From contig JABDJB010000109.1 of assembly GCA_013003425.1 (NCBI GenBank), positions 1 to 33,440 on the forward strand: a stretch of 33,440 bases of DNA, written 5' to 3'. Both the position numbers and the translations under genes were made by a program. Below are positions 1 through 33,440 of this stretch, in pieces. How positions within the stretch are numbered: the stretch's first letter is position 1; every line of letters starts with the position of its first letter. The notes below the pieces were generated by a model. It worked only from the letters and a program-made list of their open reading frames with translations, had not been told where the DNA came from and made no database searches. This DNA comes from Gammaproteobacteria bacterium (lineage in GTDB: Bacteria; Pseudomonadota; Gammaproteobacteria; Steroidobacterales; JABDKV01).

Positions 1-2339
1 CACGAATAATCTCGGTCTGACCCCGCCCCCGCCGACCCCGACCCCTTGCGGTCCGCCAGCAGCAATAGCGGCGGCAACAGCAGGAAGTCCACCAGCAGTG
101 CAAGGCCAATCGTAATTGCCAGAAGCATCCCGGTTTCCCGCGTTGGCGTGAAGTCCGAAAACAGCAGCAGGCCGAAGCCGGCAAAAAGAACAACCGATGT
201 AATGACCAGCGCCATGCCCACTACGCGGAATGCATAACGCACGCCGCCGGCAGGGTCCAGCGCGAGTTCACGGCGTGCGCGCCTGTACTTCGACATGAAA
301 TGCACGGTGTCATCCACGACAATTCCCAGGCTCATGCAGATAACTACTGACAGCGCGAGGTCGATGTACCCGGCCGTCATCCCCCACAGGCCGTAGGCGA
401 GCGTGGCCGGAGCCAGGTTTGGCAACAGGCTGATCAGACCCAGCCGCACCGATTGCAGCGCCACAATCATCAGCAGCGAGATCGCTGCAAGCGCCACCGC
501 AGTGCCGACCAGCAGGCCACGGATATTGCGATGCGTGATGTGGGCGAAGATCAGGTCCAGACCGGTACCTGGCCGTGCCTGCAATTGCGGTGCGTTGGTG
601 GCCAGCCAGGCAGTTGCACGGCGGTCGAGCTCCAGCAACTGCTCAGAGTCTCTCTTGCCAATGGCCACGGTCAGTCGCGTTGCCGAGCGATCCTGGTCTA
701 TCAGGTTGTCGATACTCTCACCCTGCGGCAGCGACAGCTCATACAGCAGCAGGAACTGGGCGATTTCCGCGCGCGTAGCCGGCAGCCGGTACTGGTCATC
801 CCGGTTACCTTGCAGCGCCCGGTTCAGCAACTTGAGTGTTGTATGCAGCCCCGCCGTGTGTGTAACCCCCGGTTGTTGCTCCAGCCAACCGGCAAAAGCA
901 TCGAGTTGCTGCACGAATGCCGCGTCGGTAATGCCATCCGGCTGTCCTGTCTCGAGGTCATAGTAGATACGATGGATGCCGCCGAGGCGGGCGTCGATCA
1001 GATCGATGGTGCGGCGGATTTCGTAGTGCTCGGTAAAGTACTCGTGCCAGTTTTCAGTCAGCTCATTGCGCGGGATGAATGCGGCAGCGGTGACAAGAAC
1101 CATGCTGCCAATCAGCAGCAGTGCCCGGCGATGGGCAATGATCCAGTCGGCCAGTATCGCGGCCGGCCGGCCACTGAAAAACAGCTGGGTGCCACGCGGT
1201 ACTGGCGCCAGCCGGATCGCTGCCGGAAGCAGAGTGAGGGAAAGGAAAAAAGCGATTACCACACCGCAGGCGACCATGTTGCCAAGGTCGCGATAAGGAG
1301 GTGAGTCACTGAAGTTGAGGCTCAGTACGCCAATGGCGGTGGTAATGGAGGTCATGAAGACCGGCCCCAGGTTTATGCGCAGCGATTCGGCGATGGCGTC
1401 CTCGCGATTATGGCCGCGATGAATTTCGATCAGGTAATTCGAGACGATGTGCACACAATCCGCTACCGCAATAGTCAGCACGATGCTGGGCACAAAACCG
1501 GCTGTGGGCGATAACGTGTACCCGAGCCAGCCAAACAGCCCCATCGTAGCGACTACGGTCAGGGTAATGACCATCATGATCAGCCCGGTGGCCCACAGGT
1601 TTCGCAGTAGTGCCAGTAATCCAAGGGTGATAACGAGATAGGTGAGGACGACCAGTGACGACAGGTCATCGCGTACTGCTTCACCGAGGGCAACGCTGTT
1701 GGTCGCCGAGCCGGCAAGCTGTATTTCGCCACACGGCCCGGCATCAGTAGCTGCGACCTGCTCACGGGCAGCGGAGACCGCCTCGTTGACGGCGTGATCA
1801 CGACCGGCAGGCAGTGCCAGCAAGGCAACAACACCGGTTACCGAACCATCGGCCGCCACCAGCGCATCACGCAGTGCCGGCTCGGCCGCAACAATTGCAG
1901 GAATGTCGGCCGCCAGTGCCGAAATTTCAGCGGGGTCTTCGATGATTGCCCGCGTGGTGATCGTGTGTTCATCCCCGCGGCTGTACTGGTAGTTGCTCAG
2001 AGACGATGCGCGAAACGCGTACGGTAATTGCCACGCCGCCTCAGTCAGGTCGTAGATCAGCTGCAGACAGGCAGGTTCGTATACGGATTTTTCTGCTTTT
2101 ACCAGGAAGAACACACTGTCATTGCGCCGGTACTTTTCCTCCAGTTCCTCCAGTGCTGCAAGCTGCGGGTTGTCTGCGGAAAAGTACACGCGCAGGTCAG
2201 TGGTAACTTCGAGCCGGAAGATACCCGTGCCGAGCAAGGTCGCTATCAGCAGCGTCAGCACAATGGTTAGGGCGGGGCGATCCGACACAGTCGGGCAGAC
2301 TCCTTGGGTATGCGCTCGTGCCCATGCCAGCAATAGCAT
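1..2339 (-). CDS. RND superfamily (MMPL-type) exporter, 3' end outside window
   Basis: Inner-membrane RND transporter of the MMPL/HAE-like predicted-exporter group; the substrate cannot be read from sequence. The frame is open from ATG 2339 down to base 1 (about 779 codons), and an in-frame TAG at 2346-2348 supports this start. The protein has the usual duplicated layout: an N-terminal TM helix, a periplasmic loop with RLEVTTDLRVYF, and a first TM block with the TM4-like motif VADCVHIVSNY. The sequence PVFMTSITTAIG, a second loop and a second TM block with VVDDTVHFMSKYR follow. The acidic residues in the two TM4-like motifs fit proton coupling known for the family. It is divergent from the flippase gene, with about 100 bp between. 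The last codons read into a GC-rich, low-complexity stretch (see findings), so the stop should lie just outside the window. Confidence 0.9.
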   Translation of the reverse strand, partial: MLLLAWARAHTQGVCPTVSDRPALTIVLTLLIATLLGTGIFRLEVTTDLRVYFSADNPQLAALEELEEKYRRNDSVFFLVKAEKSVYEPACLQLIYDLTEAAWQLPYAFRASSLSNYQYSRGDEHTITTRAIIEDPAEISALAADIPAIVAAEPALRDALVAADGSVTGVVALLALPAGRDHAVNEAVSAAREQVAATDAGPCGEIQLAGSATNSVALGEAVRDDLSSLVVLTYLVITLGLLALLRNLWATGLIMMVITLTVVATMGLFGWLGYTLSPTAGFVPSIVLTIAVADCVHIVSNYLIEIHRGHNREDAIAESLRINLGPVFMTSITTAIGVLSLNFSDSPPYRDLGNMVACGVVIAFFLSLTLLPAAIRLAPVPRGTQLFFSGRPAAILADWIIAHRRALLLIGSMVLVTAAAFIPRNELTENWHEYFTEHYEIRRTIDLIDARLGGIHRIYYDLETGQPDGITDAAFVQQLDAFAGWLEQQPGVTHTAGLHTTLKLLNRALQGNRDDQYRLPATRAEIAQFLLLYELSLPQGESIDNLIDQDRSATRLTVAIGKRDSEQLLELDRRATAWLATNAPQLQARPGTGLDLIFAHITHRNIRGLLVGTAVALAAISLLMIVALQSVRLGLISLLPNLAPATLAYGLWGMTAGYIDLALSVVICMSLGIVVDDTVHFMSKYRRARRELALDPAGGVRYAFRVVGMALVITSVVLFAGFGLLLFSDFTPTRETGMLLAITIGLALLVDFLLLPPLLLLADRKGSGSAGAGSDRDYS

Positions 2340-2438
2340 GAGCGGCTAGTTGTGAACCAATTCCACTGCCCGCCCGGTCGCTGCGGTACACTCGGTCGCT
2401 TCGCGCGATCCGATACGCGCCGGGGCAGTATCTTCCAA

Positions 2439-3920
2439 ATGGCCGACAGCGAAAGAACGAAAGTCAGGCAGGCAATGATAACGGGCGTGCGCTGGCTGGC
2501 AATGGCCCGCCTGCTTGCCCAGACATCGAGCTGGGTCATTACGTTTATCGTGATACGCCTGCTCAGCCCGACTGATTACGGTCTGCAGGCAATGGTCAGC
2601 GTGGTCTATACGCTGCTGCTACTCATTACATCATCGGGCTTTGATCGCGCGATTGCCCGCCAGAAAACCTTTGGCGACGCGGAGCTGCGACAGATGCTTG
2701 GTTTCAGCCTGCTGCTGAATACTCTTCTTTTGGCTGCCGTTTGGGCTGCAGCGCCGCTGGTGGCCACGTACTATCAGGAGCCGGCTGTAATTCCTGTCCT
2801 GCGTGCGTTGTCATTTGGTTTTCTGCTGAACGTGTTCAGCAAAATCCCGATTGGTCTGGCCTGGCGCAACCTGGATTACCGTACACATGCGCTGGCAAAG
2901 CTGAGCGGGACCATCACTGCAAGCCTGGCCACACTGCTGCTGGCGTTGCTTGGTGCCGGCGTCTGGGCCCTGATTATCGGTATGCTCGTGGGCCCCGCGA
3001 TCAGCGCCTTGTATCTGCAGTTCAGGACACGCTGGCTCGTGTTGCCGGATTTCACGTTCAATCGTGCCGCTTCCGCCATCCGGTACGCCTGGACAATCAG
3101 CCTCGGTTTTTTTGTCTGGATGCTCTCGTCGCGGCTGGATATTCTGCTGGGCGGGCGGCAGCTGGATGCTGCGGAGCTTGGCCTCTATGCTGTTGCGCTT
3201 CAGCTCTGCACACTACCGATGCGCAAGGTCGTGCCGCTTGCTCATGAGGTGCTGTACCCGGCCTACGCGCGACTGCAAAACGACAGCGCTGCAGTATCTG
3301 GCTATTTCCACAAGTCGCTGGCCAGTCTCAGCCTGCTGCTGTTCCCCGGTTTTTTCGGCCTGGCGGCCGTTAGTGCCTGGGCGGTACCGGTACTTTTTGG
3401 TGAGCGCTGGCTGGGCGCCGAGCACATTATTGCGATCGTGGCGCTGGCCATGCCATTCCGGGTCGTTACTGCGATGTGTAACCCGATGCTGCAAGCGACA
3501 GGTAATGCCGGTGTCTCGTTGTCTACCGGAATATTCGCTTCTGCCTTCACGGCGATCGCTTTATTGGTTGGATTGCAATGGGGGGTAACCGGCCTGGCCG
3601 CCGCCACCCTGGCAGCGGCCCCTGTCGTTATGTCAGTTGTAGTCTGGCAAACCCGGCAGTCCTCGGGGCTGTCATTCAGAACGCTGGGGGCCGGTATCGC
3701 GCCGCCACTGGTATTATCTGCGCTGATGGCGATAATAATATACCGCGTCGGTATCGCATTGACGTCGGAGCTCTCACTGGCGTTGGTCCTGATATTGCAG
3801 ATCATCGCCGGCATAATCATCTACTTCGCATTGGCGTATGTCTTTTCTCGCAATAACCTGGTGTCGACAGTCAGTATTATCCGCACCAGCCTGAACAGAC
3901 GCAGCCGTCGTTCCGAGTAA
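2439..3920 (+). CDS. Oligosaccharide/polysaccharide flippase family protein (Wzx/PST-like)
   Basis: Multi-pass membrane protein of the MATE-like polysaccharide transporter group (COG2244-type), expected to flip lipid-linked saccharide units across the inner membrane. The N-terminus (TGVRWLAMARLLAQTSSWVITF, then IRLLSPTDYGL) is typical. About 12-14 hydrophobic helices cover the whole length. An in-frame GTG at 2352 would add 29 residues rich in Cys, Pro and Gly that do not look like this family. I chose ATG 2439 (493 aa), which gives the usual length and a short hydrophilic N-terminus. GGGGCAG about 9 nt upstream is a weak ribosome site. The deacetylase gene starts 10 nt after the stop, so the two are probably one operon. 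With the O-ligase nearby this suits export of a repeat-unit polysaccharide; the exact sugar is unknown. Confidence 0.88.
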   Translation: MADSERTKVRQAMITGVRWLAMARLLAQTSSWVITFIVIRLLSPTDYGLQAMVSVVYTLLLLITSSGFDRAIARQKTFGDAELRQMLGFSLLLNTLLLAAVWAAAPLVATYYQEPAVIPVLRALSFGFLLNVFSKIPIGLAWRNLDYRTHALAKLSGTITASLATLLLALLGAGVWALIIGMLVGPAISALYLQFRTRWLVLPDFTFNRAASAIRYAWTISLGFFVWMLSSRLDILLGGRQLDAAELGLYAVALQLCTLPMRKVVPLAHEVLYPAYARLQNDSAAVSGYFHKSLASLSLLLFPGFFGLAAVSAWAVPVLFGERWLGAEHIIAIVALAMPFRVVTAMCNPMLQATGNAGVSLSTGIFASAFTAIALLVGLQWGVTGLAAATLAAAPVVMSVVVWQTRQSSGLSFRTLGAGIAPPLVLSALMAIIIYRVGIALTSELSLALVLILQIIAGIIIYFALAYVFSRNNLVSTVSIIRTSLNRRSRRSE

Positions 3921-3930
3921 TCACAAGGCA

Positions 3931-4866
3931 ATGAGTAAAAGCAACGGCCGCGCCAGAACGGCATTGAAAAAATGGGTAGACCTGCGCTCACCATCCGGTG
4001 ACGATGGCCGGCTGCTGATTATTAAGTATCACCGGGCCGAAAAGAGTGCGCATCAAGGTTCCGGCGGTCGCACGCTGGAGGAATTCGACGCGCAGATCGA
4101 GCTGCTGGGCAGCGTATTCAATACCCTGACCGTGGCCGATGCTGCGCAGCGCATCAGGACCGGAACACTGCCCGAGCGAGCCCTGTGCATTACATTCGAT
4201 GATGGCTACGCTGACAACTATGTAACTGCCCTGCCAATTCTGGAGCGGTATGGGCTCAAGGCTACTTTTTTTGTGCCCAGTGGGCTGATCGAACAGTCAA
4301 TCATGTGGAGCGACCAGATTGCCAACGCATTCGCCACAGCTGCTGAAGATGGTTTGCCACAGATGCGCAACTATCTTGCCGATGCCGGTATGCCGGTACG
4401 CTTTCCCGACCTGATGGCAAAACTGAAATACATGTCGGTCGATGCGCAGGAGACCATAGTTCGCGGCCTGTCAAAGTTCGGCAACATCGAGAGCGATTCG
4501 TGCCAGCTGATGAGTGCCGATCAGGTGCGTGGGCTGGTGGCTCGCGGTATGGAGGTCGGTGGGCACACCGTCAATCACACCATCCTGACAAATGCTTCGG
4601 ATGAGCTTGCGTATGACGAGATTAAAAACTGCAAGTTGCAGCTCGAGGTGATTATTGGCGAGCCGGTGCAGTCATTCGCTTACCCCAACGGGCGTCGTGA
4701 CCAGGATTACAGCGAGCGCGACGTCGGCATTGTACGTGACGCCGGATTCGCCGCCGCAGTCAACACCGAGTTCGGTCTTGCCCGCGGCGGCGATCATGTT
4801 TACGAACTGCCGCGCATTCCGCAGTATTTCATCACGCCATTACGCCTGTTCCGGGTGTATACCTGA
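3931..4866 (+). CDS. Polysaccharide deacetylase family protein (NodB domain)
   Basis: Predicted carbohydrate esterase 4 enzyme, removing N- or O-acetyl groups from a polysaccharide. The NodB motifs are visible in 311 aa. Motif 1 is TFDDG (residues 88-92, D90 catalytic base and D91 metal ligand). Motif 2 is H212-T-V-N-H216 (metal histidines). Motif 3 is represented by AYPNGR (250-255), a variant of RxxPY seen in polysaccharide-biosynthesis deacetylases. There is no clear signal peptide; the N-terminus is basic, so it may act in the cytoplasm or at the membrane. It starts 10 nt after the flippase stop (same operon) and ends 6 bp from the convergent lipoprotein gene, with no hairpin terminator seen in the gap. 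The substrate is probably the locus exopolysaccharide, by context only. Confidence 0.9.
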   Translation: MSKSNGRARTALKKWVDLRSPSGDDGRLLIIKYHRAEKSAHQGSGGRTLEEFDAQIELLGSVFNTLTVADAAQRIRTGTLPERALCITFDDGYADNYVTALPILERYGLKATFFVPSGLIEQSIMWSDQIANAFATAAEDGLPQMRNYLADAGMPVRFPDLMAKLKYMSVDAQETIVRGLSKFGNIESDSCQLMSADQVRGLVARGMEVGGHTVNHTILTNASDELAYDEIKNCKLQLEVIIGEPVQSFAYPNGRRDQDYSERDVGIVRDAGFAAAVNTEFGLARGGDHVYELPRIPQYFITPLRLFRVYT

Positions 4867-4872
4867 GCCGCA

Positions 4873-7479
4873 CTAGCGCGGCACGATAGCCCAGGACGGA
4901 TCTTCGTAAAAACGCGGCTGCCGCGGCGCGTTGACCAGCCGCTGCCATGCCAGCGTAGACCACGGCTGGTTAAATTCCACCGCGGCGGCGATTACCGGGC
5001 GCATCGTTGCCGGATAACCGGTGGGATGGTTCGGAAAGCCGGAAAAGTCCGCGGAGCTGGACAGGCTTGCCGCTGTAGCCATCGCGTCGGTGCCACACTC
5101 CAGCGTGCTGATTTCCTGCCAGTTGGAGTACGAATTCCTCAAGGTTTCGATCCACGACTCGGCCATGGTGCTGAACCAGAGGCTCGGACTGGCATCCGGT
5201 GCCACCCACTGTTTGCCAACGGTGGCGAGCTGCCAGCAATAGACGTCGTCCGTCATACGGTTTTTTACAAATTCGAGCTTCCATTCGAGCACCGGAAGGA
5301 CCTCGTCGAGACCTAAATGGCGACCGTAGTTGAGGGAAGCAGTAAAGAAATCGTCCTGCCACGGCGAGATATCAGACCTTGTTGCGGCGCCTGTCCTGAT
5401 CCAGTTGAGCTGGTTGCTTGACGGGTTGTCGACGTACTCGGTCATGTAAAAGGCAATGTTGTTGTCCAGCTGAGCCTGAAAGTAGTTTTTCAGAGGATGC
5501 GTGTCCGGGGTCACAAATACTGTCTGCAGCAAGGTTCGCATCGACCACGCCTGGCCGCGCACCTGCTGCCATTTGTAAAGGGCGCTGCTGTAGTTGCGAT
5601 TGCCGGCGGAGGTCTCGAACGAGTTCCAGTTGGTCCAGAAATGCAGCTCCTCCAGGAAATAGTGATCGCCACTTAGCAGGTAGGGAACGTAGGCCATCGA
5701 GGGCTGGTGAGCCGTATCGGGCTTCAGGTCAGTGCCGCAATTACTGCACGACGGGAGCGGGTTGCTCGGGTCGTTGTAAGTATTCGAATGCGTAGTCACT
5801 TCGGGATACGTTTCGAGTGATACCGGCAGGCGTGTTGCCCGGTCACGGAAATGAATTGGCCAGTGCGCGGCGGCGTTGCCGGTACCGAAGGTGGCGTCGG
5901 CTGCGCGCTGATCCATGGTGAGCAGATAACTCGCTGCCCAGCCCGGCAGGATGCCGATATCAGGCCGGCCACCGGCGTTGGTCATGACCTCGTTTGCCAT
6001 GCCGGCGCCCATCAGCGCATCACGCTGGATTCCGGTCCGGTTTCCTGTCGAGGCCATGCTGGAGGCCATGCCGGCCAGCGTTCCAGGTTCTACCGTCACG
6101 CTGCGGTCATAGTTCGGGACGCTGCCGGATTCGATCAGGTAGTCGACATCACGCTGCAGGAAAACGTCATGGTCGCTGCCGAACCAGAAAGTCTGGCGCC
6201 AGCGCGAGTGATGGTTGTGAGGAACCTGTTGAGCTGACATCAGCGTAGTGCTGCCGGCAGTGATTGAAGCTGTGTAGGTCTGGTTTGCGATGCCGGCAAC
6301 AAAGCTGGACGTATTCTCAACGATGACGTCGACACGGGTCGCTCCGGACTGATACTGACGCAGCTGGAACAGGGCTTCCAGCAGCGGATGCTCGGAATTG
6401 CTGCTGTTGAGGAATGGCGCCACATAGTGTGTTTCGGTTACGACGTCGCCCTCCAGCCAGTAGCTGGCAGTGCTTTGCGACATCGCCTGCTGCAGCGAGG
6501 CGGTGTATGTCTGGTTGGAAATGTTGATTGCAACGGTCGTGTTTTGTGCATCGGGAATGACCGTAGCCTCGACCGGTGGGGCCGGCTCATACTCTTCACA
6601 AGTCATCAGTTCCAGACGCAGCTGATCACCACCCTGCAGCTGGGGTACGACAGTTGACAGCACGGCATGTTTCAGTGAGCCATCCGCGTACCAGGCCTTA
6701 CTGTCGACCTGCAGCGGTACTGTATCGCCATTTTCCAGGCGGGCCGAAACGGTGAAGCCGGGTTGTACATGACCGGCGACAAACACCTGGCCAAATGTCA
6801 GCGGTACGTTTGATTCCAAAGTGGCATTGTTGATGATATCGACGTGGCTGATGACGGGCCCCTGACCGGGAGGCAGGGCTGTCACGCTTTTGCTGGCTGA
6901 CAATGTCTCGCCGTCACTGGCGGTGCCGACGAGGGACACGCTGTACTCACCGGTCTCGTCGGTAGTAAATTCGGCCGTTGCGCCGCTGGAAGTCAGCACG
7001 GCGTTGCTGGCGGGCGGGCTTGTTTCCAGAACCCAGTCATACGTCATTGAGCTGTCGGGGCTGTCGACCGCAAGCGTAACGACTTCGCCGGTGGAAACGT
7101 AATCCGGTGCGACTATGTCAACGTCGGGCGGCGGATCGCTTGGCGGCGGATCGCTCGGCGGCGGATCGCTTGGCGGTGGATCGCTCGGCGGCGGATCGCT
7201 CGGCGGCGGATCGCTCGGCGGCGGATCGCTCGGCGGCGGTAACACGGGACCGTCGTGCCCGTCGTCATCATCGTCTTCGCTCGGCGGCGGATCACTTTGT
7301 TCCTCCGGGGGCGGATTACTCTGATCCTCCGGCGGAGTGCTTGATGCGCTGGTCGGCGGCGGTGGTGCGTCCAGCGACTCGGTTTTGGGTTCGGTATCCC
7401 CGCTGCCGCAACCGGCCAGGAGGATGGTGAGTAGCAACGAAGTCATCGGTATGACTATGCCTGAGCTTGCCTGCTTCAT
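4873..7479 (-). CDS. Outer-envelope lipoprotein with PKD-like and RIFT-barrel (YetA/RGLX-like) regions
   Basis: An 867-residue predicted lipoprotein. A signal peptide ends in lipobox LAGC (C24). It is followed by an acidic/proline linker (about 24-119) with seven tandem PPPSD units. A PKD-like beta-sandwich (about 121-205) comes next. Then a segment reading PLTFGQVFVAGHVQPGF and WYADGSLKHAVLS resembles the N-terminal RIFT barrel of the YetA / exo-rhamnogalacturonan lyase (RGLX) group. The Trp-rich C-terminal half (DTAHQPSMAYVPYLLSGDHY) would suit an alpha/alpha toroid. A polysaccharide lyase or binding role is therefore plausible but unproven. I chose ATG 7479 because the signal peptide starts there, GGAG lies about 9 nt upstream, and the longer open frame (to 7680) runs through a riboswitch. 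Expression is probably controlled by cyclic di-GMP. It lies downstream of the O-ligase gene on the same strand, 334 bp away, with its own promoter. Confidence 0.85.
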   Translation of the reverse strand: MKQASSGIVIPMTSLLLTILLAGCGSGDTEPKTESLDAPPPPTSASSTPPEDQSNPPPEEQSDPPPSEDDDDDGHDGPVLPPPSDPPPSDPPPSDPPPSDPPPSDPPPSDPPPSDPPPDVDIVAPDYVSTGEVVTLAVDSPDSSMTYDWVLETSPPASNAVLTSSGATAEFTTDETGEYSVSLVGTASDGETLSASKSVTALPPGQGPVISHVDIINNATLESNVPLTFGQVFVAGHVQPGFTVSARLENGDTVPLQVDSKAWYADGSLKHAVLSTVVPQLQGGDQLRLELMTCEEYEPAPPVEATVIPDAQNTTVAINISNQTYTASLQQAMSQSTASYWLEGDVVTETHYVAPFLNSSNSEHPLLEALFQLRQYQSGATRVDVIVENTSSFVAGIANQTYTASITAGSTTLMSAQQVPHNHHSRWRQTFWFGSDHDVFLQRDVDYLIESGSVPNYDRSVTVEPGTLAGMASSMASTGNRTGIQRDALMGAGMANEVMTNAGGRPDIGILPGWAASYLLTMDQRAADATFGTGNAAAHWPIHFRDRATRLPVSLETYPEVTTHSNTYNDPSNPLPSCSNCGTDLKPDTAHQPSMAYVPYLLSGDHYFLEELHFWTNWNSFETSAGNRNYSSALYKWQQVRGQAWSMRTLLQTVFVTPDTHPLKNYFQAQLDNNIAFYMTEYVDNPSSNQLNWIRTGAATRSDISPWQDDFFTASLNYGRHLGLDEVLPVLEWKLEFVKNRMTDDVYCWQLATVGKQWVAPDASPSLWFSTMAESWIETLRNSYSNWQEISTLECGTDAMATAASLSSSADFSGFPNHPTGYPATMRPVIAAAVEFNQPWSTLAWQRLVNAPRQPRFYEDPSWAIVPR
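7126..7240 (-). repeat. 15-bp tandem repeat encoding PPPSD units
   Basis: Seven full 15-bp units plus a 10-base partial copy lie head to tail inside the lipoprotein gene. The + strand unit is GGCGGCGGATCGCTY with one base of phase; units differ mainly at the C/T after GCT, and one unit has GGTGGA. They encode the Pro-Ser-Asp spacer between the lipid anchor and the folded domains. Such arrays change copy number by slippage, so linker length may vary between strains. Confidence 0.95.
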
Positions 7480-7490
7480 GTGAACGGTCT

Positions 7491-7547
7491 CCGAGCCGAT
7501 CTGAAATTTATCCGACGAACAGGCGACGTCGGTGCAAAGACTCGGTG
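7491..7547 (-). promoter_or_regulatory. Candidate riboswitch expression platform masking the Shine-Dalgarno region
   Basis: Between aptamer and start codon, CCGAGTC (7545-7539) can pair with GGCTCGG (7497-7491). That segment overlaps the 5' part of the GGAG ribosome site at 7493-7490. A second hairpin, CCGACG/CGTCGG (7532-7527 with 7517-7512), would sit inside the loop. No T-run follows either stem, so translational rather than terminator control is more likely. Pairing is inferred by eye and no folding was run. Confidence 0.4.
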
Positions 7548-7584
7548 GGGGAATACTTGGCAAAATCGATACGGGATCGCATTC

Positions 7585-7670
7585 TGCTTCGGCAACCCCG
7601 CTGTCATAGGCAACTGCCCTTAGACCGGTAGCTTTGCGCCCCTGCCTTTCGGACAGGTTCGCCTTTATCG
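7585..7670 (-). ncRNA. Cyclic di-GMP-I (GEMM) riboswitch aptamer
   Basis: On the minus strand the 334-bp gap upstream of the lipoprotein holds the hallmark GEMM-I blocks in order. These are AAAGGCGAACC (5' side of P1), a P2 hairpin closed by a GNRA loop (CCTGTCC-GAAA-GGCAGG), the invariant core CGCAAAGC, the P3 entry CCGGTCTAAGG carrying the tetraloop-receptor-like CTAA, then GACAGCGGGGTTGCCGAAGC closing P1. This is the Rfam cyclic-di-GMP-I pattern. It is oriented with, and 106 nt upstream of, the lipoprotein ATG. Known class members turn transcription or translation on or off in response to c-di-GMP; which direction applies here cannot be read with certainty. No protein starts inside it. Confidence 0.95.
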
Positions 7671-7679
7671 TCGGATGCA

Positions 7680-7708
7680 TTTCTAACAGATCGGGGCCGA
7701 CTCGTCAA
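7680..7708 (-). promoter_or_regulatory. Promoter of the riboswitch-lipoprotein transcript
   Basis: On the minus strand, -35 TTGACG (7708-7703) and -10 TAGAAA (7685-7680) are separated by exactly 17 nt. A TG dinucleotide one base before the -10 makes it an extended -10. Transcription would begin near 7673, only a few bases before the aptamer, which is the expected geometry for a riboswitch leader. Confidence 0.7.
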
Positions 7709-7763
7709 AGACTTTGGTCAGCGGTTATGAGTTTAAAGATGAGGCGACATAATTCTCGGTAAT

Positions 7764-7785
7764 AACGGGTTGGTTTGCAACCGTT
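7764..7785. terminator. Weak hairpin between O-ligase and lipoprotein leader
   Basis: AACGG-TTG and CAA-CCGTT arms form an imperfect hairpin with one bulged base about 30 bp after the O-ligase stop. On the minus strand it is followed by ATTA only, while on the plus strand TTTTATT follows. It may weakly end the O-ligase transcript; evidence is thin. Confidence 0.3.
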
Positions 7786-7813
7786 TTATTGTCCAAAGCG
7801 CAGCTGAGAAGCC

Positions 7814-9118
7814 TCATTGTGTTTGCGGTCGATACTCATGATTCTGTGCGACAAATTGTGTTTTTTCCTCGCCGGCCAGGCGCGCCGTGACCAGGTCCAG
7901 ATTCATGGAAATGGTCATTATGATCAAAATAAAGTCGTGGTAGGCCATGCTGAGCGCGGCGCCGCCAACGGCAAAGATCACCAGGGTGACTTCCAGCATT
8001 TTTGCCAGCTGGTGTGACCACTCGTCCGGCGTTTCACGTGTCCTTGCCATGGTACGGCGCAAATGCAACCACGTACACAACAGCATCGCGACAAAAAGCC
8101 CGAGGCCGATAAAGCCGTGGTCACCCAGTACCTGGAAATAAATGCTGTGCGCAGCACGGCCGGGACGATCCCAGTCAGGAATGTATTTCTGATAGGTCTG
8201 TGCAATTTCGATGCCGCTGAAGCCGGCGCCAACCAGGGGGCGTGCGGATGCCACTTTCCAGCTGACTGTCCATGCGTCCATTCGCCCGGAAAACGATTTG
8301 TCCTCGGTGACAGAATCTACCGACTGCATCGTCATTACGCGTTCGTGCCATTTGCCTGGCATCAGCGAGATCGTGATCAGGCCGACGGCGGAAACCATTG
8401 TCAGCAGCAGAAAGCGTCCCCTGGCGCGGCGGAAAAAAGCGATGATGCCGACCGCGAGGCCAATAAGCGCACCACGCGAGTACGACGTAATGACGGCGAT
8501 CAGGCAGAAAGCAATAACAACTGTAACCGCGACACGGACCAGCTTGATCGACGACGTGGTGCGCAGGTAGTTAAGTACCGGTAACAGCATGGTCAGCGTG
8601 AGAGCGATATGGTTGTTATCGGAGATCATTGTGTTGGGCGGGCCCTCAAGATAATTCTTGCCGCCGCTACTGAGCGTTTCTGCTACACCGTTGGCGCCGA
8701 AATAACCCAGTGAGATTGCAATGATCCACAACATTGCCTGCATTCTCACCTTGCTGTTTATCAGCGTGGCGACTACAAAAAACAGCACCATGGTTTTTAT
8801 CCGCCGATCCCACAGCGGCCAGCTATGTTCAGGGTGCAGCGCAGTGAAAGTGGTAATCGTCATGTGTACGGTAAACCACAGGGCCAGCCACATGAGCGCA
8901 CGCGAGGGAGGTAATTTTGGTTCGCGCGACATGAACCAGGCGGTCAGCGTGACGCTGGCGATGATCATCACAAAGGGCATGTCATAGGTGAAACCCCATG
9001 ACAGCCGGTGAGGGTTCATGATGGACAGCCAGGTCCAGACCAGGGCGCCGAGGTGCGGCAGCAACAGCGCCGTCGGCGTCACGATCATGATAATCAGCAG
9101 CAGCAGCAGGCTACGCAT
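7814..9118 (-). CDS. O-antigen ligase-like protein, exosortase A system-associated (PEP_O_lig type)
   Basis: A 434-residue polytopic inner-membrane protein with about 10-12 hydrophobic helices and a Wzy_C/O-ligase core. The N-terminal stretch LGALVWTWLSIMNPHRLSWG is a recognisable signature of the putative O-glycosylation ligase found beside XrtA exopolysaccharide genes. A periplasmic region carries SFSGRMDAW and the conserved AAHSIYFQVLGDHGFIGL segment with the family's His. It probably polymerises or transfers glycan units at the periplasmic face. ATG 9118 gives a proper first TM helix; the ribosome site (AGG about 11 nt upstream) is weak. It is divergent from a tiny membrane-protein gene with only 53 bp between them. 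The lipoprotein gene lies downstream on the same strand. Confidence 0.9.
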   Translation of the reverse strand: MRSLLLLLIIMIVTPTALLLPHLGALVWTWLSIMNPHRLSWGFTYDMPFVMIIASVTLTAWFMSREPKLPPSRALMWLALWFTVHMTITTFTALHPEHSWPLWDRRIKTMVLFFVVATLINSKVRMQAMLWIIAISLGYFGANGVAETLSSGGKNYLEGPPNTMISDNNHIALTLTMLLPVLNYLRTTSSIKLVRVAVTVVIAFCLIAVITSYSRGALIGLAVGIIAFFRRARGRFLLLTMVSAVGLITISLMPGKWHERVMTMQSVDSVTEDKSFSGRMDAWTVSWKVASARPLVGAGFSGIEIAQTYQKYIPDWDRPGRAAHSIYFQVLGDHGFIGLGLFVAMLLCTWLHLRRTMARTRETPDEWSHQLAKMLEVTLVIFAVGGAALSMAYHDFILIIMTISMNLDLVTARLAGEEKTQFVAQNHEYRPQTQ

Positions 9119-9171
9119 AGCAGAATACCTGGCTCAGTAGTAAGATCGGCATCGATTCGAACTGGTGATGT

Positions 9172-9330
9172 ATGAGCTCAATACTATTTCTGATCGCTAT
9201 GGTTGCTGTGATATACGTCCTGATTTGGGCAATCCGTAATGATGGTCATGCCGATGACGAGCCTACCGAGGGCTTGTTCCGAATGAAGCATGACGTAGCA
9301 CCGAAGGACCGCGAGCAGGATAGCGGCTGA
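9172..9330 (+). CDS. Small single-span membrane protein (52 aa), unrecognised family
   Basis: An intact short frame from ATG 9172 to TGA 9328-9330. It begins MSSILFLIAMVAVIYVLIW, one clean transmembrane helix, followed by AIRNDG and an acidic, hydrophilic tail of about 30 residues ending KDREQDSG. The sharp hydrophobic-then-charged layout is very unlikely in random frame and suggests a real inner-membrane microprotein with a cytoplasmic or periplasmic tail. GGTGA about 5 nt before ATG could act as a weak ribosome site. It is divergent from the O-ligase gene (53 bp) and convergent with the OYE gene (14 bp). I do not recognise the family; a partner role for the O-ligase or another membrane complex is conjecture. 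Confidence 0.65.
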   Translation: MSSILFLIAMVAVIYVLIWAIRNDGHADDEPTEGLFRMKHDVAPKDREQDSG

Positions 9331-9344
9331 AAGCCGTGCCTAAT

Positions 9345-10658
9345 CTAGCACGCCGTAGCCTGCCGCCGCGCCCGGCGACGTGCAAAGCCCGCGCTGTATT
9401 CGTCAACGAAATGACGCAGTAAGGCCCGTTTGAAGCCAAGCTGCGGATCGGCGTCCTGTCCGCGTGACAGCCGGATCATCTGGCGGTAGTACCAGGCCGC
9501 AGCCCCCTGAGCAGTGAGAGCGCGGAATGGAGCAAAGTTGGCAACGCGTCCCGAAACCAACCGGCCCAGGCCCAGGTTCTGCTCATCGCGGCGGGCTGAG
9601 TCTGTCTGCCCGGTCAGCAGCCTGGCCGCAATATCCGGCTCCATGCAGAACGGGCGTGCCATACCGACAACATCAAGCTCACCGTTGTCGAGTGCCTGTT
9701 GCATGGCGGCTGCATCGCGGAAGCCGCCGGTAACCGCCATGGGGATGCTGCACACCGCACGTATCGCCTGCGCATACTGCAGAAAATAAGCCTCGCGTTG
9801 GCGTGTGCTTTCGCGCGATGTGATCGGACTCTCAGCTCGCTGCGGGTCGCCGCTTTGGCCAAGCAACCGGGGTTGTTCGTAAGTACCACCGGAGATTTCC
9901 AGCAGGTCGATGTCTTCCTTCTCCAGCATCTGTGCGACCAGGCAACTTTCACTGAGCGAGAAGCCGCCGCGCTGGAAGTCGGCTGAATTCAGCTTCACGG
10001 CAACCGGGTATTGGGGGCCGACCGCGTTGCGTACTGCCCGCACCACCTCAATCAGGAATCGCGCCCGGTGCTGCAGATCGCCGCCCCATTCATCGTTGCG
10101 CACATTGGTCAATGGTGAGAGAAACTGGCTGATCAGGTAGCCGTGGGCAGCATGAATCTGTACGCCGGTGAAGCTGGTCTGCTGGGCCGTTTGCGCTGCA
10201 CGGGCATAGGCATCGATGATTTGTGGAATCTCTTCAGTCTCGAGTGCACGCGGGCGAGCAAAATTATTAAGAATTTTCAGCCGGACCGGGGATGGTGAAA
10301 CAGGTCGGTTATTTACCAGGCGACTGCACTGCCGTCCGGGATGGCTGATCTGCATCCACAGATGGTTGCCGGCTGCGGTTCCGGCCTGAGCGAGCCGGTG
10401 CAGTTTATCTGTGCCGCCGTTGTCGTCGATCACCAGGTTGCCGGGCCGTTCCAGGTAGCGCCTGTCAACCATTACATTCCCCGTTATCAGCAACCCCGCA
10501 CCGCCGTCGGACCAGCGCCGGTACAACGTCTCCAGCGCCGGTGTGGAGTGACCGGCAACGTCGGCCAGGCCTTCGGTCATGGCCGCTTTCATCAGGCGGT
10601 TGGGCAGCTCGGCACCACAACCGAGCAGCAGGGCGTCACCCGGAGATAAACGGGGCAT
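9345..10658 (-). CDS. NADH:flavin oxidoreductase, Old Yellow Enzyme family
   Basis: FMN-dependent TIM-barrel oxidoreductase expected to reduce activated C=C bonds with NAD(P)H. The 437 aa contain NRLMKAAMTEGLAD near the start (FMN phosphate-side strand), MQISHPGRQ, then H169-A-A-H172-G-Y174 with QFLSP and RNDEWGG, the classic OYE active-site block. AVTGGF and VGMARPFCMEPD are the C-terminal FMN phosphate-binding segments. The length is that of a stand-alone barrel; the Fe-S and FAD domains of 2,4-dienoyl-CoA reductase are absent. The C-terminus is Arg-rich. Its ATG overlaps the sulfotransferase stop by one base (TGATG), so the pair is probably translationally coupled. The physiological substrate is unknown. 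Confidence 0.92.
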   Translation of the reverse strand: MPRLSPGDALLLGCGAELPNRLMKAAMTEGLADVAGHSTPALETLYRRWSDGGAGLLITGNVMVDRRYLERPGNLVIDDNGGTDKLHRLAQAGTAAGNHLWMQISHPGRQCSRLVNNRPVSPSPVRLKILNNFARPRALETEEIPQIIDAYARAAQTAQQTSFTGVQIHAAHGYLISQFLSPLTNVRNDEWGGDLQHRARFLIEVVRAVRNAVGPQYPVAVKLNSADFQRGGFSLSESCLVAQMLEKEDIDLLEISGGTYEQPRLLGQSGDPQRAESPITSRESTRQREAYFLQYAQAIRAVCSIPMAVTGGFRDAAAMQQALDNGELDVVGMARPFCMEPDIAARLLTGQTDSARRDEQNLGLGRLVSGRVANFAPFRALTAQGAAAWYYRQMIRLSRGQDADPQLGFKRALLRHFVDEYSAGFARRRARRQATAC

Positions 10659-11638
10659 CAGCCGGAAGTTGGGTTGGAGGTAAAACGGCGACCGAGCTCA
10701 CTGGCTGAAACAATTTCGCGCACTGCTGCGATTTGTTCCGCGTCTAGTTCCTGCTGCCATTTGGTCAGGGCTGAAGTTGGAGATCTTCTGACAGAAAAGT
10801 AGCGGCTGGTATCACCCAGCCCCTGAAGTTCGTTGACAAAAGATGCTGTCTGAGCATTTTCTTCCAGGTCAAGAAACTCGAACAGCGAGTGCATCTGGGC
10901 CGGCAGGTCGCTGCACAGGTCTTCATAGATGACCAGGCGATAGTCATCATGCTGGTGCATGTCGTCATATACCTGCTGGTTGATGGCCATCCAGGCAAAG
11001 GCCATCTGCTCTTCTATGGTCTTGCCCTCAAGCGTCTGCTTGTCGAACCCGAAATTTCCGCCGCGGCCGGCAGAAAATATTGCATCCAGGAAGACATCGC
11101 CCGGCATGCGGCCCAGACTGATGCCGCGCAGACGCGAGGCCACGACTGCGCAGGGATGACGCACCAGGTGCACTACGACCAGGTCCGGACGCGCGAGCTT
11201 GAGCAGTCGCGTGCGCCACAGCGAACTTACGGTCTTCATCAGGTAACGCGGCGTTGTGCCACGTGCCAGGTCCGGAACCGGTAGCCCGGCAACACGATCC
11301 AGCGCTCTGGCCGTGGTTGACCAGCCACGGTGGACCAGCTCGGCCAGCCGGCCGCGGTAGCTCTTGCGAAAGAATGGCCGACTGCCGGAGGCGGTTGCGT
11401 TACCGGACCGTAGCAACTTGTCGAGATACTCTGCGGCATTGCGGATCATCTCCGGGTCCGGATGGTCCGGCGGCAGGTACGGAATCGCATCTGTGCGCAG
11501 GGCTTTGTCCGGCTCGTAACGCAGCAGGATGTCGGGATGACTGTCGATGAGCTTCGCAGCGAAAGTCGTCCCCGAGCGGCCCGAGCCCGCTAGCAGGATA
11601 GGTCTGTTGCCTACAGGCGATTGCATACGCGTGTCCAC
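10658..11638 (-). CDS. Sulfotransferase family protein
   Basis: Predicted PAPS-dependent sulfotransferase (326 aa). The 5'-phosphosulfate loop is G18-S-G-R-S-G-T-T25. The 3'-phosphate motif is LVRHPCAVVASRL, with R160 and S168 as the expected ligands. RLVIYEDLCSDL and the C-terminal KW segment are also typical of bacterial carbohydrate-type sulfotransferases. The frame begins at GTG 11638; an ATG at 11626 (fifth codon) is an equally good start, and neither has a strong ribosome site. It is coupled to the downstream OYE gene by a TGATG overlap and divergent from fmdB across 142 bp. Lying near the O-ligase, flippase and deacetylase, it may sulfate the exopolysaccharide, and a sulfatase occurs 4 kb away; this link is inferred. 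Confidence 0.88.
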   Translation of the reverse strand: MDTRMQSPVGNRPILLAGSGRSGTTFAAKLIDSHPDILLRYEPDKALRTDAIPYLPPDHPDPEMIRNAAEYLDKLLRSGNATASGSRPFFRKSYRGRLAELVHRGWSTTARALDRVAGLPVPDLARGTTPRYLMKTVSSLWRTRLLKLARPDLVVVHLVRHPCAVVASRLRGISLGRMPGDVFLDAIFSAGRGGNFGFDKQTLEGKTIEEQMAFAWMAINQQVYDDMHQHDDYRLVIYEDLCSDLPAQMHSLFEFLDLEENAQTASFVNELQGLGDTSRYFSVRRSPTSALTKWQQELDAEQIAAVREIVSASELGRRFTSNPTSG

Positions 11639-11780
11639 ATCGGCGATTGACCGCGGGCAGCGTTGACTGTGCAGCCGCAGCAGGAATAACGCTGCTATTA
11701 TCGCTTCCGGCCTGCAGGGCAGGCAAGATAATGGGGCAGAATCAGCTTTTACCAGGAAAAACGGTCAAGCAACGAAACAT

Positions 11781-12125
11781 ATGCCAATCTACGAGTATCA
11801 ATGTCAGGAGTGCGGTCACCAGATGGACGCATTGCAGCGAATCAGCGAGCCGGTGCTGACAGATTGCCCGGAATGCGGAAAGCCGGCACTGCGCAAGCTG
11901 GTATCAGCGCCCAGCTTCCGGCTCAAGGGCGGTGGCTGGTATGAAACTGATTTCAAGACCGGCAACAAGAAAAACCTCGCCGGGGAGAAGGAGGCCGGCG
12001 CCGGCAAGAAAGGCGACAAGCCTGACGCCAAAGCGAAGAAAGACGGCGATGGGAAGGGCGCCTCAGCCTCTGCCGCCGCCAGCGGCAAGGGCGGCAGTGG
12101 CCCGGGAGGCAGCAAGACAGACTGA
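11781..12125 (+). CDS. FmdB-family zinc-ribbon protein
   Basis: Small putative regulatory protein (114 aa). The N-terminal zinc ribbon has Cys pairs C8-Q-E-C11 and C29-P-E-C32 and the family opening MPIYEYQC. It then has [18 protein letters not shown], which is conserved in FmdB proteins next to aspS. The C-terminal 45 residues are a low-complexity Lys/Gly/Ala/Asp tail of variable type. The biochemical role of the family is not established. It lies 76 nt upstream of aspS on the same strand, the usual arrangement in Gammaproteobacteria, so the two are probably cotranscribed. A GATAAT -10-like element about 50 bp upstream (near 11726) lacks a good -35. Confidence 0.93.
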
Positions 12126-12201
12126 GGTGTCTTGCCTGCACGGGGCGTACTCCTTAACATCCCCCGGTTCTCTCAAGCCTCTCGTATTCGGGTCTCGAAT
12201 T

Positions 12202-13992
12202 ATGCGTAGCCATTATTGCGGTGAAGTTACTGCCAAACTGATCGACCAGGAAGTCGATGTTGCCGGCTGGGTCCACCGCCGTCGTGATCACGGTGGCGTC
12301 ATTTTTATCGATTTGCGTGACCGCGAAGGGCTGGTGCAGGTGGTCTTCGACCCGGACCGTGCGGAGGTGTTCGCACTGGCCGACAAGGTACGCAGCGAAT
12401 ACGTATTGCGTGTGCACGGCCGGGTGCGGCGCCGGCCCGACGGCACCGTTAATCCAAATATGACCACGGGCGAAATCGAGATACTGGCAACCGATGCCGA
12501 GATTCTCAGTGTCGCCGATACTCCGCCATTTCATCACGATGAGCAGGCCGGTGAAGAGTTGCGGCTGCGCTATCGCTATATCGACCTGCGGCGTGAACAG
12601 ATGCTGGCGAACATACGCCTGCGCCATCGCGTAACCATGGCGCTGCGTGCTTTCCTCGATGCCAATGGTTTTCTCGATATCGAGACACCGATGCTGACCC
12701 GGTCTACGCCGGAAGGCGCACGGGACTACCTCGTACCCAGTCGCACGCATCCGGGCAGTTTTTTCTCGCTGCCGCAGTCGCCGCAGATTTTCAAGCAGTT
12801 GCTGATGATGTCGGGCATGGACCGTTACTATCAGGTCGTACGCTGCTTTCGTGATGAGGACCTGCGCGCCGACCGGCAGCCTGAATTTACCCAGCTCGAT
12901 ATCGAAATGTCCTTCATCGACGAGCAGCAGCTGATGCAGCTGATGGAAACCATGATTCGCCAGCTGTTCGCCGACGTGCAGAGCGTCGAGCTGCCCGATC
13001 CGTTTCCACGTATGACTTACGCCGAGGCGATGCGTCGTTACGGCAGCGATCGTCCGGACCTGCGCAATCCGCTGGAGCTTGTCGATTGCGGCGATCTGAT
13101 GGCAGGCGTGGAATTCAAGGTTTTCGCCGGTCCCGCGGCGGACCCGCAGGGCCGGGTTGCGGCGCTGCGCGTACCTGGCGGTGCCGGGCTGTCGCGCAAG
13201 GTGATCGATGGATACACCGAATTTGTTGGTCGCTACGGAGCACGCGGGCTGGCCTATATAAAGGTGAACGATGGGGCAACCGGGCGTGATGGCCTGCAGT
13301 CCCCCATTTTGAAATTCCTGCCCGATGAAACGATTACGGGCATTATGCAGCGCACTGGCGCGGACACCGGCGACCTGGTGTTTTTTGGCGCCGACAAGGC
13401 AAAAGTGGTTAACGATTCGCTCGGCGCGCTACGTGACCGTGTCGCGCTGGATCGTAATTTGCTGGAGGGCCAGTGGCGACCGGTCTGGATCGTCGATTTT
13501 CCGATGTTCGACTGGAATGAAGACGAGAAGCGCTGGGACGCCCTGCATCATCCGTTTACCGCGCCGTCAGTGGATGACACAGAACAACTCAATGCGGCGC
13601 CGGGTGAAGCGTTATCGCGCGCTTATGACCTGGTACTGAACGGTTCGGAAATCGGCGGCGGATCAATCCGTATTCATGACAGCGACATGCAGTCGACCGT
13701 ATTTTCCCTGCTTGGAATCACCCGGGACGAAGCCGAGTCGCGTTTTGGATTTCTGCTCGATGCGCTGCGTTACGGTTGCCCGCCGCATGGCGGCATCGCA
13801 TTCGGGCTGGACCGCCTGGTGGCAATGATGGCCGGTGTCGGCAGCATTCGCGAAGTGATTGCTTTTCCGAAGACCCAGAGCGCCTTGTGTCCGCTCACCA
13901 GCGCGCCATCGGAAGTTGGCGAGCGCCAGCTGAAAGAACTCGGATTGCGGCTGCGGCCGGGAATCGCTGAAAAGGGGCCAGACACGTTCTGA
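12202..13992 (+). CDS. aspS: Aspartate--tRNA ligase
   Basis: Class II aminoacyl-tRNA synthetase charging tRNA-Asp (596 aa; E. coli enzyme about 590). The protein starts MRSHYCGE at ATG 12202. The frame is open further upstream through the fmdB tail, but that part is not homologous. Seen in order are the OB-fold anticodon domain, motif 1 region [20 protein letters not shown], motif 2 [19 protein letters not shown], the GAD insertion domain, and motif 3 [14 protein letters not shown]. Residue H30 (RRRDHGG) matches the His of non-discriminating pseudomonad AspRS where E. coli has Leu. It may therefore also make Asp-tRNA-Asn for amidation by GatCAB; this rests on recalled family data. The usual yebC-ruvC neighbours are missing downstream. 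Confidence 0.97.
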
Positions 13993-14099
13993 TTGTCACG
14001 AAACGTCGCGGCTAACCGTCGAGAAACCTTACAAAAAAGCCAGATTGCCCCCACTGGTCAAACAGTCAAGTTGCTGATCTGACGCGACATAACTGGCGC

Positions 14100-14115
14100 T
14101 GGCACCATTCTTGCT
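14100..14115 (+). promoter_or_regulatory. Sigma-54 (RpoN) promoter of the PEP-CTERM gene
   Basis: TGGCAC (14100-14105), five bases, then TTGCT (14111-14115). The invariant GG (14101-14102) and GC (14113-14114) are exactly 10 nt apart, which is a near-perfect -24/-12 element. The start would fall near 14126, about 36 nt before the ATG. PEP-CTERM genes in floc-forming bacteria are known to be controlled by the PrsK/PrsR two-component system with RpoN, which fits this site. No enhancer site was recognised upstream. Confidence 0.85.
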
Positions 14116-14161
14116 TTTATCTATCACCGCTGACGGTATTTGATGGATCGAGTCTAAAATC

Positions 14162-14809
14162 ATGAAGAAAATACTAGCCGTGGGCCTGCTGGCCCTGACG
14201 CCTTCACTGTTACTGGCGACGCCAATCGTTTCGATGCCCTCCGACTCGGATGGCCCGTTTCGCCACAACGTGTTCCACGCCGCTGAATCTGCGGGCGGCG
14301 CTGCCGGCCAGATCCTGGCGTGGTTTAACCTCGACACCAACGCATCGAGTTTCTGGGATGCAGACACCGGCGCGCTGAGCCTGAACATCAGCATCTACAG
14401 CGATTCGGACCTGACCACCGCGGTAGGCACCGCATCGGCAAGCAGCGATAACCTGATGGGAGCGAATCTCAACGGATTCGACGGCGGGCTTATCGGCAAT
14501 ATTTCCTGGTCATTCGATCTTGCAGCGCAGGAATATTTTAGTACCCGCGACGCCAGCCTGGATCTGTCCGGCATCATCATGATGTCGTTCATGGATTTTG
14601 AATACGCTTCCAACAGCTCTGGCGATATCGCCAACAGCTACCAGAGCAATCTGCTGACATTGTGGGGGGCTGACGGCCTGTTTAATAACGGCGTCTTTGA
14701 AGATTCATCTCTCGGCGTGGACATGATGATGGAGATGTCAGAACCCGGAATTCTTCTGTTGATGGGGTTGGGTCTGATTGGTCTCGGCGCGACGGCGCGC
14801 CGACGCTGA
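14162..14809 (+). CDS. PEP-CTERM sorting-domain protein
   Basis: Secreted protein of 215 aa with a Sec signal peptide (MKKILAVGLLALTPSLLLA, likely cut before TPIV). It has a Ser/Asn/Asp-rich, cysteine-free body. The C-terminal sorting signal is SEPGILLLMGLGLIGLG followed by ATARRR, that is a short motif, a hydrophobic helix and an Arg cluster. The usual Pro-Glu-Pro is Ser-Glu-Pro here, a tolerated variant in the family. XrtA would process it at the membrane, and such proteins are associated with exopolysaccharide and biofilm or floc matrix. The exosortase gene itself is not in this window. It is monocistronic by appearance, with a sigma-54 promoter in front and a strong terminator behind. The function of the body domain is not recognised. 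Confidence 0.9.
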   Translation: MKKILAVGLLALTPSLLLATPIVSMPSDSDGPFRHNVFHAAESAGGAAGQILAWFNLDTNASSFWDADTGALSLNISIYSDSDLTTAVGTASASSDNLMGANLNGFDGGLIGNISWSFDLAAQEYFSTRDASLDLSGIIMMSFMDFEYASNSSGDIANSYQSNLLTLWGADGLFNNGVFEDSSLGVDMMMEMSEPGILLLMGLGLIGLGATARRR

Positions 14810-14841
14810 CACAGAAACCAGAGCAATAATAAAAATAAATG

Positions 14842-14870
14842 AAAAACCCCGCTTCGGCGGGGTTTTTCTT
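14842..14870 (+). terminator. Rho-independent terminator after the PEP-CTERM gene
   Basis: An A-run leads into CCCCGC-TTCG-GCGGGG followed by TTTTTCTT: a perfect GC stem with a stable UUCG-type loop and a U-tract. It isolates the PEP-CTERM gene from the sulfatase 45 bp downstream. Confidence 0.96.
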
Positions 14871-14914
14871 ATGTGGTTAAACTAGAGGCCCGTATCGAGT
14901 CTGAAGTCGTGCCG

Positions 14915-16342
14915 ATGAAACAGATCATCGTGGCGTTAACCCTCGCCGCAATCAGCCAAATCTCCACTGCCGCGCCAGACGATGGCGCTACCCGGCCCAA
15001 CGTCATCGTGTTCATGGCTGACGATCTTGGCTGGAATGATGTTGGCTACCACGGCTCAAACATCAAGACGCCAAACATCGACGCGCTGGCGGCACAGGCT
15101 GTGCAACTCGAGCAGTTCTACGTCATGCCGTGGTGCACTGCGACGCGCGCAGCTTTTGAAAGCGGCCTCAACCCGGCCCGATTTGGCATCTTGTCGCTGC
15201 AGCACCCATTCCCTGGGCGCACGGCGCTGCCGCCTGACCTTGCGACCCTGCCGGAACTGCTGCGAAGGCATGGCTACTTCACCGCACTCGTTGGTAAATG
15301 GCACCTGAGCTACAGCTTTGATGGTGGGCCGATCGAGCGCGGCTACCAGCGGGCCTTCGGTTACCTGCACGGGCAGATGGATCACTATACGCACGAGGAT
15401 CAGCGCGGCGTGACGTCGCTGTTTCGCGATGACGAGCTGATCAGCGCCGACGGTCACATGACTGACCTGATCGGTGCCGAGCTGCGCAGCCTGCTGCAGC
15501 AGCCCGGGCAGCCATTCTTTATCAACGTGACTTTCAGTGCCCCGCATTACCCGTTGCAGGCTCCGGCGCAATTCATCGATGCAAACGCGGCCATCGAAAA
15601 TCCGGATCGTCGCCTGTTTGCCGGCATGGTGACTCACATGGATCACGTCATCGGCGAGACCGTGAAATTGCTGGAGTCGCGCGGTTTGTTGACCAATACC
15701 ATCATTATTTTTCTGAGCGACAACGGCGGCGACAACTATTTCGAAAACACCCGGGACTATTATGGCGGCAAACACGGCTCCCACAGCATCATGGCGGATA
15801 ATTCGCCCCTGCGCGGCGCGAAGACGGATGTCTATGAGGGCGGGATCAGGGTGCCGGCATTCATCCACTATCCTGCGGTACTGCAGCCACGCGTTATCGA
15901 TCAATTCACGGCGGTTACGGACCTGCTGCCGACGCTGCTGGACTTTGCAGAAGTCGAGCCACCGGCACAGCGTGATGGCGGCAGCCTGCGGCCTCTGCTA
16001 TCTGGCAAGCCGCAGGTACGCGAACCGGAGTATTACTGGTTTACAAGAAGCGTGAAGATCCCGCACGGGGGAGGTAAGCAAAGCGCGGTGCGGCTGGGCA
16101 ACTGGAAACTGATCGAATCGCAGCGGCGCTTCGCATGGCTGCCATGGCGCTTCGAGTGGCCATGGCCGCGTTTCGAACTGTTTGATCTGGGGCAGGACCC
16201 ACGAGAGCAGGTAAACCTGGCGCGAGACCATTCGGATATTGCCGACAAGCTGCGTGGCCGGCTGGAAGAGTATCGTGCCGAGGTTTTCGCTAGCTACCCG
16301 GGCGCTGACGGGAAAGGGCCTGACGCAGCGCCTCACGATTAG
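14915..16342 (+). CDS. Secreted arylsulfatase-type sulfatase
   Basis: Formylglycine-dependent type I sulfatase (475 aa), expected to hydrolyse sulfate esters in the periplasm or outside the cell. I chose ATG 14915 because it starts a signal peptide (MKQIIVALTLAAISQISTAA); an upstream GTG at 14873 only adds a non-hydrophobic tail. Metal ligands MADD (D36-D37) and FLSDNGGDN are present, as are GKWH and SAPHYPLQAP. The maturation site reads C74-T-A-T-R78, so Ala replaces the Pro of the common CxPxR motif. The general layout resembles arylsulfatase B-like enzymes. Only about 45 bp separate it from the previous terminator, so its promoter must be in that short gap. Its 3' end overlaps the convergent nudB by 53 bp. 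The substrate is unknown; a sulfated polysaccharide is likely by context. Confidence 0.92.
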   Translation: MKQIIVALTLAAISQISTAAPDDGATRPNVIVFMADDLGWNDVGYHGSNIKTPNIDALAAQAVQLEQFYVMPWCTATRAAFESGLNPARFGILSLQHPFPGRTALPPDLATLPELLRRHGYFTALVGKWHLSYSFDGGPIERGYQRAFGYLHGQMDHYTHEDQRGVTSLFRDDELISADGHMTDLIGAELRSLLQQPGQPFFINVTFSAPHYPLQAPAQFIDANAAIENPDRRLFAGMVTHMDHVIGETVKLLESRGLLTNTIIIFLSDNGGDNYFENTRDYYGGKHGSHSIMADNSPLRGAKTDVYEGGIRVPAFIHYPAVLQPRVIDQFTAVTDLLPTLLDFAEVEPPAQRDGGSLRPLLSGKPQVREPEYYWFTRSVKIPHGGGKQSAVRLGNWKLIESQRRFAWLPWRFEWPWPRFELFDLGQDPREQVNLARDHSDIADKLRGRLEEYRAEVFASYPGADGKGPDAAPHD

Positions 16343-16712
16343 TCCACGAGAACATGCGCCCAAGTGCTTCCTCCGGCGTTACCCAGGCATACCCCCGATG
16401 TTCATGCCGCGACAGCTGCACCGCGCCGGCGTGTTCAACCCGTAGTTCGAAGCGGTGTTCCAGGTTATGAGTAACGCCAGGCGCAAACCGGTGGCGCCAT
16501 TGCGGGAATATTTCGAACTCCTTGCTGACGCCGGTATCCAGCATCCGGCCGCAGTCGGTAATTCCGGTTTCCTCGCATAGTTCACGCCGGGCGGCAGCAG
16601 CGGGCGTCTCGCCCGGGAGCAGGCTGCCGGTGACGGACTGCCACAGTGGCTGCGGACCGCGCCGGCACAGCAGCAACGTTTCGGCGCTGTCGCTGATCAC
16701 AAGCACCAGCAC
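16290..16712 (-). CDS. nudB: Dihydroneopterin triphosphate diphosphatase (Nudix)
   Basis: Nudix hydrolase of the NudB type, which removes pyrophosphate from dihydroneopterin triphosphate in folate synthesis and also cleaves dATP. The Nudix box is complete: G29-x5-E35-x7-R43-E44-x2-E47-E48-x-G50. NudB-specific segments are LWQSVTGSLLPGET and KEFEIFPQWRHRFAPGVTHNLEH. Coordinates use GTG 16712 (140 aa), but similarity to E. coli NudB continues upstream (RLPVSVLVLV against RPVSILVVI). The only candidate codon there before an in-frame TGA is a CTG at 16736, overlapping the thioesterase TGA as CTGA and giving 148 aa. It is last in a mutS-thioesterase-nudB operon and overlaps the sulfatase 3' end by 53 bp. 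Confidence 0.9.
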   Translation of the reverse strand: MLVLVISDSAETLLLCRRGPQPLWQSVTGSLLPGETPAAAARRELCEETGITDCGRMLDTGVSKEFEIFPQWRHRFAPGVTHNLEHRFELRVEHAGAVQLSRHEHRGYAWVTPEEALGRMFSWTNREALRQALSRQRPGS

Positions 16713-16732
16713 CGAGACTGGCAGTCTGTGAC

Positions 16733-17227
16733 TCAGGGTACCGCTGCCCAGTCACGATCCGATGCGATCGCGACCATGCCCGTGGCCAGCGCGCACAACC
16801 GGCCACCGCTGAACAGTTCGCTTTCGGCAAAGGCAATAGCCTTCGAGGATTTGATCGCCACGGCGTAAAACTCCAGCGTGTCGCCGACCACCGGCCGCAG
16901 TAGCTTGATGGATAACTCCACCGTGCCGGTGCGCTGGCGCGGAAACTGCATTACGCCCGCCACACCGAGGGCGCAGTCGAACATGCCGGCGATGACGGCG
17001 CCATTCACCGCGCTCGTGCCCAGGCCGCCGCGGTGGTGGTCTTCGACCTTTGGCAGCACAACCCGCACCAGCTTGTCATCGGCCAGGTCAAGTGTTGCGC
17101 CGAAGTGCTGCATCGCGGCCAGCTGGTTAAAGCCGCCGGCCCACTTGTCACGATCCGCCTGAGGCATCGGGATCGTGATGGCCCGGGCGCGCAAACCGTC
17201 AAGCGAACGGCGTTGTTCGTCACGCAT
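16733..17227 (-). CDS. PaaI-like hotdog-fold thioesterase
   Basis: A 164-residue single-domain hotdog protein predicted to hydrolyse acyl-CoA thioesters in the cytoplasm. The central helix and turn read GGLGTSAVNGAVIAGMFDCALGVAG, the PaaI/YbgC-like active-site region, with D84 at the expected position for the catalytic acid (the upstream His/Asn is N76 here). The C-terminal strands contain TVELSIKLLRPVVGDTLEFYA, typical of the fold. It sits 12 nt downstream of mutS and abuts nudB, so it is cotranscribed with both. The substrate is unknown; no link to mismatch repair is implied. Confidence 0.82.
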   Translation of the reverse strand: MRDEQRRSLDGLRARAITIPMPQADRDKWAGGFNQLAAMQHFGATLDLADDKLVRVVLPKVEDHHRGGLGTSAVNGAVIAGMFDCALGVAGVMQFPRQRTGTVELSIKLLRPVVGDTLEFYAVAIKSSKAIAFAESELFSGGRLCALATGMVAIASDRDWAAVP

Positions 17228-17239
17228 AAATGTTTCCTG

Positions 17240-19801
17240 TCAGTCGTGAAGTTTTTTCAGTTCGAACAAAACGTCCAGCGCCTGGCGTGGGGTCAGTTCA
17301 TCCGGGTCGATACGCGACAGTTTATCCAGAACCGCAGATGGTTCCGGCGCCTGGGACGCTGCAAACAGCGGCAGTTCGGTCTGCGGCCCGTCCTGCGCGC
17401 TGACTTTTTGCTCCAGCTCTTTCAGGTATGAGCGGGCGCGTTCGATGAGACTGCGCGGCACACCGGCGAGCCGCGCCACCTGCAGGCCGTAGCTCTGGTT
17501 GGCCGGACCTTCGCGCACGCTGTGCAGGAACACCAGCTCATCGGCATGTTCGGTGGCATCGAGGTGCACATTGGCCACCGGGCCCAGCTCCTCAGCCAGG
17601 CTGGTCAGCTCGAAGTAGTGAGTTGCGAACAGGGTAAACGCGCCCACCTTGCTGGCGATGTGGTGGGCAACGGCCCAGGCCAGCGACAGGCCGTCGAAGG
17701 TGCTGGTACCGCGACCGACTTCGTCCATCAGGACCAGGCTCTGGTCAGTGGCGTTGTGCAGGATGTTGGCAGTTTCAGTCATCTCCACCATGAAAGTGGA
17801 GCGGCCGCCAGCAAGGTCGTCACCGGCGCCGATCCGCGTGAAAATCCGGTCGACCGGGCCGATCACCGCGCGCCGCGCCGGTACATAGCTGCCGATGTGT
17901 GCCAGCAGCACGATTAGCGCATTCTGTCGCATGTAGGTCGATTTGCCGCCCATGTTTGGCCCGGTAATGATCAGCATGCGGCGCTGGTCGTCGAGCTGCA
18001 GGTCATTGGGTACAAACGGGTCGTCGCGTACCTGCTCGACGACCGGATGGCGGCCATCCGTAATTGCCAGCACCGGCCCGGTGCGTAATTCGGGCCGGCA
18101 GTAGTCCAGCCGCACGGCGCAATCAGCGAGCGTGTTCAGCACGTCCACGGTGGCGAGCGCGGTTGCCGTTGCCTGCAGGGCTGCCAGTTCCTCGATGAGA
18201 TTATCGAGCAGTCCGTCGTACAGTTCCTTTTCCCGCGCCAGTGCCCGTTCGCGTGCGCCCAGCACCTTGTCTTCGAAGTCCTTCAGTTCCGGCGTGATGT
18301 AGCGTTCGCTGTTTTTCAGCGTCTGTCGCCGGATGTAGTTGTCAGGAGCGCGTTCAGCCTGGCTGCGGCTGAGCTCTATGTAATAGCCATGCACCCGGTT
18401 GTAACCCAGCTTGAGATTTGCCAGTCCGGTTCGTTCACGCTCGCTTTGTTCGAGGTCGATAAGGAATTGCCCCGCGTCGGTACTGATACGACGCAGCTCA
18501 TCCAGCTCGGCATCGTAGCCGTCCGCCAGCATGCCGCCGTCGCGTATCGTTACCGGTGGTGATTCGACCACCGCACGCTGCAGCAATTCGGACACCTGCG
18601 GGTGCCCGCTGCAGTCCCGCGCCAGGTTTCGAAGCTGTTCATCAGGCAGCACTGCAAGCAGGTCGTGCAGTTGCGGCAATCGCGCCAGCGCATCGCGCAG
18701 TTGCGCGAGATCACGCGGGCGTGCCGAGCGTAGTCCGACGCGCGCCAGTATTCGCTCTATGTCGCCGATGCCACGAAGCGATTCATGCAGCGATTCGCAG
18801 GCAGCGGCATCGATCAGGGTCGCAATCGCGCTGTAGCGTTGTTCCAGCAGCCCGTGATCGCGCAGCGGGCGGCCGATCCAGCGCCGTAGTTCGCGGCTGC
18901 CCATCGCGGTGGCGTTGCGATCCAGGATACCCACCAGCGTGTCTTTCTCACGTCCGGCCAGGCTTGAATCCAGTTCGAGGTTGCGCCGGGTTGCTGCATC
19001 CAGCTGCAACGCCTGTTCATGACGCTCGGCATGGATTTCGCGCAGGTGCGGCAATGCCGACTTCTGGGTGTCGCGGAGGTATTGCAGCAGAGCGCCGGCG
19101 GCGGCGATTGCCAGGTCAAGATCATCGACGCCAAAACCGCACAGGTCGCGGGTGCCGAACTGCTCGCACAGCAGGCGTTGCGCGGTTTCTGTATCGAAGT
19201 GCCAGGGCGGTCGCTGACGCAGGCCGGGGTGATCTGCCAGCACTGACGGTCCGGCATCTTCCGCCACGAGAACTTCGGCTGGCCGGATACGTTGCAGCTC
19301 TGCCTCCAGCGCGGCCTTTGATATCGTTTCCATCACGCGAAAGCGCCCGCTGGAAAGATCGAGCCATGCCAGGCCGGTTTGCTCGCCGCTTACGTGAGCC
19401 GCCAGCAGGTAGTTGTCGCGGGCATCCTCGAGCAGTGCCTGGTCTGTAACTGTGCCGGGCGTCACCACGCGCACTACGGCGCGCTCTACGGGTCCTTTGA
19501 ATTTGCCGGGGTCACCAATCTGCTCGCAAATTGCCACCGACTCACCCTGCCGCACCAGTCGCGCCAGGTAAGTGTCAACCGAGTGCACCGGCACGCCGGC
19601 CATCGGTATTGGCGTGCCGGCTGACTGGCCACGCGTAGTCAGTGCGATATCTATCAGCGTTGCCGCACGCTGGGCATCGTCATAAAACATCTCATAGAAG
19701 TCGCCCATACGGTAAAAAAGCAGCGTATCGGGGTACTCTGCTTTGATCCCCAGGTACTGGCGCATCATCGGGGTATGTTGGTCGTTTCTGCTGCGACTCA
19801 T
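17240..19801 (-). CDS. mutS: DNA mismatch repair protein MutS
   Basis: Mismatch-recognition ATPase that starts methyl-directed repair with MutL. It has 853 aa from ATG 19801, the same length as E. coli MutS; a TTG seven codons upstream is less likely. The mismatch-reading F35-Y36-E37 motif lies in domain I (MGDFYEMF). Connector, lever and clamp domains follow. The ATPase has Walker [10 protein letters not shown] at about residue 612, TFMVEMTE, Walker B region [16 protein letters not shown], and the His loop ATHYFELT. The C-terminal helix-turn-helix ([18 protein letters not shown]) is complete, so tetramerisation is expected. It is first gene of mutS-thioesterase-nudB. The divergent neighbour's reading starts 27 bp away, so its promoter overlaps that gene. 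Confidence 0.98.
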
Positions 19802-19828
19802 TAGACTGCGGCGAGGAGGCAAACGAGA

Positions 19829-19857
19829 ATGCTAATCAGCGCATCCGGCTACGGCAA
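19829..19857 (-). promoter_or_regulatory. Candidate mutS promoter
   Basis: On the minus strand, -35 TTGCCG (19857-19852) and -10 TAGCAT (19834-19829) are 17 nt apart, each matching four of six consensus bases. Transcription would start near 19822, about 20 nt before the mutS ATG. It overlaps the mini-ORF of the divergent glycosyltransferase gene. Confidence 0.4.
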
Positions 19858-19864
19858 CCGGTGA
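19829..19864 (+). CDS. 11-codon leader mini-ORF coupled to the GT4 gene
   Basis: ATG 19829 is preceded by a full GAGGAGG ribosome site (19813-19819) at ideal 9-nt spacing, yet the frame encodes only [11 protein letters not shown] before TGA. That TGA overlaps the GTG start of the glycosyltransferase as GTGA. No other ribosome site serves the GTG. This suggests that ribosomes load at the mini-ORF and re-initiate on the main gene. A short peptide with its own function, or a missed frameshift fusion, is less likely because the GT4 N-terminus is already complete. Confidence 0.45.
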
Positions 19865-20928
19865 AAGTTTTGCACGTCGAAGCCGGTCGCCATCTCTATG
19901 GCGGCCCGGCGCAGGTCCTGTTGTTGCTCCGGGGCTTGCGCGCGGAAGGTGTAGAGAATGTTCTGGTTTGTCCGGAGGGCAGCGCTATTGCCGCAGCCAG
20001 CCCGGCTGCGCAGTTGCGGCAGGTGCCGCTGCGTGGCGACATCGATGTCGCCGGCGTGCCAAGGCTGCGGCGAATCATCCGCCAGACCAGTCCCGATATC
20101 GTTCATCTGCACAGCAGGCGTGGTGCCGACTGGATTGGCGGACTGGCGTCGCTGCGGCTGGGTATCCCGGTAGTGCTGTCACGTCGGGTCGACAACCGCG
20201 AGTCGCGACTACTGGCAACCGCCAAATACGCGCTGGTCGACCGCATCATTGCCATTTCCCACGCAATTTATAACGTACTGCACGAGGCCGGTGTCGGGCA
20301 GGAAAAACTCGTTTGCGTGCCCGACGCGGTGCCGCCATCGGCGTCATTTCCGCGTGACCGGCAGTGGCTCGAGCAGCGCTTCGGGGTGCCGCCCAACGTG
20401 CGCCTGATCGGCGTAATTGCACAACTGATCGAGCGCAAGGGACACCGCGTATTGATAAACGCATTGCCCGATATCGTGCGTCGCCATCCCGACGTGCGTG
20501 TAATGTTTTTTGGCGACGGCCGCAACCGTGCAGCGCTGCAGCAGGCAATCGACGATGCCGGCCTGAACTCTGTCGTTACCATGCCCGGCTTTTGTGATGA
20601 ACTCGAACGCGTGTTGCCGAATATCGACCTGGTCGTACATCCGGCGTTGCGCGAGGGTCTGGGTGTCGCCGTGCTGGAGGCGCTGCAGGCCGGTCTGCCG
20701 GTAGTGGCCAGCGCCGCCGGCGGAATTCCTGAAGCGGTGATCGATGGCAAAAGCGGCCTGCTGGTGCCGCCGGCGGATGCTGCCGCGCTGGCCAAAGCGG
20801 TAAACAGTATTCTGGCGGACGCAACGCTGGCGTCGGCGCTCGGCCACGGAGGCCGTGCGACGGTGGCGGCAAACTTCAGTGCCGAGAAAATGGTAGCCGG
20901 AAACCTGGCTGTTTATCGCACCGTCTGA
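19861..20928 (+). CDS. Glycosyltransferase family 4 protein
   Basis: GT-B fold retaining glycosyltransferase (355 aa). The N-terminal Rossmann half starts at GTG 19861 with [20 protein letters not shown] and contains DIVHLHSRRGADWIG, the acceptor-side His region. The C-terminal donor-binding half has IGVIAQLIERKGH, MFFGDG, PGFCDELERVLPNIDLVVHPA and the E-x7-E-like motif REGLGVAVLEALQAGLPVV. It would act on lipid-linked sugars at the cytoplasmic face. Initiation probably depends on the overlapping mini-ORF. pncC follows after 26 nt. The sugar and acceptor cannot be told, so a link to the exopolysaccharide genes 8 kb away is open. Confidence 0.92.
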   Translation: MKVLHVEAGRHLYGGPAQVLLLLRGLRAEGVENVLVCPEGSAIAAASPAAQLRQVPLRGDIDVAGVPRLRRIIRQTSPDIVHLHSRRGADWIGGLASLRLGIPVVLSRRVDNRESRLLATAKYALVDRIIAISHAIYNVLHEAGVGQEKLVCVPDAVPPSASFPRDRQWLEQRFGVPPNVRLIGVIAQLIERKGHRVLINALPDIVRRHPDVRVMFFGDGRNRAALQQAIDDAGLNSVVTMPGFCDELERVLPNIDLVVHPALREGLGVAVLEALQAGLPVVASAAGGIPEAVIDGKSGLLVPPADAAALAKAVNSILADATLASALGHGGRATVAANFSAEKMVAGNLAVYRTV

Positions 20929-20954
20929 ACTGCCGCGTGTAGTATGAGTCTACG

Positions 20955-21449
20955 ATGAATGATGACATCCTTTACGCGCTGGCCGAAGAGCTGGGACAGC
21001 ACCTGGCTGCCGCCGGCCTGAAGGTGACGACGGCAGAGTCGTGTACCGGGGGGTGGATCGCAAAGTGCCTGACCGACATCGCCGGCAGTTCGGCGTGGTT
21101 TGAGCGCGGACTGGTCACTTACAGCAATGCGGCAAAGTCAGCTCTGATCGATGTGCCCGTCGACCTGCTCGAGACGCACGGCGCCGTGAGCGAAGGCGTG
21201 GTGCGGGCAATGGCGCAGGGGGCACTGCATGCGGCAGGTGCAGACCTTGCAGTAGCGGTGAGCGGTATCGCCGGGCCGGATGGCGGCAGCATAGACAAGC
21301 CGGTCGGCACGGTCTGGCTGGCGTGGGCCACGCGCCAGGGCGAGCCCTGTACGTCGCGCTGCGAGGATTTCGCCGGCGATCGCGCGGCAGTCCGGCGCCA
21401 GGCAGTAGCGGCCGCGCTGGAAGGTTTGATTGAAATAGTCTCGTCGTAG
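20955..21449 (+). CDS. pncC: Nicotinamide-nucleotide amidohydrolase (CinA C-terminal family)
   Basis: Stand-alone CinA C-terminal domain (164 aa) that converts nicotinamide mononucleotide to nicotinate mononucleotide in pyridine nucleotide salvage. Family signatures are TAESCTGGWIAKCLTD near the N-terminus, the GLVTYSNAAKSALIDV strand, ETHGAVSEGVVRAMAQGA, and VSGIAGPDGGSIDKPVGTVWLAW. The length matches E. coli PncC, and no N-terminal MoaB-like domain is present. In many relatives it lies directly before recA; here about 4 kb with five genes lie between. It is probably cotranscribed with the GT4 gene (26 nt gap). Confidence 0.96.
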   Translation: MNDDILYALAEELGQHLAAAGLKVTTAESCTGGWIAKCLTDIAGSSAWFERGLVTYSNAAKSALIDVPVDLLETHGAVSEGVVRAMAQGALHAAGADLAVAVSGIAGPDGGSIDKPVGTVWLAWATRQGEPCTSRCEDFAGDRAAVRRQAVAAALEGLIEIVSS

Positions 21450-21480
21450 CAGCGGCGGGTATCTCTTTTTTGGGGGATTG

Positions 21481-23304
21481 ATGAAGAAGTTCCTGAAGTG
21501 GTTCGGTCTGGGTTCCGGGGCAGTTGTTTTGCTGCTCGGCGCATTTGTTGTCAACAGCATCTGGTTCAAGCCCGTTTTCATCGAGGTTTTTTTCGAGCGG
21601 GCGTTCCTGGAGTTCGGTTTGCAGAGCCCGCAGTCGCTGAGCTCTATGCGGCTGCTGGAAGGTCTTGGTATACGCGGCCATAACGCAAAGCTCGACGATA
21701 TTTCGCCGGAACGAACCGAGTGGTTTGCCGATATGATCGAGAAAGACCTGGAGATTCTCGCGCGCTACGACCGCGGCAAGCTCAGCGGCCAGAAGGCACT
21801 GTCGTACGACATCATGGAATTTTTTCTGCAGCAGCAAAGCGGCGGGCGCGATTTTCTCTGGCACGGCTACCCGGTCAACCAGATGGGTGGCGTGCAAAAC
21901 GGCTTTCCATCATTTATGGCCAGCATTCACCACATCGGCGACCGGCTGGACTGCGAACACTATATTTCGCGTCTTTCCCAGACCGGGCGCTATTTCGATC
22001 AGCTGCTGGAAGACCTGCGACTGCGCGAGAGCAGGGGCATCATTCCGCCGCGTTTTGCGGTGGAAAAAGTCCTCGACGAAATGAATGGCTTTATCGGCAA
22101 GCCGCCGACCGAGAATATTCTCTATACGTCGTTTGCCGAAAAATCAGAGCAACTGTCCGGTATCGAGCAAGCGGAACTGGATAAGTTGCTGCAACAGGTC
22201 CAGACGGAAATTGATGACACCGTTTACCCGGCCTACCGTAATCTGATTGCTTATTTCGAAGGCTTAAAGGCCAAAGCAACAACCAACCACGGTGTATGGA
22301 AGCTGCCCAACGGTGATGCCTACTACGCGCAGCAGCTGTTCCAGCACACCACGACACGGTTGACGGCCGATGAAATTCACCAGATCGGTCTGGACGAAGT
22401 TGCCCGCATCAGCGCCGAAATGGATCGGATACTGGTCGCCCAGGGTTACACCGAAGGGACAGTTGGTGAGCGCATGGTGGCGCTTGGCCGGGAGGAGCAG
22501 TTTCTTTATCCCAATACGGACGAGGGCCGGCAACAGCTGATCGACGATTTCCAGGAAATTATTAATGAAATAGACGCCGGCATCAGCGAGATGTTTGACC
22601 TTGAGATCAAGGCACCGGTCGAAGTGCGCCGGGTCCCGGAATTTCGCGAGGAGGGTTCGGCGCTTGCCTACTACCAGGGTCCGTCACAGGATGGCAGCCG
22701 TCCCGGCGTGTTTTTTCTGAACCTGCGTGATACGCATGAGCACCCCACCTGGAGCCTGCGCACGCTTGCCTATCACGAGGCGATACCAGGGCATCACTAC
22801 CAGACATCCATCCAGAGTGAGCTGAGCGGTGTGCCGCAGTTTCGCAAGTTTCTCGGGTTTACCGCCTTTTCCGAGGGTTGGGGGCTATACGCTGAGCGTC
22901 TTGCCTGGGAAGCCGGTTATCTCGACGACGATCCGTTCAGTGACCTTGGCCGGCTCAAGGACGAAATGCTGCGGGCGGTCCGGCTGGTCGTCGACACCGG
23001 TGTGCACCAGAAGCGCTGGACCCGTGAGCAGGCGATTGACTACATGGTTGAATACACCGGTACCCGGCTGTCCGATGCTACTGCCGAAATCGAACGCTAC
23101 ATGGTGTGGCCCGGTCAGGCGACGGCCTACAAGGTCGGGATGATCAAATTGCTGGAGCTACGCGGGAAGGCCAAAGCAGAGCTTGGAGAGGCTTTCGACA
23201 TCCGAGAGTTTCATCGCGCCGTTCTGCAGAATGGGGATGTTCCGCTGTTTCTGCTGGAACGCGAGATTGATCGCTACATAGAAGACAAGAAAACTTCAGC
23301 CTGA
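21481..23304 (+). CDS. DUF885 family membrane-anchored protein (putative metallopeptidase-like)
   Basis: A 607-residue protein with an N-terminal uncleaved-type anchor (FLKWFGLGSGAVVLLLGAFV) and a large, probably periplasmic, helical domain. The DUF885 hallmark is H432-E433-A-I-P-G-H438-H439, together with FTAFSEGWGLYAERL downstream. This resembles the zinc site of M3/M32-like peptidases (first His pair plus distal Glu), so peptidase activity is likely but unproven for the family. Start ATG 21481 follows a GGGGGA ribosome site; a TTG just before it is not needed. It lies 31 nt after pncC. It ends 6 bp from the convergent DUF6502 gene, and no terminator is seen between them. Confidence 0.9.
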   Translation: MKKFLKWFGLGSGAVVLLLGAFVVNSIWFKPVFIEVFFERAFLEFGLQSPQSLSSMRLLEGLGIRGHNAKLDDISPERTEWFADMIEKDLEILARYDRGKLSGQKALSYDIMEFFLQQQSGGRDFLWHGYPVNQMGGVQNGFPSFMASIHHIGDRLDCEHYISRLSQTGRYFDQLLEDLRLRESRGIIPPRFAVEKVLDEMNGFIGKPPTENILYTSFAEKSEQLSGIEQAELDKLLQQVQTEIDDTVYPAYRNLIAYFEGLKAKATTNHGVWKLPNGDAYYAQQLFQHTTTRLTADEIHQIGLDEVARISAEMDRILVAQGYTEGTVGERMVALGREEQFLYPNTDEGRQQLIDDFQEIINEIDAGISEMFDLEIKAPVEVRRVPEFREEGSALAYYQGPSQDGSRPGVFFLNLRDTHEHPTWSLRTLAYHEAIPGHHYQTSIQSELSGVPQFRKFLGFTAFSEGWGLYAERLAWEAGYLDDDPFSDLGRLKDEMLRAVRLVVDTGVHQKRWTREQAIDYMVEYTGTRLSDATAEIERYMVWPGQATAYKVGMIKLLELRGKAKAELGEAFDIREFHRAVLQNGDVPLFLLEREIDRYIEDKKTSA

Positions 23305-23310
23305 GGTGCT

Positions 23311-24177
23311 TCAGTCCTGCGGCGTCTGATCGTCATCCCTGATGATGTACATGCCGACGCCGAGACGTATGGTCTTTTCGCCATCGTCAGTAAGCTCGTG
23401 CTCGGTCATCCAGGCGTCCACTTTCTCAAGAAATTCCTGTCCTTCGCGAGCCAGCATTTCGCGAAATTCGTCTTGCACGTGCTCGGGCATGCTGGTGTTG
23501 CTGGCGCGGCGCTCCAGCCAGCGCGCGCCATTTTCACCGCGGAATAGATTCCGCATAACGGTCGTGCCGACATCTTCGAGGACGCTGCCGGCACGCAGTA
23601 AATGCTCCGGTTTGGCCGGGTTGGGACGGTAGTTACGGTAAACCGGCTGCAGCAGCCCGTCGTCGTTTTTCTGGACCGTACCGCAATTGAGTAGCTCGCG
23701 GAGTATTGCGCTGGCCGGAACATCGCCGCCATAGCGAGCCTTGAGACTGGCAAAGCTCGGTGGTAGTCCGTCTGCGGGCAGGGGTCGTGGCAATCCGTCG
23801 TCGTCGAGGTAGTCCGTGTCCTGGAACCAGCCCGACAGCACCCGCGCGATTCGATCCTGGTTGCCCGGCTCAAAAACCGCACCACCTCCCGCTTCAATCT
23901 GGTCGGCTATCCGGCGGACTTCTTTGCGCGCCAGGCCGGTCAGCAAAGCCGTGCGCGAAATGCTGGTTGGCCGTCCGCCAAGACCAAACTCACGGCGCGC
24001 AACATCCACATACACTTCGCGCGTCACCTTGAGCATGTCCCGGTGCACGATGCCGCTCTTGAGCAACATGCGAATGATGGGGCGCAGCATGACGCGACAG
24101 GCGCGGAGCACATAGGACTTGCTGTCCGGCTCCTCGCCTGCGCGTGCGCCAAGCTGCGGTGGCAACATTACGATCAT
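23311..24177 (-). CDS. DUF6502 family protein
   Basis: A 288-residue cytoplasmic protein. The N-terminal part reads LRPIIRMLLKSGIVHRDM, then REVYVDVARREF and ISRTALLTGLARKEVRRI. This is a winged-helix-like segment shared by DUF6502 proteins, in which transcription control has been suspected but not shown. The C-terminal half is helical and charged without recognised catalytic motifs. ATG 24177 has AGGA 4-5 nt upstream; ATG 24168 is an alternative start with better spacing. It lies 48 nt downstream of the GIDEGG-repeat gene on the same strand, so the two may be one transcript. I cannot give a confident function. Confidence 0.85.
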   Translation of the reverse strand: MIVMLPPQLGARAGEEPDSKSYVLRACRVMLRPIIRMLLKSGIVHRDMLKVTREVYVDVARREFGLGGRPTSISRTALLTGLARKEVRRIADQIEAGGGAVFEPGNQDRIARVLSGWFQDTDYLDDDGLPRPLPADGLPPSFASLKARYGGDVPASAILRELLNCGTVQKNDDGLLQPVYRNYRPNPAKPEHLLRAGSVLEDVGTTVMRNLFRGENGARWLERRASNTSMPEHVQDEFREMLAREGQEFLEKVDAWMTEHELTDDGEKTIRLGVGMYIIRDDDQTPQD

Positions 24178-24225
24178 GATCCTATTGTCTGGTGCAGAGG
24201 CAGACCTTGTCCACGATTACTTACC

Positions 24226-24504
24226 TTAAGTCCGGAACATACCTTCAAGGCCATTGCAGATCAGCTGCAGGTTACCCAGCTTGAGCAGGCACGCCCCGTC
24301 GGTACCGCCCTCATCAATGCCTCTGGCGCCGCCCTCGTCGATGCCCCTGGTGCCGCCTTCGTCGATACCAAGGATCCCGCCCTCGTCGATGCCCTGGTTG
24401 CCGCCTTCGTCGATCCCGAGGATCCCGCCTTCATCGATACCGGCAAAAGCGGTGCCTGCTGCAAACGTAAGGGCAGCCAGAAATGTAATTAAACTGGTCT
24501 TCAT
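24226..24504 (-). CDS. Small secreted protein of six GIDEGGxx octapeptide repeats
   Basis: A 92-residue precursor from ATG 24504, with an excellent ribosome site (GGAGGAA, 6 nt before ATG). The longer open frame to 24642 is not needed. The Sec signal peptide is MKTSLITFLAALTFAAGTAFA, cut before G22. The mature protein starts with six exact GIDEGG units, each followed by two variable residues (IL, NQ, IL, TR, AR, TD; residues 22-69). A 23-residue tail with two cysteines (C72, C83) ends the protein. The D-E-G-G pattern is acidic and flexible and could bind divalent cations. It is not an RTX nonapeptide. I recognise no family. It is probably cotranscribed with the DUF6502 gene. Confidence 0.8.
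   Translation of the reverse strand: MKTSLITFLAALTFAAGTAFAGIDEGGILGIDEGGNQGIDEGGILGIDEGGTRGIDEGGARGIDEGGTDGACLLKLGNLQLICNGLEGMFRT
24298..24441 (-). repeat. 24-bp tandem repeat, six units, coding GIDEGGxx
   Basis: Six in-frame 24-bp units cover residues 22-69 of the small secreted protein. The first 18 bases (GIDEGG) are conserved at the protein level with synonymous differences, and the last six vary. Synonymous drift between units with strict amino-acid conservation points to selection on the peptide rather than recent slippage. Confidence 0.9.
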
Positions 24505-24667
24505 GGTGTCTTCCTCCGCGCTGGATGATTGCCGGGCTGGCGGAGGAGACGGCGCCACAGGATGGTGGCCATCCCTGGCCGCAGTCGCCCTCCCTGCCAA
24601 TCGAACCCGGCGTTGAAAAATGAAAGGGCGCCGCACTGACATTTCTTTTGCGTCAGTTTCAGCGTCT

Positions 24668-24673
24668 TATAAT
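24668..24673 (+). promoter_or_regulatory. Candidate -10 element in the thpR / GIDEGG divergent gap
   Basis: A perfect TATAAT lies on the plus strand about 105 bp before thpR, but its best -35 (TTGCGT) is only 14 nt away. A 6-bp inverted repeat ACTGAC/GTCAGT (24635-24640, 24652-24657) overlaps the -35 region and could be an operator. For the minus-strand gene, TTGCAA-N16-TATTAT around 24680-24706 is the best alternative, giving a leader of about 170 nt. All of this is by eye. Confidence 0.35.
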
Positions 24674-24778
24674 TGGGGATAATAACCCCATTTATCGGTC
24701 TTGCAACCAGTTAGGGCCGGTTTTTCGCAGGGTATTGTTTTAGCGGCAGAAATATCGGGGCCGGGTTAGGCTTTGGCG

Positions 24779-25309
24779 ATGACAGGGACAACAAAGCGGC
24801 TGTTTTTCGCGCTGTGGCCGGACGAGGAAACAGGCGACAGCATTCTGCGCGCGACCCGCAGCGTGGTCGCAGACAGCGAGGGGCGGCCCGTGCTGCCACA
24901 GAATCTGCACATTACCCTGGCGTTTCTGCACTCAGTTGATTCCGAGACGGTGGCCTGTGTCGAGCAGGCGGCAACCAGGGTCACCACCAGTGCGTTTGAC
25001 CTGGTACTCGACCGGGTCGGTTTCTGGCACCGCAGCCGGATTCTCTGGCTGGCTCCTGCGCCCGAGGAGGTCGCAGCACCAGGAATACTTGCGGATGCGC
25101 TGTGGCGCGAACTGGAAGTCTGCGGTTTTTCTGCCGAGCGGCGCCGCTACCGCCCGCACGTCACCCTGGCGCGCAAGGCACAGCACGCGGTATACGCCAC
25201 GGCCGTGCCGAAAGTGCGCTGGCGGGCGGACAGTTTCTGCCTGGTTGAATCGATTACCGGGCAGCGCCAGTCGGAATACCTGATCCTGCGTACCTTTCCG
25301 TTGCGCTGA
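24779..25309 (+). CDS. thpR: RNA 2',3'-cyclic phosphodiesterase
   Basis: Member of the 2H phosphoesterase superfamily (176 aa from ATG 24779), historically called 2'-5' RNA ligase. It opens 2',3'-cyclic phosphates on RNA. Both catalytic HxTx motifs are present and correctly spaced: H44-I-T46 (QNLHITLAFL) and H127-V-T129 (YRPHVTLAR). The N-terminal RLFFALWPDEE strand is characteristic. A TTG two codons upstream is a possible start, but AGG 8-9 nt before the ATG favours the latter. It precedes recA by 172 bp on the same strand and probably has a separate transcript. Confidence 0.95.
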   Translation: MTGTTKRLFFALWPDEETGDSILRATRSVVADSEGRPVLPQNLHITLAFLHSVDSETVACVEQAATRVTTSAFDLVLDRVGFWHRSRILWLAPAPEEVAAPGILADALWRELEVCGFSAERRRYRPHVTLARKAQHAVYATAVPKVRWRADSFCLVESITGQRQSEYLILRTFPLR

Positions 25310-25481
25310 CCTGAGCAAAAGCGGGGAATATCAAGGGCTCTAAAACGAAAGCGCAGGTAATCCCTTTGGCGCTGCAAAAAGTCACCGTTGATACAGGTAT
25401 TTGGTAGCTGTCGGGCGCAATGTTCCGTGACATAATTGCGCCAGTTTCCACGGCAAATTTACGTACTCACAGGTGATTCGG

Positions 25482-26540
25482 ATGGACGACAACAGAAAGA
25501 AAGCTCTCTCGGCCGCCCTTGGCCAGATCGAAAAGCAGTTCGGCAAAGGGTCGGTCATGCGGCTGGGCGACCCTGGCGCCATCCCGGATATCGAGGTCGT
25601 TTCCACCGGTTCGCTGGGCCTGGACATCGCGCTGGGTGTCGGTGGCCTGCCGCGCGGGCGCGTTGTAGAAATTTACGGTCCGGAAGCGTCCGGTAAAACG
25701 ACGCTCACCCTGCAGGTGGTTGCCGAGGCGCAGAAGGCAGGCGGCACCACGGCATTTGTCGATGCCGAGCACGCGCTCGACCCGGTTTACGCGGAGAAGC
25801 TGGGTGTCAACGTCGACGACCTGCTGGTGTCACAGCCTGACACTGGCGAACAGGCACTGGAAATAACCGACATGCTGGTGCGCTCCGGCGCGGTCGACGT
25901 TGTCGTTATCGACTCCGTCGCTGCACTGACGCCAAAGGCCGAAATCGAGGGCGACATGGGCGATTCACACGTCGGCCTGCACGCCCGGCTGATGTCCCAG
26001 GCGCTGCGCAAGCTGACAGCAAATATCAAGCGCTCCAATACGCTGGTTATTTTTATTAACCAGATCCGCATGAAGATCGGCGTCATGTTTGGCAGCCCCG
26101 AAACCACCACAGGCGGCAACGCGCTCAAGTTCTACTCGTCGGTGCGGCTCGATATCCGTCGTATCGGCGCCATCAAGAAGGGCGATGAAGTCATCGGTAA
26201 CCAGACCCGGGTCAAGGTGGTTAAAAACAAGGTCTCACCGCCATTCCGCAAGGCCGAATTCGAGATCCTTTATGGTGCCGGCATTTCGCGTGAGGGCGAG
26301 CTGATCGATCTCGGTGTCGAGCACGGGCTGGTGCAGAAGTCCGGCGCCTGGTACACGGCTGAAAGCGAGCGCATTGGTCAGGGTAAAGACAACGCACGCC
26401 GTTATCTAATTGAACATGCCGAGCTGGCTGACAGGATCGATCGCGAACTGCGTGACAAACTACTGCCAAAGAGCGTATCTGCCGATGCTGCTGAAGAAGC
26501 AGAGGAAGAAGACAGCAAAGCGGTGAAGAAGGCAGGCTGA
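25482..26540 (+). CDS. recA: Recombinase RecA
   Basis: DNA strand-exchange ATPase and LexA coprotease (352 aa; E. coli 353). Start ATG 25482 ([20 protein letters not shown]) has AGGTGA 6 nt upstream; an in-frame GTG three codons earlier is not needed. Walker A is G66-P-E-A-S-G-K72-T73. Walker B region [10 protein letters not shown], loop L1 [15 protein letters not shown] and loop L2 [18 protein letters not shown] are intact, and the acidic C-terminal tail (EEAEEEDSK) is present. Upstream, CATAAT near 25429 could be the -10. I find no CTGT-N8-ACAG LexA box, so SOS control, if any, uses a different operator. A strong hairpin terminator separates it from recX. Confidence 0.99.
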
Positions 26541-26557
26541 GGGATTACCCGTGCAAA

Positions 26558-26588
26558 GCCGGGTCGCGCGTGCGGCCCGGCTTTTTTA
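26558..26588 (+). terminator. recA terminator upstream of recX
   Basis: GCCGGGTCGC, loop GCGT, GCGGCCCGGC (26558-26581) form a 10-bp stem followed by TTTTTTATT. It starts 17 bases after the recA stop and ends just before the recX start. In E. coli a similar hairpin lets only a fraction of transcripts read into recX. Confidence 0.93.
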
Positions 26589-26595
26589 TTCCGCA

Positions 26596-27045
26596 ATGAA
26601 CGACGAGGAATTACAACGCGCACGCGAGGCCGGCCTAAACCTGCTGGCCCGTCGCGAGCACAGCCGGCAGGAGCTGCGCGCCAAGCTGGCAACGCGCGGC
26701 TACGATACCGATACTGTTGAAAACACCCTCGCTGGCCTGGTCGAGGAGGGCCTGCTCAGCGAGGTGCGCTTCGCCGAATCCTATGTCGCCTCGCGCAGCC
26801 GTCGCGGGGTGGGTCCGCTGCGTCTGCGGGCGGAATTGCGCCAGCGCGGGCTGGATGATGCGGCCATCGATGACGCCCTGGCTGATCCGGGGCTCGACTG
26901 GATCGCCCAGGCGCGTCAGGCAAAGCAGAAGAAATTTGGCGATGCCGCGCCCGCAGATCTGCGTGAGCGAGCCCGTCAGACCCGGTTTCTGGAGTATCGC
27001 GGCTTCGATGCCGAGCAGATTCGCGCTGTGCTGGGCCGGCAATAG
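26596..27045 (+). CDS. recX: Regulatory protein RecX
   Basis: Modulator that binds and caps RecA filaments (149 aa, usual length). It starts ATG 26596 ([23 protein letters not shown]); the longer frame from GTG 26551 would run through the terminator hairpin. Three tandem three-helix repeats are recognisable: [37 protein letters not shown] with [13 protein letters not shown], and [20 protein letters not shown]. There is no clear ribosome site, and the upstream terminator should keep expression low relative to RecA. It is 44 nt before alaS. Confidence 0.96.
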
Positions 27046-27089
27046 TCGGCGGGCGTTGTGCTGCAACGCCGAGATGGCACAATACCGGC

Positions 27090-29684
27090 GTGAAAAGCCG
27101 TGACGTAAGAAAGAGTTTCCTCGACTATTTTTCGGGGAAGGGCCACCAGGTGCTGCCTTCGAGCTCGCTGGTGCCGGCCAATGATCCTACCTTGCTGTTT
27201 ACCAATGCCGGCATGGTGCAATTCAAGGATGTCTTTCTCGGCAACGACAAGCGCAGCTACAGTCGCGCTGTGACGTCGCAACGTTGCGTGCGCGCCGGTG
27301 GCAAGCATAACGACCTCGAGAACGTGGGCTACACCACGCGTCATCATACGTTTTTCGAAATGCTGGGAAATTTCAGCTTCGGCGACTACTTCAAGCGCGA
27401 GGCGATCGAGTATGCATGGGAGTACGTCACCGCCACGCTGGGTCTTGATCCGGCACGGTTATGGGTGACGATTTACCATGATGACGACGAGGCGGGCGAC
27501 ATCTGGCTGAAGCATATCGGCGTTGACCCTGCGCGTTTCGCTCGTCTCGGCAAGAAAGACAATTTCTGGGCCATGGGCGATACCGGACCGTGCGGACCCT
27601 GCTCGGAGATTTTTTACGACCACGGTCCCGGGGTTGCAGGTGGACCGCCCGGATCTCCCGACGAAGACGGCGACCGCTATGTCGAGGTGTGGAACCTCGT
27701 CTTCATGCAGTACGACCGCGGCGCCGATGGCACGATGACCGAGCTGCCGCGCCCGTCGGTCGATACCGGGATGGGGCTGGAACGTGCCGCGGCGGTGATG
27801 CAGGGCGTGCACAGCAACTACGATATCGACCTGTTTCGCGGCATTATCAAAGACGCGATCGAGGCTACCGGCGCGGCCGACCCAGCCGACTCCTCGTTGC
27901 GTGTCATCGCCGACCACATCCGCGCCAGCTCATTCCTGGTCACCGATGGGGTGCTGCCATCCAACGAGGGCCGCGGCTACGTACTCAAACGCATTATTCG
28001 CCGCGCGATACGCCATGGTTACAAGCTCGGTTGCAACGAACCGTTTTTTCACAAGCTGGTGACATCGCTCGACCGTGAGATGGGCGACGCTTATCCCGAA
28101 TTGCGCGAGAAAAGCAGTTTTGTCGCACGCACGCTGCTAAAAGAGGAAGAGCAATTTGCCGAGACGCTGGAACGTGGCATGGGATTGCTCGAGTCGGTGA
28201 TCGCCGACCTGTCCGGCAAAACGATCCCCGGGGAAACCGTATTCAAGCTTTACGATACTTATGGCTTTCCGGAAGACCTCACGGCCGATATCGCCCGCGA
28301 GCGCGGTCTTGCCGTCGACAAGGCCGGTTTTGATGCCGCGATGGCGCAGCAGCGTGAAAAATCGCATGCTGGCAGCAAGTTCGAGCGCACCTACAGCAAG
28401 CAGCTTGAAACGGAAGCCATTACCGAATTTACCGGTTACGACGCTACCGAGGGTGACGGCAAGGTCGTTGGCCTGTATGTCGATGGCGCCGCGGTGGATC
28501 AGATCAGCAGCGGCCAGGATGCCATCGTCATACTGGACCGCACGCCGTTTTATGCTGAAAGCGGTGGTCAGGTCGGTGACACCGGCACGCTGGTCGCCGT
28601 GGACGCACAATTCGAAGTCAGCGACACGCAGAAGTTAGCCAGGGCACACGGTCATATTGGCAAGCTTGCGTCTGGCAGTATTGCCATTGGCGATCGGCTG
28701 AATGCCACGGTCGATGCGGCGCGGCGCCAGAACATCATCCTGAATCACTCCGCCACCCACCTGCTGCATGCCGCCCTGCGTAAAGTTCTGGGTACGCATG
28801 TCGTGCAGAAAGGTTCACTGGTCGCGCCTGACCGGCTGCGTTTCGATTTTGCACACGACGCGCCGGTGACCGCTGAGCAGGCGCAGCAGATCGAGGACCT
28901 GGTTAACCGTGAAATCCGCGCCAACGCGGCCGGAGAAACACGCGTGCTGCCTTACGAGCAGGCCGTGGAGCAGGGGGCGCTGGCTTTCTTCGGCGAAAAA
29001 TACGACGACGAAGTGCGGGTATTGCGCCTGGGCGATTTTTCCATGGAGCTTTGTGGCGGCACTCACGTGCAGCGCGCCGGTGACATCGGGCTGTTCAAAC
29101 TGATAAACGAAACCGGTATCGCGGCAGGCGTGCGACGCGTCGAAGCGCTGACCGGTGAGGCCGCCGTGGCCTACGTCCGCGAGGCGGACCGGCGGCTGGC
29201 CCGGGTCAGCGATTTGCTCCGCAGCAATCGTGATGAGGTCGAAACCCGCCTCCATGATCTGCTCGAGCGCAGCAAGTCGGCCGAGAAGGAAATCCGGCAG
29301 CTGAAAACCCAGCTGCTTGGTGCCGGCAGCGAAGACCCGGTAACAAAAGCCGTGGAAGTTAATGGCATAAAAGTGCTGGCGCTGCGTGTCGATGGCGGCA
29401 ACCCCAAGATGCTGCGCGACGCCATGGATCGCTTTCGCGACAAGCTCGGTGACTCTGTCGTCGTGCTGGGCGCGGCCGACGGCGACAAGGTGCGGCTGGT
29501 GGCCGGGGTCGCCAGGCCATTGACCGACAGGCTCAGGGCCGGCGACATCATCGCAAAAGTAGCCGAGCAGGTCGGTGGCCGCGGCGGTGGTCGTGCCGAC
29601 ATGGCGCAGGCCGGCGGTAATGATCCGTCACGGCTCGACGATGCGCTGGCCTCGGTCGAGCAGCTGGTGCGCGACGCTCTTTAG
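27090..29684 (+). CDS. alaS: Alanine--tRNA ligase
   Basis: Class II alanyl-tRNA synthetase (864 aa; E. coli 876). GTG start at 27090 gives the canonical N-terminus [23 protein letters not shown]. Seen in order are the catalytic core with motif 1 to 3 ([48 protein letters not shown]), the tRNA-recognition helices, and the editing domain with zinc ligands H553-x3-H557 and C655-x3-H659. The C-Ala domain ends [16 protein letters not shown]. No strong ribosome site precedes the GTG. It ends 3 bp before the convergent MFS gene. The order recA-recX-alaS is conserved in Gammaproteobacteria. Confidence 0.98.
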
Positions 29685-29687
29685 CGG

Positions 29688-30962
29688 CTATTCCTGCCAG
29701 TCATCCGCCAGGTAGCGTGCGCCGCGCCACATCAGGATGGCCGCAACGAAATACAGCAGCAGACTGGCCAGCAGGGCGTAGCGCAGGCCATTGTCGCCGA
29801 AGCGGACGGTCAGCGCGTCTGACAAGGCACCCAGCACTGCCGTACCCAGCCCCAGTCCGACCAGGTTGACCTTGAAAATCAAAATCGCTGCGGCAGTCAC
29901 CCGCATGTCGGCACGCACCAGGTGCTGCACCGCGGCCAGCACCGGCCCCAGCCAGGCCAGGCCCAGCCCGGTTGGCAGCAGCAGCACGACAAATGCGATT
30001 CCAGCTGACGGCGCCATTATGCCGACTGCGTATAGCGGTGCCGACAGGGCAAACGCCGCGGCGGGCAGCAGCGCATAGACAGCGCGGTTGTTGCGGCCAT
30101 AGCGATCGACCAGCATGCCGCCGAGCCACAGCCCGGCTGTACCACCGATGAGAAACAACGCCGCCATGAAAAATGCGGTGTCCAGCAGCTCGAGCCCGTA
30201 GCTGCGTGTCACCAGCGACGGCAGCCAGAAAATAATCCCGTAGCCGACAACCGATGCTGCCACCGCCCCCAGGCCGACAAGCCAGTAGCTGCGCTTGCCG
30301 GCGAGTGTGGCCCATATTTGTTTTAGCCTGGCCGGCGGCAGCGCAGCGGACGCGTCGTAGCGGCCACGCGGCGGCTCGGCGACAGTAAAGCGAAAGATCG
30401 GTGCAACGATTACCCCGGCGAGCCCCACAATGATAAAGGCGTAGCGCCAGTCAGTGGCGGTCGAGACCGCGCCACCCAGCAGCATGCTCAGCGCAATACC
30501 AATGGGCACGCCGAATGAATAGACGGCGAGCGCCCGGGCGCGCTGGTGCGACGGGAAGTAGTCGGATATGAGCGAGTGGGCCGGGGCGACGCCACCGGAT
30601 TCACCGATACCAACGCCAAGGCGCGCCATGAACAGCTGCCAGAAGCCCTGCGCCATTCCGCATGCTGCCGTCATTACGCTCCACAGCAGCAAGGCGTACA
30701 TCATGATCCTGGTGCGGCTGTAGCGATCTGCCAGCAGGGCGACCGGGATACCGAGCGTGGAGTAGAACAGCGCAAAAGCGGTTCCCCCGAGCAGGCCCAG
30801 TTGAGTATCCGACAAGCCAAGATCCGCCTTGACGGGAATTGCGAGGATGCTGAGGATCTGCCGGTCGAGAAAATTGAGTGTATAGACGGCCAGCAACATC
30901 AGCAGCACGTACAGCCGCCGCGAATCGGTCGTTGCCCCGGTTGAAGTATTCATCGGCAGCAC
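29688..30962 (-). CDS. MFS transporter, Spinster-like
   Basis: A 424-residue major facilitator with 12 predicted helices. The N-terminal half has YTLNFLDRQILSILAIPVK and the loop 2-3 signature ALLADRYSRTRIM. GIGESGGVAPAHSLISDYFP is diagnostic of the Spinster-type bacterial MFS group. Spinster relatives carry lipids or organic anions, but the substrate here is unknown. The frame begins at GTG 30962; ATG 30953 (fourth codon) is the more likely start. A TATAAG element at 30967-30962 lies only 9 nt before this ATG, so the message could be leaderless. A perfect inverted repeat at 30972-30994 overlaps the presumed promoter. It is convergent with alaS and divergent from lysC. Confidence 0.9.
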   Translation of the reverse strand: MLPMNTSTGATTDSRRLYVLLMLLAVYTLNFLDRQILSILAIPVKADLGLSDTQLGLLGGTAFALFYSTLGIPVALLADRYSRTRIMMYALLLWSVMTAACGMAQGFWQLFMARLGVGIGESGGVAPAHSLISDYFPSHQRARALAVYSFGVPIGIALSMLLGGAVSTATDWRYAFIIVGLAGVIVAPIFRFTVAEPPRGRYDASAALPPARLKQIWATLAGKRSYWLVGLGAVAASVVGYGIIFWLPSLVTRSYGLELLDTAFFMAALFLIGGTAGLWLGGMLVDRYGRNNRAVYALLPAAAFALSAPLYAVGIMAPSAGIAFVVLLLPTGLGLAWLGPVLAAVQHLVRADMRVTAAAILIFKVNLVGLGLGTAVLGALSDALTVRFGDNGLRYALLASLLLYFVAAILMWRGARYLADDWQE

Positions 30963-30971
30963 TTATAGCAC

Positions 30972-30994
30972 GACAGAATAAGTTGTATTCTGTC
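30972..30994. promoter_or_regulatory. Perfect 9-bp inverted repeat, likely repressor operator
   Basis: GACAGAATA, five bases, TATTCTGTC: fully symmetric arms with 14-bp centre-to-centre spacing. It is placed directly upstream of the MFS start and of lysC. Such geometry fits a dimeric TetR- or MarR-type regulator. No regulator gene lies next to it in this window. There is no T-run and both genes diverge, so it is not a terminator. Confidence 0.7.
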
Positions 30995-31075
30995 AGCCAA
31001 CGTTGTGGCGGCACGCATATTTCTGCCACATTCCGGCTGTAGCATGACAGCAGTGGCAGTTTCCCGGAGCATCTC

Positions 31076-32311
31076 CTGGCACTAATCGTCCAGAAATTCG
31101 GCGGCACCTCAGTCGGCAGTGTCGAACTGATACAAGCCGCAGCAGAACGCACGCTTGCCACCCGCAACGACGGGCATCGCGTGGTCGTGGTGCTTTCTGC
31201 CATGGGCGACACCACCGATCGCCTGGCCGGGCTGGCGCGGCGCATCGCGCAACGGCCCGGGTCGCGCGAAATGGACATGCTGTTGACATCCGGTGAGCAG
31301 GTTTCTATCGCGCTGATGTGCATGGCGCTGCAGGAGCGCGGTGTCAATGCGCGGTCGTACCTTGGCAGCCAGGTGCCGATCGTGACGGACGGCGTGTTTG
31401 GCAAGGCACGCATCAGGCACGTTGGCTGCGAGCGGCTGCTGGCCGATCTCGATGAAGGTACGGTGCCGGTGGTGGCGGGCTTCCAGGGCGCCGCCGGGAA
31501 CGGCGAAATTACCTCGCTGGGCCGCGGCGGCTCGGACACGACCGCTGTGGCGCTTGCCGCCGCGCTGGACGCCGAAGAATGCCAGATTCTTTCCGATGTC
31601 GACGGCATTTACACCACCGATCCGCGCGTGGTTCCGGCGGCGCGGCGCATGGAGAGGGTTACCTTTGAAGAGATCCTCGAGATGTCCAGCCTCGGCTCCC
31701 GCGTATTGCAGCGACGCGCAGTGGAGTTCGCCGGCAAGTACAATGTACCGTTGCGGGTCATGTCGGCAACCGGGCAGGGGCCCGGCACACTAATCAGCTA
31801 TGAGGCACCGGAATTGGAAGGACCAGTCGTATCAGGAATCGCGTTCAATCGCGACGAGGCGGAGATCACCATCGCCAGCGTCCCGGACGAGCCCGGGGTG
31901 GCCTACCAGATACTGGCACCGGTGGCAGACGCCCGTATCGAAGTTGACATGATCGTGCTCAACGCGCCGCGCGACGGCCGGGTGGATCTGAGCTTTACGG
32001 TGCACCGCAGCGATTTTGACGAGACCCGACAGCTGGTTGAGGCCGCGGTGGGGCGGGACTCGACCACAGAAGTGATTGGAAACGCCCAGGTCGCCAAGAT
32101 TTCAGTGGTTGGGGTCGGGATGCGCTCGCACGCGGGAATCGCGGCGCGCATGTTTGAGGCCCTGGCGGCCGAGGGGATCAACGTCCGCATGATCGCCACC
32201 AGTGAGATCAAGGTGTCGGTGCTGGTGGAGGAGCGCTACCTGGAGCTGGGAGTGCGCAGCCTCCATGAGGCCTTCGGACTAGACCAGATAGCTGGTGGCG
32301 GGGCGACATAA
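31076..32311 (+). CDS. lysC: Aspartate kinase, probable CTG start
   Basis: First enzyme of the aspartate family pathway (Lys, Thr, Met), phosphorylating aspartate. With the start at CTG 31076 the protein is 411 aa and opens MALIVQKFGGTSVG, as pseudomonad LysC does (about 412 aa). No ATG, GTG or TTG exists in frame between the upstream TAG (31040) and this codon. GGAG at 31066-31069 is at ideal 6-nt spacing. The next standard start (GTG 31181) would delete the KFGGTS ATP-binding motif. Kinase motifs FQGAAGNGEITSLGRGGSDTT and DVDGIYTTDPRVV are present. Two ACT domains at the C-terminus (SVPDEPGVAYQIL, VGVGMRSHAGIAARMFEAL) imply feedback by Lys and/or Thr. csrA follows after 219 bp. Confidence 0.93.
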   Translation: MALIVQKFGGTSVGSVELIQAAAERTLATRNDGHRVVVVLSAMGDTTDRLAGLARRIAQRPGSREMDMLLTSGEQVSIALMCMALQERGVNARSYLGSQVPIVTDGVFGKARIRHVGCERLLADLDEGTVPVVAGFQGAAGNGEITSLGRGGSDTTAVALAAALDAEECQILSDVDGIYTTDPRVVPAARRMERVTFEEILEMSSLGSRVLQRRAVEFAGKYNVPLRVMSATGQGPGTLISYEAPELEGPVVSGIAFNRDEAEITIASVPDEPGVAYQILAPVADARIEVDMIVLNAPRDGRVDLSFTVHRSDFDETRQLVEAAVGRDSTTEVIGNAQVAKISVVGVGMRSHAGIAARMFEALAAEGINVRMIATSEIKVSVLVEERYLELGVRSLHEAFGLDQIAGGGAT

Positions 32312-32373
32312 CGCCCTCTATACTTCGACACAACTTTTCACAAAAGACACATTCTTTCTGTAGGTTCTGCTAA

Positions 32374-32379
32374 TATAAT
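32374..32379 (+). promoter_or_regulatory. csrA -10 element
   Basis: A perfect TATAAT lies 152 bp before csrA, preceded by TGCTAA. No good -35 is found (ATTCTT at 17 nt), which could mean an activated or sigma-S-type promoter. Transcription from about 32386 would give a 145-nt leader rich in GGA motifs. Confidence 0.5.
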
Positions 32380-32400
32380 GCCGCCTTTATATCGGGCGCA

Positions 32401-32531
32401 GGAATTTAGGGGATCCTGAACCCGGATAGAAGTGATAACAAAAATTCCAGTAGCAGCCAGCCGGACAGGTAGCTACCACCCTGGAAAAGTACAAGGAAAA
32501 TGGTGTGATTGAGTAGCTGAGGAGGCTTGGA
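32401..32531 (+). promoter_or_regulatory. GGA-rich csrA leader, candidate CsrA autoregulatory sites
   Basis: GGA triplets occur at 32401, 32411, 32424, 32463, 32483, 32495, 32521 and 32529. The one at 32495 sits in ACAAGGA, which is close to the CsrA consensus. The last two cover the ribosome site and the base before the start codon. CsrA binding there would block its own translation, as known in E. coli. A 10-bp palindrome GGTAGCTACC is at 32468-32477. Confidence 0.5.
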
Positions 32532-32740
32532 TGCTAATTCTGACGAGGCGCGTGGGCGAGACCGTCATGATCGGGGACGAAGTTACGGTGACCGTCCTCG
32601 GGGTCAAAGGAAATCAGGTTCGTATCGGGGTTAATGCCCCGAAAAACGTGGCGGTGCATCGCGAGGAGATTTACGAGAGGATCCAGCGCGAGGAAACCGA
32701 GGGCGGCGAGAAAGCGGCCGACAACAACGGCGGGGACTAG
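32531..32740 (+). CDS. csrA: Carbon storage regulator CsrA
   Basis: Dimeric RNA-binding post-transcriptional regulator (69 aa) that binds GGA motifs in leaders and controls carbon flux, motility and biofilm matrix. The start [23 protein letters not shown] is canonical. The RNA-binding residues at both ends (L4, R6, R7 and the VHREEI segment with R44) are intact. The Glu/Asp/Gly/Asn tail is of variable type. GAGGAGG lies 5 nt before ATG 32531. Its place between lysC and tRNA-Ser is the conserved gammaproteobacterial order. It is relevant here because CsrA commonly opposes c-di-GMP-driven matrix production, and this window holds a c-di-GMP riboswitch; a direct link is not shown. Confidence 0.98.
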
Positions 32741-32789
32741 CCGGCCGGTTGTCCCCGTCCGCTGAGCACGGCATTTGCCGGGCCACATC

Positions 32790-32818
32790 TTTACCCATTC
32801 CCGTTGCGCAAGTACCAT
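32790..32818 (+). promoter_or_regulatory. tRNA-Ser promoter
   Basis: -35 TTTACC (32790-32795), 17 nt, -10 TACCAT (32813-32818), followed by a GC-rich start region (GAGCCGTCC) as expected for stringently controlled stable RNA genes. The start would be near 32825, 23 nt before the mature tRNA. Confidence 0.6.
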
Positions 32819-32847
32819 GAGCCGTCCTGGCAGCTCACGCTGCCCGT

Positions 32848-32938
32848 GGAGAGATGGCTGAGTGGTCGAAAGCGCTCCCCTGCTAAGGGAGTAAGGGTTA
32901 AAAGCCCTTCGAGGGTTCGAATCCCTCTCTCTCCGCCA
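32848..32938 (+). tRNA. tRNA-Ser(GCT)
   Basis: Class II tRNA of 91 nt with encoded CCA. The acceptor arm GGAGAGA pairs with TCTCTCC. The anticodon stem CTCCC/GGGAG holds loop CTGCTAA with anticodon GCT at 32882-32884 (reads AGC/AGU). A long variable arm (AAGGGTTAAAAGCCCTT) follows. The T arm is GAGGG-TTCGAAT-CCCTC and the discriminator is G. All arms pair by eye. Confidence 0.98.
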
Positions 32939-32948
32939 GTTTAAAAGC

Positions 32949-32975
32949 GGCGCCGTGCGTAACAGCACGCGCGCC
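32949..32975. other. GC-rich hairpin after tRNA-Ser
   Basis: GGCGCCGTGC, six-base loop, GCACG-C-GCGCC: a 10-bp stem with one bulged base starting 11 nt after the tRNA. No T-run follows on either strand, so it is not a standard terminator; it could protect or process the tRNA 3' end, or be a degenerate REP. Confidence 0.4.
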
Positions 32976-33050
32976 GGCTTCGAATGCGGGCCACGGGGGA
33001 CGGACGTTTAGTGGCTTTGCTTCAGGACAGCAGGGACGCTCAAATTTTGT

Positions 33051-33248
33051 GGGAGCGGCTTCCATCCGCGACTACATGCGAGGTCTCGTAGGAGCGGCAT
33101 TACTTGCCGCCGGAATCCGGGTCCTGGCATGGCAGGAGCGGCTTCCATCCGCGACTACATGCGAGGTCTCGTGGGAGCGGCATCTTGCCGCGATTACTTG
33201 CCGCCGGAATCCGGGTCCTGGCATCGCAGGAGCGGCTTCAGCCGCGAA
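33051..33248. repeat. REP-like palindrome array, two long tandem units plus partial third
   Basis: Five copies of a GGAGCGGC...GCCGC palindrome occur at about 33051, 33088, 33133, 33171 and 33227. The last (AGGAGCGGCTTCAGCCGCGA) is the textbook form found in Pseudomonas- and Xanthomonas-type genomes. Copies 1+2 and 3+4 form two larger units of 83 and 94 bp that are almost identical; they differ by an 11-base insertion (CTTGCCGCGAT) in the second and a few substitutions. Copy 5 begins a third unit. The open frames across this stretch are artefacts of the repeats. The rest of the 378-bp tRNA spacer shows nothing else apart from the hairpin and the tRNA-Arg promoter. Confidence 0.88.
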
Positions 33249-33277
33249 TCCCGAGTCGTCCTGTACAGCGCTGCCGG

Positions 33278-33305
33278 CAGACACCCGCGAAAAAATCTGT
33301 ACACT
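33278..33305 (+). promoter_or_regulatory. tRNA-Arg promoter
   Basis: -35 CAGACA (33278-33283), 16 nt, -10 TACACT (33300-33305), each with four of six consensus bases. Start expected near 33312, about 5 nt before the mature tRNA. Confidence 0.55.
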
Positions 33306-33316
33306 ACGCAATCCAC

Positions 33317-33393
33317 GCGCCCGTAGCTCAGCTGGATAGAGTACCTGGCTACGAACCAGGCGGTCGGGAGTTCGAATCTCTCCGGGCGCGCCA
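33317..33393 (+). tRNA. tRNA-Arg(ACG)
   Basis: 77-nt tRNA with encoded CCA. Acceptor GCGCCCG pairs with CGGGCGC, and the discriminator is G. The D arm carries AGCTCAGCTGGATAGAGT. The anticodon stem CCTGG/CCAGG holds loop CTACGAA with anticodon ACG at 33351-33353 (A34 normally edited to inosine by TadA). The T arm is GGGAG-TTCGAAT-CTCTC. It is the usual second tRNA after csrA-tRNA-Ser. Confidence 0.98.
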
Positions 33394-33401
33394 TATTGTT
33401 T

Positions 33402-33429
33402 AAACGTCGCTTCAGCGACGTTTTTTTTT
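33402..33429 (+). terminator. Rho-independent terminator after tRNA-Arg
   Basis: AAACGTCGC, loop TTCA, GCGACGTTT, continuing into a run of nine T on the plus strand. A perfect 9-bp stem closes the tRNA transcript 8 nt after the CCA. Confidence 0.97.
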
Positions 33430-33440
33430 GGAGGCGCGCC

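Follow-up and report, generated by a model that had tools for sequence, protein, structure and literature searches.

Does cyclic di-GMP (c-di-GMP) directly set, through the leader of a single mRNA, the amount of a surface lipoprotein encoded in an exopolysaccharide (EPS) locus, and with which sign? This question was raised by a 33,440-nucleotide stretch of DNA, here called the window, in which an earlier note, made from the letters alone, placed a complete c-di-GMP-I (GEMM-I) aptamer on the minus strand at 7585-7670. All coordinates are window positions unless a contig is named, and G000 is the host genome of the window. We searched the window against Rfam using cmscan. The results showed a single riboswitch, a match to RF01051 covering model positions 1-87 of 87 and scoring 78.4 bits against a gathering score of 35 bits, which confirmed that the segment 7673-7588 (-) is a full-length c-di-GMP-I aptamer of the common class. 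The covariance-model scan proposed in the earlier note was therefore significant; the note had identified the right locus and the right order of the GEMM-I blocks, and its coordinates were off by 3 nt. The coordinates of the features are listed in Table 1.

The aptamer lies in the 5' leader, on the same strand as the lipoprotein gene, and ends 108 nt before the ATG at 7479. The extended -10 promoter that had been read just upstream of it was also found, with a -35 box TTGACG (7708-7703), a 17-nt spacer, a -10 box TAGAAA (7685-7680) and a TG extension (7688-7687). In the leader alignment, CTTTGAC and TAGAAAT with its TG extension were invariant across the four species of the genus. A stringent sigma-70 scan, which requires the sixth base of the -10 hexamer to be T, did not report this promoter. 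The predicted transcript start, at about 7675-7672, coincides with the 5' end of the aptamer. The longest open frame of the lipoprotein (935 aa, 7680-4873) begins at the -10 box itself and continues across the aptamer, which rules it out as the frame translated from this transcript, as had been suspected; among the starts listed for the three congeners, none in the lipoprotein frame was found inside or before the aptamer. The ATG at 7479 is preceded 8 nt upstream by GGAGA and opens an 868-aa frame with the lipobox LLAGC, and on these signals we assign the real start of the lipoprotein to this codon, downstream of the aptamer.

Table 1. Positions of the riboswitch, its leader and the surrounding genes in the window
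Feature	Position	Strand	Basis or remark
Polysaccharide flippase, Wzx-type	2352..3920	+	Pfam PF13440
Polysaccharide deacetylase, convergent gene	3931..4866	+	Pfam PF01522
Controlled gene, 868-aa lipoprotein	4873..7479	-	lipobox, Pfam, AlphaFold2, Foldseek
Shine-Dalgarno GGAGA	7488..7492	-	8 nt before ATG; invariant in four congeners
Candidate platform element CUUUGCACC	7531..7539	-	8-9 of 9 positions pair with aptamer core
c-di-GMP-I (GEMM-I) riboswitch aptamer	7588..7673	-	RF01051, 78.4 bits, E 5.3e-14
Aptamer core GGCGCAAAG, includes A47-equivalent	7632..7640	-	complementary to downstream element
Promoter	7680..7708	-	invariant CTTTGAC and TG.TAGAAAT in four congeners
Exosortase-A-associated O-antigen-ligase-like protein, upstream gene	7814..9118	-	TIGR03097, Wzy_C, DUF5935

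The expression platform was sought in an alignment of the leaders of the host and three congeners (four species of the genus). The results showed a nine-nucleotide element that begins 49-53 nt after the aptamer; it reads CUUUGCGCC, CUUUGCGCU and CUUUGUGUC in the congeners, with the consensus CUUUGCRCC. In all four species 8-9 of its 9 positions pair with the core GGCGCAAAG, and at three of its four variable sites the changes preserve a G-C or G-U pair. This was the best complementarity between aptamer and platform at width 9; it exceeded 1995 of 2000 column permutations and was reached by the other 5. CUUUGCRCC is thus a plausible candidate switch element, for which these four related sequences are suggestive evidence rather than proof. 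Other platforms were rejected. No intrinsic terminator was found on the riboswitch strand, and pairing of the element with the Shine-Dalgarno sequence, which would sequester it, stood at chance level (297/2000 permutations) and was weak in G003. Nor was a platform found that is common to the host genus and to the relatives G010 and G295, whose leaders lack the element and share a different hairpin. Anti-aptamer complementarity was not a general feature when 38 GEMM-I leaders from the order were compared (observed mean 5.5 vs 5.1 in shuffled sequences).

Based on these features, transcription from the promoter ending at 7680 would yield an mRNA whose first ~86 nt form the aptamer, followed by an expression platform of ~108 nt and the gene, so that cellular c-di-GMP would control lipoprotein output through the leader, separately from the adjacent EPS ligase gene. 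Without ligand, CUUUGCRCC would pair with the core and disrupt the binding pocket; with ligand, the aptamer would be locked and the element freed. The freed element could pair weakly with the Shine-Dalgarno sequence, giving translational OFF, and for this reason we lean towards OFF. The lean is only slight, because that pairing is at chance level and because constrained folding with the aptamer held folded, a bound-like state, lowered Shine-Dalgarno opening in two of the four species and changed it little or not at all in the other two.

The opposite sign therefore has to be weighed. The riboswitch may be a genuine c-di-GMP-I switch that works as ON, with c-di-GMP raising the lipoprotein together with EPS synthesis; we put this a little short of an even prospect. 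In EPS loci a lyase is often expressed alongside the synthesis genes, AlgL being an example. The homologue in G002 that has no aptamer lies in the EPS operon, about 19 nt beyond the ligase frame, which is in keeping with ON control, and folding predictions of sign are weak. In Vibrio cholerae, moreover, Vc1 lies upstream of gbpA and, responding to c-di-GMP, regulates this gene positively (PMC4744006). The lowered opening of the Shine-Dalgarno sequence in two species speaks against ON. Translational OFF thus remains slightly favoured in our model: c-di-GMP would reduce the synthesis of a lyase that modifies the matrix, and a fall in c-di-GMP would release it. The complete proposal, in which the riboswitch directly represses a surface PL26-like lyase in an EPS locus by means of an element competing with the aptamer core, is tentative and, taken as a whole, rather doubtful. 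If true, a single RNA step would switch the trimming or release of the matrix.

We next turn to the controlled protein, which the earlier note had described as a large PKD/RIFT-barrel lipoprotein. Its parts follow in the order of a signal peptide with LLAGC, a Pro-rich linker, an Ig/PKD-like domain, a PcRGLX-like RIFT barrel and a C-terminal helical domain, the last being an addition to that description. The lipobox, which ends the signal sequence, is retained in the congeners as read by eye. Only the N-terminal PcRGLX_1st RIFT domain (PF19501) scored above the Pfam cut-off. A structure was predicted by AlphaFold2 with 31 homologues (mean pLDDT 88.9, pTM 0.86), and the top PDB match by Foldseek was the PL26 exo-rhamnogalacturonan lyase PcRGLX (5xq3, 5xqo; E 4e-8). 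VIA-align 2 superposed 502 residues on this lyase with a Z of 13.4 and an rmsd of 4.3. The alignment spans protein residues 208-868 (model residues 91-751), and the lyase was the sole whole-length match among the entries listed, nearly all others covering the N-terminal Ig-like domain alone. TM-scores to PL26 were modest (0.33-0.42) at an identity of about 10-11%, and a PDB search by sequence profile returned no significant chain, so that PL26 was found by fold comparison alone. Compared with PcRGLX, the protein shares the predicted fold and the PcRGLX_1st RIFT domain, but differs in sequence (~11% identity), in being a bacterial lipoprotein with an extra Ig/PKD-like domain and in that its activity is predicted from the fold.

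Because the match is whole-length, the lipoprotein is best described as PL26-like and is probably a carbohydrate-active, lyase-like enzyme, with activity and substrate read from the model. The earlier note had left open whether it binds or degrades polysaccharide; the predicted fold favours degradation. The rival reading, a non-catalytic glycan-binding or structural matrix lipoprotein, is a sizeable minority possibility, given that the N-terminal RIFT domain alone passes the Pfam cut-off and that likeness of fold by itself proves no activity. It is opposed by the C-terminal half, where many polar and aromatic residues are invariant over the 31 homologues (for example H426, R428, H474, R524, W528 and R531 in model numbering), suggesting an active site. 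In other lineages, homologues (L051 and L053 at their C-termini, L108 and L129) carry, as judged by eye, a GlyGly-CTERM-like tail that replaces the lipobox. Lipobox and tail read as two anchoring modes of one surface protein family, so surface anchoring looks like a trait of the family.

The distribution of the aptamer among relatives was then compared with that of the gene. Few genomes of the order carry the lipoprotein gene (10 of 396), and GEMM-I lies directly upstream of it in seven species belonging to two families of the order: G000, G001, G002 (contig 136), G003, G010, G295 and G083. In an eighth species, G004, GEMM-I lies upstream of a diverged paralogue. No GEMM-I was found upstream of the second G004 copy or of the second G002 copy, the latter being the one that follows the ligase frame in a syntenic EPS locus; G164, whose contig ends at this point, was left out of the count. 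Among the 80 best homologous loci in a species-level genome collection (many from Massilia), the aptamer was present at 3 only, all from two to three MAGs of the same genus. The neighbouring gene order varies among the aptamer-bearing species, indicating that the pairing is with the gene and not merely with the neighbourhood. In G010, which carries 21 aptamers in 4.7 Mb, the chance of one falling within ~350 nt of the gene is about 0.002. This stable pairing across relatives suggests that c-di-GMP directly sets the amount of the lipoprotein.

Two further readings concern the aptamer itself. It could be a relic that has lost control of the gene, as the absence of a terminator on its strand and of a strong, general expression platform might imply; this is very improbable, since all core positions are intact in the RF01051 alignment, the aptamer is kept in seven species whose homologues share about 31-53% protein identity, and the promoter and downstream element are conserved within the genus. 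As for the ligand, the bases equivalent to G20, A47 and C92, the ligand-contact positions in Vc2 numbering, read G, A and C, the c-di-GMP type; position 20 is A in cGAMP-sensing GEMM-I variants, and the G in this column was invariant in 34 of 34 aligned aptamers. Although c-AMP-GMP variants occur within GEMM-I aptamers (PMC7266159), sensing of another cyclic dinucleotide, 3',3'-cGAMP, as by the GEMM-I variants of Geobacter, is the least probable reading and was rejected because the specificity position is G, and the match is to RF01051. The genome encodes 33 GGDEF domains, so c-di-GMP is almost certainly made by the host. A functional c-di-GMP riboswitch, with ligand binding predicted from the aptamer sequence, thus very probably controls the lipoprotein; this assessment covers function and control, and the OFF sign and enzyme activity are judged separately above.

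The surroundings agreed with the exopolysaccharide context that had been proposed, with the TIGR03097 ligase upstream and the flippase and deacetylase beyond the lipoprotein. The locus is of the exosortase type and resembles exosortase A/PEP-CTERM EPS loci in the adjoining ligase, in the nearby flippase and deacetylase and in the presence of two exosortases in the genome; it differs from them in that both exosortases lie on other contigs, none being found on the contig of the window, and in that the deacetylase falls far short of the threshold of the XrtA-system model. The window that holds the EPS genes also encodes a sulfotransferase and a sulfatase (10658-11638 and 14873-16342). The polysaccharide of the locus may be sulfated.

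GEMM-I is routine in the order, being present in 44 of 59 relatives, and the host genome holds four such aptamers, three of which precede lipoproteins. The second (L034, G000 contig 16, 2910-2992, -) lies ahead of a DUF1800 lipoprotein gene (917-2812) whose orthologues in G001, G003 and G004 also have aptamers, making another conserved riboswitch-lipoprotein pair. On G000 contig 88 (L035), a lipoprotein of 673 aa, with an aptamer-bearing orthologue in G004 (L143), follows an aptamer at 11811-11888 (+) whose best match is RF03167, the GGC variant. The fourth (L036, G000 contig 45, 9898-9986, -) lies near the gene of a small protein whose tail is PEP-CTERM-like (L004 1716-2330, -). A tandem pair of GEMM-I aptamers, about 110 nt apart, occurs on G003 contig 49 (L136), and close pairs also occur in G015, G028, G034, G049 and G050. 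In three species (L138, L146 and L153), long surface proteins follow GEMM-I aptamers; DUF11 repeats were identified by Pfam in L138, and L146 and L153 appear similar by eye. Since other aptamers precede lipoproteins and long surface proteins, the riboswitch described here belongs to a wider regulon of surface proteins.

GEMM stands for genes for the environment, membranes and motility, and exported surface proteins are the usual GEMM-I targets; what is new about the present target is therefore its family and not the type of protein. The type example of RF01051 is Vc2 of Vibrio cholerae, with which this riboswitch shares the full aptamer consensus, the c-di-GMP-type contact bases and a place in the 5' leader just after the promoter, whereas its platform sequence is specific to the genus and its ligand binding is a prediction. 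Like Vc1 ahead of gbpA, it precedes an exported, carbohydrate-interacting protein; GbpA, however, acts as an adhesin on N-acetylglucosamine surfaces (PMC4744006), and the protein here is a lipoprotein of PL26-like fold in an EPS locus. In the literature searched, nothing relevant was found that links GEMM-I to exosortase/EPS loci or to lyases. The riboswitch is real and of an ordinary class, and its conserved lyase-like target is newly described. The main biofilm second messenger would thereby be tied, in one RNA step, to a conserved, uncharacterised lyase-like surface protein near an EPS locus, giving a testable link from c-di-GMP to matrix remodelling without a protein receptor. For the lineage, the recurrence of GEMM-I aptamers ahead of exported lipoproteins provides a ready list of candidate matrix proteins.

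Follow-up and report, generated by a model that had tools for sequence, protein, structure and literature searches.

The window analysed here, 33,440 nucleotides in length, is the entire contig C109 of a draft genome of 3.26 Mb in 115 contigs. It contains a single-gene unit with the following features.

14017..14033, forward strand: candidate PrsR box CGTCGAGAAACCTTACA, matching YGTCRN5YYTTACA
14067..14079, forward strand: IHF-like site CAAGTTGCTGATC, matching seven of the nine positions of the IHF consensus YAANNNNTTGATW
14100..14115, forward strand: candidate sigma-54 -24/-12 element TGGCACCATTCTTGCT, identified from the sequence and kept at loci L105 and L158
14162..14809, forward strand: gene of a 215-aa PEP-CTERM protein with the tail ...SEPGILLLMGLGLIGLGATARRR, identified by the PF07589 profile
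14741..14803, forward strand: PEP-CTERM sorting tail, the PF07589 match
14842..14867, forward strand: candidate intrinsic terminator AAAAACCCCGC-TTCG-GCGGGGTTTTT, identified from the sequence; the same hairpin is present in the relic L158 of genome G003

The promoter thus has three elements in order, the -24/-12 element being the last. The protein scores 23.2 bits with PF07589 in the genome search (cut-off 20.7) and 19.4 bits, just under the cut-off, when scanned alone. The terminator closes the unit, and directly past it lies a reading frame (14873-16342, forward strand) which we take to encode a sulfatase-like protein. Elsewhere in the window, a reading frame on the reverse strand (24226-24642) has a signal-like start followed by repeats of a GIDEGG unit.

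A preliminary description of the window had placed a near-consensus sigma-54 promoter at 14100-14115. Indeed, TGGCACCATTCTTGCT agrees with the consensus at 11 of 12 positions, with GG at 14101-14102, GC at 14113-14114 and the claimed 10 nt between them; the distance to the ATG at 14162, given there as 47 bp, is 46 nt. The exact pattern TGGCACN5TTGCT occurs in the window only at this site. With up to two mismatches, 13 matches are observed and 12.6 are expected, so that a loose match alone is uninformative, and the sigma-54 consensus was rejected as a search pattern on its own. Genome-wide, TGGCACN5TTGCW has 13 occurrences against three of the reversed pattern. A second, identical copy of TGGCACCATTCTTGCT was observed in the same genome (G000) at C51:2282-2297 (loci L006 and L071); it lies within a 1561-aa reading frame and thus is probably due to chance.

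Stronger evidence for the candidate site is its pairing with the PrsR box, the gap between them being 66 nt. A PrsK/PrsR/RpoN regulon of PEP-CTERM genes was predicted by Haft et al. 2006 (PMC1569441), who described a motif 1 of 17 nt with TTTACA at its end, followed by a spacer (mean 62.8 nt, SD 10.6, range 32-92) and the sigma-54 motif 2, the mean distance from motif 2 to the start codon being 71 nt. Motif 1 was assigned to the response regulator PrsR via its phylogenetic profile. The box CGTCGAGAAACCTTACA corresponds to this motif in length and in its distance from the downstream site, and ends in CTTACA where motif 1 of Haft et al. ends in TTTACA. The site at 14100-14115 has the -24 (GG) and -12 (GC) of motif 2, and the PEP-CTERM gene starts within the 23-221 nt downstream that characterize the regulon.

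In the whole genome YGTCRN5YYTTACA is found at 18 places, against four for the reversed pattern, and eight of the 18 are upstream of PEP-CTERM genes with Glu-Pro tails. The genome search with PF07589 yielded 23 rows. One of them, L030, was read as prolipoprotein diacylglyceryl transferase rather than as a PEP-CTERM gene and left out, and the other 22 genes were compared using hand-chosen start codons. Treating all matches as one class was rejected, as the two tail types, Glu-Pro (10 genes) and VPxP (12 genes), behave differently. The box is present upstream of eight of the ten Glu-Pro-tailed genes. The pair of box and site (at most three mismatches, within 300 nt) precedes seven of the ten and none of the 12 VPxP-type genes (Fisher p=0.0007), a comparison that is partly circular because eight of these loci had been viewed before the box pattern was written; the independent test of the pattern is provided by the other genomes. 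The Glu-Pro genes without a pair in the allowed spacing are L015, where box and site are too far apart, and L017 and L018, which have neither. One VPxP-tailed gene, L026 (C111:9537), has a perfect PrsR box, but its sigma-54-like sequence TGGCACGATACTTGGA lacks the GC. Pairs with at most one mismatch, as in the window, occur in four of 3774 300-nt segments of the fetched genome regions, true sites included. Hence other PEP-CTERM genes with such sites do exist, a point on which the preliminary description had made its reading depend.

The genome encodes the machinery described by Haft et al. 2006 (PMC1569441), namely RpoN, PrsR, PrsK, PrsT and an exosortase, all above curated cut-offs. RpoN is encoded on contig C106. 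A cluster on contig C6 contains PrsR (TIGR02915, 717 bits, cut-off 502.6), PrsK (TIGR02916, 777 bits, cut-off 300), PrsT (TIGR02917, 630 bits, cut-off 312.2; there are two PrsT-type TPR proteins) and EpsB_2 (568 bits, cut-off 393). The exosortase XrtA (TIGR03109, 316 bits, cut-off 208), an exosortase A fused to EpsI, is on the same contig, as are the XrtA chain-length protein and five more XrtA-associated families, also above cut-off, and TIGR03015, just below. Together with the pairs of box and site, these genes support, at the sequence level, the control by RpoN and PrsK-PrsR suggested in the preliminary description.

The 215-aa protein has few relatives: among 59 genomes, homologs were found only in the genome itself and in G002, a genome of the same genus, where the ortholog is 47% identical. 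Both genes follow the same upstream gene, presumably aspS. In G002 CGTCGGAAAAGCTTACA and TGGCATCGTTCTTGCT are kept at about the same distance, and the PrsR box has one mismatch to YGTCRN5YYTTACA. At locus L158 of G003 (C25:161348-161443 and downstream), TGTCGGAAAACCTTACA, a gap of 64 nt, TGGCATCCTTCTTGCT and the terminator are all kept, and the coding region is a broken remnant of a PEP-CTERM tail. Thus L158 is a promoter relic: in this sister species the regulatory ends have been kept and the PEP-CTERM gene has decayed.

It could be argued that the 16-mer resembles a sigma-54 element by chance and that a sigma-70 promoter drives the gene, in line with the chance-level count of loose matches in the window and with the copy inside the 1561-aa frame. 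However, the site belongs to a paired and phased element ahead of a PEP-CTERM gene, and it survives in the 47%-identical ortholog, and we consider a chance match very unlikely. The site looks like a genuine switch under tight control, serving a secreted cell-surface protein of an uncultured bacterium.

Summed over the five genomes of the family (G000-G004), TTACA-N52-80-TGGYAYN5YTGCW has 28 matches against four in controls. Of 20 loci fetched from G001-G004, 12 also contain the upstream half of the box, a sequence absent from this query. Eight of the 12 precede PEP-CTERM genes (one, L147, is cut by a contig end), one is the relic, and three precede a protein like that behind the C78 element of the window's genome. 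That protein has about 160 aa and no PEP-CTERM tail, and a PrsR/sigma-54 element precedes it in four family genomes (L096, L149, L157, L162); the two members scanned are DUF5658 proteins. At L108 (1624-2400) such an element precedes a 259-aa protein whose PEP-CTERM tail is weak (17.3 bits) and which is weakly similar to the floc protein PepA (23.7 bits, cut-off 80).

We then considered 196 related genomes. The composite pattern GTCGN5YYTTACA-N50-79-TGGYAYN5YTGCW has 125 matches in 74 of them, and the reversed control has none. The gaps between box and site fall into three classes, 50-54 (12 elements), 62-67 (64) and 73-76 (49), with no others. Sequences with at least seven of the nine positions of YAANNNNTTGATW are present in 105 of the 125 spacers, compared to 28.6% of shuffled spacers, and in 86 of 125 the IHF-like site starts 29-35 nt before the TGG. 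Depending on the gap class, the end of the box is mostly 20-21, 31-32 or 42-43 nt before the IHF-like site. These patterns suggest that the gap classes are 11-bp helical steps counted from a fixed IHF-like site; a one-period free fit to the gaps gives 11.85 nt. In the window's genome the predicted composite, in which the order and phase of the box, the IHF-like site and the -24/-12 element are fixed, is common to most Glu-Pro-type PEP-CTERM genes.

These genomes also bear on whether a true sigma-54 promoter could be served by an activator other than PrsR. The window's genome has 11 matches to the sigma-54 activator domain, nine of them strong, and 17 of the 74 composite-bearing genomes have no PrsR match above the cut-off, most of the genomes used being drafts. 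On the other hand, PrsR is encoded together with XrtA and the exopolysaccharide genes, and it is above the cut-off in 57 of the 74 genomes with the composite vs 45 of the 122 others (p=4e-8). The composite occurs in none of the 20 listed genomes of families f13 and f14, and the phylogenetic profile of Haft et al. 2006 (PMC1569441) ties motif 1 to PrsR. We regard a different activator as unlikely.

It is highly probable that positions 14017-14115 form an enhancer-dependent sigma-54 promoter belonging to the PrsK/PrsR/RpoN regulon, and that it turns on a PEP-CTERM protein which is secreted and sorted by XrtA. PrsK would phosphorylate PrsR, which would bind the box at 14017-14033; IHF would bend the spacer DNA, and PrsR would remodel the closed complex of RNA polymerase and sigma-54. 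The transcript would start near 14126 and end near 14867, and the protein would be exported and then processed by XrtA.

This promoter belongs to an already known kind. It shares with the systems of Haft et al. 2006 (PMC1569441) a 17-nt box ending in TTACA, a spacer, a sigma-54 motif and a single PEP-CTERM gene, as well as PrsR/PrsK/PrsT and the EPS cluster. Its relatives differ in that their gaps are quantised in steps of 11 bp, the position of the IHF-like site is fixed and some targets form a class without a gene; the text of Haft et al. (PMC1569441) mentions neither IHF nor small RNA. According to the published description of pepA of Aquincola tertiaricarbonis (PMC9850573), an RpoN1-dependent promoter of this PEP-CTERM gene has been mapped, with a TGGCAC -24 motif, a mapped start and an upstream enhancer sequence. 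The protein and the organism are different, and that promoter is experimental whereas ours is predicted. The window promoter extends the regulon predicted in 2006, for which this promoter, mapped in one species and dependent on RpoN, provides support.

The targets without a gene are represented in the window's genome by two elements with box and site, at C45:46753 and C96:13357; in both cases an A-rich stretch and a terminator come next. The second of them (L099, C96:13121-13265) is convergent to the neighbouring gene. The C45 element and the end of its RNA are conserved in G001-G003. In the 196 genomes such targets are associated with the longest gap. By hand count, the 49 elements with gaps of 73-76 precede 40 predicted RNAs and eight PEP-CTERM genes, one (L224) being unclear; the script count is 39, 9 and 1, the difference being due to misfiling of L226. 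The association between the long gap and RNA has p=1e-20, calculated from the script counts and ignoring relatedness. The script assigned the 76 elements with shorter gaps to 42 PEP-CTERM genes, two RNAs (L250 and L158, the latter being the relic) and 32 other targets, many of them cut by the region fetched. Short-gap elements L285 and L286 of family f11 have a very strong terminator within about 145 nt and may represent a third kind of target.

The predicted RNAs are approximately 200-270 nt long, end in a terminator and are rich in AANAANAA, which exceeds shuffles in all 43 RNAs tested (mean 6.9 vs 0.70). In family f7, 20 RNAs were aligned (mean identity 80%). Their predicted fold pairs 97.3% of cells, compared to 34-48% in slid controls, and the alignment contains 21 cells with double-sided changes vs 7.7 in shuffles (none of 500 reach 21, although relatedness can inflate this number). 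Five of the seven pairs of helix 3 covary, and the stem below a loop bearing AANAANAA is nearly invariant. For the RNA of family f1, the idea of a conserved 5' hairpin found no support, two of four sequences folding well.

A model of the 3' end of the C45 RNA (R1), which contained no promoter, matched the five genomes of the family and, weakly (E 5e-5 to 0.0065), five genomes of two other families, ten of the 196 in total. All five weak matches have an upstream sigma-54 site (0-2 mismatches) and a box (no mismatches in four, two in L169). The match in G004 is cut by the contig end, so that any promoter would lie outside the sequence. No genome of family f7 was matched among the 196, and thus homology between the f1 and f7 RNAs remains unsupported at the level of sequence; they appear to be linked by the promoter, the CA motifs and the terminator. 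When 84,980 species genomes were scanned for the promoter and the RNA motif, 68 stretches were obtained, all with gaps of 74-76, titled as Woeseiaceae, Woeseia, Gammaproteobacteria or Proteobacteria/Pseudomonadota MAGs. The order-level relatives of the window's organism include Woeseiaceae.

No Rfam family scored above the gathering score in the 6 and 17 loci scanned, and no description of an RNA of the PEP-CTERM regulon, or of a role of IHF there, was found in the literature searched. The small RNA described in PMC3333781 is controlled by another regulator, DVU0679. The RNA family, absent from Rfam and from the literature searched, looks new. The shared box suggests that it is probably controlled by PrsR.

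The closest analogy is CrcZ of Pseudomonas, an RNA with six A-R-N stretches that sequesters Hfq and whose RpoN promoter is activated by CbrB (PMC4063720); it has the CA motif AAnAAnAA and requires IHF (PMC3480352). In both cases a response regulator and RpoN, with IHF, would drive an RNA rich in A-R-N or AAnAAnAA, and by sequence the targets described here combine a sigma-54 promoter with multiple such motifs. However, the regulator site is that of CbrB in one case and the PrsR box in the other, CrcZ is 407 nt long, and the new RNA, unlike CrcZ/CrcY, is found alongside PEP-CTERM promoters. The CrcZ family RF01675 scores 23.5 and 23.0 bits at L230 and L236, the gathering score being 95. Of 59 genomes, 52 encode Hfq, among them the four other members of the family; in the draft genome of the window it was not found. 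By analogy with CrcZ, the RNA may titrate Hfq.

Base-pairing small RNAs, leaders or short peptides would be the other products of these elements, and to them we give somewhat less than an even chance. The Rfam CrcZ scores far under the threshold and the same-strand genes downstream of many loci are in their favour. Leaders and peptides are at odds with the terminator at about +200 to +280 and with the lack of a conserved small ORF or peptide in 20 RNA sequences, where at most five share a start column, and ordinary pairing RNAs with the excess of AANAANAA in every RNA tested. The Hfq decoy, in which PrsK/PrsR/sigma-54 also drives a new family of AANAANAA-rich structured RNAs from promoters following an 11-bp helical rule around an IHF-like bend, has in our opinion an even chance of being correct. 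The same regulator probably also drives the RNA, which could titrate Hfq during the exopolysaccharide/PEP-CTERM programme.

The wider element makes three things directly testable: whether PrsR promoters obey a helical-phase rule, whether IHF has a role, and whether the PEP-CTERM system has an RNA arm. If the decoy reading is true, Woeseiaceae and related uncultured Gammaproteobacteria, which are common in sediments, would couple assembly of the exopolysaccharide/PEP-CTERM matrix to a global switch acting after transcription.
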